A stretch of DNA of 64,000 nt. Origin: Polynucleobacter sp. HIN7. Its GTDB lineage: Bacteria > Pseudomonadota > Gammaproteobacteria > Burkholderiales > Burkholderiaceae. The notes beneath the pieces are model-generated. The model searched no databases and was not told the origin of the DNA. It worked only from the letters and a program-made list of their open reading frames with translations. This document shows positions 1-64,000 of this stretch, one piece after another. The translations under genes and the position numbers were made by a program. Numbering within the stretch: the first letter of the stretch is position 1; every line of letters begins with the position of its first letter. The stretch spans positions 124,001-188,000 of the forward strand of contig NZ_AP028138.1 in assembly GCF_030297595.1 (NCBI RefSeq). The letters are read 5' to 3'.

Positions 1-685
1 CTAAGATGTCGCCACTAGGCAAGAACCATTGGTAGGCGGTCTCGCGATGGGCAATCGAGCAGGTAAAGTTGGCAACCACTGCGTGCTGATCATAGGAGTG
101 TTGATCGATTTCAATTCCAACTGACTGGCGTAGAGGGGAGTTCGCACCATCGGCTGCGATCACCAGTTTGGCTTGGATGGTTCGACCATTGCTCAATGAA
201 AGCGTTGGAGAAGTATTGGGCTCAAACCGAACCTCGTCAACACTGGCCTCAATGCTTTGTAGATTCTTACTGAACCGCATCGCTTGGGTTAGCGTGGCTT
301 CAATCAAATCAGATTCAGCAATCCAGGCAAGTTCCGGTCGACCGGCTTCAAAGGCCGAGAAATGCAGTTGATCATGCTTTTGCCCACGATCGCCATAGAT
401 TCGCATATCGCGCACTGCTTGAATGCGATTCTGATCTAAGCCATCCCAAATGTTTAGTTCGGATAAAAGATGTTTGGTACTCGGTGAGAGCGCATAGATT
501 CGCTGCCCAAAGGAAGGCTCAAGCGCAATTGTCTGATGCAAATCGGGTGCAATTTGAATCACCGAGTAGCCCAGTTGCGCCATGGCAAGTGCACTTGCCT
601 TACCCACAATACCACCCCCAACGACCGCAAAGTCGGATTGGGTATTGGTGTGTTGGGCAGAATTGGATGTACTTTGGGAATGCAT
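1..685 (-). CDS. UbiH/UbiF/COQ6-family FAD-dependent hydroxylase, 3' end missing
   Basis: The gene runs off the left edge; 228 residues are visible from an ATG at 685. A FAD-binding dinucleotide fold starts with G23-G24-G25-I-V-G28, and the second flavin motif A-A-D179-G180-A-N-S-P-L-R follows near residue 178. This pair is typical of the UbiH/UbiF/VisC/COQ6 monooxygenases, which hydroxylate the aromatic ring during ubiquinone synthesis at the inner membrane. Which ring position it acts on cannot be told from this part. The first 16 residues are polar and poorly conserved in type, so the true start could be slightly downstream. It is divergent from ychF with only about 40 nt between them, so the promoters must be compact or overlapping. 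Confidence 0.85.
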   Translation of the reverse strand, partial: MHSQSTSNSAQHTNTQSDFAVVGGGIVGKASALAMAQLGYSVIQIAPDLHQTIALEPSFGQRIYALSPSTKHLLSELNIWDGLDQNRIQAVRDMRIYGDRGQKHDQLHFSAFEAGRPELAWIAESDLIEATLTQAMRFSKNLQSIEASVDEVRFEPNTSPTLSLSNGRTIQAKLVIAADGANSPLRQSVGIEIDQHSYDQHAVVANFTCSIAHRETAYQWFLPSGDIL

Positions 686-725
686 ACCAAGATGATAGCG
701 AATCAAGCGCATTTACAATGGGGGC

Positions 726-1820
726 ATGTCACTCAAATGCGGAATCGTTGGCCTGCCGAATGTAGGCAAATCCACCCTGTTTAATGCCCTCACCAAGGCA
801 GGTATTGCAGCCGAAAATTATCCCTTTTGTACGATTGAGCCCAATGTGGGCATGGTCGAGGTCCCGGATCCTCGTTTGGCTGCCTTAGCGCAGATTGTGA
901 GTCCTGAGCGAATCGTGCCCGCCACGGTCGAGTTTGTCGATATTGCTGGATTGGTAGCCGGCGCCTCCAAAGGGGAGGGTCTTGGAAATCAATTTTTGGC
1001 CAATATTCGGGAGACCGATGCGATTACCCACGTTGTGCGTTGCTTTGAGGATGCCAATGTGGTTCATGTGAGTGGCAAAGTCGACCCGATTGCAGACATT
1101 GGAGTGATTGATACCGAATTAGCTCTGGCAGATTTGGGTACGGTTGAGAAAGCCCTGCAGCGTTACTCGAAGGCAGCTAAATCGGGTAACGATAAAGAGG
1201 CCGCAGCCTTGGTTGCGGTACTCACCAAAGTTCAGGCGCAACTGGATCAAGCCTTGCCGGTAAGGGCCATGAGCCTTAGTAAGGAAGAGTTAGTTCTTCT
1301 TAAACCTTTTTGCTTAATTACAGCAAAACCGGCGATGTATGTCGCGAATGTGAAAGAAGATGGGTTTGAGAGCAATCCCCATCTTGAGGCGGTTAAGGAG
1401 CATGCTGCTAAAGAGAATGCGCCGGTCGTTGCGGTATGCGCAGCCATTGAAGCTGAGATTGCTGATTTAGAGGATGCTGACAAGGCCGAGTTCTTGGCTG
1501 ATCTGGGGATGAGCGAACCAGGTCTTAATCGAGTAATTCGGGCGGGCTATAGCTTATTGGGTTTACAAACTTACTTCACAGCGGGCGTGAAAGAGGTGCG
1601 TGCTTGGACCATACATATTGGCGATACGGCGCCTCAGGCTGCTGGCGTGATTCATACGGATTTCGAACGCGGCTTTATTCGAGCACAAACGATTGCGTAT
1701 GACGATTACATTCAATACAAAGGTGAGCAGGGCGCAAAGGAAGCGGGTAAGATGCGCGCCGAAGGTAAGGAATACATCGTCAAGGATGGCGATGTCTTGA
1801 ACTTTTTATTTAACGTCTAA
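726..1820 (+). CDS. ychF: Redox-regulated ATPase/GTPase YchF (OLA1 family)
   Basis: The 364-residue protein has the full family length. The P-loop is G9-L-P-N-V-G-K-S-T17, followed by an Obg-like G domain. The usual NKxD specificity motif is replaced by N-V-K-E-D near residue 207, as in YchF/OLA1 proteins, which prefer ATP over GTP. The last 80 residues form the TGS domain (ending in [12 protein letters not shown]). The family associates with ribosomes and is linked to oxidative-stress responses. The stop codon lies 1 nt from the stop of convergent trpC, leaving no room for a dedicated terminator. Confidence 0.97.
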
Positions 1821-1821
1821 G

Positions 1822-2625
1822 TCAAGCAAATAATGCTGCAAGTGCCTTGCCTGGATGCTCAGCGCGCATAAAGGCTTCGCCAATTAAAAATGCATTAACC
1901 CCGGCCCCTTGCATCCGCTTGACATCGTTGGCATTGAGAATCCCCGACTCTGTAATGACGAGCTTTTCTTTAGGAATAGCTGGCAATAGATCGAGGGTGG
2001 TTTGTAAGCTGACCTCAAAGGTTTTGAGATTACGGTTATTGATGCCCAGTAGCGGCGTTTGCAGTTCAAGAGCCACTTCTAATTCCACCCCATCATGAAC
2101 TTCGACTAATACATCAAGCTGGTTCTCGATCGCACATGCTTCAAGCTCTTGCATTTGCGATAACTCAAGTGCCGCGACAATTAAAAGGATTGCATCAGCA
2201 CCCATCGCCCGCGCCTCATAGACCTGATAAGGGTCAATGATGAAGTCCTTGCGAATCACTGGCAAAGAGCATGCAGCTCGGGCTTCTTTGAGATATTGTG
2301 GTGAACCCATGAAGTAATCCCGATCGGTGAGGACCGATAAGCAGGTCGCGCCATGCGCGGCATAACTTTGGGCAATGTCATGTGGCATAAAGTGCTCACG
2401 CAGCACTCCTTTGCTCGGACTTGCTTTTTTGATTTCTGCAATGATGCCGGGTTTGTGATTACTGACGGAGTCTATCAGTACTTGAGCAAAGCCACGCACC
2501 TTTCTATTTGGATCAGAATTAGCACTCAATGCCTCTTTTAAGATTTCACCACTAGAGATCAATCGTTGCGCAGCCACAATCTCATGTCGCTTAGTCTCCA
2601 GAATACGATTCAGAATATCGCTCAT
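1822..2625 (-). CDS. trpC: Indole-3-glycerol phosphate synthase
   Basis: Converts CdRP (carboxyphenylaminodeoxyribulose phosphate) to indole-3-glycerol phosphate, the fourth step of tryptophan synthesis. The 267 residues form a single TIM barrel with the family motifs [10 protein letters not shown] at 64-73, D-R-D-Y-F near 101, R-K-D-F-I-I-D at 125-131, V-E-V-H at 174-177, G-I-N-N-R-N-L at 194-200 and E-S-G-I near 226. It is not fused to TrpF, unlike the E. coli enzyme. The ATG overlaps the trpD stop by 4 nt, implying translational coupling. It is the last gene of the rpe-trpEGDC run. Confidence 0.97.
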
Positions 2626-3647
2626 GAGGCAAGACTTTGCGTTAACGCAACAAACGCTTCGAGTTTCTGTTTAGCCTTACCCGAAGCAATTGTGCTGTGA
2701 GCCAGCTCGATACCATCGGCAATCGATGGAGAGACATTAGCAGCATAGAGGGTGGCGCCTGCATTGAGGCACACAATATTGCGTGCAGGCCCTGATTGAT
2801 TGTTCATGATATTCAAAATGATGGCTTTGGATTCTTGCGCATCAGCAACCTTTAGAGTGTCCATTGAAGCGTGAGGGATTCCAAAATCACTGGGCTTAAT
2901 TTCATACTGATTGATTTGCCCCTTGCGCAGTTCAGCGACCATGGTGGGGCCCGAGAGCGTGATCTCATCTAAGCCGTCATTGCCATGAACCACTAAAGCG
3001 TGCTCGGCCCCCATTAGCTGTAAGACTTTTGCTTGAGTAGCCACTAGCTCTGGATGAAATACGCCCATCACAATATTGGGCGCTTTTGCGGGATTGGTGA
3101 GGGGTCCCAAAATATTAAAGATGGTGCGTACCCCTAGGTCCTTGCGGACCGGAACCACGTTTTTCATGGCGGGGTGATGATTGGGGGCGAACATAAAGCC
3201 AATACCAAGTTGCTCAATGCATTGACTTACTGCAGCGGCGCTCAGGTTTAGTTTGACCCCGAGCGCTTCCAAAACATCAGCGCTGCCTGACTTGCTACTA
3301 ACACTTCGGTTGCCATGCTTCGCAATCTTGGCCCCTGCCGCGGACGCAACAAACATGGATGCTGTCGAAATATTAAAGGTATGGGCACCATCGCCACCGG
3401 TACCCACTACATCGACTAGATGGGTCTTATCCTTAACATCCACAGCAGTAGCAAAGTCCCGCATCACGGTCGCCGCCGCAGCAATTTCGGTGGGCGTTTC
3501 TTTTTTGCTACGAAGGGCAACCAAAAGGGCGGCCACCATCGGGCCTGGCAGTTCACCACCCATAATGGCGCGCATGATCTGTACCATTTCGGCTTCGGGT
3601 AACTCTTTGCCGTCAATCAAGTGTTGCAGGGTTTGGGATGGGGTCAT
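2622..3647 (-). CDS. trpD: Anthranilate phosphoribosyltransferase
   Basis: Transfers the phosphoribosyl group of PRPP to anthranilate. The 341-residue protein is of normal length and is separate from TrpG, not fused as in E. coli. The PRPP-binding motif G-T-G-G-D-G sits at 82-87 and the [15 protein letters not shown] substrate/PRPP segment at 110-124. It starts 9 nt after the trpG stop and overlaps trpC by 4 nt, so it is clearly co-transcribed with both. Confidence 0.97.
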
Positions 3648-3656
3648 GGCCGTTTC

Positions 3657-4223
3657 TTACTTCATCGCTAGAAAGTTTTTCAGGAGAGCGTGACCGTGCT
3701 CAGAGAGAATCGACTCTGGATGAAATTGGACACCCTCCACGCATAACTCTTTATGACGCACGCCCATGATTTCGCCATCGTCAGTTTGTGCGGTGATGGT
3801 TAAGCAACTGGGTAAGTTCTCTCGATTAATAGCGAGCGAGTGATAGCGCGTCACCCGAAATGATTTTGGGAGATGTTTAAATACGCCTTCGTCGGTATGG
3901 TTGATCTCATCAGTTTTGCCGTGCATCACTTTCTTAGCGCGGATCACCTCGCCTCCAAAAGCCTCACCAATCGCTTGATGCCCAAGGCAGACGCCCAGAA
4001 TCGGAATCTTACCCGCATAGGTCTTGATGGTATCAACTGAGATCCCTGCTTCCTTTGGGCTGCAAGGTCCCGGGGAGATACAAATCCGATCCGGATTGAT
4101 TTTGGCAATATCCGCAACGCTGATTTCATCATTACGGACAACTTTCACGTCTTCGCCAAGCTCTGCAAAGTATTGCACCAAGTTATAAGTAAAGGAGTCG
4201 TAGTTATCGATCATTAAGAGCAT
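3657..4223 (-). CDS. trpG: Anthranilate synthase glutamine amidotransferase subunit
   Basis: A class I glutamine amidotransferase of 188 residues that supplies ammonia to TrpE. The catalytic triad is visible: Cys79 in G-V-C-L-G-H-Q, and His168 and Glu170 in V-Q-F-H-P-E-S. The oxyanion segment S-P-G-P-C-S-P lies at about 50-56. TrpG/PabA proteins can serve both tryptophan and folate synthesis. The trpE neighbour only 2 nt upstream argues for the tryptophan role, though a shared role is not excluded. Confidence 0.95.
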
Positions 4224-4225
4224 CG

Positions 4226-5728
4226 TTATGCTCCTTTAGAGGATTCGGTTAATTCAGCAGCTGCTAATACTGCTTTCGCTTTCACTTCGGTCTCTTTCCA
4301 TTCGGAGGTGGGATCCGAATCGGCCACGACACCTGCGCCCGCTTGCGAGTGCAGCATGCCGTCTTTAATCACACCGGTGCGGATCACAATCGCCACATCC
4401 ATATCGCCTGAGAACGAGAGATAACCGGCAGCACCGCCATAGATACCACGTTTGGTAATTTCCATTTCATCAATAATTTCCATCGCCCGAATTTTGGGGG
4501 CACCAGATAGGGTGCCGGCAGGGAAGGTGGCGCGTAAGACATCCATATTGCTCATATTGTCCTTAAGCTCACCTTCGACGGAGCTAACGATATGTTGCAC
4601 GTGGGAATACTTTTCAATTACCATCGAATCGGTGACCTTGACACTTCCGGTCTTAGCGATGCGCCCAACATCATTACGGGCTAGATCAATCAACATTACA
4701 TGCTCAGCAATTTCTTTGGGATCTGCCAACAACTCTTTCGCGAGTTGCGCATCTTCCTCAGGAGTCGCACCGCGGCGACGAGTTCCGGCTAAGGGCCGAA
4801 TCGTGACCATTTTGCGTCCCTCACGTTTTTCTTGGCGCACCAAGATCTCGGGGGATGAGCCCACAATTTGCAAATCCCCAAAGTCATAGAAATACATGTA
4901 AGGGGAGGGGTTGAGTGAGCGTAATGCGCGGTAGAGTTGCAATGGTGGTTCAGTGAAGGTTCGGCTGATGCGCTGGCCAATGACCACCTGCATACAATCG
5001 CCTGCGAGGATATAGTCCTTGGTGCGACGCACTGCATCTTCAAAATCGCTCGCTCTAAATTTACGGATAAGCTCAGGGTACGGCTTGGATGCTTGTTCTT
5101 CGGGTATCTGGATCGGGACTGTAAGCATGGCTTGCAAGTTTTGCAGCCGTTTAGTGCCGCTCTCATAAGCGTTAGAGTCATTGGGATCTACATACACAAT
5201 GAAATAGATCTTGCCTGCGACATTGTCAACCACAGCCAATTCCTCGGTGAGCATCAGCTGAATATCAGGCACACCGATTTCATCGGGTAAGGAGTGAACC
5301 GCAAGTCGCTTTTCAATATAACGAACCGTGTCGTAGGCGAAGTAACCGGCTAAGCCACCACAAAAACGCGGCAGATTTGCCTGAGGGGCGACCTTAAAGC
5401 GTTTGAGATAGTGATCAATAAAGTCAAGCGGGTTCTCGTGATTGCGCTCAATGACCGTATCGTCGTGCACGATCTCATTGGTTGGGTTACTAGGGGTGCC
5501 AACGGTTCTAAAAATAGTTCGTGCCGGTAGGCCAATAATGGAATAGCGCCCAAAGCGCTCGCCGCCATAAACGGATTCCAACAAAAAGGTATTTTTTTGG
5601 CCAGACTTTTGGGTCAGCTTCAAGTAGAGCGATAGGGGGGTCTCGAGATCGGCAAGTGACTCCGCAACCAGCGCCACACGGTTATACCCTTGCTTCGCAA
5701 ATTTGTGTAAGTCAATTGTATTCATCAT
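4226..5728 (-). CDS. trpE: Anthranilate synthase component I
   Basis: Converts chorismate to anthranilate with TrpG. The 500 residues contain the N-terminal regulatory region with L-L-E-S at 49-52, the motif that binds the feedback inhibitor tryptophan in characterised TrpE proteins. The chorismate-utilising C-terminal domain has [21 protein letters not shown] and [11 protein letters not shown]. The start is one of two adjacent ATGs (5728 or 5725). It lies 21 nt after rpe; I see no leader peptide or attenuator in that gap. Confidence 0.96.
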
Positions 5729-5749
5729 GCCCAGGTCGTCTTTAATGAT

Positions 5750-6463
5750 TTAAGACCCAATCGCGTTACGCATGGCATGAATGACCTCAGCATAATTTGG
5801 CTTACCAAAAATCGCCGAGCCTGCTACAAAGGTATCGGCTCCAGCCTCGGCAACACTAGCAATATTGTCAATTTTGATTCCCCCATCGACCTCAAGGCGA
5901 ATGGCTCGACCACTGGTTTCTTGATAGCGATCGAGCATCTTACGTACCTGTTCGATCTTAATAAGAGTGCTGGGAATAAAAGATTGACCTCCAAAGCCTG
6001 GGTTGACTGACATCAGAAGTACCAGATCAATTTGATCTAAGGCGTGGTCTAGGTGATGGATCGGGGTAGCGGGATTAAGGACTAGCCCAGCTTGGCAGCC
6101 ATGATCTTTAATGAGTGAGAGGGTGCGATGCACATGCGCACTGGCCTCGGGGTGAAAGCTGATCAGATTGGCTCCTGCTTTGGCAAAGTCAGGGACAATC
6201 CGATCAACCGGCTCAATCATGAGGTGGACATCGATCATCGCCGGTTTACCGTTTTTGATGGCATGGGGACGTATTGCCTCACAAACCAAGGGCCCAACCG
6301 TTAAATTGGGCACATAGTGGTTATCCATTACGTCAAAGTGAATCCAATCGGCTCCGGCATTCAAGACAGCCTTCACCTCTTCGCCCAGTTTGGCGAAGTC
6401 GGCTGACAGAATCGAGGGGGCAATGATGGCGGAATTAGGGCTCATTTGAGTGGTTTTTGTCAT
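5750..6463 (-). CDS. rpe: Ribulose-phosphate 3-epimerase
   Basis: Interconverts ribulose 5-phosphate and xylulose 5-phosphate in the pentose phosphate pathway. The 237-residue TIM barrel carries the family motifs [29 protein letters not shown] and V-D-G-G-I. Starts are possible at 6463 or at the Met of M-S-P-N-S (6445). It is the first gene of the run leading into trpEGDC. In many betaproteobacteria a phosphoglycolate phosphatase gene (gph) sits between rpe and trpE; it is absent here. Confidence 0.96.
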
Positions 6464-6508
6464 ATATACCTAGATTCTATCTTGCGAACGGGGTTGGGAT
6501 AGCGCAGA

Positions 6509-6892
6509 ATGCAGGTCATGAATCCACCCGAAATTACCGTAAACGTCCGCCCCCAGTACCTTCCCGAGCAATCGGATCCCGATAATCAGCAATACGCGTT
6601 TGCTTATACCGTGACCATTCGCAATACCGGAACGGCCAGTGTTCAGCTAATTGCCCGCCATTGGTTGATTACCGATGGCGAAGGGGAGGTTCAGGAGGTG
6701 AAGGGTTTGGGGGTAGTTGGTCAACAGCCACTTTTACGCTCCGGCGAGCATTTTGAGTACACCAGTTGGGCTACTTTGCCCACACCAGCCGGCACGATGC
6801 GCGGGGAGTATTTTTGCGTCACCGAGGATGCTCAGTTTTTTCAGGCAACAATTCCAGAGTTTGCCCTGGTGATGCCAAGAACCTTGCACTGA
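6509..6892 (+). CDS. apaG: ApaG protein (Co2+/Mg2+ efflux-associated, DUF525)
   Basis: A 127-residue single-domain ApaG protein of normal length with a fibronectin-III-like fold. The family core is seen in F-A-Y-T-V-T-I-R-N-T-G, H-W-L-I-T-D-G, G-V-V-G-Q-Q-P and the C-terminal G-E-Y-F-C segment. Mutants in enterobacteria have been linked to Co2+ resistance and Mg2+ efflux, but the molecular role is unclear. The start could be 6509 or the Met at 6518. It is divergent from rpe with about 45 nt between starts. A small dyad (GAATAG-GG-CTATTC) overlaps its stop codon and might help termination. Confidence 0.93.
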   Translation: MQVMNPPEITVNVRPQYLPEQSDPDNQQYAFAYTVTIRNTGTASVQLIARHWLITDGEGEVQEVKGLGVVGQQPLLRSGEHFEYTSWATLPTPAGTMRGEYFCVTEDAQFFQATIPEFALVMPRTLH

Positions 6893-6979
6893 ATAGGGCT
6901 ATTCGGGAGTTTTGGTTAGGATTCTCGTTAAGATGGAAATGCATTCACTAAATTAAACCTATTAATCAAAGGATTCAAT

Positions 6980-7903
6980 ATGAAGCAACTTTCGTGGTCC
7001 AGCGCATTAGGCAGCATCACTTTGCTTGCCAGTAGTTTATTGATTTCACCATTAGCAATCGCTCAGCAAAGCACCCTCGATAAGATGAAGTCTACCGGTG
7101 TAGTAACTATGGGTGTGCGTGAGTCATCTGGCGCCCTCTCCTATACCTTGGGTGATGGTAAATACGCAGGCTTTCATGTGGAAATCTGCAATACCGTATT
7201 GCGTGATATTCAAAAACAATTGAATTTAAAGACATTGGATATCAAATACACCCCAGTCACTTCACAGAATCGCATTCCGTTGTTACAGAATGGAACGGTT
7301 GACATTGAGTGTGGCTCAACGACCAATAATGCAACCCGGCAAAAGGATGTGGCTTTTGCTGTAACAACGTATGTTGAGGAAATTCGGATTGCGGTGAAGG
7401 CCAATTCCGGAATTACCTCCTTAAATCAGCTCAATGGTAAAAAGGTAGCAACCACTACAGGCACTACCTCAGTGCAGCTCTTGCGTAAGCATGAGAAGGC
7501 TACCGGAGTGAACTTTGAAGAAGTATTCGGTAAAGACCATGCCGATAGTTTCCTGTTGTTGGAATCGGGGCGCGCTGATGCGTTTGTGATGGATGGCTCC
7601 ATTTTGGCCGGCAATATCGCGAATGCAAAAAATCCTGGCGATTACCGCATTGTGGGTGAAGTCATCGCAGTTGAGCCGATTGCCATCATGATGCGTAAAG
7701 ATGACCCTGGCTTTAAGAAAGCAGTGGACGATAACCTCAAGCGCATGATGAAAGATGGCACCCTCACCAAGCTCTGGGATAAGTGGTTCTTACAACCCAT
7801 TCCCCCTAAGAATGCACGAGTTGGTTTGGCTTTGTCTGAAAGTACCAAACAAGCATGGGCCAATCCAAACGATAAGCCTGCAGAGGATTATCAGAAGAAG
7901 TAA
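6980..7903 (+). CDS. gltI: Amino-acid ABC transporter periplasmic binding protein (GltI/AatJ type)
   Basis: A 307-residue substrate-binding protein with a cleavable signal peptide (hydrophobic core 9-27, likely cut after A-I-A28). The mature part is an SBP family 3 fold, with G-V-R-E-S-S-G-A-L-S-Y-T near the start and D-I-E-C-G-S-T-T-N-N in the middle, both typical of glutamate/aspartate receptors. The Shine-Dalgarno sequence AAAGGA ends about 6 nt before the ATG. Two permease genes and an ATPase follow immediately, forming a complete importer. Substrate is inferred from family resemblance only. Confidence 0.92.
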   Translation: MKQLSWSSALGSITLLASSLLISPLAIAQQSTLDKMKSTGVVTMGVRESSGALSYTLGDGKYAGFHVEICNTVLRDIQKQLNLKTLDIKYTPVTSQNRIPLLQNGTVDIECGSTTNNATRQKDVAFAVTTYVEEIRIAVKANSGITSLNQLNGKKVATTTGTTSVQLLRKHEKATGVNFEEVFGKDHADSFLLLESGRADAFVMDGSILAGNIANAKNPGDYRIVGEVIAVEPIAIMMRKDDPGFKKAVDDNLKRMMKDGTLTKLWDKWFLQPIPPKNARVGLALSESTKQAWANPNDKPAEDYQKK

Positions 7904-7924
7904 TTTAGGCCCTTTCAGTTTGAT

Positions 7925-8710
7925 ATGAACTTAGATTGGAGTGTCTTTTGTAAAGACACTTTGACTGGAGAAGTAGCCCCACGCTGCTTCTCCTTTTTAT
8001 TTGGGATGGATCCTAACGCTGATCCTACCTATTTGGATTGGCTAATCTCTGCATGGGGTTGGACCATAGCTGTCGCTGGGCTTAGTCTAGTGTTAGCAAT
8101 GGTGATGGGGGTCGTCATTGGTACGATGCGCACCTTACCGTCTAAGCATCTTGTCAATCGACTATGCATCGCAGGGGCAACGGCGTGGGTTGAGCTCTTC
8201 CGAAATATCCCATTACTCGTTCAAGTTTTTCTTTGGTATCACGTAGTGCCGGCGTTTTTCCCCATCATGAAAGACTTCCCATCCTATTTATTGGTGAGTA
8301 TTGCCTTGGGTTTATTTACATCGGCGCGGATTGCGGAACAGGTCCGCGCAGGGATTCAGTCGCTACCATCAGGACAGCGAAATGCAGCGATTGCCTTGGG
8401 TATGACCACCACACAAAGTTATCGCTACGTGCTCTTACCGATGGGTATGCGAATCATCATTCCGCCACTTACATCAGAGTGTATGAATATCGTGAAGAAC
8501 TCATCCGTTGCGTTTGCGGTATCCGTACCGGAGCTCACCTTATTTGCTTTACAGGCTCAGGAGGAAACCTCCCGTGGTATTGAAATTTATTTAGCCGTTA
8601 CGGGGCTATATATGGTGAGCGCATTTACAGTCAATCGAATCATGGTGTGGATTGAGAAAAAAACGCGCGTTCCTGGTTTTATTGCGGCCAATCCATCCTC
8701 AGCGCATTAA
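7925..8710 (+). CDS. gltJ: Amino-acid ABC transporter permease (GltJ type)
   Basis: A 261-residue inner-membrane permease of the HisMQ family. Hydrophobic segments start near residue 38, and the cytoplasmic EAA-type loop reads S-G-Q-R-N-A-A-I-A-L-G-M, which docks on the ATPase. The N-terminal extension of roughly 35 residues before the first membrane span is usual for GltJ. It starts 21 nt after gltI and is followed by a second permease, so the transporter is probably a heterodimeric channel. Confidence 0.9.
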   Translation: MNLDWSVFCKDTLTGEVAPRCFSFLFGMDPNADPTYLDWLISAWGWTIAVAGLSLVLAMVMGVVIGTMRTLPSKHLVNRLCIAGATAWVELFRNIPLLVQVFLWYHVVPAFFPIMKDFPSYLLVSIALGLFTSARIAEQVRAGIQSLPSGQRNAAIALGMTTTQSYRYVLLPMGMRIIIPPLTSECMNIVKNSSVAFAVSVPELTLFALQAQEETSRGIEIYLAVTGLYMVSAFTVNRIMVWIEKKTRVPGFIAANPSSAH

Positions 8711-8725
8711 GGTAAGCGATAAATC

Positions 8726-9391
8726 ATGAACCTGGATCTGAGCTTTTATAACTGGGAGCTATTCACTAGTTATATTCAAAAGGGATTGATCTTTAGTGTT
8801 CAGTTAACCATTATTGCGACGATTGGCGGGATTCTGTTGGGGACGGTACTGGCTTTAATGCGTCTTTCAGGAAAACCGTGGCTTGCGTTACCTGCAACTG
8901 CGTATGTCAATACGATGCGTTCCATTCCGCTGGTCATGGTCATTTTGTGGTTTTTCTTATTGATTCCGCTGATCATTGGCAAACCAATTGGCGTTAATTT
9001 ATCGGCCATCATTACCTTTATTGCATTTGAGGCGGCTTACTTTTCGGAGATTGTGCGAGCCGGAATTCAGTCGATTCCGAAGGGGCAGGTTTATGCGGCT
9101 CAAGCCTTAGGAATGACCTACTCCCAAAATATGCGTTTGGTGGTTTTACCGCAAGCCTTTCGAAATATGATCCCTGTTTTTATGACCCAAACGATTATCC
9201 TGTTCCAGGATACCTCTTTGGTCTATGCGATTGGTGCTTATGATCTTTTAAAGGGATTTGAGATTGCCGGTAAAAATTTTGGACGACCGATTGAGACCTA
9301 TTTGTTAGCAGCCGTGACGTATTTTCTAATTTGTTTTACGCTATCCCGAATTGTTAAGCGCATTCAGGAAAAGGTTGCAATTGTTCGCTAA
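8726..9391 (+). CDS. gltK: Amino-acid ABC transporter permease (GltK type)
   Basis: A 221-residue HisMQ-family permease, shorter than the preceding gene because it lacks an N-terminal extension. The first span is around residues 18-43, and the EAA loop is [13 protein letters not shown] near 116-128. It lies 15 nt after gltJ and 14 nt before gltL, consistent with one operon and a GltJ-GltK channel. Confidence 0.9.
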
Positions 9392-9405
9392 GAAATGAGA
9401 TTGCC

Positions 9406-10140
9406 ATGATCGAGCTTCGACATATTTCAAAATGGTATGGCCAGTTTCAAGTGCTCACCAATTGCTCGACGGTGATTCACAAGGGTGAGGTGGTGGTCAT
9501 TTGTGGGCCGTCGGGGTCAGGAAAGTCGACGCTGATTAAGACAATCAATGCGCTAGAGCCCTTTCAAGAGGGTGAGTTGATGGTTGATGGAATTAACTTA
9601 CATGATCCCAATACGAATTTGCCGCAGCTGCGTGCACGCGTTGGTATGGTATTTCAGCACTTTGAGCTATTTCCCCATTTATCGGTTATGGAGAATTTAA
9701 CTATTGCTCAGGTGAAAGTACTCAATCGCAGTCTAGATGAGGCTAAACAACAAGGTCTTAAATATTTAGAGCGCGTGGGTTTATTAGAGCAACAAGATAA
9801 GTTCCCGGGCCAGCTATCTGGTGGTCAGCAGCAGCGTGTAGCGATTGCCCGTGCCTTATGTATGGACCCAATTGTGATGTTGTTCGATGAACCTACCTCC
9901 GCTCTTGACCCTGAAATGGTGGGCGAGGTTTTGGATGTGATGGTCAAATTAGCGCAGGAAGGGATGACCATGTGCGTGGTCACCCATGAAATGGGCTTTG
10001 CCAAGAAGGTGAGTGATCGTGTGATCTTTATGGATCGGGGAAAAATCGTGGAGGATTGCACGCGCAATGAGTTTTTCGCTAATCCCGATGCACGCTCACC
10101 TCGGGCCAAAGAATTTCTCTCGAAAATATTAGCTGACTAA
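9406..10140 (+). CDS. gltL: Amino-acid ABC transporter ATP-binding protein (GltL type)
   Basis: The 244-residue ATPase that powers the importer. Walker A is G34-P-S-G-S-G-K-S-T42, the ABC signature L-S-G-G-Q-Q-Q-R is at 137-144 and Walker B M-L-F-D-E-P at 158-163, followed by T-S-A-L-D-P-E and the switch histidine in V-T-H-E-M-G. These are the typical features of polar-amino-acid ABC ATPases. The gene ends the operon; 5 nt further on lies the stop of a convergent small ORF. Confidence 0.95.
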
Positions 10141-10145
10141 TTTTT

Positions 10146-10292
10146 CTAGTCTCTACGGCCTTTGCCGGTCCAAAATACAATTGCTAATAGAATAGCCAAG
10201 GCTAGGAATGCTTCTAGCACGAATAAGAGCATGGGATATTCATCAAATAACTGAGCGAGCATGATGATCTTCTGGAATTCGAGTAACCCCAT
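10146..10292 (-). CDS. Small single-span membrane protein, function unknown
   Basis: A 48-codon reading frame, too short for routine calling. After an N-terminal part rich in Leu, Gln and acidic residues comes one hydrophobic stretch (about residues 21-41: M-L-L-F-V-L-E-A-F-L-A-L-A-I-L-L-A-I-V-F-W) followed by a basic tail K-G-R-R-D. That hydrophobic-then-positive layout is typical of genuine small membrane proteins. It fills the 120-nt space between gltL and mltA and converges on gltL with a 5-nt gap. The start may be the ATG at 10292, or the internal ATG at 10262 (38 residues); neither has a strong Shine-Dalgarno sequence. I do not recognise a family. Confidence 0.5.
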   Translation of the reverse strand: MGLLEFQKIIMLAQLFDEYPMLLFVLEAFLALAILLAIVFWTGKGRRD

Positions 10293-11448
10293 TGTAGTTT
10301 GTAAGTCTGCATTCTGCGTCGTCATGGCCAGTCTCTTTCTTGCATCTTGTGCGGCACCGCCAACTAAACCAATTTCTCAGGCGCCTAAAGCAAGTAGTTC
10401 AAGTAACTTGCCTCGTACCCCAAGAGTTACCGAAACCGTTATTACGGATGACAGTAGCTCATCGGCCGCATTAACGCCTGTGGCATTCTCTGAGATACCC
10501 GGCTGGGATGAGGATAATTTGAGTGAGGCGTGGCAAGCGTGGTTGCAAAGTTGCAATACCTTACGAAAGCGTAAACCGGGACCTGTTAATTGGGCTGCAG
10601 TCTGCGATCGGGCTAATGCTCAAAAGCCAAGAGACGCGAAGGCATTTTTTGAGAACAACTTTAGGGCCTATGCAGTTCGCAATCAAATCACTGGAAAGTC
10701 GGAAGGTTTGGTCACCGGCTACTACGAACCCATTATTGCGGGTTCGCGGGTTCGTACTGATCGGTACACCGTGCCTCTGTATGCCTATCCAAAAGCATGG
10801 GTTCGTGCGAAACCATCGCCTGCGCCAACACGAGCTGAGCTGATGAACTCAAACCTGCTTAAGGGTTCAGAAATTGCCTGGGTTGAAGATCCGGTAGCGG
10901 CTGCATCGATGCAGATTCAGGGATCTGGAAAAATCCGTTTGGACAATGGCCAAATCATGCGATTGGGGTTTGCGGGATCGAATGATTTACCGTTTAAATC
11001 GAGTGCCCAGTGGTTATTGGATCGTAAAGAAATTACCCGTGCGCAGGCAACCATGCAGGGGATTTCGGAGTGGGCTAAGCGCAATCCCAGCAAAGTGCAA
11101 GAGATGCTTAATGCCAATCCACGCTTTGTGTTCTTTCGAGAACTACCAGCTTCAGCGAACCAGGATCTTGGGCCGATTGGTGCTCTCGGAGTTCCACTAA
11201 CACCTGAGCGCAGTGTTGCGATTGATCCGCGGGCGATTCCGCTCGGTGCCCCCGTGTTTTTAGAAACCACACGACCGCTCAGTAATCAGCCGATTCGACG
11301 CTTGGTGATGGCCCAAGATACGGGTAAGGCAATTGTGGGCCCAGTCCGAGTTGACTATTTTTGGGGCACTGGGGACGAAGCTGGAGAATTGGCCGGCAGA
11401 ATGAAGCAAAATGGCCGTGTTTGGTTAATGCTACCGAAGAGGGACTGA
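10261..11448 (+). CDS. mltA: Membrane-bound lytic murein transglycosylase A (lipoprotein)
   Basis: Cleaves the MurNAc-GlcNAc bond of peptidoglycan with formation of 1,6-anhydroMurNAc. A lipoprotein signal is visible: Lys15, a hydrophobic run and the lipobox L-A-S-C30, so it should be anchored in a membrane, in this family the outer one. The MltA domain includes V-T-G-Y-Y-E-P near 152. The C-terminal 3D domain contains A-I-D-P-R-A-I-P-L-G and the A-Q-D-T-G-K-A-I motif that holds the catalytic Asp. ATGs at 10261 and 10264 are both possible. It is followed 1 nt later by an enoyl-CoA hydratase gene. Confidence 0.93.
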   Translation: MMIFWNSSNPIVVCKSAFCVVMASLFLASCAAPPTKPISQAPKASSSSNLPRTPRVTETVITDDSSSSAALTPVAFSEIPGWDEDNLSEAWQAWLQSCNTLRKRKPGPVNWAAVCDRANAQKPRDAKAFFENNFRAYAVRNQITGKSEGLVTGYYEPIIAGSRVRTDRYTVPLYAYPKAWVRAKPSPAPTRAELMNSNLLKGSEIAWVEDPVAAASMQIQGSGKIRLDNGQIMRLGFAGSNDLPFKSSAQWLLDRKEITRAQATMQGISEWAKRNPSKVQEMLNANPRFVFFRELPASANQDLGPIGALGVPLTPERSVAIDPRAIPLGAPVFLETTRPLSNQPIRRLVMAQDTGKAIVGPVRVDYFWGTGDEAGELAGRMKQNGRVWLMLPKRD

Positions 11449-11449
11449 A

Positions 11450-12226
11450 ATGTCATACAACACGATATTGACCCAGACCGAGGGAAAGGTTGCCCTTATT
11501 ACCTTAAATCGTCCACAAGTACTTAATGCTTTAAATGACGAGTTAATGGATGAGTTAGGCGATGCATTACTACGCTTCGATGCCGATGATGCAATTGCAT
11601 GCATTGTGATTACTGGAAGTGAAAAAGCATTTGCAGCGGGTGCGGATATCAGCAAGATGGCGCAGTATGATTTTCAGGATACGTATCGCAATAATTTCAT
11701 TACGCGTAATTGGGAAACCATTTGTAAGGTTCGTAAACCCGTGATTGCTGCGGTATCAGGCTTTGCCTTGGGCGGTGGCTGTGAGCTCGCCATGATGTGT
11801 GACATGATCATTGCGGCCGATAACGCTAAATTTGCGCAACCTGAAATCAAGTTGGGAATTATTCCGGGCTCGGGTGGTACGCAGCGGCTAACGCGTGCAG
11901 TATCCAAGTCAAAAGCGATGGATTTATGTTTGACTGGCCGGATGATGGATGCGGCTGAAGCCGAACGAAGCGGATTAGTTGCCCGGGTTTATCCCGTCGC
12001 GCAATTAATGAGCGAAACGATGGCAATTGCACAGACGATTGCCGCTATGCCACTCCTTACTCTCATGATGGTGAAGGAAAGCGTGAATGCTGCTTATGAA
12101 ACCACGCTCACTGAGGGCGTTCGTTTTGAGCGCCGTTTATTTCATGCCTGCTTTGGCACCGAGGATCAAAAAGAGGGAATGTCTGCTTTTTTAGAAAAGC
12201 GGCCCGCGCAGTTTAAGAATCGTTAA
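11450..12226 (+). CDS. Enoyl-CoA hydratase (crotonase family)
   Basis: Probably hydrates trans-2-enoyl-CoA in fatty-acid breakdown. The 258 residues match the usual crotonase length. The oxyanion-hole segments are A-F-A-A-G-A-D-I near 60-67 and G-F-A-L-G-G-G near 104-110. The two catalytic glutamates are Glu112 (G-C-E-L-A) and Glu132 (P-E-I-K-L-G), 20 residues apart as in classical hydratases. The exact chain-length preference cannot be read. Its stop TAA shares the palindrome TTAA with the stop of the convergent M20 gene. Confidence 0.9.
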   Translation: MSYNTILTQTEGKVALITLNRPQVLNALNDELMDELGDALLRFDADDAIACIVITGSEKAFAAGADISKMAQYDFQDTYRNNFITRNWETICKVRKPVIAAVSGFALGGGCELAMMCDMIIAADNAKFAQPEIKLGIIPGSGGTQRLTRAVSKSKAMDLCLTGRMMDAAEAERSGLVARVYPVAQLMSETMAIAQTIAAMPLLTLMMVKESVNAAYETTLTEGVRFERRLFHACFGTEDQKEGMSAFLEKRPAQFKNR

Positions 12227-13413
12227 CGCAGAAAAGTTTGGGCTAAACGGACCCAGTAGTTCACTCCAACTGGAATGATTTGATCATTGAAATCATAGGA
12301 GGGGTTATGCAAATGGCAAGGTCCCATGCCATGGCCAGTTGCGCGGTGATCGCCATCCCCGTTACCTAAAAATACATAGCAGCCCGGTTTTTTTAAGAGC
12401 ATGAAGGCAAAGTCCTCAGCGCCCATGGTTGGATCGATTCGGGTGTTTACCCGTTCGTTACCCACGAGCTCTTTCATGACCTGAGCGGCAAACTCAGTTT
12501 GCTGTTCATCGTTAATCAGGGGTGGGTAATTGCGTTTGAAGGTCAGATTGGCTTTGCAATCAAAGGCGCTGGCCACTTGATTGGCAATCTCATGCATACG
12601 CTGTTCGATTAAATCTAAAACTTCTAATGTAAACGTCCGAACTGTTCCGCCCAGCATCGCAGTATCGGGAATGACGTTGCTAGTTTCTCCGGCATGAAAT
12701 TGCGTAATTGAAATTACCGCCGCATCAACCGGGCGCTTATTGCGAGTAATAATGGTTTGGAGAGCTTGCGCGATCTGAACGCCTGCCATGATGGGATCCG
12801 CACTGTTGTGTGGCAGGGCCGCATGCCCACCTTTGCCCTGAATGTCGATTACGAACTCATTACTCGATGCCATCATGGGGCCGCTCACAACACCAAAATG
12901 ACCCTCTTCCAAACCTGGCCAATTGTGCATCCCGAATACTGCATCGCAAGGGAATTGTTCAAACAGACCATCTTCAATCATTTCTTGGGCGCCAGCACCA
13001 CCTTCCTCAGCAGGTTGGAAGATAAAAATCACACTTCCTTTGAAATCGCGATGATTAGCCAGATATTGCGCCGCACCCAAGAGCATTGCTGTGTGACCAT
13101 CATGACCGCAAGCATGCATCTTGCCTGGATTTTGCGAGGCGTGAGCAAAAGTATTTTTTTCTTGTAGGGGCAGGGCGTCCATATCGGCGCGCAAGCCAAT
13201 CATCTTTCCTGGGCCCAACTCACCGTCTAAGCGACCCACTACTCCCGTTTTGCCCAGGCCTTGATAGACCGCAATACCCCAACTGGATAGTGCTTGGGCA
13301 ACCAGCTCAGCGGTACGCTTTTCTTCAAAGCGTAGCTCCGGGTGTGCATGTATATTGCGCCGGATTTCAGCGATGCTAGGAGTTGCTTCCAGGATCTCAG
13401 GGAGAATTCGCAT
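12223..13413 (-). CDS. M20-family metal-dependent amidohydrolase (hippurate hydrolase / N-acyl amino acid deacylase type)
   Basis: A 396-residue M20D peptidase-like enzyme. Likely metal ligands are Cys102 and His104 in M-H-A-C-G-H-D-G-H, Glu136/Glu137 in Q-P-A-E-E-G, His163 in G-M-H-N-W and a C-terminal histidine in G-M-G-P-C-H-L-H-N. A dimerisation domain occupies the middle. Relatives hydrolyse hippurate, N-acetylated amino acids or auxin conjugates; the substrate here is unknown. It has no signal peptide, so it is cytoplasmic. Confidence 0.88.
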   Translation of the reverse strand: MRILPEILEATPSIAEIRRNIHAHPELRFEEKRTAELVAQALSSWGIAVYQGLGKTGVVGRLDGELGPGKMIGLRADMDALPLQEKNTFAHASQNPGKMHACGHDGHTAMLLGAAQYLANHRDFKGSVIFIFQPAEEGGAGAQEMIEDGLFEQFPCDAVFGMHNWPGLEEGHFGVVSGPMMASSNEFVIDIQGKGGHAALPHNSADPIMAGVQIAQALQTIITRNKRPVDAAVISITQFHAGETSNVIPDTAMLGGTVRTFTLEVLDLIEQRMHEIANQVASAFDCKANLTFKRNYPPLINDEQQTEFAAQVMKELVGNERVNTRIDPTMGAEDFAFMLLKKPGCYVFLGNGDGDHRATGHGMGPCHLHNPSYDFNDQIIPVGVNYWVRLAQTFLR

Positions 13414-13441
13414 AGGTCAATATTAGCCCAAAGCGATACAC

Positions 13442-13470
13442 TTGGCGTGGAGACAATGTGCAGCTTTAAA
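13442..13470 (+). promoter_or_regulatory. Candidate sigma70 promoter for the acyl-CoA ligase
   Basis: TTGGCG (13442-13447) and TTTAAA (13465-13470) are separated by 17 nt in the 75-nt divergent gap, about 19 nt before the ligase ATG. Each hexamer matches four of the six consensus bases, so this is only a suggestion. Confidence 0.3.
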
Positions 13471-13488
13471 AAAGTGTAATAAATACCA

Positions 13489-15195
13489 ATGATTACAACT
13501 AAACCTTGGTTTTCATCCTACCCAAAAGGCGTTCCCCACTATCTGAGTTATGACCGGTATGGTTCACTCTTGGATTTACTCGATGAGTCATTTAAAACGC
13601 ATCAGGAGCGACCCGCGTATTGGTGTATGGGCAAGCACTTTTCCTATGAAGCCATTGATATGGCTTCTAAGCAATTAGCCAGTTATTTACAAAGCCTTGG
13701 TCTATCCAAGGGTGCACGGGTTGCAATCATGCTGCCCAATATTCCGCAATATCCGATGGCTTTGTATGGCGTACTGCGAGCAGGTTTTATTGTGGTGAGT
13801 ATCAATCCCTTGTACACCCCGCGTGAGTTAGCAGCCCAACTAAGCGATAGCGGGGCGGAGGCTATTTTGCTTTTGGAGCATTTTGGAAAAACCCTTGAAG
13901 ATGCCTTTGCAATTGAGGGTCAAGCAATAGCAATAAAACACGCAGTGATCACGAGTATTGCGCAGATGCTGGGTTGGAAGGGCCCCTGGTTAGATCGTTT
14001 TATACGAACCTTTAAGCGCAAAGTCATTCCTTATTCCTTGCCAACGCAAGTTAGCACGATTCAATTTTCCGCTGCCTTAGAGTTGGGTGCGCAACGAGTG
14101 TATGAACGTCCACATCGTTCTCACGATGACATTGCACTATTGCAATATACCGGTGGAACCACAGGAATTTCCAAGGGCGCGATATTGACCCATCGCAATT
14201 TAATTGCCAATGTATTGCAAATCGAAGCCTGGTTAAAACCGATTGAACAACGCAAAACGATTACCGCATGGCATTTTCTGTGTGCACTTCCCATGTATCA
14301 CATCTTTGCACTTACAGGCTGTGGACTATTGGGCATGCGCCTTGGCGCACGAATTCTGTTGGTTCCAAATGCGCGGGATTTACAAAACTTAATTAGGATT
14401 TTGAAAGAGTTTCCGGAGATTAATATGTTTCCGGGGGTAAATACTCTATTTGCTGCTCTTTTGAACAATCCCAAATTTGCTCAATTAGATTTTTCTCAGT
14501 GGGCACTCACGATTGGCGGCGGCATGGCAGTACAACGCTCCGTTGCACAACGCTGGCAAGAATTAACCGGTACGGTTATTACCGAGGGGTATGGCCTTTC
14601 TGAAACCTCCCCAGTTGCATCGTGCAATACCCCATTGGCCACCGAGTTCACTGGTTCAATTGGCTTACCCTTGCCCGATACTGAGATGTGCATTCGGGAT
14701 GAAGAGGGTAAGGATTTGGCTATTGGTGAGATTGGAGAGATTTATATTCGGGGCCCACAGGTTATGCGCGGTTATTGGCAGCAAGAAGCTGAAACACAGA
14801 ACGTGCTGGGTGCTGATGGATTCTTTCGAACGGGTGATATCGGCGTGATGGATGAGGCTGGTTATTTCCGAATTGTGGATCGCAAGAAAGACATGATTTT
14901 GGTAGCTGGTTTTAATGTCTTTCCAAATGAGGTCGAAGATGTCGTTGCTTCTATTCCTGGGATCCTTGAATGTGCAGTGGTTGGCATTCGTCAAGGCGCG
15001 ATGGGTGAGGCGGTTAAGTTATTCGTGGTACGAGAAGACCCTTCGATTACCGAAGAACAAATTATGGAAGTTTGCAATCGCCAGTTGACGCACTACAAAC
15101 GCCCAACGCAAATTGAGTTTCGAGAGAGCCTGCCGAAGAATAATGTGGGCAAGATTCTGCGTCGTGTCTTACGCGATGAAAGTCAATCAGGGTAG
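13489..15195 (+). CDS. fadD: Long-chain fatty acid--CoA ligase (FadD type)
   Basis: Activates fatty acids to acyl-CoA through an acyl-adenylate. The 568-residue protein has the AMP-binding P-loop Y220-T-G-G-T-T-G-I-S-K-G230, the adenylation motif E-G-Y-G-L-S-E-T near 365, the hinge D-R-K-K-D-M-I near 464 and the C-terminal catalytic Lys in K-N-N-V-G-K-I-L. The length and N-terminal region resemble E. coli FadD. It is transcribed away from the M20 gene, and its 3' end overlaps bioD by 9 nt. Confidence 0.92.
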   Translation: MITTKPWFSSYPKGVPHYLSYDRYGSLLDLLDESFKTHQERPAYWCMGKHFSYEAIDMASKQLASYLQSLGLSKGARVAIMLPNIPQYPMALYGVLRAGFIVVSINPLYTPRELAAQLSDSGAEAILLLEHFGKTLEDAFAIEGQAIAIKHAVITSIAQMLGWKGPWLDRFIRTFKRKVIPYSLPTQVSTIQFSAALELGAQRVYERPHRSHDDIALLQYTGGTTGISKGAILTHRNLIANVLQIEAWLKPIEQRKTITAWHFLCALPMYHIFALTGCGLLGMRLGARILLVPNARDLQNLIRILKEFPEINMFPGVNTLFAALLNNPKFAQLDFSQWALTIGGGMAVQRSVAQRWQELTGTVITEGYGLSETSPVASCNTPLATEFTGSIGLPLPDTEMCIRDEEGKDLAIGEIGEIYIRGPQVMRGYWQQEAETQNVLGADGFFRTGDIGVMDEAGYFRIVDRKKDMILVAGFNVFPNEVEDVVASIPGILECAVVGIRQGAMGEAVKLFVVREDPSITEEQIMEVCNRQLTHYKRPTQIEFRESLPKNNVGKILRRVLRDESQSG

Positions 15196-15900
15196 TGCGA
15201 TTGTATTGGCAGCAAATTCAATTGCCTCGATTGAATAGGGCGCATTCGCTTTTTTCTGTAAGTTCGGGGGGAAATGCGCAATGCTTCCCAATAGAGGCGC
15301 CTTGATTCGATTCTGAAGCGTCGTAATGTTTTCGTTTAAGTAGAGCATCTTAGGATCGATGCAATTGGCGACCCAACCGGCCAGCTTGAGGCCGCGTTGC
15401 TCAATGGCTTCTACCGTCAGTAATGTGTGATTAATGCAACCCAAACGAATCCCCACAGTAAGAATCACTGGTACTTGAATGCGTACAGCAAATGTAGATA
15501 GATCATAGCGATCATCAATAGGGGTTAAAAATCCCCCCGCACCCTCAGCAATGACATGGGCGATTTGTGTTTGTAGTGTTTGATAAGCTTGCACCATGCG
15601 ATCGAGTTCTAAGTGCTTACCATGTTTGGCAGCGACCAGATGAGGTGCGGCTGGAGTATCTAGTACATAAGGACAAATCACATTTTGGGGAATTGCCGGA
15701 TCTTGCACTAGTGCATAGGTTTCTAAATCCTCATTGCAAAGCATGCCCTCACTATTGCGGTAAGTTCCTGCAACCACTGGCTTATAGGCGCACGCTGAAC
15801 CTGAATTGAGCACATTTAATTTATAAACCAATGCAGCGGTAACTAAGGTTTTGCCAATTTCAGTATCTGTGCCGGTGACAAAGTAGGAGTGGCTCATCAT
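15187..15900 (-). CDS. bioD: Dethiobiotin synthetase
   Basis: Closes the ureido ring of dethiobiotin from DAPA (7,8-diaminopelargonic acid), CO2 and ATP. I place the start at the ATG at 15900 (M-M-S-H-S-Y-F), which overlaps the bioF stop in ATGA; this gives 237 residues. The longer frame back to 15939 lies within bioF. The P-loop is G10-T-D-T-E-I-G-K-T18, and A-E-G-A-G-G-F-L-T-P matches the conserved E-G-A-G-G segment. It is the last gene of bioA-F-D, convergent with fadD. Confidence 0.94.
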   Translation of the reverse strand: MMSHSYFVTGTDTEIGKTLVTAALVYKLNVLNSGSACAYKPVVAGTYRNSEGMLCNEDLETYALVQDPAIPQNVICPYVLDTPAAPHLVAAKHGKHLELDRMVQAYQTLQTQIAHVIAEGAGGFLTPIDDRYDLSTFAVRIQVPVILTVGIRLGCINHTLLTVEAIEQRGLKLAGWVANCIDPKMLYLNENITTLQNRIKAPLLGSIAHFPPNLQKKANAPYSIEAIEFAANTIALP

Positions 15901-17108
15901 TTTGGCAAAGAAGTTTCGAGATCCGATAGCACCTTGCAAAGCTCCAGAATTTGTTCTTTAGTATGTGCGGCCGATAAGGTCATCCGTAGGCGCGCCATGT
16001 CCTTGGGAACGGTGGGCTGACGAATTGCAGGTATCCAATACCCCAATTGATCTAGGGCTCTTGCAAGCTGTAAGGCAGTCGCGTTGCTACCAACCACAAT
16101 GGGCTGAATCGCGGTATCTGATTTCAATCGGTTCCAACGGATAAAAGTAGAACCTTCTTTCCAAAGCGCGATATTGCTATGTAAGCGAGCTCGTAATTCT
16201 TGCCCAAGCTCTCCTTCGATTAGAGAAACACTGCGCAGCACAGCAAAGGCTAATGCAGGTGAGCTGGCTGTGCTGTAGATATAGGGCCTTGCTTTCTGAA
16301 TGAGCCATGCGATGATTTTTTCATGGGCGCAAACAAAGGCACCATTGAGACCAGCGGCTTTGCCCAGCGTACCAATATAGATAATGCGGTCCGAGCAAAT
16401 CATTTGGTCTTCCAGGATTCCATATCCATGCTTGCCGAGCACGCCAAATCCATGTGCATCATCAATCATGAGGAGTGCATCGTATTGATTGGCTAGACGT
16501 AAGAGCTCTTGAACTGGAGCGAGATCACCATCCATACTGAAGACCCCATCGGTCACGATGAGTTTGTTTGGGGCAGTGTCATGACTTAAGACCTCTTCAA
16601 GCTCTGCAAGGTGATGGTGATTAAAGACATGCACTTCGATCGATGTCTGTGCTTTTGCTAAGCGAATACCATCAATCAGAGATGCGTGATTAAGGGCAGC
16701 AGAATAAATACTCGTTTTTGACTTCCCAATCAGACTGAGGGCAGTAATGGCGCTTATATTAGCCAGGTAGCCGGTGGAGAAAAATAAAGCGCGGGCATTT
16801 GGAATGGCGCCGGCCTGAGTCGATGCTAATTTTGCTTCGAGCTCATCATGAATCGCATGATGACCGCTAATTAAATGCGAGGCACCACTGCCCGTGCCAA
16901 AACGCCTTGCCCCCTCGGAGAGAGCTGCAATCAATTTAGGGTGATTGGCAAGCCCTAAATAATCATTGCTACAAAATGCCAGCAATAGTTTTCCTCCAAT
17001 TTGAATCTCAGTACCACATGGTGTATCGACTGAGCGAATCGAGCGACGCAGTAATTCACGATCGATTGTTGCTAGTTCTGCATCAATTTGATTAAGAGCA
17101 AAGGGCAT
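15897..17108 (-). CDS. bioF: 8-amino-7-oxononanoate synthase
   Basis: A PLP-dependent enzyme that condenses pimeloyl-thioester with alanine. The Met at 17108 (M-P-F-A-L-N-Q) gives 403 residues and a normal N-terminus. The longer frame to 17165 would extend into bioA with an implausible segment. The Schiff-base lysine is K250 in I-G-T-L-G-K-A, the cofactor-binding acidic motif is D216-D217-A-H219-G, and the H-L-I-S-G-H-H segment is near 78-84. It starts 13 nt after the bioA stop and overlaps bioD by 4 nt. Confidence 0.93.
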   Translation of the reverse strand: MPFALNQIDAELATIDRELLRRSIRSVDTPCGTEIQIGGKLLLAFCSNDYLGLANHPKLIAALSEGARRFGTGSGASHLISGHHAIHDELEAKLASTQAGAIPNARALFFSTGYLANISAITALSLIGKSKTSIYSAALNHASLIDGIRLAKAQTSIEVHVFNHHHLAELEEVLSHDTAPNKLIVTDGVFSMDGDLAPVQELLRLANQYDALLMIDDAHGFGVLGKHGYGILEDQMICSDRIIYIGTLGKAAGLNGAFVCAHEKIIAWLIQKARPYIYSTASSPALAFAVLRSVSLIEGELGQELRARLHSNIALWKEGSTFIRWNRLKSDTAIQPIVVGSNATALQLARALDQLGYWIPAIRQPTVPKDMARLRMTLSAAHTKEQILELCKVLSDLETSLPK

Positions 17109-17121
17109 GTGCAATATGAAA

Positions 17122-18468
17122 TTAGGATTTTTGCAAAACAGTATGCAAGCTTCGTTCAATTGCACGACTCATCTGTTGGATTTCATCGGCAGAGAGAATG
17201 TAGGGTGGCATCACATAGACCGTGCGACCGATGGGTCGAATCAACACCCCCTCTTGTAGGCCCTGCTGAAACATTTCTTTGGAGAATGAACCTGGCTTTG
17301 AAATCGCAGATGCTTTGATATCAAACGCAAAGATCATTCCTTGTTGACGAATATGTTCAATCGATGCGTGATCACGGGTCCATGCGAATGCTTCTTGGAT
17401 CGACTGACTACGCACTTTATTTTTTTCTAGCACGGTATCTTCTTGAAAAATATCCAAGCCTGCTAAGGCGGCTCGACACGCTAATGGGTTGCCAGTGTAT
17501 GAGTGGGAATGCAAAAAAGTAGCTGACATGTCGTCACTATAAAAGGCAGAGTAAATCGTATCAGTACTCAAACAAATGGAAAGGGGTAAATAGCCTGCGC
17601 TGATTCCTTTCGATAAGGTCATGAGATCCGGCCAAATACCGGCTTGTTCACAAGCAAAGAATGTGCCTGTTCGACCACAACCAACTGCAATTTCATCAGC
17701 AATTAAATGAACGTCATACTGCTCGCACAGTTGCTTCGCACCTTTTACATACCGCGGCGCATACATTGCCATTTGGCCTGCACATTGCACCAGGGGCTCA
17801 ATAATCAAGGCCGCAATGGTTTGATGGTGTTGAGCTAAACACTCTTCGAGATTCTTCAGCGCCAAATCAATGATTTCCTCGCTCGAGACCTGGTCGGTTG
17901 TAGCCCGTGAATCGGGTGACATGACGATATGAACGGGATTGAGGAGTGATCCATAGGCATCACGAAATACCGATACATCGGTGACGCCAAGAGCGCCCAA
18001 GGTTTCTCCATGGTAGCTATTCGCTAAACAAATAAACTCTTTTTTATTGGGTTTCCCCTGAATCTTCCAAAAGTGATGACTCATCTTGAGCGCAATTTCA
18101 ACGGCAGATGCACCGTCACTGGCATAAAACGCATGGCCTAATTGACCATTTGTTAATGCACTTAAACGTTCTGATAGTTCTACCACTGGCTGATGTGTAA
18201 ATCCAGCAAGCATGACATGCTCAATGCGCTTGAGTTGCTCAGAGATTGCTTGATTGATACGCGGATTGGCGTGACCAAATAAATTAGTCCACCACGAACT
18301 AATTGCATCAATGAAGCGCCGTCCTTGATCGTCTTGTAGCCAGGCCCCCTGTCCCGAGGTAATCGCAATTAAGGGATAGGCCTCGTGATCTTTCATTTGG
18401 GTGCAGGGGTGCCAAACCGAAGCAAGGCTCCGACTGACCCAGTCTAAGGAATGACCTGGTTTATTCAT
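17122..18468 (-). CDS. bioA: Adenosylmethionine--8-amino-7-oxononanoate aminotransferase
   Basis: Makes 7,8-diaminopelargonic acid using SAM as amino donor. The 448-residue class III aminotransferase has the PLP-phosphate motif S-D-G-A-S-A-V-E near 118-125, D258 in H-L-I-A-D-E-I and the Schiff-base lysine K287 in [10 protein letters not shown]. The N-terminal S-V-W-H-P-C-T-Q-M is typical of BioA. It heads bioA-F-D and is divergent from bioB across about 80 nt. No bioC or bioH is present in the window, so pimeloyl synthesis must be encoded elsewhere. Confidence 0.95.
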
Positions 18469-18519
18469 TGGCGCAGGTGTGGATTATTTCAAAATCAAGC
18501 AGCATATCTGGTATGTTAT

Positions 18520-18549
18520 TGGTTTTAGAGTCTAATCCCGATAAAACCA
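18520..18549. promoter_or_regulatory. Inverted repeat at the bioB start (candidate operator or start-site hairpin)
   Basis: TGGTTTTA (18520-18527) and TAAAACCA (18542-18549) are perfect 8-nt arms with a 14-nt spacer in the bioA-bioB gap. The right arm ends on the A of the bioB ATG. The orientation of the arms is opposite to the classical BirA operator, so I do not call it one. Confidence 0.4.
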
Positions 18550-19568
18550 TGTCAGCATCACCAACGATCTCTCCATTGGTTCAGGTTAAGCCAAGTGCAC
18601 CCAATGCCTATCCAATCTGGACACTGGAGCAGGTTGCGGCATTGTTTGAGCTCCCATTTCATGAGTTGATGTTTCGGGCTCAGGAAACCCATCGTCAATA
18701 TTTTCCTGAGGGTGATGTGGAATTGGCCACCTTGTTATCCATTAAGACCGGGGGTTGTCCGGAGGATTGTGGGTATTGCCCCCAAGCGGCCCGCTATCAC
18801 ACCGATGTGAAGGCAACTAAACTCCTAGATTTAGATGAAGTACTAGAGGCTGCCAAAGCAGCCAAAGCAGCTGGCTCCAACCGTTTTTGTATGGGCGCTG
18901 CATGGCGAGAGCCCAAGGATCGTGATGTTGAAAAAGTAGCCGCTATGATTCGGGGTGTTAAGGAGTTAGGGCTTGAGACTTGCGCTACGCTTGGAATGCT
19001 AGAAGCCAATCAGGCTAAGGCTTTGCGGGATGCGGGCCTGGATTTTTATAACCATAATTTAGATACCAGCGAGGATTTTTATCCGAATGTGATTCAGACC
19101 CGCAACTATCAGGATCGTTTGGATACTTTGCAGCACGTTCGTGATGCTGGAATGTCGGTATGTTGCGGCGGGATTGTGGGGATGGGGGAGTCGAGGGAGC
19201 AGCGCGTCGCATTCATTGCACGCTTGGCGAATCTAAATCCTTACCCAGAATCCGTGCCGATCAATCATCTAGTGCCGGTTGCTGGCACCCCGTTGGCCGA
19301 TCAGCCCAGATTAGACCCCTTGGAATTTGTGCGAACCATTGCTGTTGCCCGGATTACCATGCCTCAGGCCCGAGTTCGATTATCAGCGGGTCGTCAAGAG
19401 CTTGGAAAAGCTGTGCAAGCCATGTGTTTTCAGGCGGGCGCAAACTCCATCTTCTATGGCGACCAGTTGCTCACCACCGGCAATCCAGAGGCACTGGCCG
19501 ATCGCCAATTGCTCGCAGAGCTTGGTCTAAAAACCAAGGAAAGCTGCAAGGCTGAAGTGCAAGTATGA
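18549..19568 (+). CDS. bioB: Biotin synthase (radical SAM)
   Basis: Inserts sulfur into dethiobiotin. I choose the ATG at 18549 (M-S-A-S-P-T), giving 339 residues; the upstream extension to 18468 reads into the bioA/bioB control region. The radical-SAM cluster motif is C70-P-E-D-C74-G-Y-C77. Other family landmarks are Y-N-H-N-L-D-T-S, the C-C-G-G-I segment and a late R-L-S-A-G-R motif that binds the [2Fe-2S] cluster region. There is no good Shine-Dalgarno sequence. Its stop overlaps the coq7 start (ATGA). Confidence 0.96.
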
Positions 19569-20248
19569 GTCGTTCAAACCCCATCAATTTGAGCCCAATC
19601 GATCATTTGATTGGTGAGTTTGATACTGCATTGCGCGCTATTGCTGGCGGTGCCAATTATAGTCGGCCAGTCCCTAAGGCCAATATTCAAGAAGGATTAA
19701 ATGAAGAGCAAGTGCTCACTTCAGATCTTGATTTAAGCCCGAAAGACCGCACCCATGTGGCTGGTTTAATGCGTGTCAATCATGTTGGTGAGGTGTGTGC
19801 CCAGGCGCTCTACCAATCTCAAAAATTACTAGCTAAGACACCTGAAACCCGCGCCTTATTGGATCAGGCAGCCAAAGAAGAGATGGATCACATGGCATGG
19901 TGCGAGGAGCGCCTCAAAGAGCTGGACTCTCGCCCCAGTCTCTTGAATCCATTGTGGTATGCGGGGGCATTTGGAATCGGGTTGGTCGCGGGGTTAGCAG
20001 GTGATCGCTGGAGTTTAGGATTTGTAGCAGAAACGGAGAAGCAGGTGGAGCGGCATTTGAATGATCACCTTGAGAAGCTCCCTGAAGTTGACCTTCGCTC
20101 TCGAGCCATTGTGGAGCAGATGCGGATTGATGAAATTGAGCATGGTGCAAGCGCAATCGCTGCTGGTGGGCAAGAATTACCCCAGCCCATTCAGACGCTC
20201 ATGGCGGGTATTTCAAAAATCATGACAACGACCGCTTACAAAATCTAG
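19565..20248 (+). CDS. coq7: Demethoxyubiquinone hydroxylase, di-iron type
   Basis: Performs the last ring hydroxylation of ubiquinone at the membrane. The 227 residues form a ferritin-like di-iron fold with metal-ligand motifs N-H-V-G-E-V, K-E-E-M-D-H, a central E-K-Q-V-E-R-H and a final I-D-E-I-E-H. About 65 residues precede the core, as is common in betaproteobacterial versions. It is translationally coupled to bioB, an unusual pairing of biotin and quinone genes. Confidence 0.94.
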
Positions 20249-20318
20249 TATTACTGTTCTTTTATACAGGCTTTTCAGGGCACTCCCCCTATATACCTAA
20301 AGACGTATCTTAGCTATA

Positions 20319-20402
20319 GATTACAAGTACTTGTTTTAGGTCATAATTTTAATTTACGATTATTTTGCAAAGCTTCTCTAAGTATTTGTAATCACTAGAG
20401 AA
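20319..20402. repeat. Cluster of inverted repeats between coq7 and the mraZ promoter
   Basis: Three overlapping dyads are visible. The 12-nt palindrome ACAAGTACTTGT is at 20323-20334. Two 14-nt arms (20319-20332 and 20380-20393) would pair fully in RNA with one G-U. TTCTCTA (20374-20380) and TAGAGAA (20396-20402) form a 7-nt inverted repeat. None is followed by a clear T-run, so I do not call a terminator. They lie upstream of the mraZ -35 box. Confidence 0.45.
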
Positions 20403-20428
20403 TTTGCTAAAAATTTACCCAAAAATAC

Positions 20429-20457
20429 TTGACCCTGTAGGAAGCTTCCTCTAAAGT
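20429..20457 (+). promoter_or_regulatory. Candidate sigma70 promoter of the dcw cluster
   Basis: TTGACC (20429-20434) and TAAAGT (20452-20457) are separated by exactly 17 nt. The spacer contains the perfect 12-nt palindrome AGGAAGCTTCCT (20439-20450), and the -10 box runs into the first MraZ box. Position and spacing fit the known pattern of MraZ-autoregulated dcw promoters. Confidence 0.65.
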
Positions 20458-20480
20458 GGGAGGAAGTGTGAAAAAGTGGG
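20456..20480 (+). promoter_or_regulatory. MraZ operator: three boxes at 10-nt spacing
   Basis: GTGGG (20456-20460), GTGTG (20466-20470) and GTGGG (20476-20480) recur with an exact 10-nt period just before mraZ. MraZ proteins are known to bind tandem TGGG-type repeats in front of their own gene. The third box also overlaps the Shine-Dalgarno-like GGGG before the TTG start. Confidence 0.75.
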
Positions 20481-20487
20481 GTAAATT

Positions 20488-20916
20488 TTGTTTCAAGGCG
20501 CTTCAGCTCTCAATATCGATGCAAAAGGTCGCATGTCGGTGCCAGCAAGGCATCGCGATGCCTTATTGCTGCAGGGCGAGGGTCGCGTCACCCTAACCAA
20601 GCACCCCGACGGATGTTTGTTGCTATTTCCCAGGCCCGAATGGGAAGCATTTCGGGCTCGGGTTGCGCAATTGCCAATGGACGCGCATTGGTGGCGCCGA
20701 ATCTTCTTAGGTAACGCCGCGGAAATTGATTTAGATGGCGCTGGGCGAGTTCTGATTACACCTGAGTTACGCACCGCTGCAAACATTGAACGTGAAATTA
20801 TGTTGTTGGGAATGGGTTCGCATCTAGAGATCTGGGATGCAAACACGTATGCAGCAAAAGAGCAGGCAGCAATTGCGCAGGGCATGCCAGACGCATTAAA
20901 ACAATTTACCTTTTGA
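20488..20916 (+). CDS. mraZ: Transcriptional regulator MraZ
   Basis: A DNA-binding AbrB/SpoVT-like protein of 142 residues that regulates the dcw cluster. The two repeated half-domains carry D11-A-K-G-R15 and D83-G-A-G-R87, the conserved D-x-x-x-R motifs. The N-terminus M-F-Q-G-A-S-A-L is the usual MraZ start, here encoded by TTG at 20488 with GGGG about 7 nt upstream. It is the first gene of the dcw cluster and lies directly downstream of its own probable operator. Confidence 0.95.
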
Positions 20917-20928
20917 TGATCGGGCGCC

Positions 20929-21864
20929 ATGAACAATATCCATCGCCCAGTATTACTGGCCGAGGCAGTCACCGCCATGATCAGCGGACCATCTTTTCAG
21001 CCCAACTCTGCCGTATTCATCGATGGAACTTTTGGTCGAGGGGGTCATACGCAAGCGCTCTTGGATGTGATTGGCCAGGAGAGCAAGCTTATCGCATTCG
21101 ACAAGGATCCAGAAGCCATTGCCAAAGCCCAATCGCTTTGCGATCCACGTCTGCAAATCATTCATTCCAGTTTTGCCAACATCGAGCAGCATATTCAGGG
21201 GGCATCAGTCGATGCGGTGTTACTCGACTTAGGCATCAGCTCACCACAAATCGATACACCGGAACGGGGATTCTCATTTCGGTTCGAGGGCCCGCTTGAT
21301 ATGCGCATGGATACGACACGCGGAATCTCAGCGCGGGAATGGCTCGCCAGCGCAGCAGTCAAAGAGATTACTCAGGTGATTAAAACCTTTGGTGAGGAGC
21401 GATTCGCAACGTCCATCGCGCGTGCCATAGTAAAGCAACGTGAAGAGGGGCATTCTGTTCAAACCACTAAAGCCTTGGCAGATTTGATTGCAAGCGTAGT
21501 GAAAACGCGTGAGCCAGGACAGGATCCAGCAACTCGAACATTTCAGGCGATTCGGATTTTTATTAATCAAGAATTAACCGATCTTGAGAAGGGTCTAGCA
21601 GCTGCACTTAAAGTATTAAAAGCCGGCGGTCGATTGGTAGTAATTAGTTTTCATTCACTCGAGGACCGCATTGTGAAGCAGTTCATGCAAGCGCATGCGC
21701 AAGTGAACATCCCTCGAGAATTGCCGATACGAGCAAAAGATTTACCGCAGAGCGATTTAGAAATCATTGCTCGGGTTAAGCCAAGCGATAGTGAGATTAA
21801 TGAAAATCCTCGGGCCCGTTCGGCGGTGATGCGCGTTGCGCAGAAAAGAGGTGCTCTCGTATGA
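20929..21864 (+). CDS. rsmH: 16S rRNA (cytosine1402-N4)-methyltransferase
   Basis: Methylates N4 of C1402 in 16S rRNA; also known as MraW. The 311 residues contain the SAM-binding segment D32-G-T-F-G-R-G-G-H40, then [10 protein letters not shown] and the C-terminal [10 protein letters not shown] motif. It lies 12 nt after mraZ and overlaps ftsL by 4 nt. Confidence 0.96.
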
Positions 21865-22127
21865 ATCGCGCCACGCTAAGCCTACTTGTATTACTACTAA
21901 TTTGTGCATTGTCGTTGGTTACTTCTCAACAAAAAACGAGAAAGTTATTTGTGTCCTTGGAGCGCGCCCAAGCACAAGAGCGTCGACTCAATCAAGAATG
22001 GTTACGGTTGGAGTTTGAGCAGCGTAATCTATCCAAATCAGCTCGTATTCGTGATGTGGCTCGTAATCAATTGCGGATGAGCCCGATTACTCCAGATCGC
22101 ACTCTCTACTTTAAGGAAGGTCTATGA
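21861..22127 (+). CDS. ftsL: Cell division protein FtsL
   Basis: A small bitopic divisome protein of 88 residues. One membrane span lies at about 5-21 ([15 protein letters not shown]). It is followed by a periplasmic coiled coil with heptad-like hydrophobics to about residue 60, and a tail R-M-S-P-I-T-P-D-R typical of FtsL. It forms the FtsQLB complex with FtsB and FtsQ. ATGA overlaps join it to rsmH and ftsI. Confidence 0.92.
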
Positions 22128-23884
22128 AGCCGGTAGGTTTCTCGACCTCTCCAAATGTTGTGTTGCGACTGCCAATGTGGCGTTCGCGACTGATGCTGTT
22201 CCTCTTGTTTATCGCATTCGCAGCCTTGGTCATTCGTGCATTTTGGATTCAGGGCCCAGGCAATGGATTTTATGAAGCCAAAGCGGTCAAGGGTGTGCAG
22301 CGCGAGATTGAGATGCGCGCTACGCGTGGAAAAATTTTGGATCGCAATGGTCAGTTAATTGCAACAAGCCTTGAAGCAAAGGCTGTGATTGCTTACACGG
22401 ATAATATTCCAGCCGATCTTGCGCCTGAGAAAATTACGCAGCTTGCCAAGCTCTTGGAGATGAGTGAGGCAGAGATAAAGAAGCGTTTTGCCGATGAGCG
22501 CAATCAAGTATTTTTAAAGCGTCAGGTTGATCCTGAGGTTGCTCAACAAATCCGTCGTTTAGAAATTCCAGGAATTGGATTGAATAATGAGTATCGTCGC
22601 CATTACCCAGAAGGGGAGGCGATGGCTCACGTGGTTGGCTTTACGAATGTGGAGGACCGCGGTCAAGAAGGAATTGAGCTGGCGCGCGATAAAGACTTGG
22701 CGGCTCAGCCAGGGAAACGACGGGTTGTAGTCGATCGCTTGGGCCGGATAGTGAATGACATTGCGATCTTGCAATTTCCACAAGATGGCCAAGATCTCCA
22801 ACTCTCGATCGATAGCAAGATTCAGTACATTGCATATAACGCGTTAAAGAGTGCCGTTGAAAAGCATCGTGCCAAGGCCGGTGGCGCGGTAGTGCTGGAT
22901 GTGCGCACCGGAGAAATTTTGGCATTGGCTAATTGGCCAAGCTATAACCCCAACTCGCGTAAAGCACTGACTGGTGAGCAGCTACGTAATCGAGTATTGA
23001 CCGATACCTTTGAGCCAGGCTCCACGATGAAGCCTTTCCCCGTTGCGCTTGCGCTTGAGCAAGGTAAGGTACAGCCTGAAACCAATATGACCATTGGTCA
23101 AAAGTTATTAGTAGGCCCCAAACCGATTACAGATACGCATCCCTATGGAATGTTGACGGTATCCCAAGTGATTCAGAAATCGAGCAATATCGGCACTGCA
23201 AAATTAGCGCTGCAGCTCGAACCTCGTGAGATGTGGGATTTATTTGCGGCCGTTGGTTTTGGCCAGGCCCCGAACATTGGATTCCCTGGCGCAGTGGCAG
23301 GGCGCTTGCATCCATATCAAAAATGGGGCCAAAGTGATCAAGCTCGTATGTCCTTTGGATATGGAATATCCACATCATTATTTCAATTGGCACGCGCTTA
23401 CACGATTTTTGCTCGCGATGGCGAGTTGGTACCTACCACCATTTTGCGTAGCCCAGATTACAAACCGGGCACTCGAGTGATTACGGCTAAGTCCGCGATT
23501 GAGATGCGCAATATGTTAGAAACCGTTACCGAGCAAGGCGGCACAGCATTGACTGCGCGCGCAGAGGGATTTCGGGTTGGTGGAAAAACCGGTACCTCAC
23601 ATAAGGTTGAAGGTAAAGGCTACGCTTCCAATAAGTATCGAGCATTCTTTGTTGGCTTGGCACCGATTAGCGCCCCGCGCATTGTGGTTGCGGTGATGGT
23701 TGATGAACCCACCGTTGGTGGTTATTACGGTGGCCAGGTTGCTGCACCCGTGTTCTCAACGATTGTGAGCGAGACTTTGCGTAGCTTGAACGTCACTCCC
23801 GATATGAATGAGCGCACGGTGGTACAGGCGCCGGATGCACAACCGGTAACTAGTGCGTTACAAAAAGTGGCGCTGAAGCAATGA
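22124..23884 (+). CDS. ftsI: Septal peptidoglycan transpeptidase FtsI (PBP3)
   Basis: A class B penicillin-binding protein of 586 residues. A single membrane span lies at about 23-42. The pedestal domain is followed by the transpeptidase domain with S300-T-M-K303 (nucleophile Ser300), S353-S-N355 and K488-T-G-T491. It cross-links septal peptidoglycan with FtsW as partner glycosyltransferase. The start overlaps ftsL and the stop overlaps murE, each by 4 nt. Confidence 0.97.
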   Translation: MKPVGFSTSPNVVLRLPMWRSRLMLFLLFIAFAALVIRAFWIQGPGNGFYEAKAVKGVQREIEMRATRGKILDRNGQLIATSLEAKAVIAYTDNIPADLAPEKITQLAKLLEMSEAEIKKRFADERNQVFLKRQVDPEVAQQIRRLEIPGIGLNNEYRRHYPEGEAMAHVVGFTNVEDRGQEGIELARDKDLAAQPGKRRVVVDRLGRIVNDIAILQFPQDGQDLQLSIDSKIQYIAYNALKSAVEKHRAKAGGAVVLDVRTGEILALANWPSYNPNSRKALTGEQLRNRVLTDTFEPGSTMKPFPVALALEQGKVQPETNMTIGQKLLVGPKPITDTHPYGMLTVSQVIQKSSNIGTAKLALQLEPREMWDLFAAVGFGQAPNIGFPGAVAGRLHPYQKWGQSDQARMSFGYGISTSLFQLARAYTIFARDGELVPTTILRSPDYKPGTRVITAKSAIEMRNMLETVTEQGGTALTARAEGFRVGGKTGTSHKVEGKGYASNKYRAFFVGLAPISAPRIVVAVMVDEPTVGGYYGGQVAAPVFSTIVSETLRSLNVTPDMNERTVVQAPDAQPVTSALQKVALKQ

Positions 23885-25422
23885 TGGCCAATACTCAAAT
23901 GACCCATCGAGATATATTGCCTTATTTAAGGCAAAGCCTTGCGCCCAGCGCCAAATTAGTTGCCGATACTCGCCTAATTACAAAAGGGGATGTGTTTCTG
24001 GCTTACTCGGTTGGGCACGGGAAGGCCCTCCGAGATGGACGAATCTACATCGCTCAGGCCCTCTCCCAAGGTGCTGCTTACGTGTTGTATCAACCGCAGA
24101 CCGATGAAGGCCAAAGTGTCGCTTGGGAAACGGATTTAGATGAGCGTTGTATTGCAGTTCCCGAGCTTGCTCAATATGCTGGGTGGTTAAGCTCAGAGTG
24201 GTATGGCAAACCCAGCGAAGTGATGCCGGTGATTGGCGTGACTGGCACGAATGGTAAGACCAGTGTGACCCAATGGCTTGCACAATGTTTATCCGATAGA
24301 GCTGCCGTGATCGGTACACTCGGTAGTGGCTTTCCAAACCAATTACAAGGGCTGGGGTACACCACCCCAGATGCGCCCCGCTTACAAATGGAGCTTGCTA
24401 GCTTAAAAGCAAAAGGGGCTGAATATATTGCGCTCGAGGTATCTTCACATGCCCTAGAGCAAGGACGTGTGAATGGCACTCACTTTGCTTGCTCCGTCTT
24501 TACGAATCTTAGCCGTGATCACTTGGATTATCACGGCAGCATGGCAGAGTATGGTGCCGCAAAAGCCCGACTTTTTCTTGATTTTCATCCGAAGAATGTC
24601 GTTATCAATATTGATGATTCTTTTGGACGCGAGCTACTAATGAGTATGGCCACGCGCGAGGGTGTGGAGATTTGGGCATACGGTATGTCTCAAAGCTCAT
24701 TTCAGGGATTAGAAAAATTACAAAGCCGCTTCAAAGCTATATATTTTCAGGAGCACATCTTTGGAACGAATGCCTATCAATGTCAGTTGAGTATTGATGG
24801 AGTCAATCATTTAGCCACTATTCCCGTATTGGGCATATTTAATTTAAGTAATGCCTTGGCCGTGATTTCAACCTTGATGGTTTTTGGAATTTCAGATGCC
24901 CTAAAACGTCTCTCTAACCTAAAACCTGTTTTAGGTCGTATGGAAGTGATTCATAGTGATCGCGCAGACACCCCATTGATGGTAGTTGATTACGCCCATA
25001 CCCCCGACGCATTGCAAAAAGTTTTAGAAACATTAAAACCAATTGCACAAGGGCGCGGAGGAAAACTGGTATGCGTATTTGGCTGTGGTGGAGACCGGGA
25101 TCAAGAAAAGCGCCCCATGATGGGAGCAGTTGCGCAATCGATTGCTGATCATGTGATCGTTACGAGTGACAATCCACGCTCTGAAGATCCTCAAGCCATT
25201 ATGGACATGATTGTGGCTGGGATGGGTGACCATCACACCTCATCTGTTGAGCTCATTACAGATCGTGCTGCAGCGATCATGACTGCCGTTAGACAAGCCC
25301 AAGCTCAAGATGTTGTTCTGGTTGCCGGTAAGGGCCATGAGACTACCCAAGAAATTCAGGGGAAACGCTTTGACTTTTCAGATCAAGCGCATTTGCGTTT
25401 AGTGAGCGGAGGGTCGGTTTGA
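23881..25422 (+). CDS. murE: UDP-N-acetylmuramoyl-L-alanyl-D-glutamate--2,6-diaminopimelate ligase
   Basis: Adds the third residue of the stem peptide. The 513-residue Mur ligase has the ATP-binding G122-T-N-G-K-T127 and a C-terminal D-N-P-R-S-E motif near 430. That motif recognises meso-diaminopimelate (Lys-adding enzymes differ there), so Gram-negative type peptidoglycan is expected. Two ATGs are adjacent at 23881 and 23884. The neighbouring murF start overlaps its stop codon by 1 nt (TGATG). Confidence 0.96.
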   Translation: MMANTQMTHRDILPYLRQSLAPSAKLVADTRLITKGDVFLAYSVGHGKALRDGRIYIAQALSQGAAYVLYQPQTDEGQSVAWETDLDERCIAVPELAQYAGWLSSEWYGKPSEVMPVIGVTGTNGKTSVTQWLAQCLSDRAAVIGTLGSGFPNQLQGLGYTTPDAPRLQMELASLKAKGAEYIALEVSSHALEQGRVNGTHFACSVFTNLSRDHLDYHGSMAEYGAAKARLFLDFHPKNVVINIDDSFGRELLMSMATREGVEIWAYGMSQSSFQGLEKLQSRFKAIYFQEHIFGTNAYQCQLSIDGVNHLATIPVLGIFNLSNALAVISTLMVFGISDALKRLSNLKPVLGRMEVIHSDRADTPLMVVDYAHTPDALQKVLETLKPIAQGRGGKLVCVFGCGGDRDQEKRPMMGAVAQSIADHVIVTSDNPRSEDPQAIMDMIVAGMGDHHTSSVELITDRAAAIMTAVRQAQAQDVVLVAGKGHETTQEIQGKRFDFSDQAHLRLVSGGSV

Positions 25423-26870
25423 TGCAAGCCATTCCAACCATGACCAATCTTGCTCATATCCATGCCTTACTTCCAAATAGTCAATTGCACAACATTGGCA
25501 TAGTTGAAGCACGTGATCAACTAATTAGTCAGGTCGGAACCGATAGTCGTAACCTTTCCGCTGGAGAACTCTTTGTGGCACTTAAAGGCGATCGCTTTGA
25601 TGCGCACAACTTTTTAAGTGCTGTGGCCGAGCAGGGTGCTTCTGCTGCCTTGATTAGTGAGAAAACAACGTGCCCAACAAGTTTGCCAGCAGTTTATGTA
25701 GAAGATACCCGCAAGGGGCTTGGTGAGCTAGCCGCCGCATGGAGAGCCCAGTTTGGATTGCCTCTAGCGGTAGTGACCGGAAGTAATGGCAAAACAACCG
25801 TAAAGGAAATGATTGCAGCAATCTTTAGAGAAGCGGTTGATCCTACTGAATTGCTTGTGACCGAAGGTAATCTCAATAACGATATTGGTTTGCCACTTAC
25901 ATTATTGAAACTACGCCCTTCGCATCGGTTAGCCGTGATAGAACTAGGCATGAATCATCCAGGAGAGACCGCCGAGCTAGCAGCGATCGCTCGGCCAACC
26001 ATTGCATTAATTAATAATGCGCAGCGGGAACATCAAGAGTTCATGGAAACCGTTGATGCTGTGGCGCGTGAACATGCAGATGCTTTACGCGCACTCCGGT
26101 CTGATGGCGTGGGCGTATTTCCGGCAGATACCCTATATAGCGGGCTTTGGAAAGATGCTTGCGCCTCCAAACGGTATGTAGAGTTTCGCTGGTTAGATCA
26201 GATACCTAATGCAAATTTAGTATCAGCTTCCGTGGTTGATGGTTATTTACTTGCGGATGGTCAGATCGAAGTGCGAACATCGACTGGCTCAATTCAGGTG
26301 AAACTTAATACGCTGGGCGAGCATAACTACCGTAATGCCATAGCCGCCAGCGCAGTAGCGATTGCCGCACAAATTCCGTTAGTACAAATTAAAGCGGGCT
26401 TAGAGAAATTCATGCCTGTATCGGGTCGGATGCAGCGCATCACGATTTCCCAGAATATCGAACTCATCAACGATACCTATAACGCCAATCCAGATTCGGT
26501 CGTAGCCGCCGTTAAGTCATTGGCCGCTCTTCGTGGTGAGCGTTATTTGGTTTTGGGTGATATGGGAGAAGTGGGTTCGCAGGGTCCCGCTTTTCATCAG
26601 GAACTTGGGAAGTACGCTGCGCAATGCGGTATTGAGCATTTCATGTCGATTGGTTCTCTAACGAAAGAAAGTCATGCAGCATATTTACGTGAGAGACCTA
26701 CTGGGGATTCACGTCATTTTGATGACATTGATTTATTGAATCGCGAGTTGCTTCAGAATCTGCGGCAATCTGACCAACGTAATGTTTGTATCTTAGTTAA
26801 AGGATCCCGATTTATGCGGATGGAGCGGGTAGTGCAAGCTCTCATTGAGGGAGTGAAACCATGCTCTTGA
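25422..26870 (+). CDS. murF: UDP-N-acetylmuramoyl-tripeptide--D-alanyl-D-alanine ligase
   Basis: Adds D-Ala-D-Ala to the UDP-MurNAc-tripeptide. The ATP-binding motif V-T-G-S-N-G-K-T-T is near residue 120, and the late [10 protein letters not shown] motif is typical of MurF. I start it at the ATG at 25422 within TGATG (482 residues); a TTG one codon upstream is possible. It overlaps mraY by 10 nt. Confidence 0.95.
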
Positions 26871-28030
26871 TTTTGGCCCAATGGTTACAAGACGATTATG
26901 GATTTTTCCGGGTCTTCTCTTACATCACCTTTCGTGCCGTGATGGCAACCATGACCGCACTTCTGATTGGTCTTGTCTTTGGCCCTTGGGTGATTCGGAA
27001 GTTGACTTCGATGAAAGTGGATCAAGCAGTTCGTACCAATGGACCCCAAACGCATTTAGCCAAAGTAGGCACCCCCACGATGGGTGGCGTATTGATCCTC
27101 ATTGGTATTTTTATCTCCTGCGTGTTGTGGGCCGATTTGAGTAATCGCTTTATTTGGATCGTCATGCTAGTGACCTTTGGTTTTGGTGCGATTGGTTGGG
27201 TCGATGACTATCGCAAGGTAGTTCACAAGGATCCCAAGGGAATGTCTTCAAGAGAAAAATTCTTTTGGCAAACCTTGATTGGTTTATTTGCAGCGATTTA
27301 TTTAGCGTTCTCGGTTTCAGAAGTCAATAACCTGAAGGTTCTACAGTTATTCATGAGTTGGGTCGAGAGCGGCTTCTCCTTAGATCTGCCAGCCAAGTCA
27401 AACTTAACCGTCCCCTTCATGAAAGAAGTGAGTTATCCCTTGGGGGTCATGGGCTTCATCATTTTGAGTTACTTGGTCATTGTTGGTAGTAGTAATGCCG
27501 TGAACTTAACGGATGGTCTAGATGGATTAGTCATCATGCCCGTGATTTTGGTGGGCGCTGCACTAGGAGCCTTTGCCTATGTTATGGGTAACTCAATCTA
27601 CGCGAAGTATTTGCTATTTCCTCATATTCCGGGTGCCGGTGAGTTATTGATCTTTTGTGGTGCGATGGGTGGCGCAGGCCTAGCGTTTCTTTGGTACAAC
27701 GCGCATCCCGCCCAAGTTTTTATGGGTGACGTAGGCGCTCTCGCTCTGGGTGGCGCCCTAGGAACCATCGCAGTCATTGTTCGTCAAGAGATTGTTCTCT
27801 TTGTGATGGGTGGAATATTTGTTGCTGAAACGGTCTCTGTAATGATGCAAGTTATATGGTTCAAGTTCACCAAAAAATATTATGGTGAAGGACGACGTAT
27901 TTTCCGGATGGCGCCTTTGCATCATCATTTTGAACTTGGCGGATGGCGCGAGACGCAAGTAGTTGTGCGTTTTTGGATCATTACGATTTTGTTGGTACTC
28001 GTTGGCTTGTCAAGCCTTAAGTTACGGTGA
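26861..28030 (+). CDS. mraY: Phospho-N-acetylmuramoyl-pentapeptide-transferase
   Basis: Makes lipid I by moving phospho-MurNAc-pentapeptide to undecaprenyl phosphate. It is a polytopic membrane protein of 389 residues with about ten spans. Catalytic acidic residues are D115-D116 in W-V-D-D-Y-R-K, and D218 and D221 in N-L-T-D-G-L-D-G-L. The cytoplasmic H-H-H-F-E motif is near residue 350. The length is slightly above E. coli MraY but normal for betaproteobacteria. Confidence 0.96.
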
Positions 28031-28045
28031 GAAACGATTAATACG

Positions 28046-29734
28046 ATGAACCAGCGCTTACTTTACCCATTTAGTTCCAGCCATGGCGATGAGTTCGCCA
28101 GACTAACTTCACCACAAATCCTAATTGTGGGTTTAGGTGAATCTGGTTACGCCATGGCGAAGTGGTGCTTAAGCCAGGGCGCACAAGTACAACTTGCTGA
28201 TACACGCCCTCTCTCGAAGCTAAATTCACAACAACAAACTTGGCTTAGTGAGCTTAAGGATGGGGGACTCAAGTCCTTTACCCCTGAAGTAAGCGATTGG
28301 AAGGGATTGCTCGAGCAAGCTGATATTTTAGGAGTCAGCCCTGGCTTATCGCCACTGCAAGAGCCGGCTAATTCATTTTTAGCCATCTGCGAGGAGCGCA
28401 AGATCCCTGTTTGGAGCGAAATCGAATTTTTTGCACGTGCACTAGCAGCTTTGAATCGGATGGCTTTAGAGACTCACGCAAAGTATCAGCCTAACATTCT
28501 GGCGATTACTGGCACTAATGGCAAAACAACCACGAGCGCATTAACGGCTCAGATTTGTGAACGAGCAGGTCGCCGTGTTGCTTTGGCTGGGAATATCAGT
28601 CCGGCCGCTCTTGAAAAATTGAGTACCGTATTGAATGAGGCGGAGAGTTTTGCTGATTTGCCTCACATCTGGGTATTGGAGTTGTCAAGTTTTCAGTTGC
28701 ACTTTACCCATACACTCAATCCAACCGCAGCAACCGTTCTCAATCTCTCGCAAGATCACTTAGATTGGCATGGCGATATGCAAGCGTATGCAGCTGCGAA
28801 GGCCCGGATTTTGGGAAGGGATTCAGTCTTGGTTCTCAATCGCGACGATTCCTTGGTAAATGAAATATTTAGTGATGTCGTCGATCATAAGATCATTTCG
28901 TTTGGAAGTGATGTGCCAAGGGAGAGTGACTCATTTGGCATTGAGCGTGACTTAAATGGCGGTGGAATCGATTGGTTGGTTTGGGCAGAGCCTGATGAAG
29001 CGACCCAAGCGCTGGAGCAGGAGGAAGCGCAAGAGGGATTCATTAAGCGTCGCCGTCGCAGGAAAAATAATGCGTATGAGGAAGCTGAAAGCTTACGACT
29101 CAAGCGACTAATTCCGGCAGATGCGCTCCGTATTCGTGGTCGGCATAACGCTCTGAATGCACTCGCTGCACTTGCACTTGCTCGTGCCGCAGGCTTAGGT
29201 ATCGGCTTGCTCTTACATGGCTTACGTGAGTATCAGGGCGAACCGCATCGGGTTCAAACCGTCGCCGTGATTCGGGATGTGGAATACATTGACGATAGCA
29301 AGGGTACTAATGTGGGGGCAACCGTTGCTGCATTAATGGGTTTAGGGACTGCTTCTAGCCAAAAAAATATATGGCTCATTGCAGGCGGTGATGGAAAAGG
29401 CCAAGACTTTACCCCCTTATCTGAACCGATCGATCGATTTGTAAAAGGCCTCATCCTGATAGGCCGTGATGGCCCAGCGATTAAGGCAGTGTGCTCAAGC
29501 CCAATCAGCCAAGGTAGTTTACAAGTGATAGAAGCAAAGGACTTGGAGTCGGCTGTTCAGTCGGCTGCCCAACATGCAGCAGCTGGTGACCTTGTTTTGT
29601 TATCCCCGGCTTGTGCGAGCTTTGATATGTTTAAAAACTATCAACACCGAGCACAGGTTTTTGTGGATGCTGTTCATGAGCTCACGAATCAATGGAGCGA
29701 TAGTCCCAATGAACATCTAGGGGCGTCGGTATGA
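28046..29734 (+). CDS. murD: UDP-N-acetylmuramoylalanine--D-glutamate ligase, with an internal insertion
   Basis: Adds D-glutamate to UDP-MurNAc-L-Ala. At 562 residues it is about 120 longer than E. coli MurD. Core motifs are intact: the G-L-G-E-S-G dinucleotide fold near 29-34, the P-loop T155-G-T-N-G-K-T-T162 and G-R-H-N near 365. The extra length comes partly from a charged insertion at about 314-352, between the central and C-terminal domains, with E-Q-E-E and K-R-R-R-R-R-K runs. Such insertions occur in other Burkholderiales as far as I recall. It begins 15 nt after mraY and overlaps ftsW by 4 nt. Confidence 0.94.
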
Positions 29735-30972
29735 ATATTCGTCAGAACCGTTTTTGGAATATCTCGCGCGAGGGCTTTGATGGATTTCGTTCGGGGCTGC
29801 GCGATGCGGTATCCGGTGTTGAGCAAACGCGTTCGCGCATGATGGAGTATGACCAATTGCTGGTTTGGGCGGTGTTGTCTTTAAGCCTAATTGGCCTTGT
29901 GATGGTTTATTCAGCTTCGATTACCTTGGCTGATGGCCCCAAATATGCCAACTACAGCAGTAATCACTTTTTGATTCGGCATTTGATCTCGCTCGGGATC
30001 GCGGTATTTGTTGGGTTTTGGGTCTTTAAGATTCCAGTGAAAACGTGGGATAAGTTAGCTCCCTATATTTTTGCGTTCACGATTTTGCTCCTAATTGCTG
30101 TATTGATTCCTGGAATCGGTAAGGGCGTGAATGGCGCACGGCGTTGGATTTCCTTAGGAGTGATGAATTTCCAACCATCCGAGCTGATGAAATTCGCTGT
30201 GATTATCTTTGCAGCCAGTTACACCGTCAAACGCCAGGAGCATCTGCATTCCTTTGTGAAGGGCTTTGTCCCCATGGGGCTAGCAGTTGCCTTAGTTGGA
30301 CTATTGCTGATGCTTGAGCCCGATATGGGAGCCTTCATGGTGATCGCCATCATTGCCATGGGTATTTTGTTCTTAGGCGGAATCAATGCCAAATTGTTTG
30401 CTGGCTTAACGATTGTGGGTGTAGTGATTGTGGCAACCGTCATCGCCTTATCCGAGTTTAGACGTCAGCGAATTTTTGCATTTTTAGATCCTTGGCAAGC
30501 CGAGCATGCTGCACGCAAGGGCTATCAATTAGTTCACTCCTTGATGGCCTTTGGACGTGGCGAGTGGTTTGGTGTTGGTTTAGGTGGGAGTGTCGAGAAA
30601 TTGCATTACTTACCGGAAGCGCACACCGACTTCATCTTGGCGGTGATTGGTGAAGAACTTGGTTTTGTGGGTGTATTTGTAGTGATCCTACTTTTTTATT
30701 GGATCGTACGTCGTGCATTTCTCATTGGTCGTACTGCCTTGCAATTGGATCGAAGTTTTGCGGGACTCTGCGCCAAAGGCATCGGTATTTGGGTCGGCTG
30801 GCAAGCCTTTATCAATATGGGTGTGAACCTAGGTCTTCTGCCGACGAAGGGCTTGACTCTGCCGCTCGTGAGTTACGGCGGCTCAGCTATTTTGATGAAT
30901 ATGGTGGCTTTCGCGGTCTTATTAAAGATTGATTATGAGAACCGAATCTTGATGCGCGGAGGCAAGCTATGA
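29731..30972 (+). CDS. ftsW: Septal peptidoglycan glycosyltransferase FtsW
   Basis: A SEDS-family polymerase of 413 residues with about ten membrane spans. Family motifs are G-A-R-R-W-I near 135, the [13 protein letters not shown] segment and [18 protein letters not shown] cytoplasmic N-terminal tail of about 40 residues precedes the first span. It works with FtsI in septal wall synthesis. ATGA overlaps join it to murD and murG. Confidence 0.95.
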
Positions 30973-32039
30973 CCATGGCTGGGCGCTCTATCTTGGTCAT
31001 GGCTGGCGGTACTGGCGGTCATATCTTCCCAGGCTTGGCCGTTGCAGAATGTCTGCGCAAACAGGGTTGGTCTGTATGGTGGATGGGAAATCCCAGCGGC
31101 ATGGAATATCGCTTAGTGCCGGCAAAAGGATTTATTTTTGAGGACGTGCAATTTGGTGGCTTACGGGGCAAGGGAATACTGACAAAGTTACTAATGCCAT
31201 TTCGGTTAGTTCGCGCCATGATGCAAAGCTGGAAAATTTTGCGTCGTTTGAAGCCAAGCGTGGTGTTAGGTATGGGAGGTTACATCACCTTCCCAGGGGG
31301 CTTAGTGAGCTACCTCATGGGCCGGCCTTTGGTGCTACATGAGGCGAACTCGGTTGCTGGAAGTGCTAATCGAGTATTGGCGCGTTTTGCGACGCGAGTC
31401 CTTACTGGATTTCCGCACACACTCGAACATGGCCAGTGGGTGGGTAATCCCATTCGTGAGAGCGTTGAGGGGCTGGGCGATTGCAAGACACGCTATGCAA
31501 TGCGTCAGGGCCCGCTGCATTTACTGGTAGTTGGTGGAAGTTTGGGGGCTGCTGCACTCAATGCAGTGGTTCCAGAGGCTTTAGCTCTATTACCAGCCGA
31601 TCAGCGCCCAAACGTGATGCATCAGACTGGTGAGCAGCATTTGGAGGCAGTGACAAAAAAATATCAACAATTGGACGTTCATGCTGAGCTAAAGCCATTC
31701 ATTGAGGACATGGCTGCAGCGTATGCTCATGCTGATTTAGTGATTTGCCGTGCTGGAGCAATGACCGTGTCTGAGATCTCGGCCGCTGGGGTTGCTGCTT
31801 GTTTTGTGCCATTTCCATACGCAATTGATGATCACCAGACCGCTAATGCGCGTTTTCTGTCCGATGCAAAGGCTGCAATATTGATGCCTCAAGCGGAGTT
31901 GGATGCAGCTGCGTTGGCAAACTTAATTTTAGGATTGCGGCGCGAGGATTTAGCCGAAATCGCTGTGAAAGCGCAGGCGCTTGCAAAGTTTCGTGCGACC
32001 GAGGAAGTTGCCTCAATTTGTAAAGAGTGCGCGCGATGA
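30969..32039 (+). CDS. murG: Lipid II synthase MurG (GT28 glycosyltransferase)
   Basis: Transfers GlcNAc to lipid I on the inner face of the membrane. The 356 residues start with the glycine-rich loop G13-G-T-G-G-H-I-F-P-G; the second loop G-G-S-L-G-A and the late [10 protein letters not shown] motif bind UDP-GlcNAc. ATGs at 30969 and 30975 are both possible; the first overlaps the ftsW stop. Confidence 0.96.
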
Positions 32040-33442
32040 AGCATATCGTACAGCACATTCATTTTGTAGGAATTGGTGGCGCCGGCATGTGCGGCATTGC
32101 TGAAGTACTCCTCAATTTAGGCTATCGCGTTTCGGGATCAGATTTAGCGGAGTCTGCAGTTACGAAGCGACTAGTAGCCTTAGGGGCACAAATTGCAATT
32201 GGGCACGATGCAAAGAATATCGGTGATGCCGAAGCAGTGGTAATTTCGTCGGCGGTCACTGGAAATAATCCGGAAGTACTTGCTGCCAGAGCCAATCGAA
32301 TTCCAGTGATCCAGCGTGCCGTCATGCTTGGTGAGTTAATGCGCTTAAAGCAGGGAATCGCAATTGCTGGCACGCACGGCAAAACGACGACGACAAGTTT
32401 AGTTGCCTCCGTGCTTGCAGAGGGTGGTTTGGATCCAACCTTCGTGATTGGTGGAAAGCTCAATTCAGCCGGTGTGAATGCACGCTTAGGGCAAGGCGAA
32501 TTTATTGTGGTTGAGGCTGACGAATCGGATGCTTCGTTCTTGCAGCTCTATCCGGCCATGGAAGTAATCACCAATATTGATGCGGATCACATGGATACCT
32601 ATCAGCATGATATGGCCCGCTTAAAGCAAACCTTTGTGCAATTTACGCAGCGCATGCCATTCTATGGAATTGCGGTTCTTTGTATTGAAGATAGCAATGT
32701 TCGGGATATTCTGCCGTTTGTTTCGCAACCAATCTTACGCTACGGATTTTCTGAAGATGCTGAGATTCGCGCAACCGATATCAAAGCTGTTGGCACGCAA
32801 ATGCACTTTACGGTTCATCGTCGCGCAATTCGCCGGCATGGTCCTAGACCTGGCCCATTAAAAATCATTCTTAATTTACCTGGTCAGCACAATGTACTCA
32901 ATGCATTAGCAGCGATTGGGATTGCAACTGAACTGGGCGTGAGCGATGCGGCAATTACAAATGCCTTAGAGAAATTTAGTGGTGTCGGACGTCGTTTCCA
33001 ACACTATGGCGATATTGCCTTAGCGGGTGGTGGAACATTTACCTTGATTGATGATTATGGTCATCATCCCGTTGAAATGAATGCAACCTTAGCGGCTGCA
33101 CGTGGCGCGTATCCAGATCGGCGTTTGGTTTTGGCATTCCAGCCCCACCGATTTACGCGTACTCGCGATTGCTTTGGTGAATTTGTCAATGTATTGCGCC
33201 AGTTTGATGCCGTAGTCCTCACTAATGTTTATCCGGCCGGTGAGGCGCGCATTGCAGGCGCCGATAGTAAAAGCTTGATGAAGGCACTAGGTAAATCGAC
33301 CCCAGTCCAAGTGGTTGAGGATCTTCAGGAGATCCCTACCGCATTAAGTGGACTTCTCCAAGACGGTGATGTCTTGATTACGATGGGCGCTGGCTCTATT
33401 TCCAAGTTACCCCAGATGCTCGTGGAGAATAGCCATGGCTAA
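32036..33442 (+). CDS. murC: UDP-N-acetylmuramate--L-alanine ligase
   Basis: Adds the first amino acid of the stem peptide. The ATG at 32036 overlaps the murG stop (ATGA) and gives 468 residues starting M-K-H-I-V-Q; a frame 9 nt longer is less likely. Motifs are G12-I-G-G-A-G-M near the N-terminus, G112-T-H-G-K-T-T for ATP and D-D-Y-G-H-H-P near residue 340. It overlaps ddlB by 8 nt. Confidence 0.96.
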
Positions 33443-34460
33443 TCTCCAAACGATCCATCCTTGGGGTCAGCAGGTTGCTGCGCAACTCGCTCAGTTGAGC
33501 CCCAAACAATTTGGGCGCGTTGGTGTATTAATGGGTGGACGTTCTGCCGAACGTGAGATCTCACTCTTGTCGGGTCAAGGAGTGCTGAGTGCGCTTTTAG
33601 AAAAGGGTATTGATGCACACGCCTTTGATCCAGGCGTGCGCAGTCCAGTTGAGATTGCTAAGGAACAATTTGATCGTGTATTTATTACACTGCATGGCCG
33701 CTATGGTGAAGATGGAACGATCCAAGGTCTTCTTGAGTTACTTAATATTCCGTATACGGGTAGTGGTGTTTTGGCCTCGGCCTTATCGATTGATAAGGTG
33801 GTGACCAAGCAAGTCTGGCAGAGTCATCACTTATCAACACCACGCTATGAGGTCTTAACGGACGATAGCAATTGGGATCGTATTGCACATCATTTAGGAC
33901 TGCCTTTGGTTGTGAAGCCAGCACATGAAGGATCCTCATTGGGTTTAAGTAAGGTGCGACGCCTTGAGGAACTTCCAGCCGCTTATAAGTTGGCAGCCAA
34001 ATTAGATCGACGGGTTTTGGCAGAAGCCTGCATCGTTGGTCCAGAGCTCACCTGTCCGATTGTAGGTCAGGGCGCTACTGCCCAAGCACTGCCACTCATC
34101 CAAATCATTCCTCCAGAAGCTGGTTATGACTTTCATCACAAATACTTTTCAGATGAGACTCAATATCGCTGTCCTCCAGGACTTGATCCAGAGCTTGAGC
34201 GCCAGATTCAGGAGCTTGCAGTATCAGCCTATCGAGCGCTGGGTTGCCGAATGTGGGGTCGCGCAGACGTCATGCTCGATGCGGCCAATCAGAATAAGCC
34301 CTATTTACTGGAGATGAACACATCGCCAGGAATGACCTCGCATTCATTGGTACCAATGGCTGCTAAAGCAGCCGGCGTCCCCTATGCTGATCTGGTGATG
34401 TGGATCCTAAGCCAGACCTTGGAAGGTACGTTTTCTTCACCAGAGGTTCACCAGTCATGA
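33435..34460 (+). CDS. ddlB: D-alanine--D-alanine ligase
   Basis: Makes the D-Ala-D-Ala dipeptide used by MurF. The 341-residue ATP-grasp enzyme has [10 protein letters not shown] near 36, H-G-R-Y-G-E-D-G near 78, [10 protein letters not shown] and a final N-T-S-P-G-M-T. About 25 extra residues precede the usual first strand. It is joined to ftsQ by an ATGA overlap. Confidence 0.95.
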
Positions 34461-35359
34461 CAGCGATACAACGGATCTCGGACGCAATCAATTTTGTGAT
34501 CGCACCGGTTTGGAATCATGCGCAGCGCATGCAAGAAATTACGCGTTGGTTGATGCGTTTTTTTATTTTGGCTGTTGTCCTATCCATCTTTATTTGGCTC
34601 AGTCATCAGCCGGTATTTACCTTAAAGCATTTACAGATTGAGTCTGCTGGTCATCAGGACTTAAGGCATGTGCATCTTCCTGCAGTTCGAGCTCAGGTTT
34701 TGGATAAAGTTCAGGGTAATTTTTTCAGTGTTCGTTTGCAAGATGTGAAGGATGCCTTCGAAGCACTACCTTGGGTGCGCCATGCGAGTGTGCGTCGCGC
34801 CTGGCCCAATGGATTGATTGTGAGCATTGAAGAGCAAAAACCCCTAGGAGTTTGGGGCAAGGCTGATCAACAAAAGTTACTCAATGTTTATGGCGAAGTA
34901 TTTGATGGCTCAGTTGCGGAGCTTGATGAAAACAGCCCCCTGATTGAATTTAGTGGACCAGATGGATCAAGCAAAGAAGTACTACGTCTTTATCAAAAAG
35001 CCAGTACTTGGTTTAAACCGTGGGATGCTGAGGTTAAATCACTCACGCTATCGGATCGTTATGCGTGGCACATCAAGTTGAGCAATGGTGTGCGTATTGA
35101 GTTTGGGCGCGAAGAGGAGCAGGCCAAAGGCGCTCTAGATCAACGCGTTGCACAGCTTTTGCAATATTGGCCACAGGTTCAACAAAAATGGCCCAATCGG
35201 GTTGACGCAGTCGATCTGCGCTATCCCAATGGGTTTGCTGTGCATATTGTGGGAGCGCCAACTAAACCAAGTGCACCCGCTATCAAAGTTGAAATACCGA
35301 AGGCGTATCAAATCGCTATTTTGAGTCATGACGAGCAACGCATCGAGGAATGGAAATGA
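34457..35359 (+). CDS. ftsQ: Cell division protein FtsQ
   Basis: A bitopic divisome protein that recruits FtsL and FtsB. The ATG at 34457 overlaps the ddlB stop and gives 300 residues. A membrane span lies at about 31-49, followed by a POTRA domain starting near F-T-L-K-H-L-Q-I and the FtsQ/DivIB domain with [12 protein letters not shown]. The longer frame from 34400 lies inside ddlB and is rejected. Confidence 0.93.
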
Positions 35360-36585
35360 GTAAAGACAGCCGCGATTTATTGGTTGGATTAGATATTGGT
35401 ACATCAAAAGTGGTGGCTTTGGTCGCAGAGCTCAGCCCCGATGGCCAATTTAATGTCTTGGGTTTAGGGCAAACCTCCTCGAAAGGTTTAAAGAAAGGCG
35501 TAGTAGTCAATATTGAAGCCACTGTCCAGTCGATTCAGAAGGCGCTCGAGGAAGCCGAGTTAATGTCGGATCGTCGCATCGCTCAGGTTTACACCGGTAT
35601 CGCTGGTAATCATATTGTGAGTTTTAACTCGAGCGGTATGGTGGCGATTCGGGACAAAGAGGTTGGCGCCGGAGATGTTGAGCGTGTTTTAGAAACGGCT
35701 AAAGCAATCAATATTCCCACCGATCAACAAATTCTTCATATTTTGATTCAGGAATTCATCATCGATGGTCAAGAGGATGTGCGTGAGCCGATTGGGATGA
35801 GTGGTATTCGTTTAGAGGTCAAGGTGCATATCGTGACTGGAGCAGTAAGTGCGGCACAAAATATTGTGAAGTGTGTCCGACGCTGTGGGCTAGAAGTGAA
35901 TGATTTAATTTTGCAACCACTCGCTTCAAGTCTAGCGGTTCTAACTGAAGACGAGAGGGAGTTAGGCATTGTATTAATTGATATTGGTGGCGGCACAACC
36001 GATATTGCCATTTATAGCCAAGGATCGATTCGTCATACCGCAGTGATTCCGATTGCTGGTGATCAGATCACCAATGACATCGCGATGGCCTTACGAACCC
36101 CAACAGTTGAGGCAGAGGATTTGAAGATTCATCATGGGGTTGCCAAACAGGATATGGCCGACCCCAATGCCATGATCGATGTTCCTGGCGTGGGGGATCG
36201 TGAGCCCCGCCCAATGTCCAAACAAGCGCTTGCGGCAGTGATTGAGCCACGGGTTGAGGAACTCTTTACTTTAGTTCGCAACATTGTCCGTGAGTCGGGC
36301 TATGAAGACATGGTCTCTTCTGGAATCGTGTTGACTGGTGGCACCGCCATGATGCCGGGCATGGTTGAGTTGGCAGAGCAGGTTTTCTTAAAGCCTGCGC
36401 GCATTGGCACGCCTGAGTATCGCGGTCACTTACATGAAGTATTGAGAAGTCCACGGTACTCCACCGGTCTTGGTTTGCTCATGGAAGGGCAGGCACAAAT
36501 GATGCGTGGTCGCAGAGCAATTCAGGGCGGCAGTTTACAAGGCGTGGTTGCACGCATGAAGGAATGGTTTACAGGAAATTTTTGA
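35356..36585 (+). CDS. ftsA: Cell division protein FtsA
   Basis: An actin-like ATPase that tethers FtsZ to the membrane. The ATG at 35356 overlaps the ftsQ stop and gives 409 residues. Nucleotide-binding motifs are G-L-D-I-G-T-S-K near 10-17 and D-I-G-G-G-T-T-D-I-A. The C-terminal peptide V-A-R-M-K-E-W-F-T-G-N-F is the amphipathic membrane-targeting helix. It ends 63 nt before ftsZ. Confidence 0.96.
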   Translation: MSKDSRDLLVGLDIGTSKVVALVAELSPDGQFNVLGLGQTSSKGLKKGVVVNIEATVQSIQKALEEAELMSDRRIAQVYTGIAGNHIVSFNSSGMVAIRDKEVGAGDVERVLETAKAINIPTDQQILHILIQEFIIDGQEDVREPIGMSGIRLEVKVHIVTGAVSAAQNIVKCVRRCGLEVNDLILQPLASSLAVLTEDERELGIVLIDIGGGTTDIAIYSQGSIRHTAVIPIAGDQITNDIAMALRTPTVEAEDLKIHHGVAKQDMADPNAMIDVPGVGDREPRPMSKQALAAVIEPRVEELFTLVRNIVRESGYEDMVSSGIVLTGGTAMMPGMVELAEQVFLKPARIGTPEYRGHLHEVLRSPRYSTGLGLLMEGQAQMMRGRRAIQGGSLQGVVARMKEWFTGNF

Positions 36586-36603
36586 TTTTTTTCGTCGTCG
36601 TCA

Positions 36604-36630
36604 ATCGGTGATCCATGGTGGAAAGCCGAT
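36604..36630 (+). promoter_or_regulatory. Small hairpin just upstream of the ftsZ ribosome-binding site
   Basis: ATCGG (36604-36608) pairs with CCGAT (36626-36630), and inside it TCCA (36612-36615) pairs with TGGA (36619-36622), with a symmetric 3x3 internal loop. The hairpin ends 6 nt before the strong Shine-Dalgarno AAGGAGG (36637-36643). A role in ftsZ mRNA stability or translation is a guess. Confidence 0.3.
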
Positions 36631-36648
36631 CTTATTAAGGAGGGTGTT

Positions 36649-37950
36649 ATGGAATTTGAAATGGTAGAACAAGAAACAGCTGGCAAGACCATCATTAAGG
36701 TGGTTGGTGTCGGAGGCGCTGGCGGCAATGCTGTCCAGCACATGATTCGTCGCAATGTCAACGGCGTGGAGTTTATTTGCATGAATACCGATGCAGGTGC
36801 CTTGCAGCGGTCGCAAGCAAGCTTAAACCTACAACTGGGCGAAACTGGCTTGGGCGCTGGCGCGAAGCCAGAGGTGGGCGCGGCATCTGCCGAGCAAGCT
36901 CGCTCGCGTATTGCTGATGCATTGCAAGGCGCACATATGGTGTTCATTACCGCGGGGATGGGCGGCGGTACCGGAACTGGGGCGGCCCCAGTGGTTGCTC
37001 AAGTTGCTAAAGAAATGGGCATCTTAACGGTTGGCGTGATTAGTAAGCCGTTTGACTTTGAGGGTGTGAAGCGCTTAAAAGTGGCAGAGATGGGTGCGCA
37101 AGAGTTGGAAAAGCATGTTGACTCATTAATCGTCGTTTTAAATGAAAAGCTCTTTGAGGTGATGGGTGAAGATGCAGAATTTGATAAAGCCTTTGCTTGT
37201 GCAGACGATGTATTGCATAACGCGGTATCTGGTATTGCCGAAATCATTAATGAGCAGGGCTTAATCAACGTCGACTTTGAAGATGTCAAGACTGTCATGA
37301 GTGAGCAGGGTAAAGCCATGATGGGAACGGCGACAGTTTCTGGAATGGATCGGGCGCGTTTGGCGGCAGAGGCAGCCGTTGCATCGCCACTGCTGGAGGG
37401 CGTTGATTTATCTGGCGCACGCGGTGTATTGGTCAATATCACTGCCAGTCGTTCATTGAAGTTATCCGAGACCCGTGAGGTGATGGCTGCGATTCGTGGG
37501 TATGCCGCTGAAGATGCTACGGTCATTTTTGGAACGGTGTATGACGATAGCTTGGGCGATGCCCTACGAGTAACCGTAGTGGCCACTGGACTCAATGGTT
37601 CCCAATCCCTGCAAAAGGATCAACCCCAGTTAATCTGGCGAGCTGCAACCGGTACGAATGATGCAAGTCCAACCATGACCACCTTGGGTGATTTTGCTCC
37701 AACCAGTCCAGCTGCTGCGATGAGCCGCAATGTGACCCAAGCATCGAGTGCTATGGGCTCAGCCACGGCTGCCCCAGTGAATCCTGCGGTCGATTATGGT
37801 CAGTTTGATGTTCCAAAGGTATTTCGTAATTCTCGAGAGTCTGTACCTCCAAGCCTTGGTGCCGATAGTTCGCCACAAGCGAAGGCCATGCTCGAGAAAG
37901 GGGCGGATTACTATGAGATACCTGCCTTTTTAAGGAAGCAAGCAGACTAA
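36649..37950 (+). CDS. ftsZ: Cell division GTPase FtsZ
   Basis: The tubulin homologue that forms the Z ring, 433 residues. The tubulin signature G105-G-G-T-G-T-G111 binds GTP; the T7 loop N-V-D-F-E-D-V is present. A variable linker from about 320 leads to the conserved C-terminal peptide I-P-A-F-L-R-K-Q-A-D that binds FtsA, ZapD and other partners. A strong Shine-Dalgarno sequence AAGGAGG lies 5 nt before the ATG, setting it apart from the overlap-coupled genes upstream. Confidence 0.98.
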   Translation: MEFEMVEQETAGKTIIKVVGVGGAGGNAVQHMIRRNVNGVEFICMNTDAGALQRSQASLNLQLGETGLGAGAKPEVGAASAEQARSRIADALQGAHMVFITAGMGGGTGTGAAPVVAQVAKEMGILTVGVISKPFDFEGVKRLKVAEMGAQELEKHVDSLIVVLNEKLFEVMGEDAEFDKAFACADDVLHNAVSGIAEIINEQGLINVDFEDVKTVMSEQGKAMMGTATVSGMDRARLAAEAAVASPLLEGVDLSGARGVLVNITASRSLKLSETREVMAAIRGYAAEDATVIFGTVYDDSLGDALRVTVVATGLNGSQSLQKDQPQLIWRAATGTNDASPTMTTLGDFAPTSPAAAMSRNVTQASSAMGSATAAPVNPAVDYGQFDVPKVFRNSRESVPPSLGADSSPQAKAMLEKGADYYEIPAFLRKQAD

Positions 37951-37958
37951 TAAATAAA

Positions 37959-38054
37959 CCATACAATAGTGGGTTCGAGGATTGCTAATTCAGTCGCCCC
38001 TCCGGACGACGAATCCAGCGCCTGCGTTAGCACCCCAAACCACTATTGATATGG
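37959..38054 (+). ncRNA. Long structured leader between ftsZ and the peroxiredoxin (candidate cis-regulatory RNA)
   Basis: This 96-nt stretch starts 8 nt after the ftsZ stop. Pairings read directly: CCATA (37959-37963) with TATGG (38050-38054); CAATAGTGG (37964-37972) with CCACTATTG (38040-38048); TT (37974-37975) with AA (38038-38039); GG (37979-37980) with CC (38033-38034); TGCTAA (37983-37988) with TTAGCA (38027-38032). That is 24 pairs, interrupted by small bulges and one small internal loop. An inner GTCG/CGAC (37993-37996, 38007-38010) is also possible. The outermost pairs take in the GG of the Shine-Dalgarno GGAG (38053-38056). There is no U-tract, so it is not an ordinary intrinsic terminator. 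Confidence 0.6.
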
Positions 38055-38061
38055 AGATCAC

Positions 38062-38562
38062 ATGATTGCTGTAGGACAAAAATTACCAAACGCTACCCTC
38101 TACGAGTTTTTTGATGAAGAGCGCGATGGCTGTTCCTTGGGCCCAAATGCATTTGAAGTTGACAAATTAACCGCTGGCAAAAAAATTGTTATTTTTGCTT
38201 TGCCTGGCGCATTTACACCAACCTGCTCAGCCAAGCATGTTCCAGGATTTGTGGAGCATTTTGATGCGATTAAAGCAAAAGGTGTTGATGAGATTTGGTG
38301 TGTTTCTGTCAATGACCCATTTGTGATGGGCGCATGGGGCCGGGATTTAAAGGTTGGCAAGAAAGTACGTATGTTGGGTGACGGTAGTGCTGAGTTCACC
38401 AAAAAGTTAGGCATGGAATTTGATCTAACCGCGCGTGGTCTTGGTGTTCGCTCACAACGCTATGCCATGATCGTGGATAACGGCGTTGTGAAGCATTTAG
38501 CACTCGAGGCACCTGGTAAGTTTGAAGTCAGTGATGCCGCAAATACCTTAAAGCATCTTTAA
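38062..38562 (+). CDS. Peroxiredoxin of the Prx5/AhpC-TSA type
   Basis: A thiol peroxidase of 166 residues that reduces H2O2 and organic hydroperoxides. The peroxidatic cysteine is C55 in P-G-A-F-T-P-T-C-S, the hallmark of the Prx5 group. The active-site Arg lies in R-S-Q-R-Y near 131-135. Other cysteines are C24 and C80, so a resolving cysteine or an external thiol is possible. There is no glutaredoxin fusion and no signal peptide. It sits between ftsZ and lpxC behind a long structured leader, with GGAG 5 nt before the ATG. Confidence 0.92.
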   Translation: MIAVGQKLPNATLYEFFDEERDGCSLGPNAFEVDKLTAGKKIVIFALPGAFTPTCSAKHVPGFVEHFDAIKAKGVDEIWCVSVNDPFVMGAWGRDLKVGKKVRMLGDGSAEFTKKLGMEFDLTARGLGVRSQRYAMIVDNGVVKHLALEAPGKFEVSDAANTLKHL

Positions 38563-38579
38563 TTGATATTGTGTAGGCC

Positions 38580-39497
38580 ATGGTGCTCAAGCAAAAAACT
38601 TTAGCGCAGCCGATCAAAACGGTCGGCATTGGCCTGCATTCTGGTCGTAAATCAACGCTAACCATTAAACCCGCACCGATTGATTTTGGTATTCAGTTCG
38701 TGCGGGTTGATATGCCTAACGCAGTTCCTATCCCAGCTCATGCATTGGCTGTCTGTGATACCCGCTTAGCCTCGGTGATACAGAGTCAAGGGGTCAAGGT
38801 TTCTACGGTTGAGCATTTACTATCAGCCTGTTCGGGTTTGGGATTGGATAATTTATTGATTGAGGTCGATGCGGAAGAAGTGCCGATCATGGACGGTAGT
38901 GCGGCCTCTTTTCTTTTTCTGATTGAGTCAGCTGGTACCGTTGAACAAGAGGCCCCACGCAAATTTATGGTGATTCAAAAAGCGGTGGAAGTGCGTGAAG
39001 GCAATAAATTAGCACGCCTAGAGCCACATTTTGGATTCAAGTTGGATTTCACGATTGACTTTAAGCACCCAGCAGTTGATAAAACGGGGCAGCGTTTTGT
39101 GGTCGATTTTGCTGAGCATGCTTATCGTAGTGAGATTGGTCGTGCTCGCACCTTTGGATTTGCGCATGAGGTGGAAGCCTTGCGTGAGATTGGTTTAGCT
39201 CGTGGTGGCAGTTTAGATAATGCGATTGTGCTTGATGAGCATCGCATCTTAAATAACGAAGAGTTACGTTATGACGATGAGTTTGTGCGTCATAAAATTT
39301 TGGACGCGATCGGAGATCTTTATTTGGCCGGTCACCCTATTGTCGGAGCGTACACCGCAGAAAAGTCAGGCCATGCACTTAATAACGCACTATTACGAAA
39401 GCTCTTAGACGACCCAAGTTCGTATTCGATCGAAACCTTTGATAGGGCTAGTGCCCCTGCGGCCTATCTGCAAACCCCCGAAAGCATCAACGCCTAG
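38580..39497 (+). CDS. lpxC: UDP-3-O-acyl-N-acetylglucosamine deacetylase
   Basis: The zinc enzyme that commits the precursor to lipid A synthesis. The 305-residue length is normal. Zinc ligands are H79 in S-T-V-E-H-L-L-S-A and the H-x-x-x-D pair in [11 protein letters not shown]; a late G-H motif (K-S-G-H-A-L-N) carries the catalytic His. It follows the peroxiredoxin by 17 nt, probably in the same transcript. Its 3' end overlaps the convergent dciA-like gene by 11 nt. Confidence 0.96.
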
Positions 39498-39969
39498 ATT
39501 TTCTGTTTCTCAATAATCGTTCGATTGATTGCCGCAGAGATGACTGTGGAGATAGTTGTTGATAAAGCCCTTCCCAAGCACTTTGAGCTGCTGGGGTAAA
39601 TTCAGGTGGATTTTCATTTACTCGATTACTTCTTACCGTTAATGGTTTCGGTTTTACCTTCACCCGAACTTGATGAATCACCCATTGATATTGCCCAAGT
39701 TCTTTGGCAATACTGGGAGCAATTTGTTGTAAGCGGGTGCCAATCGTGGCATTTGGTACCACTAAAACTAGCTCACTAGGGCGATCAGGACGCCATTCAA
39801 CCTGTAGGGATTGGCCAATAGATGCAAAACCCAGAGAATCCACGGCGCTTTGAGCGGCATGGGTTAGGGCATCATGCTTTTTAGCCCGCTCCAGAAGCGG
39901 TTTGAAGCCTTGCTCATGGGCTAGGCAATCCTGCCATGGCTGGGCTAACTTAACTAGAGGCTTATTCAT
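39487..39969 (-). CDS. DciA-like protein (DUF721 family)
   Basis: A 160-residue protein starting at the ATG at 39969 (M-N-K-P-L-V-K); a longer frame exists from a TTG at 39999. The DUF721 core is recognisable in Q-S-L-Q-V-E-W-R near 60 and in the hydrophobic strand [16 protein letters not shown]. DciA proteins are proposed loaders of the DnaB helicase in bacteria without DnaC. The C-terminal end is strongly basic ([10 protein letters not shown]). Position between lpxC and secA is typical of related genomes; the start is divergent from secA by about 55 nt. Confidence 0.7.
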
Positions 39970-40024
39970 CAAAGAGGGGCTCGCGGGTGATAAACTCAAT
40001 AGCTAAAATTTTTTCTAGATTCCT

Positions 40025-42781
40025 ATGGTACTTGGTCTTATTAAAACACTGGTTGGTAGCAGCAATGACCGCCTTCTCAAGCAATACCGCAAGGTCGTTT
40101 CTAAGGTAAATGCCCTTGAGGCCAATCTCCAGGCTTTCGACGATTTTGCCTTACAAGCGAAAACTGCCGAATTTAAGCAACGGATTGCCGCCGGTGAGGC
40201 TTTGGATGACCTTGCCGCTGAAGCGTTTGCAGTGGTCCGTGAGGCCAGCGTACGGGTCATGAAAATGCGTCATTTTGACGTTCAAATCATGGGAGCCTTG
40301 GCCCTTCATCAGGGAAAAATCGCTGAAATGGGTACTGGTGAAGGTAAAACCCTAACCGCAACCTTGGCGGTTTACTTAAATGCACTCTCAGGTAAGGGTG
40401 TTCATGTGGTGACTGTGAATGATTACTTGGCAGAACGGGATGCCGAGTGGATGTCTAAGCTCTACACTTTTTTGGGACTGACCGTTGGTATTAATTTGTC
40501 GCAAATGAATCATGAGGCCAAGCAAAAAGCCTATGCCGCTGATATCACGTATGGAACTAATAATGAGTTTGGCTTTGATTATTTGCGTGACAACATGGTT
40601 CAGGATGTGGCCCAGCGGGTACAGCGCGGCCTCTCCTATGCAATTGTTGACGAGGTTGATTCGATTCTGATTGACGAAGCTCGGACCCCACTTATTATTT
40701 CGGGGCAGGCTGAAGACCATACTGATTTATATATCAAGATGAATGCGTTGCCTGCGCATCTTGATCCGCAGGTGGGAGAAGAAAAATCCGATGGTTCGGG
40801 CGTGATTAAACCAGGCGATTACTGGGTCGATGAGAAATCCCATCAGGTCTATTTGACTGAGCGTGGCCATGAAAAAGCAGAACAAATCCTGACCCAAATT
40901 GGTTTATTGAAAGAGGGCGACTCCCTTTATGCCCCGCAGAATATTAATTTGATGCATCACCTCTACGCAGCCTTACGCGCACACTCTTTGTATCACCGCG
41001 ATCAACACTACGTGGTTCAGGGTGGTGAGGTCATCATCGTGGATGAGTTCACGGGCCGCTTAATGCAGGGTAGACGTTGGTCGGACGGCTTGCATCAAGC
41101 GGTTGAGGCGAAAGAAAAGGTGGGGATTCAGAACGAGAACCAAACGCTTGCCACCATTACCTTCCAGAACTACTTCCGGATGTATCAAAAATTGGCTGGC
41201 ATGACCGGAACGGCAGATACCGAAGCCTACGAGTTCAAAGAGATCTACGGACTTGAAACGGTGGTGATTCCCCCCAATCGACCTAGCCGTCGACTGGATC
41301 GGCAAGATCAAATTTATAAGACCTCGCCCGAGCGCTACGCAGCAGTCACTAAAGACATTAAAGAATGTTATGAACGAGGTCAGCCAGTTCTAGTAGGCAC
41401 TACTTCCATTGAGAACTCGGAGCTGATTTCTAAATTACTCGATAAAGAAAAGCTTTCTCATCAGGTTCTCAATGCAAAGCAACATGCGCGTGAGGCAGAA
41501 ATTATTGCTCAAGCGGGTCGACCCAAGATGATTACCATTGCCACCAATATGGCTGGTCGTGGAACCGATATTGTTTTAGGTGGAAATGTCGAGCGGCAAT
41601 CACTCCTCATTGAAGCCGATGAGTCTCTTGGTGATGCTGAAAAAGCAAAACGGATTCAGCAGTTAAAGGACGAATGGCAGGGACTGCATGATGCAGTCGT
41701 CAATGCTGGTGGTCTGCATATTATTGGTACTGAACGACATGAAAGTCGCCGCATCGATAATCAGCTGCGTGGACGTGCCGGACGTCAAGGCGATCCTGGT
41801 TCATCGCGTTTCTATCTCTCGTTAGACGATCCTTTATTGCGTATTTTTGCAGGTGATCGTTTACGTGCTGTAATGGATCGCTTAAAGATGCCCGAAGGCG
41901 AGCCGATTGAGGCGGGAATGGTAACGCGCTCAATTGAATCTGCTCAGCGAAAAGTAGAAGGACGTAACTTTGATATTCGTAAACAACTGCTCGAATACGA
42001 TGATGTCGCTAACGATCAACGCAAAGAGACCTATCGACTTCGCAATCAGATTCTTGAAAGTAAAGATATTGGTGACCTGATTGCCAATTTATGCGAAGAC
42101 GTTTTTACAGCAATTGTCCGCAATTACGTCCCAGTGGAATCGATGGAAGAGCAGTGGGATATCCCCGCTCTTGAGCACCTCTTGGCAAATGAATGGGGAA
42201 TTACCGTTGATCTTCAAGGGTGGATTGCCAATGCTGATACGGTCGATGACGAAGAAATCGTAACCCGGGTGATTGAAGCGGCAAAGAAGAATTACAAGGC
42301 TAAAGAGGAGCTCACGGGCCGTGAGTCGTTTGCTAGCTTTGAGCGTTCGGTGATGCTATATAGCTTAGATATTCACTGGCGTGAGCATTTGGCTGCCTTA
42401 GATCGACTGCGCCAAGGAATTCATTTGCGCGGCTATGCCCAAAAAGATCCAAAGCAAGAGTATCGCCGTGAGGCATTTGAGCTCTACGCAGAACTTTTGG
42501 ATGTGGTGAAAAATGATGTGATTAAGACCGTGTTTACGGTTCAGATTAAAAATGCCTCAGAGCTTGATGAAGCTGCAGAAACCATCGCTGATGATAGCCA
42601 AGTAAAAGAGATGCAATTTAAGCATAACCAGTTTGCTGAGGGGGAAAGTATCCCTGTTGAGCAGGTTGAGCATGCAATTGCACCAGCCCCAGTTCGTGAT
42701 GGCCCAAAAATTGGTCGAAATGATCCTTGCCATTGCGGTAGTGGTAAGAAATACAAGCACTGCCACGGAAAAATTGCTTAA
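40025..42781 (+). CDS. secA: Preprotein translocase ATPase SecA
   Basis: The 918-residue motor of Sec protein export. Walker A is G103-T-G-E-G-K-T109, the DEAD-type Walker B is D209-E-V-D212, and G-R-A-G-R-Q-G-D is motif VI. The C-terminus ends in the SecB/lipid-binding zinc motif with [13 protein letters not shown], so interaction with SecB is expected. There is no secM gene before it, unlike E. coli. Confidence 0.97.
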
Positions 42782-42808
42782 TTTGAGGTTTGCCGTTCTA
42801 ATTTAACG

Positions 42809-44035
42809 ATGGCTGTTAATTTTCCAATCCTTGATCCCAAATCCCTAAGCCCTATTTCTGGGCTGGCCCTTGGGTTTGCGCAGGCTGGTATTAAGCGGGC
42901 AAATCGCAAAGATGTTTTGGTAATGCGCCTAGTTCCCGGTTCGGCAGTAGCAGGCGTATTTACCCAAAATCGGTTTTGTGCCGCTCCCGTACAGTTATGT
43001 AAACAGCATCTATTGGAGGCTAATCCAATTGAGGCATTGATCGTGAACACCGGTAATGCCAATGCAGGGACTGGTGAAGAGGGACTGCGTCGAGCCTTTC
43101 AGACCTGTGAGGTGCTAGCAAAGTCGTTTGGGCTGAGTCCAGAGCAAGTATTGCCCTTTTCAACAGGGGTGATCATGGAGCAACTGCCAGCTGACAAAAT
43201 TGTGGCTGCGATACCTCAAGCCGTGGCGCAATTATCTGAAGATAATTGGTTTGCAGCAGCCCAAGCGATCATGACCACCGATACCCTGCCGAAGGCGGCT
43301 TCGCAGACGATCAATACCGAGCAGGGACCTATTGTTATCACGGGTATTTCAAAAGGGGCCGGCATGATTCAGCCAAATATGGCGACTATGCTGGGTTTTG
43401 TGGGGACGAATGTTCAAGTTGATCGAGGCTTACTGCAAGAGCTCACCGCAGAGGCTGCGAACCTGTCATTTAACGCAATCACGATTGATGGCGATACATC
43501 AACTAATGATTCTTTCATCGTGATGGCCACCGGCCAATCCCTAATCCGCATTCAGAGTCGCTCTGATCCGCTCTATAGTTTATTTCGAAAGGGTTTAATT
43601 GCTATCTCTCAACAGTTAGCGCAGCTGATTGTGCGCGATGGCGAGGGTGCCACTAAATTTATAACAATTTGTGTAAAAGGCGGCAAGAATAGCCTTGAGT
43701 GCAAGCAGGTAGCCAAAGCAATTGCACATTCGCCTTTGGTTAAAACTGCGTTTTTTGCAAGCGATCCCAATTTAGGTCGGATCTTGGCTGCGGTGGGCTA
43801 TGCTGGAATCGATGATCTTGATAGTGGCAAGGTCCAACTCTGGTTGGATGATGTTTGGGTTGCAAAGGATGGTGGTCGACATCCAAACTATCAAGAAGAG
43901 CAAGGTCAAGCCGTGATGAAACAATCAGAAATAACCGTCACGGTTGATTTAGGAAGAGGCGATGCGATGGAGACGGTTTGGACCTGCGATTTATCGCATG
44001 AGTATGTCTCAATTAACGCTGATTACCGCTCATAA
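42809..44035 (+). CDS. argJ: Bifunctional glutamate N-acetyltransferase / ornithine acetyltransferase
   Basis: Recycles the acetyl group from N-acetylornithine to glutamate in arginine synthesis. The 408-residue precursor is self-cleaved into two chains between A192 and T193 in the motif N-M-A192-T193-M-L-G; Thr193 becomes the nucleophile. The upstream S-K-G-A-G-M-I-Q-P segment and the final [16 protein letters not shown] are conserved. It follows secA by 27 nt. Confidence 0.95.
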
Positions 44036-44065
44036 GCAAGTTTTATCATTACGAGAACGTGAACT

Positions 44066-44932
44066 GTGAATGACAAACTCGATCGCCTTCTAGATCATCT
44101 CGAAACATTTTTACCGAAGCCATTGACCGATGCTGAGTGGCAAACCGCTAAGGCGTTTCGTTGGCAGCGTCGCGATAGTATTTTTGGACGAATTGGATTT
44201 CTAAAGCCAGTCAAACACATATCCCCAATCTCGTTTCAAGATTTAAAACATATTGATCGCCAGCGCGATGCGATTATTGATAATACCCGGCATTTTGTTG
44301 AAAAGAAGCCCGCCAATAATATTTTGTTAACAGGTGCGCGTGGTACTGGTAAGTCCTCATTGATCAAGGCCTGCCTCAATCAATTTGCTTCTCAGGGCTT
44401 GCGCTTAGTGGAGGTCGATAAGGATCACTTGGCTGATTTACCAGATATCACCGAGATTCTCGCGGCTCGTCCGGAGCGATTTATCGTGTTTTGTGATGAT
44501 CTGTCCTTTGAGGATGGCGAGTCTGGATATAAGGCTATGAAGTCTGCCCTAGATGGCTCAATTTCTGCGCAAGTAGACAACATTTTGATTTATGCAACCT
44601 CCAATCGCCGTCATTTGTTACCCGAGTACATGAAGGATAACGAGTCTTATGTTCATACCGACGATGGTGAGATTCATCCAGGCGAGGTTGTTGAAGAGAA
44701 AATCTCTTTATCAGAACGTTTTGGTTTGTGGCTTTCTTTTTATCCACCAAGGCAAGAGGAATATCTTGCGATCGTTGCACATTGGTTAGCGCACTTTGGT
44801 CTATCGGATAAAGCGATTGAGGCTGCCCGGCCCGAAGCCTTAGTCTGGGCTCTAGAGCGTGGCTCACGTTCAGGACGTGTGGCTTGGCAGTTTGCCAAGC
44901 ACTGGGCCGGATCCCAATCCGGCAAAAAGTAG
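44066..44932 (+). CDS. AAA-type ATPase of the DUF815 family
   Basis: A 288-residue P-loop ATPase. Walker A is G-A-R-G-T-G-K-S-S near 90-98 and Walker B is F-I-V-F-C-D-D-L near 138-145; R-R-H-L-L-P-E-Y near 185 resembles sensor 1. The family is widespread in proteobacteria but has no firm function that I know of. The start is GTG at 44066. It is 30 nt after argJ and 3 nt before mutT, so it is probably co-transcribed with both. Confidence 0.85.
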   Translation: MNDKLDRLLDHLETFLPKPLTDAEWQTAKAFRWQRRDSIFGRIGFLKPVKHISPISFQDLKHIDRQRDAIIDNTRHFVEKKPANNILLTGARGTGKSSLIKACLNQFASQGLRLVEVDKDHLADLPDITEILAARPERFIVFCDDLSFEDGESGYKAMKSALDGSISAQVDNILIYATSNRRHLLPEYMKDNESYVHTDDGEIHPGEVVEEKISLSERFGLWLSFYPPRQEEYLAIVAHWLAHFGLSDKAIEAARPEALVWALERGSRSGRVAWQFAKHWAGSQSGKK

Positions 44933-44935
44933 TCC

Positions 44936-45370
44936 ATGACAAATCAATCCCGGCCGATCGTTGAGGTCGCTGTCGGAATCCTTTTAAAAGATCAATCACT
45001 TGTTTTGATGGGCAAACGACCCAGTGGCAAACCCTATGCAGGCTATTGGGAGTTTCCGGGTGGCAAGCTGGAGGTCAATGAATCCATCACAACTGCCTTA
45101 GAGCGTGAGTTATATGAAGAGCTTGGCATTCGGATTGCTTTGGATAAAAACCATTGTCAGGAAATCATGATGCTCGAACATGATTACCCGCACGCCCATG
45201 TTCGTCTGCATGTGTGCTTGGTTGATCGCTGGGAGGGGGAGCCAGTTGGCCTAGAAAATCAAGAGCTATCTTGGCAAAATATATTTAATTCGGAGTTAAC
45301 GATTAAACCATTATTGCCAGCTGCTTGGCCGATGATTGAAAAAGTTCGTTGGTATTTGAGAAGTACGTAA
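44936..45370 (+). CDS. mutT: Nudix hydrolase MutT (8-oxo-dGTP diphosphatase type)
   Basis: Likely removes 8-oxo-dGTP from the nucleotide pool. The 144 residues hold a complete Nudix box: G43-x5-E49-x7-R57-E58-x2-E61-E62-x-G64. Y-W-E-F-P-G-G-K just before it is typical of MutT proper. The substrate is inferred from family resemblance. It converges on zapD with a 17-nt gap. Confidence 0.9.
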   Translation: MTNQSRPIVEVAVGILLKDQSLVLMGKRPSGKPYAGYWEFPGGKLEVNESITTALERELYEELGIRIALDKNHCQEIMMLEHDYPHAHVRLHVCLVDRWEGEPVGLENQELSWQNIFNSELTIKPLLPAAWPMIEKVRWYLRST

Positions 45371-45387
45371 GCAGTAATCTGCCTAGG

Positions 45388-46140
45388 TCAAAATTGGCAG
45401 AACGTTAACTTAAAGGGAATGTCTTGATTGATGAGGGTAGGCTTAAGATCTTGCTCACACTTAAGCAGCCGAATTGATACCAAATATTTGTTGGCACTAA
45501 TTTCAGCAAAGAGCGATGGATCCTCTAAGGTAATGCGCATTAATTGATAAACCTTGCCAGAGGGCGCTTGCTGAAACGAGCCCTGATGAGCTAAAACTTC
45601 TTTGCTTTCCCCCGACTCGCGTAGCAGTCGTAAAAATAAATGGCAGGCCTCTTGCCAAGGAAGCATAGGGTAAATGAACTTTTGTAAGAGCTCGCGTCTT
45701 GAAGAGGCGGGACTATGACGCCAAGCATAAAAACCTGGTAAATCAATTGGACTAGTGCCGCCCGGTGTATGTAAGCGTGTCCGAATTGCATTAAGCCATT
45801 CGTTCTCGCCAATGAGCGCATTGGGTTTAATTGCAGACGCATTCACTTGTGCGCTGGCATGCTCTAACTCGGCCATAGTAGATGCCAGCTTTTCTTGATC
45901 TACTTCTTTAGAATTCTTGAGTTGGTTGAGCGCAAACTTCTGGCGTTCTAATTCTTTAAGGAGTAGTGACTTGATATCACCCCGGGCGCTAATGTCGCCT
46001 AGCTCAAACAAAGTCGTTAAAGCATTATGGTGCAGTTCGGCGTCGTCCGAGCGTGCAAAGTGATTAAACCGGTCGAACAAATACTCCAGTCGGAGCATGC
46101 TTCGGACCAGTTCATTAAAGGGGTATTCGTAAATAATCAC
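45388..46140 (-). CDS. zapD: Cell division protein ZapD
   Basis: A 250-residue DUF1342 protein that bundles FtsZ filaments through the FtsZ C-terminal peptide. The N-terminus I-I-Y-E-Y-P-F-N-E-L-V-R-S-M-L-R-L-E is the family signature, followed by mostly helical sequence and a beta-rich C-terminal half. The start is GTG at 46140 with no obvious Shine-Dalgarno sequence. It is the last gene of the run that includes pilBCD and coaE, an arrangement well known in beta- and gammaproteobacteria. Confidence 0.92.
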   Translation of the reverse strand: MIIYEYPFNELVRSMLRLEYLFDRFNHFARSDDAELHHNALTTLFELGDISARGDIKSLLLKELERQKFALNQLKNSKEVDQEKLASTMAELEHASAQVNASAIKPNALIGENEWLNAIRTRLHTPGGTSPIDLPGFYAWRHSPASSRRELLQKFIYPMLPWQEACHLFLRLLRESGESKEVLAHQGSFQQAPSGKVYQLMRITLEDPSLFAEISANKYLVSIRLLKCEQDLKPTLINQDIPFKLTFCQF

Positions 46141-46175
46141 AGGGTTTTATTTTATGCTGACCCTTGGCAAAAAAA

Positions 46176-46817
46176 CTACAAATCCAGCATTTTTTGATGA
46201 AGACGGTCGACTTCCACCTCAAGGCTAGCGAGATCCCCTTGGTTATGAATCACGGTATCCGCAATTGCCAAGCGCTCAGCCCGGCTTGCCTGATGAGCCA
46301 TGATGCCCAGCACTTCCTGGCGGTCTAGCTGGCTACGCTCCATCACCCGCCGAATTTGGATCTCTTCCTCACAATCAACCACCGCAATATGATCTAGGCT
46401 CTCGGTCCAGGTGCCTGACTCTAGGAGCAGGGGGACTACAAATACCAAGTAGGGAGCATGATTTTCTAAGCCATTTTCAGCCTGGAGTATGGTTTCCTGG
46501 CGAATTAGGGGGTGTGTAATGGCTTCCAGTTTTCGTTTGGACTCGGTATCCTTAAATACGTACTCACGCATTTTTGCTCGGTTGAGCGATCCATCCGGAA
46601 GGATGAACTCAGGCCCAAATTGGCTTTTAATAGGATTCACTGCTATCCCCCCGGCGGCGCTTATTTGGTGGGCTATTTGATCGGTGTCGATCACCCAGGC
46701 CCCGCGCTTTGCCAAAAATGAGGCAACACTCGACTTGCCCGACCCAATACCCCCGGTCAGGCCTAAAAATGGAACTTTTCCTTTTAAATCAAGGAGTGAG
46801 CGAGTGGACTTATCCAT
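46176..46817 (-). CDS. coaE: Dephospho-CoA kinase
   Basis: The last step of coenzyme A synthesis. I start it at the ATG at 46817 (M-D-K-S-T-R-S), giving 213 residues; the longer frame to 46949 lies entirely in pilD and adds a segment unlike CoaE. The P-loop is G-L-T-G-G-I-G-S-G-K-S-S at 19-30. The start lies 34 nt inside the pilD reading frame, so the two genes overlap in different frames. It lies 35 nt before zapD. Confidence 0.93.
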   Translation of the reverse strand: MDKSTRSLLDLKGKVPFLGLTGGIGSGKSSVASFLAKRGAWVIDTDQIAHQISAAGGIAVNPIKSQFGPEFILPDGSLNRAKMREYVFKDTESKRKLEAITHPLIRQETILQAENGLENHAPYLVFVVPLLLESGTWTESLDHIAVVDCEEEIQIRRVMERSQLDRQEVLGIMAHQASRAERLAIADTVIHNQGDLASLEVEVDRLHQKMLDL

Positions 46818-47263
46818 AGTATTTCTATGATGCCAGCAAATGCTAGAAAGGGGCCAAAGGGAAAGGGGTGGGTAGACGGTAATTTTTGATACTTGAGCCA
46901 AAGGAGGCCCCCAATAATCCCGCAAAAGGCAGCTAGAACCAATATCCATAACGCACTATGGATTCCAAGCCAAGCTCCTAAGCCTGCTAAAAGTTTGGCG
47001 TCCCCCATGCCAAGACCATGGCGTGCGCGAACTTTTTTGTAGAGTTGATTAATGATCCACAGGAGTGAATACCCCAATATGGCACCGGTCCATGCTAAGT
47101 ATGGCTCGCACCATGGGAATGGCGAGAGGGAATTAAAGACAAGACCTAAGGCAATCATTGGGTAAGTGAATCGATTGGGGATTAAAAACCGCTGAATATC
47201 AATCCATGCCACATAAACGAGGATTAGGATGAGACCGACTCGAAGGATGAAATCAAGCCACAT
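46784..47263 (-). CDS. pilD: Prepilin peptidase PilD, short form
   Basis: An inner-membrane aspartyl protease that cleaves prepilin leaders. At 159 residues it has only the A24 peptidase domain: catalytic Asp22 in A-W-I-D-I-Q-R and Asp87 in G-L-G-M-G-D-A-K, with about six membrane spans. The N-terminal zinc-binding N-methylase domain of full-length PilD (about 290 residues) is missing. It overlaps the pilC stop by 1 nt and the coaE start by 34 nt. Confidence 0.88.
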   Translation of the reverse strand: MWLDFILRVGLILILVYVAWIDIQRFLIPNRFTYPMIALGLVFNSLSPFPWCEPYLAWTGAILGYSLLWIINQLYKKVRARHGLGMGDAKLLAGLGAWLGIHSALWILVLAAFCGIIGGLLWLKYQKLPSTHPFPFGPFLAFAGIIEILWISPLAHSLI

Positions 47264-48321
47264 CAGATGATTCTGCCTAATGAAAAAATAGGTAAGTAGA
47301 GCGTCATGAGTAATCCTGCTACCAGAAGACCAAGAAAAATAATAAACACGGGCTCTAGGCTTTGACTAAGAATGGCTAACCGATGCTCTAGCTGATTTTC
47401 AAACGAGCGAGACCGATTGATTAGCATGGTATTGAGCATACCGGTGCGAGCGCCTATTTCAAGCAATTGGACGGTTTCAGAATCAAAGAATCGACCATTA
47501 GGATCAATGCGCTTCATGGCAAGCCCAAGATCCCAACCTAAGGAAAGTTGCTTAAATAACTTAGCACTCAAATCATGACTGAGCCAATGATTGGATGATT
47601 GTGCACAAATACGGATCGACTCTAAGAGACTTAGGCCGGATTGCATTAAATGCGCAATGTTTTGGCACCACGTGATTTGATGTGATAGTCGGATCAAATC
47701 CCCAAATATCGGAATACGAAAGGAATGACGATCACACCACTTTTGAAACCAGGTTGATTTTCTCCAAAGAATTAGCACGGCGACGCCTGTCATAAACATT
47801 ACACCCATAATCACTATCGCATGCTCATTCAAACCTCTCGAAAGACCAATCAACAACTGAGTACTCATGGGTAATTCAGCGTGAAAGTGATGAAAGATCT
47901 CTTCAAAGCTGGGTATAACCCATAACAACATGGTGATGACCATTAGCATTGCAGCAGCAAAGGTAATTGCAGGGTAGGTCAGCGCTTGCTTCATTTGCTG
48001 CACAAGTGATTCCTTAGCAAGCAATTGTTGATGAATTAAAAAAAGCGATTGCTCTAATGCCCCCGTTTTCTCACCAATTGATATTAAGCCAATACAAATC
48101 GGACTAAACCATTTACCCTTTGCAGAAAGGCTGGTCGCCAAACTGTGGCCACTTTTGAGTCCTTGGATCGTATGTGACAGAAATGCTCTCCAATGCTTGG
48201 GGGAGCACTGCTCTAGCAGATGGAGAGCTTCAAGGAGCGGCACCCCTGCTTGCAAAATACTATGAAGCCGGTATGTAAAGTTGATTTGATCGCGAAGAGA
48301 AAGAGAGCGTCCAATCATCAT
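47263..48321 (-). CDS. pilC: Type IV pilus / type II secretion inner-membrane platform protein PilC
   Basis: A GspF/PilC-family protein of 352 residues with two T2SSF repeats. The first is near 13-135 and ends in a span with M-L-M-V-I-T-M-L-L-W-V-I-P; the second is near 215-340 and ends L-G-L-L-V-A-G-L-L-M-T-L-Y-L-P. It is somewhat shorter than classical PilC (about 400) at the N-terminus. It starts in ATGA overlap with pilB. Together with PilB and PilD it supplies the assembly core; no pilin gene is in the window. Confidence 0.9.
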   Translation of the reverse strand: MMIGRSLSLRDQINFTYRLHSILQAGVPLLEALHLLEQCSPKHWRAFLSHTIQGLKSGHSLATSLSAKGKWFSPICIGLISIGEKTGALEQSLFLIHQQLLAKESLVQQMKQALTYPAITFAAAMLMVITMLLWVIPSFEEIFHHFHAELPMSTQLLIGLSRGLNEHAIVIMGVMFMTGVAVLILWRKSTWFQKWCDRHSFRIPIFGDLIRLSHQITWCQNIAHLMQSGLSLLESIRICAQSSNHWLSHDLSAKLFKQLSLGWDLGLAMKRIDPNGRFFDSETVQLLEIGARTGMLNTMLINRSRSFENQLEHRLAILSQSLEPVFIIFLGLLVAGLLMTLYLPIFSLGRII

Positions 48322-49418
48322 GGAAGTTCATGAAGTAAAACCGATTGGTCAATTAACCCTTGATGGAATAAGGCATCAGCTTGATGTCGCATTGAGCGAA
48401 ACCCATCCGTAATAGCAACTTCTTCAAGTTCCGTTGCGGTCACTTCTAATTCGATCGCGGCAATGAGCTTGGGAGAGAAGGGCAGTACCTCATGAATTGC
48501 AAACCGCCCCTGCTGTGAGTTCCGATACCGAACTAAGCGCTGGGAACTTACAAATAATAGATTTTGTGCGATCGAGTGGGGCTCTACCCCAAAATTTCGT
48601 AGCCGTTCGATGCACGACAAAGCTTCGCGGGTATGAATGGTACTCAGTACCAAGTGACCCGTTTGCGCTGCACTCACAGCAAGTTTGGCTGTTTCTGAAT
48701 CACGGATTTCACCAATCATCATGACATCAGGATCTTGTCGTAGGAGGGCGCGAATGATGGCGTCGAAATGGAGCCCAGCCTTTGGGTGATATGCAATTTG
48801 ATTTACCCCTTGTAGGCGGATTTCAATTGGGTCCTCGACGCTACAAAGATTGAGATGGGGTTGATTTAGATAATGAAGAAAGCTATACAGCGTTCGTGTT
48901 TTGCCGCTACCCGTTGGGCCGCATACCAAAATCAAGCCGTGCCGCCGATTTAAGCATCGTTTGACAATATCCAGCTGGGAGTCAGTCAAGCCAATATGGT
49001 CAATATCTAATTCAGAATTAGTTGTTCTGAGAAGTCGAATGACCGCCTTTTCACCAAACAAAGTTGGCATTGTGGAGACCCGGCAATCAATTTCATGACT
49101 CATTACGTCGCCACTGCTAATTGTTAGTCGACCATCTTGCGGTAGGCGCTGTTCAGCAATATCCAGCTTCGCTAGAATTTTGATGCGCGTAATCAATCGA
49201 ATATGATCTGTTTTTGGGTAAGACCTAAAAAGATATAAATCACCATGAATACGAAAGCGAACGACACACGCATTTTGCTGTGCTTCGATATGGATATCGC
49301 TCGCATCTTCATTAACAGCAGATAAAGCAATTTCTTGCCACAGACGAATGATATGGTGATCAGATTCTTCGAGTGGCTTGCGTGATGGATTCTGGGTATT
49401 TGAGACAGTTTGAATCAA
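48318..49418 (-). CDS. pilB: Type IV pilus / type II secretion assembly ATPase PilB, compact form
   Basis: A GspE/PilB ATPase of 366 residues, well below the usual 560 or so: the N-terminal N1 domain is missing. Walker A is G167-P-T-G-S-G-K-T174, the Asp box is S-V-E-D-P-I-E near 193-199 and Walker B is D231-V-M-M-I-G-E-I-R-D. The zinc-binding four-cysteine element expected after S-Q-R-L-V-R near 297 is absent. The start is TTG at 49418, overlapping the stop of the CorC-like gene as TTGA; no other in-frame Met precedes the conserved part. Confidence 0.88.
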   Translation of the reverse strand: MIQTVSNTQNPSRKPLEESDHHIIRLWQEIALSAVNEDASDIHIEAQQNACVVRFRIHGDLYLFRSYPKTDHIRLITRIKILAKLDIAEQRLPQDGRLTISSGDVMSHEIDCRVSTMPTLFGEKAVIRLLRTTNSELDIDHIGLTDSQLDIVKRCLNRRHGLILVCGPTGSGKTRTLYSFLHYLNQPHLNLCSVEDPIEIRLQGVNQIAYHPKAGLHFDAIIRALLRQDPDVMMIGEIRDSETAKLAVSAAQTGHLVLSTIHTREALSCIERLRNFGVEPHSIAQNLLFVSSQRLVRYRNSQQGRFAIHEVLPFSPKLIAAIELEVTATELEEVAITDGFRSMRHQADALFHQGLIDQSVLLHELP

Positions 49419-50716
49419 GGCGCCGATAGACTTGGCTCTTCGGGCGACGGTTTGTGTAGTTTCACCGTCTTAATCCCTTGATCATCAAATTGAATTATTT
49501 CCATCACCACCCCCCCAACCTTGACACTGAGGTCATGATCCGGAATTTCTTCAAGCTCTTCCAGAATGAGTCCATTGAGTGTTCGGGGCCCATCGACGGG
49601 GAGCTGTAATCCTAATAAACGATTGAGGTCGCGCAAATTTGCGCTTCCATTGGCTAAATAAGAGCCATCATCAGACCATTCGTCTTGGGAAACCACTCCC
49701 GGAAAGGAGGTCGTGAACTCGCCGATGAGCTCCTCCACAATATCTTCAAATGTTAATAAGCCCTGAACACTGCCGTATTCATCCACCACCAGACTCAAGC
49801 GCTGCCGATTTTCTTGAAAAAACTGCATCTGTTGCATGACTGGGGTACCCTCGGGAATGAAGTAGGGTTCGCTTAAGAGTTCTCGAAAGTCGCTGTGGCT
49901 TAGCTCGTCGTTACCGAGTAAAGAAAGCGCTTTTTTAACCGAAAGGATACCGATAATTTTTTCGGGATCCCCCTCGCATACGGGTAATTTGTTGTGGTAA
50001 CAGGTTTCCAGTTGTCCAATGACCTCGTCGATGGGTCGCGATAAATCCAATATCTCCATCTTGGCTCGGGGTGTCATTACATCATCGACCGAGATATTTT
50101 CAAGATTAAATAGATTGAGCAAGATACTGCGATGCTGATTTGAAATAAAGTGACTTGATTCCAGAACAAGACTTCTGAGTTCTTCAGTACTCATCGTTTG
50201 CAATGCTGCCTCTTTTCGGTTTAAACCCATGAGGCCCATTAACCCTGAAACAAAAGAGTTCACAACCCATAGCAGGGGTTTCAATAAGATTGTCAGAGGG
50301 TAAATTACCCAACCAATATTGGCCGATATCTTTTCTGCAAATGCGGCACCAATGACCTTGGGAGTAATTTCACTAAAGATGATGATTAAAAACGCGACGG
50401 TTAGAGTAGCGATTGAAATCACTAGTCCATTAGTGCCAAATAAATGCAGCGCAATACCAGTGACCAAAATTGGCAAAATGGTATTGATTAGATTGTTGAC
50501 AATCAACAAAACAGACAAGAGGGTATCAATGCGCTTCAGTAGTTTTTGGGTTAAAGCAGCGCCAGCATGACCACTGTTTGCCATCGCGCGTAAGCGATGC
50601 CGGTTGCTTGCCACCATACTGGTCTCAGCCATCGAGAAAAATCCAGAGAGGGCGAGCAAAAAGACAACCAGCGCAGCTTGTGCCCAAAGGGGCCAAGAAT
50701 CAAAAAACGAATCCAT
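49415..50716 (-). CDS. CNNM/CorC-type membrane protein with CBS domains
   Basis: A 433-residue protein of the HlyC/CorC (UPF0053) family. Four hydrophobic segments of the DUF21/CNNM domain occupy about 10-150 (L-V-V-F-L-L-A-L-S-G-F-F-S first). A CBS pair follows, with the M-T-P-R-A-K motif near 216, and then a C-terminal CorC_HlyC domain near 350-425. Relatives are involved in Mg2+/Co2+ efflux; older 'hemolysin' names are misleading. It heads the operon into pilB. Its stop overlaps the pilB TTG start. Confidence 0.88.
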   Translation of the reverse strand: MDSFFDSWPLWAQAALVVFLLALSGFFSMAETSMVASNRHRLRAMANSGHAGAALTQKLLKRIDTLLSVLLIVNNLINTILPILVTGIALHLFGTNGLVISIATLTVAFLIIIFSEITPKVIGAAFAEKISANIGWVIYPLTILLKPLLWVVNSFVSGLMGLMGLNRKEAALQTMSTEELRSLVLESSHFISNQHRSILLNLFNLENISVDDVMTPRAKMEILDLSRPIDEVIGQLETCYHNKLPVCEGDPEKIIGILSVKKALSLLGNDELSHSDFRELLSEPYFIPEGTPVMQQMQFFQENRQRLSLVVDEYGSVQGLLTFEDIVEELIGEFTTSFPGVVSQDEWSDDGSYLANGSANLRDLNRLLGLQLPVDGPRTLNGLILEELEEIPDHDLSVKVGGVVMEIIQFDDQGIKTVKLHKPSPEEPSLSAP

Positions 50717-50813
50717 CTACACTTTCAAGAAAAGCACAGATAAGCAATATAGCAAATACTGAATATTTAGACTATCAAGTTCAATTGATTTTGATGTCAG
50801 AAAGGACCTTTTC

Positions 50814-51320
50814 TTGGTAAAGTCAAGCTTGACAGGGCATGTTCAGCACTGCGTGATGCGTGCCCCATTTGGCGGATTGCGAATTCGTACCGAAATCGTT
50901 GATTCATCCCTAATGATTAGCTACGTTCAATACCTCAGTCATTTAGACAAAGTTAGTCGACCCCTCAATGAGTTAGCAAGAGATGCCAAAGAGCAAATAG
51001 AGGCTTATTTCGACGATCCTTATTTTCTCTTTGATTTGCCAATCAAAACTCAGGGCAGCGTTTTTCAACAACGTGTTTGGTCCGCCATCCAATCTATTCC
51101 GAATGGACAAACTATGACTTATGGCGAACTCGCCACTCAGGTTAAATCAGGCCCTAGAGCAGTTGGTGGCGCTTGCGCCGCGAATTACTATCCGCTAATT
51201 ATTCCCTGCCATCGCGTCCTATCAAAAGCAGGTATTGGTGGGTTTGTGGGTGAGGCTAACGGACCCTATTTAAGAATTAAAGAATGGCTATTAGGCCATG
51301 AAAATGCCATCAGGGATTAA
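50814..51320 (+). CDS. ogt: Methylated-DNA--protein-cysteine methyltransferase (Ogt/MGMT type)
   Basis: Repairs O6-alkylguanine by irreversible alkyl transfer to its own cysteine. The 168 residues contain the active-site motif P131-C132-H-R-V and the helix-turn-helix region around G-P-R-A-V-G-G-A. The start is TTG at 50814, supported by AGGA 7 nt upstream (50803-50806); the first ATG at codon 15 would remove part of the N-terminal strand. Its stop TAA shares the palindrome TTAA with the stop of the convergent synthase gene. Confidence 0.92.
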   Translation: MVKSSLTGHVQHCVMRAPFGGLRIRTEIVDSSLMISYVQYLSHLDKVSRPLNELARDAKEQIEAYFDDPYFLFDLPIKTQGSVFQQRVWSAIQSIPNGQTMTYGELATQVKSGPRAVGGACAANYYPLIIPCHRVLSKAGIGGFVGEANGPYLRIKEWLLGHENAIRD

Positions 51321-52267
51321 GCCTTTAGGGACCTAGCTTGGATTCTGAAAAAGATGTCCATCAGCCAGTCACTGTGAACGGCAAGTTTGGTAAAGACATA
51401 AAAGCGACTCACTTGCGACCGAGTTAATTTTGCTTCGATTGATATATGGCCGTGATGACGCAGTGCAATTTGTTTAAGGGTTAGCACAGCTAGGCCAAAG
51501 GCAAGAAAGCAAAAGCGCCGAATTCCGAGCTCTGACTTTGGAATGCAATGAATGTAATGAAGAGCATCTTCAAGTTTTTGGTGAGCGATCACCAATAAAT
51601 CCGTCTCACTGATCCCAATTGGCTTCCATGAAACACCGCGCGCTCGGTCTTCTGGAGAGTCTTTGAGAATATTGGTCATTTGCAGGGCTTGACCAAACGA
51701 AATTGCTAAGTGCTCGTTTTGTGAAATCGCTTTTGCAAAAGCTGGCGAATGTAAGGCAAATACGGTGGTTAGCATTTCACCAACGACCCCAGCAACCACA
51801 TAACAATACTTTTCAAACTCAGATAAGCTCTCCAAGCCGCGAGGATTTTGACGGGTATGAAAATAGCTCATTCCATCTGACATGATTTGAATACAATGAG
51901 CAACCGCTTGGCGTTGTTGTATGTCGCAACTATCGAGTACCCGTAATACCCGAGGAATATTTTGAATTAGATCTTTTTCATCTAGATTGCTATGCTCTGC
52001 TAGAGCGATTGCGCATTGATCGGTAAATTGTTTAGGATTTTGTTCGCCCAGAACCGTTTTAACAAAACTGGCTGACAAATCTTGTTTGGTCATTGCATCC
52101 ATGCAGGATGCATCTTCAATTGTATCGACAATGCGACAGAGTAAATAGGTATTACCAACCACCTTTTCTAGATTTGGGGGTAATAACGGAATGGTCAGCG
52201 CAAACGTTCTAGATACTGATTCAAGAATCGAGCGTTGGTAAAGTTCATCAGCAGATAAAGCGGACAT
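51317..52267 (-). CDS. Squalene/phytoene synthase family protein
   Basis: A 316-residue head-to-head prenyl synthase. The substrate motif D48-T-I-E-D52 and a second acidic motif N-I-L-K-D-S-P-E-D near 200 would bind the two prenyl diphosphates through Mg2+. The S-V-S-R-T-F-A-L-T-I-P start and Y-C-Y-V-V-A-G-V-V-G-E segment resemble bacterial squalene synthases more than phytoene synthases, as far as I can judge. No hopene cyclase, hpn gene or carotenoid desaturase is nearby, so its product and use are open. Confidence 0.82.
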   Translation of the reverse strand: MSALSADELYQRSILESVSRTFALTIPLLPPNLEKVVGNTYLLCRIVDTIEDASCMDAMTKQDLSASFVKTVLGEQNPKQFTDQCAIALAEHSNLDEKDLIQNIPRVLRVLDSCDIQQRQAVAHCIQIMSDGMSYFHTRQNPRGLESLSEFEKYCYVVAGVVGEMLTTVFALHSPAFAKAISQNEHLAISFGQALQMTNILKDSPEDRARGVSWKPIGISETDLLVIAHQKLEDALHYIHCIPKSELGIRRFCFLAFGLAVLTLKQIALRHHGHISIEAKLTRSQVSRFYVFTKLAVHSDWLMDIFFRIQARSLKA

Positions 52268-52299
52268 GCGGGGTTTGGCTTTCGAATGGAAGTCGGTAA

Positions 52300-53739
52300 T
52301 TAATGCTGAGCTTTATTTAGTTGATTTGTAGCGCTCGCTGGCGAACGTGGGGCAATTGAACTTCCTAGAATCATGCCAATCAGACTGGCTAGTAGGCCGA
52401 TTAACTGGGGCTCAACCGGCTCCTCAATACCCATGATTTCCAGTAAGAGCCACATGCTCAAGCCAAAGGTAATCGCAAGCAAGGCACCGAGATCACTCGC
52501 TTTCTTCCAGAATAGGCCAGCAACCAGTGGTACAAATGCGCCCGCTAGCGTAATACGGTAAGCATTTTCAACCATGGTGTGGATTTTGGCCTCAGTCGCA
52601 ATCGCGTAAAAGGTCACAATGCTCGCAAATACAAATACGGTCAAGCGCGTTGCCCAAAGGAATTGCTTATCCGTCATGTGATGATAAAAACCCTTAAGGA
52701 TATTTTCTGTAAAGGTCACTGATGGTGCAAGTAAGGTTCCAGACGCGGTACTCATGATGACCGAGATCAGCGCCCCAAAGAAAACCACCTGCATAAAAAA
52801 AGGCATATGGCTGAGGATCAGCGTGGGTAAGATCATTTGAGAGTCGCTCGCTAGAAATTTCTCGACCATTTGTGGATCGATGATATTGGCGGTGTAAGCC
52901 AAGAAAAGTGGCACACTAGCAAAAAAGAAATAGGCCACACCGCCTAAGGTAGTAGCCCATACTGCGATTGACTCATTTTTGGCTGCATTGACTCGTTGAA
53001 AAACGTCTTGTTGTGGAATGGAGCCTAGTGCAATAGTTAGCAATGCCGCAATCCAGCCAAGCATATCGATTGGGTCCAGTGTCGGCAAGAAATTAAATTT
53101 ACCCTCTGCGCTAGCCTTGGCAATCACAGTAGCAACTCCACCAGCTTGATCAGCAGCATTACTGGCAACCAATAAAAGCCCGATCACAATCACAATCATT
53201 TGAACAAAGGTTGTGAGTGCCACTGACCACATCCCACCAAACAAGGTATAGACCAAAACAACGCCAGCACCAATGAGCATGCCATCGCTGATTGAAATTA
53301 AATCGTTCGACAAAACATTAAAGGTTAGCCCTAAGGCCGAAATTTGAGCGGATACCCAGCCAAGATAGGAAACGATGATGCAAATGGAGATTAGCAACTC
53401 GGTCTGGCGGTTGTAGCGAAATCGAAAATAGTCGCCAAGGGTGATGAGATTTAGTCGATACAAGGGTTTTGCAAAGACCAGTCCGAACAGAATTAAGCAG
53501 AGCGAGGCCCCAAGAGGGTCGGAAATAAGTCCTCGAAATCCCTCTTCTAAAAAAGTTGCCGAAATGCCAAGAACGGTCTCGGCGCCAAACCAAGTAGCAA
53601 AGACCATCGCCAGAACAAAAGCCATGGGTAAATTTCGGCCAGCTGTGATGTAGTCTCTGGCATTGTGAACTTTGGTGGCGGCGTACAAACCAATCGCAAT
53701 TGAAATGCCGAGATAAGCAATTACGAACCAAAGCAGCAT
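52300..53739 (-). CDS. Sodium:solute symporter (SSS family)
   Basis: A polytopic transporter of 479 residues with about 13 membrane spans. I place the start at the ATG at 53739, because GAGGA sits 7 nt before it; a TTG at 53760 would add seven polar residues. The SSS signature region is seen in G-R-N-L-P-M-A-F-V-L-A near 35 and in the long G-W-V-S-A-Q-I-S-A-L-G segment. The substrate is unknown. The gene is isolated, with 371 nt of non-coding DNA upstream and the synthase gene about 30 nt downstream. Confidence 0.88.
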   Translation of the reverse strand: MLLWFVIAYLGISIAIGLYAATKVHNARDYITAGRNLPMAFVLAMVFATWFGAETVLGISATFLEEGFRGLISDPLGASLCLILFGLVFAKPLYRLNLITLGDYFRFRYNRQTELLISICIIVSYLGWVSAQISALGLTFNVLSNDLISISDGMLIGAGVVLVYTLFGGMWSVALTTFVQMIVIVIGLLLVASNAADQAGGVATVIAKASAEGKFNFLPTLDPIDMLGWIAALLTIALGSIPQQDVFQRVNAAKNESIAVWATTLGGVAYFFFASVPLFLAYTANIIDPQMVEKFLASDSQMILPTLILSHMPFFMQVVFFGALISVIMSTASGTLLAPSVTFTENILKGFYHHMTDKQFLWATRLTVFVFASIVTFYAIATEAKIHTMVENAYRITLAGAFVPLVAGLFWKKASDLGALLAITFGLSMWLLLEIMGIEEPVEPQLIGLLASLIGMILGSSIAPRSPASATNQLNKAQH

Positions 53740-54110
53740 CGCACCGTCCTCTTTCGACAAAATAGATTGATCATTGGATGGTCTTTAGACCACCCCATTA
53801 GGGCCTATTCACTAGCAAGCCCTGATTATAGGTGGGGATTATCTCGCCTTCCTGAATCAGGAAAATACGGCCTAAGGTATTGAAACCTATCAAGATCTGC
53901 GCTTATTTAAAGATCAAATTTGATTGGCGATTCATTAAAAGTACCAGTGGCGTCTAAGTCTTATAAAAGAGTTGATCTTTTTTGAGGATGGTCGCTACAA
54001 AGTGAGTGGTATTTTTGGATGAATTTGGCAAGAGGAGCATTAAAGGAAATCCTAATAGCCCTAAAAAATATCGTACTATTACCAATCATCATATTTAAAT
54101 TGGAGTGTTC
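53740..54110. other. Long intergenic region with dyads and a possible micro-ORF
   Basis: This is the only gap above 300 nt. Visible in it are a 12-nt palindrome ATCAAATTTGAT (53913-53924), CCTGATT/AATCAGG inverted repeats (53821-53827, 53855-53861), and a short dyad TGGTC-TTTA-GACCA near 53779-53792. A perfect minus-strand TATAAT (53825-53830) has no good -35 box. A 31-codon frame next to panE is listed separately. I see no tRNA, terminator or recognisable ncRNA. Confidence 0.5.
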
Positions 54111-54114
54111 ATGA
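54019..54114 (+). CDS. Possible 31-residue hydrophobic leader peptide
   Basis: An ATG at 54019 opens 31 codons ending in a TGA that overlaps the ATG of the next gene (ATGA), the same coupling geometry used between real genes in this window. The peptide begins M-N-L-A-R-G-A-L-K-E and continues with a hydrophobic stretch I-V-L-L-P-I-I-I-F. There is no clear Shine-Dalgarno sequence, so chance remains likely. Confidence 0.25.
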   Translation: MNLARGALKEILIALKNIVLLPIIIFKLECS

Positions 54115-55130
54115 AAATCTGTGTCATTGGTGGTGGCGGCGCAATTGGCGGCTATTTAGCAGTCATGTTGGCAAATTCTGGTAACGACGTAACGGTGATG
54201 GCGCGTGGCGCCACTTTGCGAGCGATTGAAGAACGAGGACTTGCCTTAATTACCGATGAGCATCCTGAACCAATCATTGCGAAGGTAAAGGCCGTTGAAA
54301 ATCTACGTGGTTTACCAAAACAGGATGTCATTATTTTGGCAGTGAAAGCCCATCAAGTGGAACCAGTGATTGATGATCTAGTATCTGTTCTAGGGCCCGA
54401 CACTATATTAATTCCAATGCAAAACGGAATTCCATGGTGGTATTTTCAGAAACTCAGTAGCAAGTATAAGGATCATCCCGTCGATACCGTTGATCCAGGC
54501 GGTGTTGTCATGCGGGCGATTAATCCCGACAATATTATTGGTTGCGTTGTATATCCTGCGACTATTACACAAGGTCCTGGTGTTATTCGACATGTCGAGG
54601 GTGTGCGTTTCCCGCTCGGCGAGTTGGATGGCCAGTCCACGGAACGTATTCAGAAAATTTCAGATGTGATGGGGGCTGCAGGGTTTAAATCACCCATCTT
54701 GGATGATATTCGTGCTGAAATTTGGTTAAAGCTTTGGGGTAACCTCACATTCAATCCAATTAGCGCTTTAACTCACGGTACTTTGGAAGGCATTTGCCGT
54801 TTCCCTCTGACGAAAGAGCTAGCGCGCAATATGATGGCCGAAGCGCAAGCGATTGCTGAAAAGCTTGGCGTTACGTTCCGTGTCGATATTGAGCGACGTA
54901 TCGCTGGTGCTGAAAAAGTCGGCAAACACAAAACTTCGATGTTGCAAGATTTGGAGGCTGGTCGTTCATTGGAAATCGACGCTTTGTTGGGCTCCGTAAT
55001 TGAGTTAGGTGAGATTACAGGAACCCCGACACCCTGCTTGAATACCGTTTATGCTCTGACGAAGTATCTAGATCAAAACGTGCAGGATGCCAAGGGAAAT
55101 CTTGTATTACCAGTAGCCGCTGGATATTAA
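54111..55130 (+). CDS. Ketopantoate reductase family protein (ApbA/PanE)
   Basis: An NAD(P)H-dependent dehydrogenase of 339 residues starting at the ATG at 54111, with GGAG at 54102-54105. The dinucleotide fold motif is G7-G-G-G-A-I-G-G near the N-terminus. K-L-W-G-N-L-T-F-N-P near 206 holds the catalytic Lys and Asn, and the C-terminal ApbA_C domain ends with E-I-D-A-L-L-G-S-V. It could be PanE of pantothenate synthesis. Its setting beside a hydrolase and a transporter, and a length some 35 residues above E. coli PanE, also fit another 2-oxoacid reductase of this family. Confidence 0.82.
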   Translation: MKICVIGGGGAIGGYLAVMLANSGNDVTVMARGATLRAIEERGLALITDEHPEPIIAKVKAVENLRGLPKQDVIILAVKAHQVEPVIDDLVSVLGPDTILIPMQNGIPWWYFQKLSSKYKDHPVDTVDPGGVVMRAINPDNIIGCVVYPATITQGPGVIRHVEGVRFPLGELDGQSTERIQKISDVMGAAGFKSPILDDIRAEIWLKLWGNLTFNPISALTHGTLEGICRFPLTKELARNMMAEAQAIAEKLGVTFRVDIERRIAGAEKVGKHKTSMLQDLEAGRSLEIDALLGSVIELGEITGTPTPCLNTVYALTKYLDQNVQDAKGNLVLPVAAGY

Positions 55131-55898
55131 TTATTCAAAGCGATTATCAAGGCGCCCAACGCCATCGATCACGATACTGACCTGACTGCCTGGCTTCATG
55201 GAGCCGACGCCTACGGAGGTTCCACAGGCAATCACGTCGCCTGGCATGAGGGTCATGTCTTGTGAAATAAGGCTGACCAATTGAGCGGGTGTAAAAACGA
55301 TATCGCTCATTGGATAGTTCTGACGTTCTTGATCGTTAAGGATTGTTTTAATCGATAAGCCCATTGGATCCACATCGGTTGTGATGGTCGGTCCAAATAC
55401 GCCAAAAGTATCAAAGCTCTTTGAGCGGCTCCATTGTGCGTAACCAGGGTTGCGATTCAAAATCTCGATGGCGGTGACATCATTGACACAGGTATAGCCA
55501 AAAATAAATTGAGCGGCATCGGCAACGCTCACCCCATGGCATTTTGTCCCAATCACAATCCCAAGTTCACCTTCATAAATAACCTTTCCTGCATAGGATT
55601 TCGGCACTTGGATGGTTTGTCCCGCCGCTAGAAAGGAATTACTTGCTTTTAAGAAATACAAAGGCTCATCCGGAACGGTGTGCTCAAGCTTCGTTACCAA
55701 GGCATGAAAGTTATCCACTAGGGCAATGAATTTACTTGGAACGCAGGGTATCTCAAGCGTGACATCCGCAATCTTGAGGAATTCACCAGTTGCTTTGGGG
55801 TTAGCAAATAAATCGCCGACATAAACAGCAATTTGATCGCCTTGTAACTGTCCAAATCCAACATTGCCTTGATGCGTGTAGCGTAACCACTGTGCCAT
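55131..55898 (-). CDS. Fumarylacetoacetate hydrolase family protein
   Basis: A 255-residue FAH-fold enzyme. The likely metal ligands are the two glutamates of I-Y-E-G-E-L-G near 109-115 and the Asp of C-V-N-D-V-T. A late G-D-V-I-A-C-G-T-S-V-G motif is also conserved. Members hydrolyse acylpyruvates, decarboxylate oxaloacetate or hydrate 2-oxo-dienoates; the substrate here is not known. The Shine-Dalgarno AAGGAG lies about 8 nt upstream. Its stop abuts the convergent PanE-like stop in TAATTA. Confidence 0.85.
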   Translation of the reverse strand: MAQWLRYTHQGNVGFGQLQGDQIAVYVGDLFANPKATGEFLKIADVTLEIPCVPSKFIALVDNFHALVTKLEHTVPDEPLYFLKASNSFLAAGQTIQVPKSYAGKVIYEGELGIVIGTKCHGVSVADAAQFIFGYTCVNDVTAIEILNRNPGYAQWSRSKSFDTFGVFGPTITTDVDPMGLSIKTILNDQERQNYPMSDIVFTPAQLVSLISQDMTLMPGDVIACGTSVGVGSMKPGSQVSIVIDGVGRLDNRFE

Positions 55899-55963
55899 AG
55901 TACCGTTCTCCTTTGTATATGATTACCATGATCTTATCAATTACCACCGAGTCACTCTAAAAA

Positions 55964-56890
55964 ATGCCAGAACTGTTATTTGCACCTGAGTTCGACAGCG
56001 CAATTCCATATATTCAACGTACACGCTCGTACTATCTGGCACTTGGTTATGACAATCCCTATGTTTGGGCGCATTACAGCAATGTGCCATTTACCCCCTT
56101 AAAAAAGTCATTAAAAGCCTCGACATTGGCTTTAATTACAACCGCAGTTCCGTATGATCCTTCAAAGGGAGATCAGGGGCCTGGTGCTCCATACAACGCA
56201 CAGGCAAAGTTTTATGAGCCCTATGCAATGCCAAGCACAGTCAACCCTGATTTACGGATTGCGCATGTGGGTATAGATCGAAAGCATGCGAATTTATCCG
56301 AGATGGCCTGCTGGTTTCCGTTGAATGCCGCTAGACAAGCAGTGGCTGAGCAACGAATTGGAAACTTAGCAGATCGATTCTATGGCCTGCCGACTAACCG
56401 AAGTCAACGTCACACTTTAGAAAGCGATGCACCCCGCATTCTGCAAATGTGCCAAGCCGATGGGGTGGACGTCGCTATCTTGGTTCCTAATTGCCCCATT
56501 TGTCATCAAAGTATTTCATTGTTAGCACGCTTTCTTGAGGAGGCAGGCATTCCAACGATCATTATTGGAGCTGCTAAAGATATTGTGGAGTTCTGTGGTG
56601 TCCCGCGCTTCGTGTTTAATGATTTTCCCTTGGGCAATGCAGCAGCAAGACCTCAAGACCCACAATCACAGCACATTATTTTTAATTTAGCCCTTGATTT
56701 ACTTGAGGTTGCTCCAGGACCGCGAATCACTGTGCAAAGTGCCTTGCGCTGGAGTGAGGATCCTCGTTGGAAATTAGACTACATGAATATTGAGCGTTTA
56801 ACAAAGCAGGAAATTGAATCATTGCGTTCTGAGGCCGAAGCAGCAAGGTTAGCGGCAAAAGAGATTCGGCAAAAGACAACTGGGCGATAG
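55964..56890 (+). CDS. GrdB-like protein with cysteine at the selenocysteine position
   Basis: A 308-residue protein that I place in the glycine/sarcosine/betaine/proline reductase selenoprotein B family. Evidence is V-P-F-T-P-L-K-K near 41, a central H-V-G-I-D-R and F-P-L region, and [11 protein letters not shown]177-P-I-C180 followed by E-E-A-G-I-P-T. In GrdB the Sec residue sits at the place of C177. The rest of the reductase (GrdA, GrdC/D, GrdE) is not in the window, so a true amino-acid reductase is unlikely. The tail (260-308) is Ala/Glu/Arg-rich and helical. It has no Shine-Dalgarno sequence; the stop TAG abuts tRNA-Pro. Confidence 0.7.
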
Positions 56891-56967
56891 TGGTCGGAAT
56901 GAGAGGATTCGAACCTCCGACCCCCTCGTCCCGAACGAGGTGCGCTACCAGACTGCGCTACATTCCG
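56891..56967 (-). tRNA. tRNA-Pro (anticodon CGG)
   Basis: A complete 77-nt cloverleaf with encoded CCA. The acceptor stem CGGAATG pairs with CATTCCG. The anticodon arm is CCTCG-TTCGGGA-CGAGG, giving anticodon CGG, which reads CCG codons. The T arm GGAGG-TTCGAAT-CCTC is standard. It lies 11 nt after the ispB stop on the same strand, so it is probably cut out of the ispB transcript. Its 3' end touches the stop codon of the convergent GrdB-like gene. Confidence 0.97.
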
Positions 56968-56978
56968 TATTGACTATT

Positions 56979-57983
56979 TTATCCCTGACGAATTAGCGAG
57001 TACTCGCATAAAGCGCGCAAGGATTCGCTGGCTGGATTTTGTGGGAAATCCTTAATCGTATTGAGGGCTAAATCAACCTCGCGCCTCGCAGCATCTTGGG
57101 TGTACTCTAAGGCGCCAGAGCTGTAGATGCCTTGCAGGATTTGATCAAACACATCATCTGGTAGCTCCTCGTTTTGTGAGATTGCTTCCCGAGCCAGTAG
57201 TTGTTGATCGGTGCTACCTTTTTCCATGAGATAAATCAGTGGGAGGGTTGGTTTACCTTCACGTAAATCATCGCCCACATTCTTACCCATTTCATTGGGA
57301 TCTGCGGTGTAGTCCAGTAGATCATCCATCAGCTGGAAGGCGGTGCCAATATGGCGCCCAAATGCGGCTGCGAGTTCGCGCTCGATATCGCTTGCTTGTG
57401 CAATTAGAGCGCCGAGTTCAGCCGATGCCTCAAATAATTTTGCGGTCTTATAACGAATCACCTGAAGATAGCTAGACTCATCGACCTCAGGGTCATTCAT
57501 ATTGAGAAGCTGTAAGACTTCACCTTCGGCAATTGTGTTGGTAGCGTCCGAGAGAATTTGCATCACTCGAATGTCATTGGGGGCGACCATCATTTGGAAA
57601 GCTCGCGAGTATAGGAAATCACCCACCAGCACACTCGCAGCATTTCCGAAGGCGGCGTTAGCGGTTTGTTTACCGCGGCGCATGGTGGATTCATCCACAA
57701 CGTCATCGTGGAGCAGGGTGGCGGTATGAATAAATTCAACCACCGCGGCTAGCTCCAAAGCATGGGGAATTTCCTTGCCGTTGGCTAGAGCTTTAGCAAT
57801 TAATAAGAGAAGAGCGGGGCGGACCCGCTTTCCCCCCGATTGAATGATGTAAGACGAGATTTGATCAATTAGAACCACTTCCGAGGCAAGTCGACGGCGA
57901 ATGACCTCGTCCAAAGCCTGTAAATCAGGGCTGATGGGGGCCAAAATTTGCCCTAAGTGATTGTTTTTGACAGTGTTATTCAT
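56979..57983 (-). CDS. ispB: Octaprenyl diphosphate synthase (polyprenyl synthetase)
   Basis: Makes the ubiquinone side chain from farnesyl diphosphate and IPP. The 334 residues contain the first aspartate-rich motif D93-D94-V-V-D97 and the second D220-D221-L-L-D224; G-G-K-R-V-R-P near 50-56 binds substrate diphosphate. The residues before the first motif favour a long product. Its start codon lies inside the promoter region of divergent rplU, and no clear Shine-Dalgarno sequence is present. Confidence 0.94.
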   Translation of the reverse strand: MNNTVKNNHLGQILAPISPDLQALDEVIRRRLASEVVLIDQISSYIIQSGGKRVRPALLLLIAKALANGKEIPHALELAAVVEFIHTATLLHDDVVDESTMRRGKQTANAAFGNAASVLVGDFLYSRAFQMMVAPNDIRVMQILSDATNTIAEGEVLQLLNMNDPEVDESSYLQVIRYKTAKLFEASAELGALIAQASDIERELAAAFGRHIGTAFQLMDDLLDYTADPNEMGKNVGDDLREGKPTLPLIYLMEKGSTDQQLLAREAISQNEELPDDVFDQILQGIYSSGALEYTQDAARREVDLALNTIKDFPQNPASESLRALCEYSLIRQG

Positions 57984-57995
57984 CCAAGATATAAT
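57967..57995 (+). promoter_or_regulatory. Consensus sigma70 promoter for rplU-rpmA
   Basis: A perfect TTGACA (57967-57972) and a perfect TATAAT (57990-57995) are separated by 17 nt. The -35 box and most of the spacer are inside the first codons of ispB on the other strand. Transcription should begin near 58002, leaving a leader of about 108 nt before the L21 start. Confidence 0.85.
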
Positions 57996-58028
57996 ACTTG
58001 GCTCAGCTCAAAGTAGCAGATTTTCTGT

Positions 58029-58055
58029 AAGTCACCGACTTTTAAAGGAATCATG
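58029..58055 (+). promoter_or_regulatory. rplU leader: small hairpin and upstream in-frame start
   Basis: AAGTC-ACC-GACTT (58029-58041) forms a 5-bp hairpin. It is followed by AAAGGA (58044-58049) and an ATG (58053) that is in frame with rplU and would add 19 residues to L21. This could be a leader control element or a second start; its role is not shown. Confidence 0.35.
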
Positions 58056-58109
58056 CTTCGAATTAAGTTGATTTGTAATTATTTGCAGTATTTTTTGAGA
58101 GGTTTAACC

Positions 58110-58421
58110 ATGTACGCGGTCATAAAAACCGGTGGCAAACAGTATAAAGTTGCTGCTGGCGAAAAATTGAAAATAGAACAGATACCGGCGGACATCGGCA
58201 GCGACATTACTCTTGACCAAGTTCTCGCCGTAGGCGAGGGCTCATCGCTCAAAGTTGGCGATCCCTTGGTTAATGGTGCCGCTGTGATGGCTACTGTAGT
58301 CTCCCAGGGACGTCACGATAAAGTGAAAATCTTTAAGATGCGTCGTCGTAAGCATTATCAGAAACATCAGGGCCATCGTCAGAATTACACAGAGATTCTG
58401 ATTAAGTCGATTAAGGCCTGA
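58110..58421 (+). CDS. rplU: 50S ribosomal protein L21
   Basis: L21 of 103 residues, the usual length, when started at the ATG at 58110 ([12 protein letters not shown]) with GAGAGG 7 nt upstream. The conserved core [11 protein letters not shown] and G-H-R-Q-N-Y-T confirms the family. The frame is open 19 codons further upstream to an ATG at 58053. It is followed by rpmA after 14 nt. Confidence 0.96.
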
Positions 58422-58435
58422 GTTAGGAGAGAAAG

Positions 58436-58705
58436 ATGGCACAGAAAAAAGGCGGCGGCTCAACACGCAACGGTCGTGACTCAGAATCAAAACGCTTAGG
58501 CGTGAAAGTCTATGGCGGTCAAGCAATCAATGCTGGCGGAATTATTATTCGTCAGCGTGGCACCAAAGTTCATCCCGGCGTCAATGTTGGAATGGGCAAA
58601 GACCACACCTTATTTGCTTTGATTGATGGACAAGTAGAGTTTGGAGTTAAAGGCGCAATGAAGAAAGCGCAAGTTTCAGTATTGCCTCATTCATCAGCGG
58701 CCTGA
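58436..58705 (+). CDS. rpmA: 50S ribosomal protein L27
   Basis: L27 of 89 residues with the typical start [16 protein letters not shown] that reaches the peptidyl transferase centre. The [15 protein letters not shown] segment follows. There is no cleavable N-terminal extension of the Firmicutes kind. A Shine-Dalgarno AGGAGAG is present. The transcript ends at the terminator 27 nt after the stop. Confidence 0.97.
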
Positions 58706-58731
58706 CTGAGATTTAATTAATCAACAGAAAC

Positions 58732-58758
58732 AGGCCTCGCAGATTGCGAGGCCTTTTT
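58732..58758 (+). terminator. Intrinsic terminator after rpmA
   Basis: AGGCCTCGC (58732-58740) and GCGAGGCCT (58746-58754) form a perfect 9-bp GC-rich stem with loop AGATT, followed by a T-run (58754-58758). The obgE ATG begins 4 nt later, so the terminator doubles as the obgE leader. Confidence 0.9.
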
Positions 58759-58762
58759 ATTT

Positions 58763-59830
58763 ATGAAATTCATAGACGAAGCCAAAATTGAAGTGATTGC
58801 TGGTAATGGTGGTGCCGGCAGCGCCTCAATGCGCCGCGAGAAATTCATCGAGTTTGGTGGCCCAGATGGTGGCGATGGCGGTCGCGGGGGCAGTGTTTAT
58901 GCGATTGCGGATCGTAACATCAATACCTTAATTGATTACCGGTATTCCAAAACGCATACGGCTAAAAATGGTGAGCCTGGGCGTGGAGCGGATTGCTATG
59001 GCCGTGCTGGTGACGATATTGAGTTACGAATGCCAGTTGGAACCATTATTTCGGATTCGGAAACCAACGAAGTAGTTGCTGACTTGACTAAACATGGGGA
59101 GCGAATTTGCCTTGCCCAAGGAGGTGTTGGTGGCTGGGGCAATATTCACTTTAAAAGTAGTACCAACCGTGCCCCACGTCAGAAGACTAATGGCAAACCA
59201 GGTGAGCGCCGCAAATTAAAGTTGGAATTAAAAGTGTTGGCCGATGTGGGTTTATTGGGGATGCCCAATGCTGGTAAATCTACTTTGATTACCGCTGTAT
59301 CCAATGCGCGCCCCAAGATTGCAGATTACCCGTTCACTACTTTGCATCCTAATTTGGGAGTGGTGCGGGTTGGTAATGAACGCAGCTTTGTGATTGCGGA
59401 TATTCCAGGACTCATCGAGGGTGCTGCTGAGGGCGCTGGTCTTGGTCACCGATTCTTAAGGCATCTACAGCGCACCGGTGTGCTCCTGCACCTGGTTGAT
59501 ATCGCCCCCTTTGATGAGAATGTCGACGTGGTCGCTGATGCCAAGGCGATTGTCAATGAGCTGCGCAAATACGATGAAGCCTTATATCAAAAGCCACGTT
59601 GGCTTGTATTGAATAAGGTCGATATGCTGCAGCCTGAGGATCGAGAGCAAACCATCGCAGATTTCTTAAAACGTTTTGAATGGCAGGGTCCCGTATTTGA
59701 GGTCTCTGCCCTTACTGGCGAAGGTTGCGATCGCCTTTGTTATGCGATTCAAGATTATTTGGACGGACTTCGCAAAGATCGTGACCTAGAGGAAGAGCGT
59801 GCTGAAGACCCCCGTTTTTTAGACGAGTAA
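58763..59830 (+). CDS. obgE: Obg GTPase (ObgE/CgtA)
   Basis: A ribosome-associated GTPase of 355 residues. The glycine-rich Obg fold fills 1-160 ([17 protein letters not shown]). The G domain follows with G1 at G166-M-P-N-A-G-K-S-T174, D-I-P-G-L-I-E-G-A near 213 and N-K-V-D near 282. The C-terminal extension is short. It has no separate Shine-Dalgarno sequence; the only GAGG is in the terminator's 3' arm, about 12 nt upstream. Confidence 0.96.
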
Positions 59831-59835
59831 TAACG

Positions 59836-60624
59836 ATGAAAAAAACGATTTCAGAAGCAAAACGAATTGTTGTGAAGGTTGGATCTACCTTGGTGACCAA
59901 TAATGGCGAAGGGCTAGATCGAACTGCGATTGCTACTTGGGCTGAGCAAGTATCTAATTTACTCAAGCAGGGCTGCCAGGTGTTGATGGTGAGTTCAGGT
60001 GCCATTGCCGAGGGCATGCAGCGCTTATCCTGGGCTGTCCGCCCTCAAGAAATTCATCAGCTGCAAGCAGCTGCCGCAGTTGGGCAAATGGGTTTGGTGC
60101 AAGTTTACGAATCATGCTTTGCAAAATTTGGCGTACATACTGCACAGGTTCTATTAACGAATGCTGACTTGGCTAATGCGCAGCGTCATGCAAATGCAAA
60201 GGCAACCTTGCAAACACTACTGTCTTTAGGTGTTGTGCCGATCATTAATGAGAACGATACGGTAGTTACCGATGAAATTAAATTTGGTGATAACGATAGT
60301 TTGGCGGCACTCGTCGTTAATTTGGTACACGCCGACGCCCTAGTCATTTTGACGGATCAGGGTGGGCTATACACCGCCGATCCTCGTAAAGACGCCACTG
60401 CCACGATGGTTGATTTTGCAATCGCAGGCGACCCTTCATTAGAGCGGATGGCTGGAGGTGCTGGTAGTGATTTGGGTAAAGGCGGAATGCTTACAAAAGT
60501 GTTGGCAGCCAAAACAGCGGTAGAAACCGGGGCGAGTACGGTGATTGCCTCTGGCCGTGAGCCAAATGTATTAGTACGCCTGTATCAGGGCGAGTCGATT
60601 GGAACCTTGCTGAGTAAGGCCTAA
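59836..60624 (+). CDS. proB: Glutamate 5-kinase, short form without PUA domain
   Basis: Phosphorylates glutamate in the first step of proline synthesis. At 262 residues it has only the amino-acid kinase domain: K-V-G-S-T-L-V-T near 15, V-S-S-G-A-I-A-E near 53, I-N-E-N-D-T-V near 138 and G-T-G/G-G-M-L-T-K near 217. It ends right after I-G-T-L-L, where E. coli ProB continues into a 100-residue PUA domain. The reading frame ends cleanly at TAA abutting the convergent stop, so this is not an obvious frameshift. It lies 5 nt after obgE. Confidence 0.92.
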
Positions 60625-61188
60625 TTAGCGCAGAGTCGGTAGCTCTGCTTCGGATCCGACGGGAGCAGTGATCCCCAAAAAGTTATTGGGGTCGAGAGAC
60701 TTCACAACCTTGGCGTAACTTTTTTCTTGGGTCGCTAGATTGCAAAAAGCACCCTGAGCCAAAGCTGCCTGATAGCGATTTGGAACATTGTCCTTAATGG
60801 CTAACCAGCTACCTAAAGGATTGGCACGCCATTGCTGATTGGCTTCAAGAGTGCCATATAACCGCCACTGAAACGTATCGCACCGTATTCCTTCAAAGTA
60901 AGCATTTTGACCACCACTGGGATTGGTAATCACCACAATGTAGCGGGTAACGCCGTCGTTTCCAATCTTGATGGATTCGGTATCAACGGCAAACTTGAAA
61001 ATAGTGGTTTGCGATACTGAGAAAGGTATCAAATATTTTTTATTAGGCGGATTTAAGGGCATGGGTGTTTCCCCTTCCTTAAATACTGTTGGTGCAAACG
61101 GATCAGTCCCGTCGGCCAAGGGATCCGAAAAACAGGCACTCAGTACCGTAACTGATGATGCAAGCAAGAGAAACTGAAGTTTATTCAT
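60625..61188 (-). CDS. CNP1-like family lipoprotein
   Basis: A 187-residue exported protein. The signal peptide (core 5-17) ends in a lipobox V-L-S-A-C19, so it should be lipid-anchored. The rest contains [14 protein letters not shown] near 83-96 and E-G-I-R-C-D near 99, which I associate with the CNP1-like family named after a neisserial protein. Its function is unknown. Its ATG overlaps the rppH stop (ATGA). Confidence 0.75.
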
Positions 61189-61730
61189 GAAGGGTGCGAG
61201 GCGTGTAATGGTGCCCCCCAGACTAATTGTTGCATTTGGTTGGTGGTGACAATAAACCGGGCGAGTTCAGAGAGTGCAAGTTGATAGACCTCGCGCTTGA
61301 AATCAATCACAGTGTCGAGCTCAATCCAATATGGATGCCAGCGCCAGGCATCAAACTCAGGATGCCCTGTGGCTCGTAGTTGAATCTCATGGTCTTGGCC
61401 TAGCATTCGCAGTAAGAACCAAATTTGTTTTTGACCCTTATAAGCGACACGCTGATGACGGTGATTCATTTGGCGGCGTAAGAACTCCTCGGGCACATCG
61501 TAGCGAATCCAATCACGGGTGCGCCCAATGATCTCGACATGGTGAGGAAAAAGACCCACCTCTTCGTGGAGTTCGCGATACATTGCTTCTTCTGGACTTT
61601 CTCCGTGCGCAATTCCTCCTTGTGGAAATTGCCAAGAATGTTGTCCAATTCGTTTACCCCAAAATACTTCGTTACGAGCATTGAGAAGCACAATGCCAAC
61701 ATTAGGTCGATAGCCTTCACGGTCAAGCAT
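61185..61730 (-). CDS. rppH: RNA pyrophosphohydrolase
   Basis: Removes pyrophosphate from the 5' end of mRNAs to start decay. The 181 residues begin with Y-R-P-N-V-G-I-V-L and W-Q-F-P-Q-G-G-I, typical of RppH. The Nudix box is G38-x5-E44-x7-R52-E53-x2-E56-E57-x-G59. A Shine-Dalgarno AAGG lies about 7 nt upstream. It is divergent from proS with a 63-nt gap and coupled to the CNP1-like gene. Confidence 0.95.
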
Positions 61731-61793
61731 AATCGTACCTTTTAGTCCCTAATCTTTAATCCTTTAAAATCAACGATTTGATTATAGTCACTC

Positions 61794-63536
61794 ATGAAAG
61801 CTTCACAAACCTTTCTTGCAACCCTAAAAGAGGCTCCAGCAGATGCGGAGATTGTGTCTCACCAACTGATGGTGCGCGCTGGGCTAATCCGTAAATTAAG
61901 TGCTGGAATTTATAACTATCTCCCTCTCGGGCTCAAGGTAATTCGGAAGGTCGAGAACATCATTCGGGAAGAAATGAATCGCGCCGGAGCCATCGAGCTT
62001 CTGATGCCGATCGTTCAACCCGCTGAGTTATGGCAAGAGACGGGTCGTTGGGAAAAAATGGGTCCCGAGTTGTTGCGCATTCAAGATCGCCATGAGCGCG
62101 ATTATCTGATTCAGCCAACCTCCGAAGAGGTGATCACTGATCTTGCGCGCTCGGAGATTAGGAGCTACAAGCAGTTGCCCGTTAACTTTTATCAAATCCA
62201 GACGAAGTTTCGTGATGAGCGTCGCCCCCGTTTTGGGATCATGCGGGGTCGTGAGTTCAGCATGAAGGATGCTTATTCATTTGATCGTGATCAGGCAGGC
62301 TTGAAAAAGTCTTACGCGCTCATGTTTGATGCCTACGTCCGAATCTTTCAACGCATGGGTTTACAGTTTCGAGCCGTCGCTGCTGATAATGGTGCGATCG
62401 GAGGGTCGGGCAGCCAAGAATTTCATGTGATTGCCGATACAGGCGAAGATGCGATTGTTTATTGCCCTAATTCAGATTACGCTGCCAATTTAGAAGCTGC
62501 TGAATCGGTTGCTCTTATTGCACACCGATCCGCTCCAAAAGAAAGTATGCAAAAAGTGGCAACGCCAGATCAAAAGCGTTGCGAAGATGTTGCGCAGTTT
62601 CTCAAGATCGATCTGTCTAATACTATTAAATCCTTAGTGTTGGCAGTTGATCAAGACGCTGGACCCGCCAAATTATTCATGGTGTTGCTCAGGGGTGATC
62701 ATGAGCTCAATGAAATCAAGGTTAATAAGGTCCCTGGTTTAAGTGCCTTCCGGTTTGCCACCGATGCTGAAATCCTGGCGGCATACGGTTCTCCAGTGGG
62801 TTACTTAGGTCCGGTTGGTCTGCCAGCTTCAGTTCAAGTGATTGCTGATCGCACTGTGGCAAATATGAGCGACTTTGTCTGTGGTGCCAATGCCGAAGGC
62901 TATCACTTGACTGGTGTCAATTGGGGGCGCGACGTTCCTGAGCCTTTGGTAGCCGATGTGCGTAATGCAGTGGCCGGAGATCCTTCGCCAGATGGAAAAG
63001 GAACTCTTGAGATTTGTCGTGGCATTGAAGTGGGCCATGTCTTTCAATTGGGTACCCGATATTCCGAAGCGATGAAGTGCACCTATCTTGATGAAAATGG
63101 TAAAGCTCAGCCAATGGTGATGGGCTGTTACGGAATAGGCGTAACCCGTTTATTAGGCGCTGCGATTGAGCAGGGTCACGACGAGCGTGGAATTGTTTGG
63201 CCGATTTCCATGGCCCCATTTGAGGTTGTGATTTGTCCTGTGGGCTACGATAAATCCGATGCAGTGCGTGAAGCTGCTAATCATCTTCATCAAGAGCTTC
63301 TTGCTGCTGGCGTGGATGTTGTTTTAGATGATCGCGGTGAACGTCCAGGTGCGATGTTTGCAGACTGGGAGTTGATTGGTGTGCCTTATCGTGTCGTGAT
63401 TGGCGAGCGCGGCCTGAAAGAGGGTCAAGTGGAGTTTCAGGGGCGACGTGAAAGTGCCACTCAATTAATACCGTTCCAGTCGATTGCGCAAACGATTATT
63501 GCTGCGATCAATACCGCAAAAAATAATTTGATTTAA
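61794..63536 (+). CDS. proS: Prolyl-tRNA synthetase, bacterial type
   Basis: Charges tRNA-Pro. The 580 residues have class II motif 1 near 45-75, motif 2 ([17 protein letters not shown]) near 139-155 and motif 3 ([10 protein letters not shown]) near 444-453. The editing INS domain lies between motifs 2 and 3 (about 225-410), marking the bacterial ProRS type. Its stop lies 3 nt from the convergent ffh stop. Confidence 0.97.
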
Positions 63537-63539
63537 GCT

Positions 63540-64000
63540 CTATTTTTTGAACAGCCCGCCGAGTCCTTTGGCGGCGCCACGGGCAGCAAGCGAGCTCATC
63601 ATCTTGGCCATCTTGCCGCCTTTCATTTGCTTCATCATGCCTTGCATTTGTTCAAATTGCGCCAAGAGGCGATTGACCTCTTGAACTTGAACTCCTGCGC
63701 CGGCGGCAATGCGACGCTTACGACTCGCCTTGAGTAGCTCCGGTTTGGCACGCTCTTGCGGGGTCATGCTATCAATGATCCCTTGCATATGCTTCATTTG
63801 CTTATCAGCCATTCCTAAGTTCGCTTTACTAGCCTGTTGCGCAATTTGGCTGGGTAGTTTATCGAGCAGATTGGCCATGCCCCCCATGTTTTGCATTTGC
63901 TTAATTTGCTCTCGGAAGTCACTAAGATCAAAACCACCTTTTTGTATTTTGTTAGCAATCTTTTGGGCTTGCGCAACATCAACAGTTTGCTGGGCTTGCT
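63540..64000 (-). CDS. ffh: Signal recognition particle protein Ffh, 5' part missing
   Basis: The gene runs off the right edge; the last 152 residues or so are visible. They form the Met-rich M domain with signal-peptide-binding helices (Q-M-Q-N-M-G-G-M, F-E-Q-M-Q-G-M-M-K-Q-M-K) and the SRP-RNA-binding segment R-K-R-R-I-A-A-G-A-G near 100-109 of the visible part. The final residues G-L-G-G-L-F-K-K are a usual Ffh end. The GTPase domain lies outside the window. Confidence 0.95.
   Translation of the reverse strand, partial: QAQQTVDVAQAQKIANKIQKGGFDLSDFREQIKQMQNMGGMANLLDKLPSQIAQQASKANLGMADKQMKHMQGIIDSMTPQERAKPELLKASRKRRIAAGAGVQVQEVNRLLAQFEQMQGMMKQMKGGKMAKMMSSLAARGAAKGLGGLFKK

Follow-up and report, generated by a model that had tools for sequence, protein, structure and literature searches.

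The window analyzed here, a stretch of 64,000 nt, covers positions 124001–188000 of a 1.795-Mb genome, and around the hairpin that is our subject the gene order is ftsA, ftsZ, peroxiredoxin (prx) and lpxC. The ftsZ coding sequence lies at 36649–37950 on the + strand (TIGR00065; Pfam PF00091 and PF12327), and prx, of the Redoxin family, at 38062–38562 on the same strand (Pfam PF08534, E = 5.2e-39). We found prx in 148 of the 151 genus genomes searched, and the named isolates that carry the hairpin loop are Polynucleobacter. Each gene is preceded by a Shine-Dalgarno sequence, GGAGGG for ftsZ (36639–36644, +) and GGAG for prx (38053–38056, +; read from the sequence). The ftsZ leader also contains the block UUCGUCGUC (36591–36599, +), overlapped by the repeat CGTCGTCGTC (36593–36602, +), and a small hairpin (36604–36630, +; arms 36604–36609 and 36625–36630) that appears in the cofold structure of this genome's loop–leader pair (L165). 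Searching the ftsZ–prx gap against its own genome returned, besides the gap itself, merely 14–19-base matches elsewhere, on which ground a mobile or repeated element was rejected.

The gap folds into a long hairpin, for which the earlier note had described five pairs of arms. All of these are present (CCATA/TATGG, CAATAGTGG/CCACTATTG, TT/AA, GG/CC and TGCTAA/TTAGCA, 24 pairs in total), and the GG of the prx GGAG does take part in the outermost pairs. The outer stem, seen both in the pairs as read and in the fold, has its 5' arm at 37959–37975 and its 3' arm, whose terminal GG is part of the prx Shine-Dalgarno, at 38037–38054 (both +). With ViennaRNA, positions 37944–38075 fold to −37.1 kcal/mol, whereas 200 dinucleotide-shuffled sequences gave −26.8 ± 3.2 (z = −3.17) and none of them matched the native energy (0/200). 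That description had missed the inner part, where CAG/CTG (37991–37993/38022–38024) and CGC/GCG (37995–37997/38018–38020) lead up to a 20-nt apical loop, CCCUCCGGACGACGAAUCCA (37998–38017, +), the most conserved piece of the hairpin. Within the loop lie an anti-Shine-Dalgarno block, CCCUCC (37998–38003, +; block 2), and a second block, GACGACGAA (38005–38013, +; block 1). The core hairpin (37983–38032, +) is a bulged stem with compensatory changes that recurs genus-wide in our alignments and in the models R1 and R2 used below. As the earlier note had maintained, the hairpin in the window is no intrinsic terminator and matches no known riboswitch class: terminator-like sites are absent from 37700–38700, and no hairpin followed by a U tract was found at this place in the window. 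Rfam gave no match to the hairpin region. At gathering thresholds the single match in the window was a tRNA elsewhere, positions 37700–38300 gave no match at E ≤ 10, and 20 related loci gave 8 matches at E ≤ 2, each under the gathering score of its family. The hairpin is a structured, conserved, regulatory-type RNA without a match among Rfam families.

For the comparison of related genomes that the earlier note had called for, we extracted 74 distinct ftsZ–prx gaps, leaving out L002–L006 and L042 (no prx) and L013 and L029 (contig ends). They form four groups by loop and gap: 7 are of the window type (W), 55 belong to A, 9 to B and 3 to C. The loop motif CCUCC, 1–8 nt, (G/A)ACGA(C/U) is present in all 74, and was found in 19 of 20 further regions, the remaining one (L184) being a contig end. 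The stem sequences diverge greatly between gaps yet remain largely paired. In the A/W alignment A3 (21 rows), for which, as for all conservation and pairing statistics given here, relatedness is not corrected, 92.4% of the core-stem cells are paired and 6 pairs have changed on both sides, as many as in only 1 of 500 shuffles; none of the 500 reached the covariation score, slid versions of the alignment all score far lower, and further pair types are no higher than in shuffles (346/500). The B/C alignment A8 (20 rows) has 88.7% of core-stem cells paired and 9 pairs changed on both sides (2/500 shuffles), again with a covariation score reached by 0/500. G-U pairs are frequent in the core stem, and the constraint therefore acts on RNA. 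The outer stem has two positions changed on both sides in clade A, where swapping of arms gave 0/2000 versus 12/2000 for the control. Swapping gave 108/2000 in B, 346/2000 in C (three rows) and 786/2000 in W; it says little in B and C, and nothing within W, where the arms hardly differ. The core stem, then, covaries across the genus, and the outer stem does so too in clade A.

The loop is complementary to the leader of ftsZ in two separate blocks. In the window, block 1 faces UUCGUCGUC with 9 pairs, and block 2 faces the ftsZ Shine-Dalgarno GGAGGG with 6. The order is antiparallel, the loop reading 5'-CCUCC-GACGACG-3' and the leader 5'-CGUCGUC-GGAGG-3', and in the cofold the small leader hairpin between both targets brings the target blocks together. 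The loop blocks themselves are unpaired with a probability of about 0.8 in W and A. When loops and leaders were matched across 181 loci (several per genome), giving 93 distinct pairs and 14 loop forms, all 93 kept both blocks, with 7–11 contiguous pairs in block 1 and 5–10 in block 2 (G-U allowed), and CCUCC faced GGAGG in every one (93/93). The leader block before the Shine-Dalgarno reads UCGUCGUCGUC in most A/W genomes, GUCGUCGUC in B and GUAGUCGUC in most of C, and is present in 119 of 119 distinct genus leader strings, some of which are length variants of one genome. Among the 76 distinct A/W pairs, the leader has TTCGTCGTC in 71 and TCGTCGTC in 5; four leaders (L135, L164, L218 and L273) have lost or changed the next copy of the repeat and retained the paired TTCGTCGTC. 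Differences on the two sides match as well. UUCCUCCAA is paired with UUGGAGGAA in two C-type genomes, and CCUCCU with AGGAGG in another. The B loop GCCUCCU lies opposite AGGAGGU, and its variant UCCUCCU opposite AGGAGGA. For the variant loop UAACGACGAC the partner is GUCGUUGUUA, and for UGACGACUAC it is GUAGUCGUCA.

Past the paired block, the word GTCAATGTAGTA (36600–36605 in the window, and in genus leaders) is strongly conserved in A-type leaders; no partner for it was found, and the window leader has just its first part.

How specific this complementarity is depends on the measure. In the window genome, the pattern CCTCCN{0,9}GACGACG matched at the hairpin only and CGTCGTCN{10,40}GGAGG at the ftsZ leader only, a single match that is not by itself surprising because the reversed patterns match 3 times (loop) and 4 times (leader). 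In the letter-shuffled leader the frequency of a 9-mer complement was 0.0005 and that of an 8-mer complement 0.0027. When leaders were permuted among the 14 loop forms, 38 of 20000 permutations were as good for the block 2 energy and 39 of 20000 for the block sum; block 1 was not significant in the same permutation (2324/20000) because its trinucleotide repeat fits across clades. The positions beside CCUCC gave counts weakly in favor (1484 and 1697 of 20000), with mismatches there in several genomes. The matching changes in loop and leader are suggestive, and would support the pairing without being conclusive.

Against the 56 leaders of the window (68 ORFs minus 12, mostly overlapping or nested), block 1 alone ranked ftsZ first (−15.1; next −11.9), and the whole loop put ftsZ in a tie for second (−19.4) behind a leader at −23.2. 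The ftsZ value lies only some two standard deviations away from the average over 6394 window stretches, and energy by itself does not pick out ftsZ. The leader at −23.2 kcal/mol (61189–61250, minus strand) belongs to an ORF at 60625–61188 (−), and its complementarity is mostly to the CCCCUCCGGAC part. Nested cofolding, for which 4 of the 93 pairs without a matching core were set aside, formed both blocks with the stem opened in 83 of 89 pairs, the duplex lacking in 6. A nested fold of 1.5 kb, by a method that cannot form a pseudoknot, brought loop and leader together in one genome of the 12 folded, through block 1 only. For the same 89 pairs, the loop always paired better with the ftsZ leader than with the start of prx (89/89; means −22.6 vs −7.5 kcal/mol), in a comparison that somewhat favors ftsZ, whose stretch was 74 nt long; the prx stretch measured 37 or 62 nt and was taken from a single representative locus for each loop form. 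That CCUCC might instead pair with the prx Shine-Dalgarno was considered and rejected, since ftsZ was the stronger partner in all 89 pairs, with the same length bias. The main weight of the proposed pairing is carried by the two-block complementarity in 93 of 93 pairs together with the shared presence and absence of loop and target.

This shared distribution appears to follow the genus. An exact search of the contig collection with 18 bases of the A/W loop found 93 stretches, and 79 of the 80 listed sit just before prx (one, in L222, at a 4-nt distance that reflects a partial BLAST match). Upstream of these 79, ftsZ is present in 77 and the other two lack an ftsZ match; the 80th, from Planctomycetales, has neither ftsZ nor prx. 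Model R1 matched 35 of 299 genomes in the family, every one from this genus. In the order it matched 4 of 200 genomes, one of them G551, whose match outside the genus (L166) was discarded since by eye it reads as coding sequence. Model R2 matched 30 of 249 genomes in the family; 26 belong to the genus, and the other 4 are weak matches elsewhere (E 0.011–0.039). Its matches in 4 of 229 class genomes were also rejected, with neither ftsZ nor prx in a stretch of 2–3 kb (three read by eye). Among the genomes listed, R1 missed five of the genus, of which G141, G005, G032 and G116 carry the clade B loop; in R2's own sample, all of these five but G116 are among the matches listed, and R2 in turn missed five genus genomes, the window genome included. 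Since each model missed genomes of the genus, absence judged by a model alone is weak. In ten other Burkholderiaceae genera, the loop was found in 0 of 23 ftsZ–prx gaps (L117, without an ftsZ match, was omitted) and the block 1 target in 0 of 20 ftsZ leaders, 8 of the 20 genomes being also in the leader survey above. At the cut-off used, 13 of 25 family genera had no prx match, which places their gaps outside this comparison.

Taken together, these comparisons suggest that the hairpin probably serves ftsZ, and not the prx ribosome-binding site, as a regulatory RNA element, one that would lower FtsZ synthesis. The core stem would display a loop with two antisense blocks, of which CCUCC would pair with the ftsZ Shine-Dalgarno and GACGACG with CGUCGUC, about 40 nt further upstream in the ftsA–ftsZ gap. 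If formed in the cell, this pairing would block ribosome binding at the ftsZ start, and FtsZ synthesis would drop as ftsZ transcripts accumulate, a negative feedback. The source that we favor is the ftsZ 3' UTR, acting on the same mRNA or, once processed, on other copies. In clade C, 11 of 12 gaps have a run of 5–7 T between the hairpin and the prx ribosome-binding site, which fits an ftsZ 3' end better than a separate prx transcript; the longest T run is ≤ 4 in all 66 W and A gaps and 6–7 in 2 of 15 clade B gaps (52 nt scanned). For Burkholderia cenocepacia, the available text of a study of this cluster describes transcription from mraZ that reaches ftsZ, with a single distant promoter for the cluster up to ftsZ and no active internal ftsZ promoter, and its authors propose post-transcriptional control of ftsZ (PMC7761207). 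Arguing against a 3' UTR source, the same text reports that no RT-PCR product spanning ftsZ and the next gene was found (PMC7761207).

The main alternative for the source is a transcript of prx. Starting from TACAAT (37962–37967, +), a possible −10 box for prx within the 5' arm of the outer stem, a separate transcript of prx would carry the hairpin in its 5' leader. The hairpin would then act on ftsZ mRNA in trans, and inducing prx would lower FtsZ, an oxidative-stress control of division. B. cenocepacia has a gene between ftsZ and lpxC that, by its position, we take to be the prx homologue. According to the available text on that species this gene seems to be transcribed alone (PMC7761207), and in 62 A/W rows letters 1, 4, 5 and 6 of TACAAT (T, A, A, T) are invariant and the other two reach at least 90%; the preference of the loop for ftsZ over prx as a partner would also suit this reading. 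However, no promoter match was found at TACAAT and no clear −35 box was seen, and such a transcript would lose most of the outer-stem 5' arm, yet the outer stem covaries in clade A. With the clade C T runs also speaking against it, we consider a prx source for the hairpin rather unlikely. A broader reading, in which the two-block antisense hairpin sets the FtsZ level by feedback genus-wide and in some species is perhaps made from a prx promoter, wiring the peroxide response to division, is one that we put forward only tentatively.

It is improbable that the hairpin merely ends or protects the ftsZ transcript, as terminator or 3' stabilizer, with its complementarity to ftsZ having no effect. 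The T runs of clade C would suit a terminator, but positions 37700–38700 have no terminator-like site, T runs in the W and A gaps are as short as given above, and neither role requires a conserved loop. The earlier note had named protection of the ftsZ 3' end as an alternative to control of prx; its link to that end lies nearer the evidence than masking of prx does, while protection as the whole function fares as just described.

That note's principal proposal, that the hairpin masks the prx Shine-Dalgarno and places prx translation under temperature, redox or protein control, now appears very unlikely. In the window the pairing of the outer arms does extend to the GG of the prx GGAG, and the outer stem covaries in clade A, as such masking would have it. 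The mean unpaired probability of GGAG, however, showed in no clade a native site more occluded than with shuffled upstream sequence: the two are about equal in W (0.34 native, 0.35 shuffled) and A (0.38 and 0.36), and the native site is more accessible in B (0.57 and 0.50) and C (0.58 and 0.36). A prx Shine-Dalgarno more paired than expected, the mark of an RNA thermometer or leader, was thus not found in these four groups. The distance from loop to prx Shine-Dalgarno varies from 39 to 113 nt (42–55 in A/W, 68–113 in B and 39–47 in C), and masking leaves the conserved loop unexplained. Invariance of the prx GGAGA proves nothing here because the ftsZ GGAGG looks equally invariant among the ftsZ strings listed (12 of 15). 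What the genus conserves is a core stem displaying a CCUCC...GACGACG loop, not the masking of the prx ribosome-binding site, and the case illustrates that a hairpin can resemble the leader of the gene that follows it and yet have a conserved part that reads the gene before it. Least probable of all is that both places are DNA-binding sites of one protein, TTCGTCGTC flanking ftsZ in opposite orientation and the antisense resemblance being incidental, since an identical 9-bp DNA word at both places (with TTCGTCGTC in 71 of 76 distinct A/W pairs) explains neither the covarying stem with its G-U pairs nor the position of the word in the loop and the CCUCC that faces GGAGG in 93 of 93 pairs.

Division timing is set by FtsZ concentration. 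If the hairpin is the antisense element of ftsZ that we propose, it would offer a specific way in which ftsZ could be controlled within a long operon, through natural antisense feedback that acts on a core division gene and is conserved throughout the genus.

Other genera have hairpins of their own at this place. In one genome of another genus (G172, represented by loci L110 and L345), a hairpin after ftsZ, at about 1335–1390 of locus L110, has the loop UGCCUCCU, an exact complement of that genome's own ftsZ Shine-Dalgarno region AGGAGGCA with 11 contiguous pairs including one G-U, and eight T lie a little further on. From this genome, the principle of pairing may be older than its Polynucleobacter sequence. 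A swap of leaders across 20 genomes outside the genus was not significant (1113/20000). The ftsZ–prx gaps of L125–L129, L116 and L133, from other Burkholderiaceae, hold different strong hairpins with the word GGCCGCCTCCCCGGA in common, and in L125–L129 and L133 the loops are C-rich, of the CUCCCC kind (by eye); among the gap hairpins of other Burkholderiaceae that we scanned, none had an Rfam match at gathering score. The gaps of L115 and L118 have a loop UGAUUGCC that faces GGCAAUCA (L118) or, by eye, GGCAAUUA (L115), sites that sit between the Shine-Dalgarno and the start of the same genome's ftsZ; this may be chance.

Hairpin loops with an anti-Shine-Dalgarno run are familiar from the CcsR or cuckoo RNAs of alphaproteobacteria, with their CUCCUCCC loops; those RNAs differ in being multi-copy and in belonging to an unrelated locus and unrelated taxa, and we know of no second specific block in them. 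A search of the open-licence literature with narrow terms, itself weak evidence of absence, found no report of 5'–3' UTR pairing of ftsZ among the titles listed. Synthesis of FtsZ is a known RNA target in Escherichia coli, where, in the available text, DicF is a prophage-derived antisense sRNA that acts on ftsZ from another locus and blocks FtsZ synthesis (PMC9438474). Our hairpin would share with DicF its direction at FtsZ synthesis, but its antisense blocks adjoin their target in the same gene cluster. In Vibrio cholerae, OppZ and CarZ are described, in the text at hand, as 3' UTR-derived sRNAs that repress a cistron of their own operon by base pairing and allow control below the operon level, OppZ needing RNase E processing and Hfq, with long-distance pairing within one mRNA excluded (PMC7398697). 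Like them, the ftsZ hairpin is complementary to the translation start region of a gene in the same operon; unlike them, it has no intrinsic terminator with a U tail in the window. The nearest known mechanism appears by analogy to be the 5'–3' UTR pairing of icaR in Staphylococcus aureus, where the available account has UCCCCUG in the 3' UTR pairing with the Shine-Dalgarno region of its own mRNA, which interferes with translation initiation and creates an RNase III substrate (PMC3868564). The element described here differs in having two separated blocks instead of one, in carrying its antisense in the loop of a covarying hairpin, in its target, the division gene ftsZ of the dcw cluster, and in being deduced from sequence alone. 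What the two would share, with the 3' UTR position here assumed from the place of the hairpin, is a C-rich 3' motif that complements its own gene's Shine-Dalgarno.
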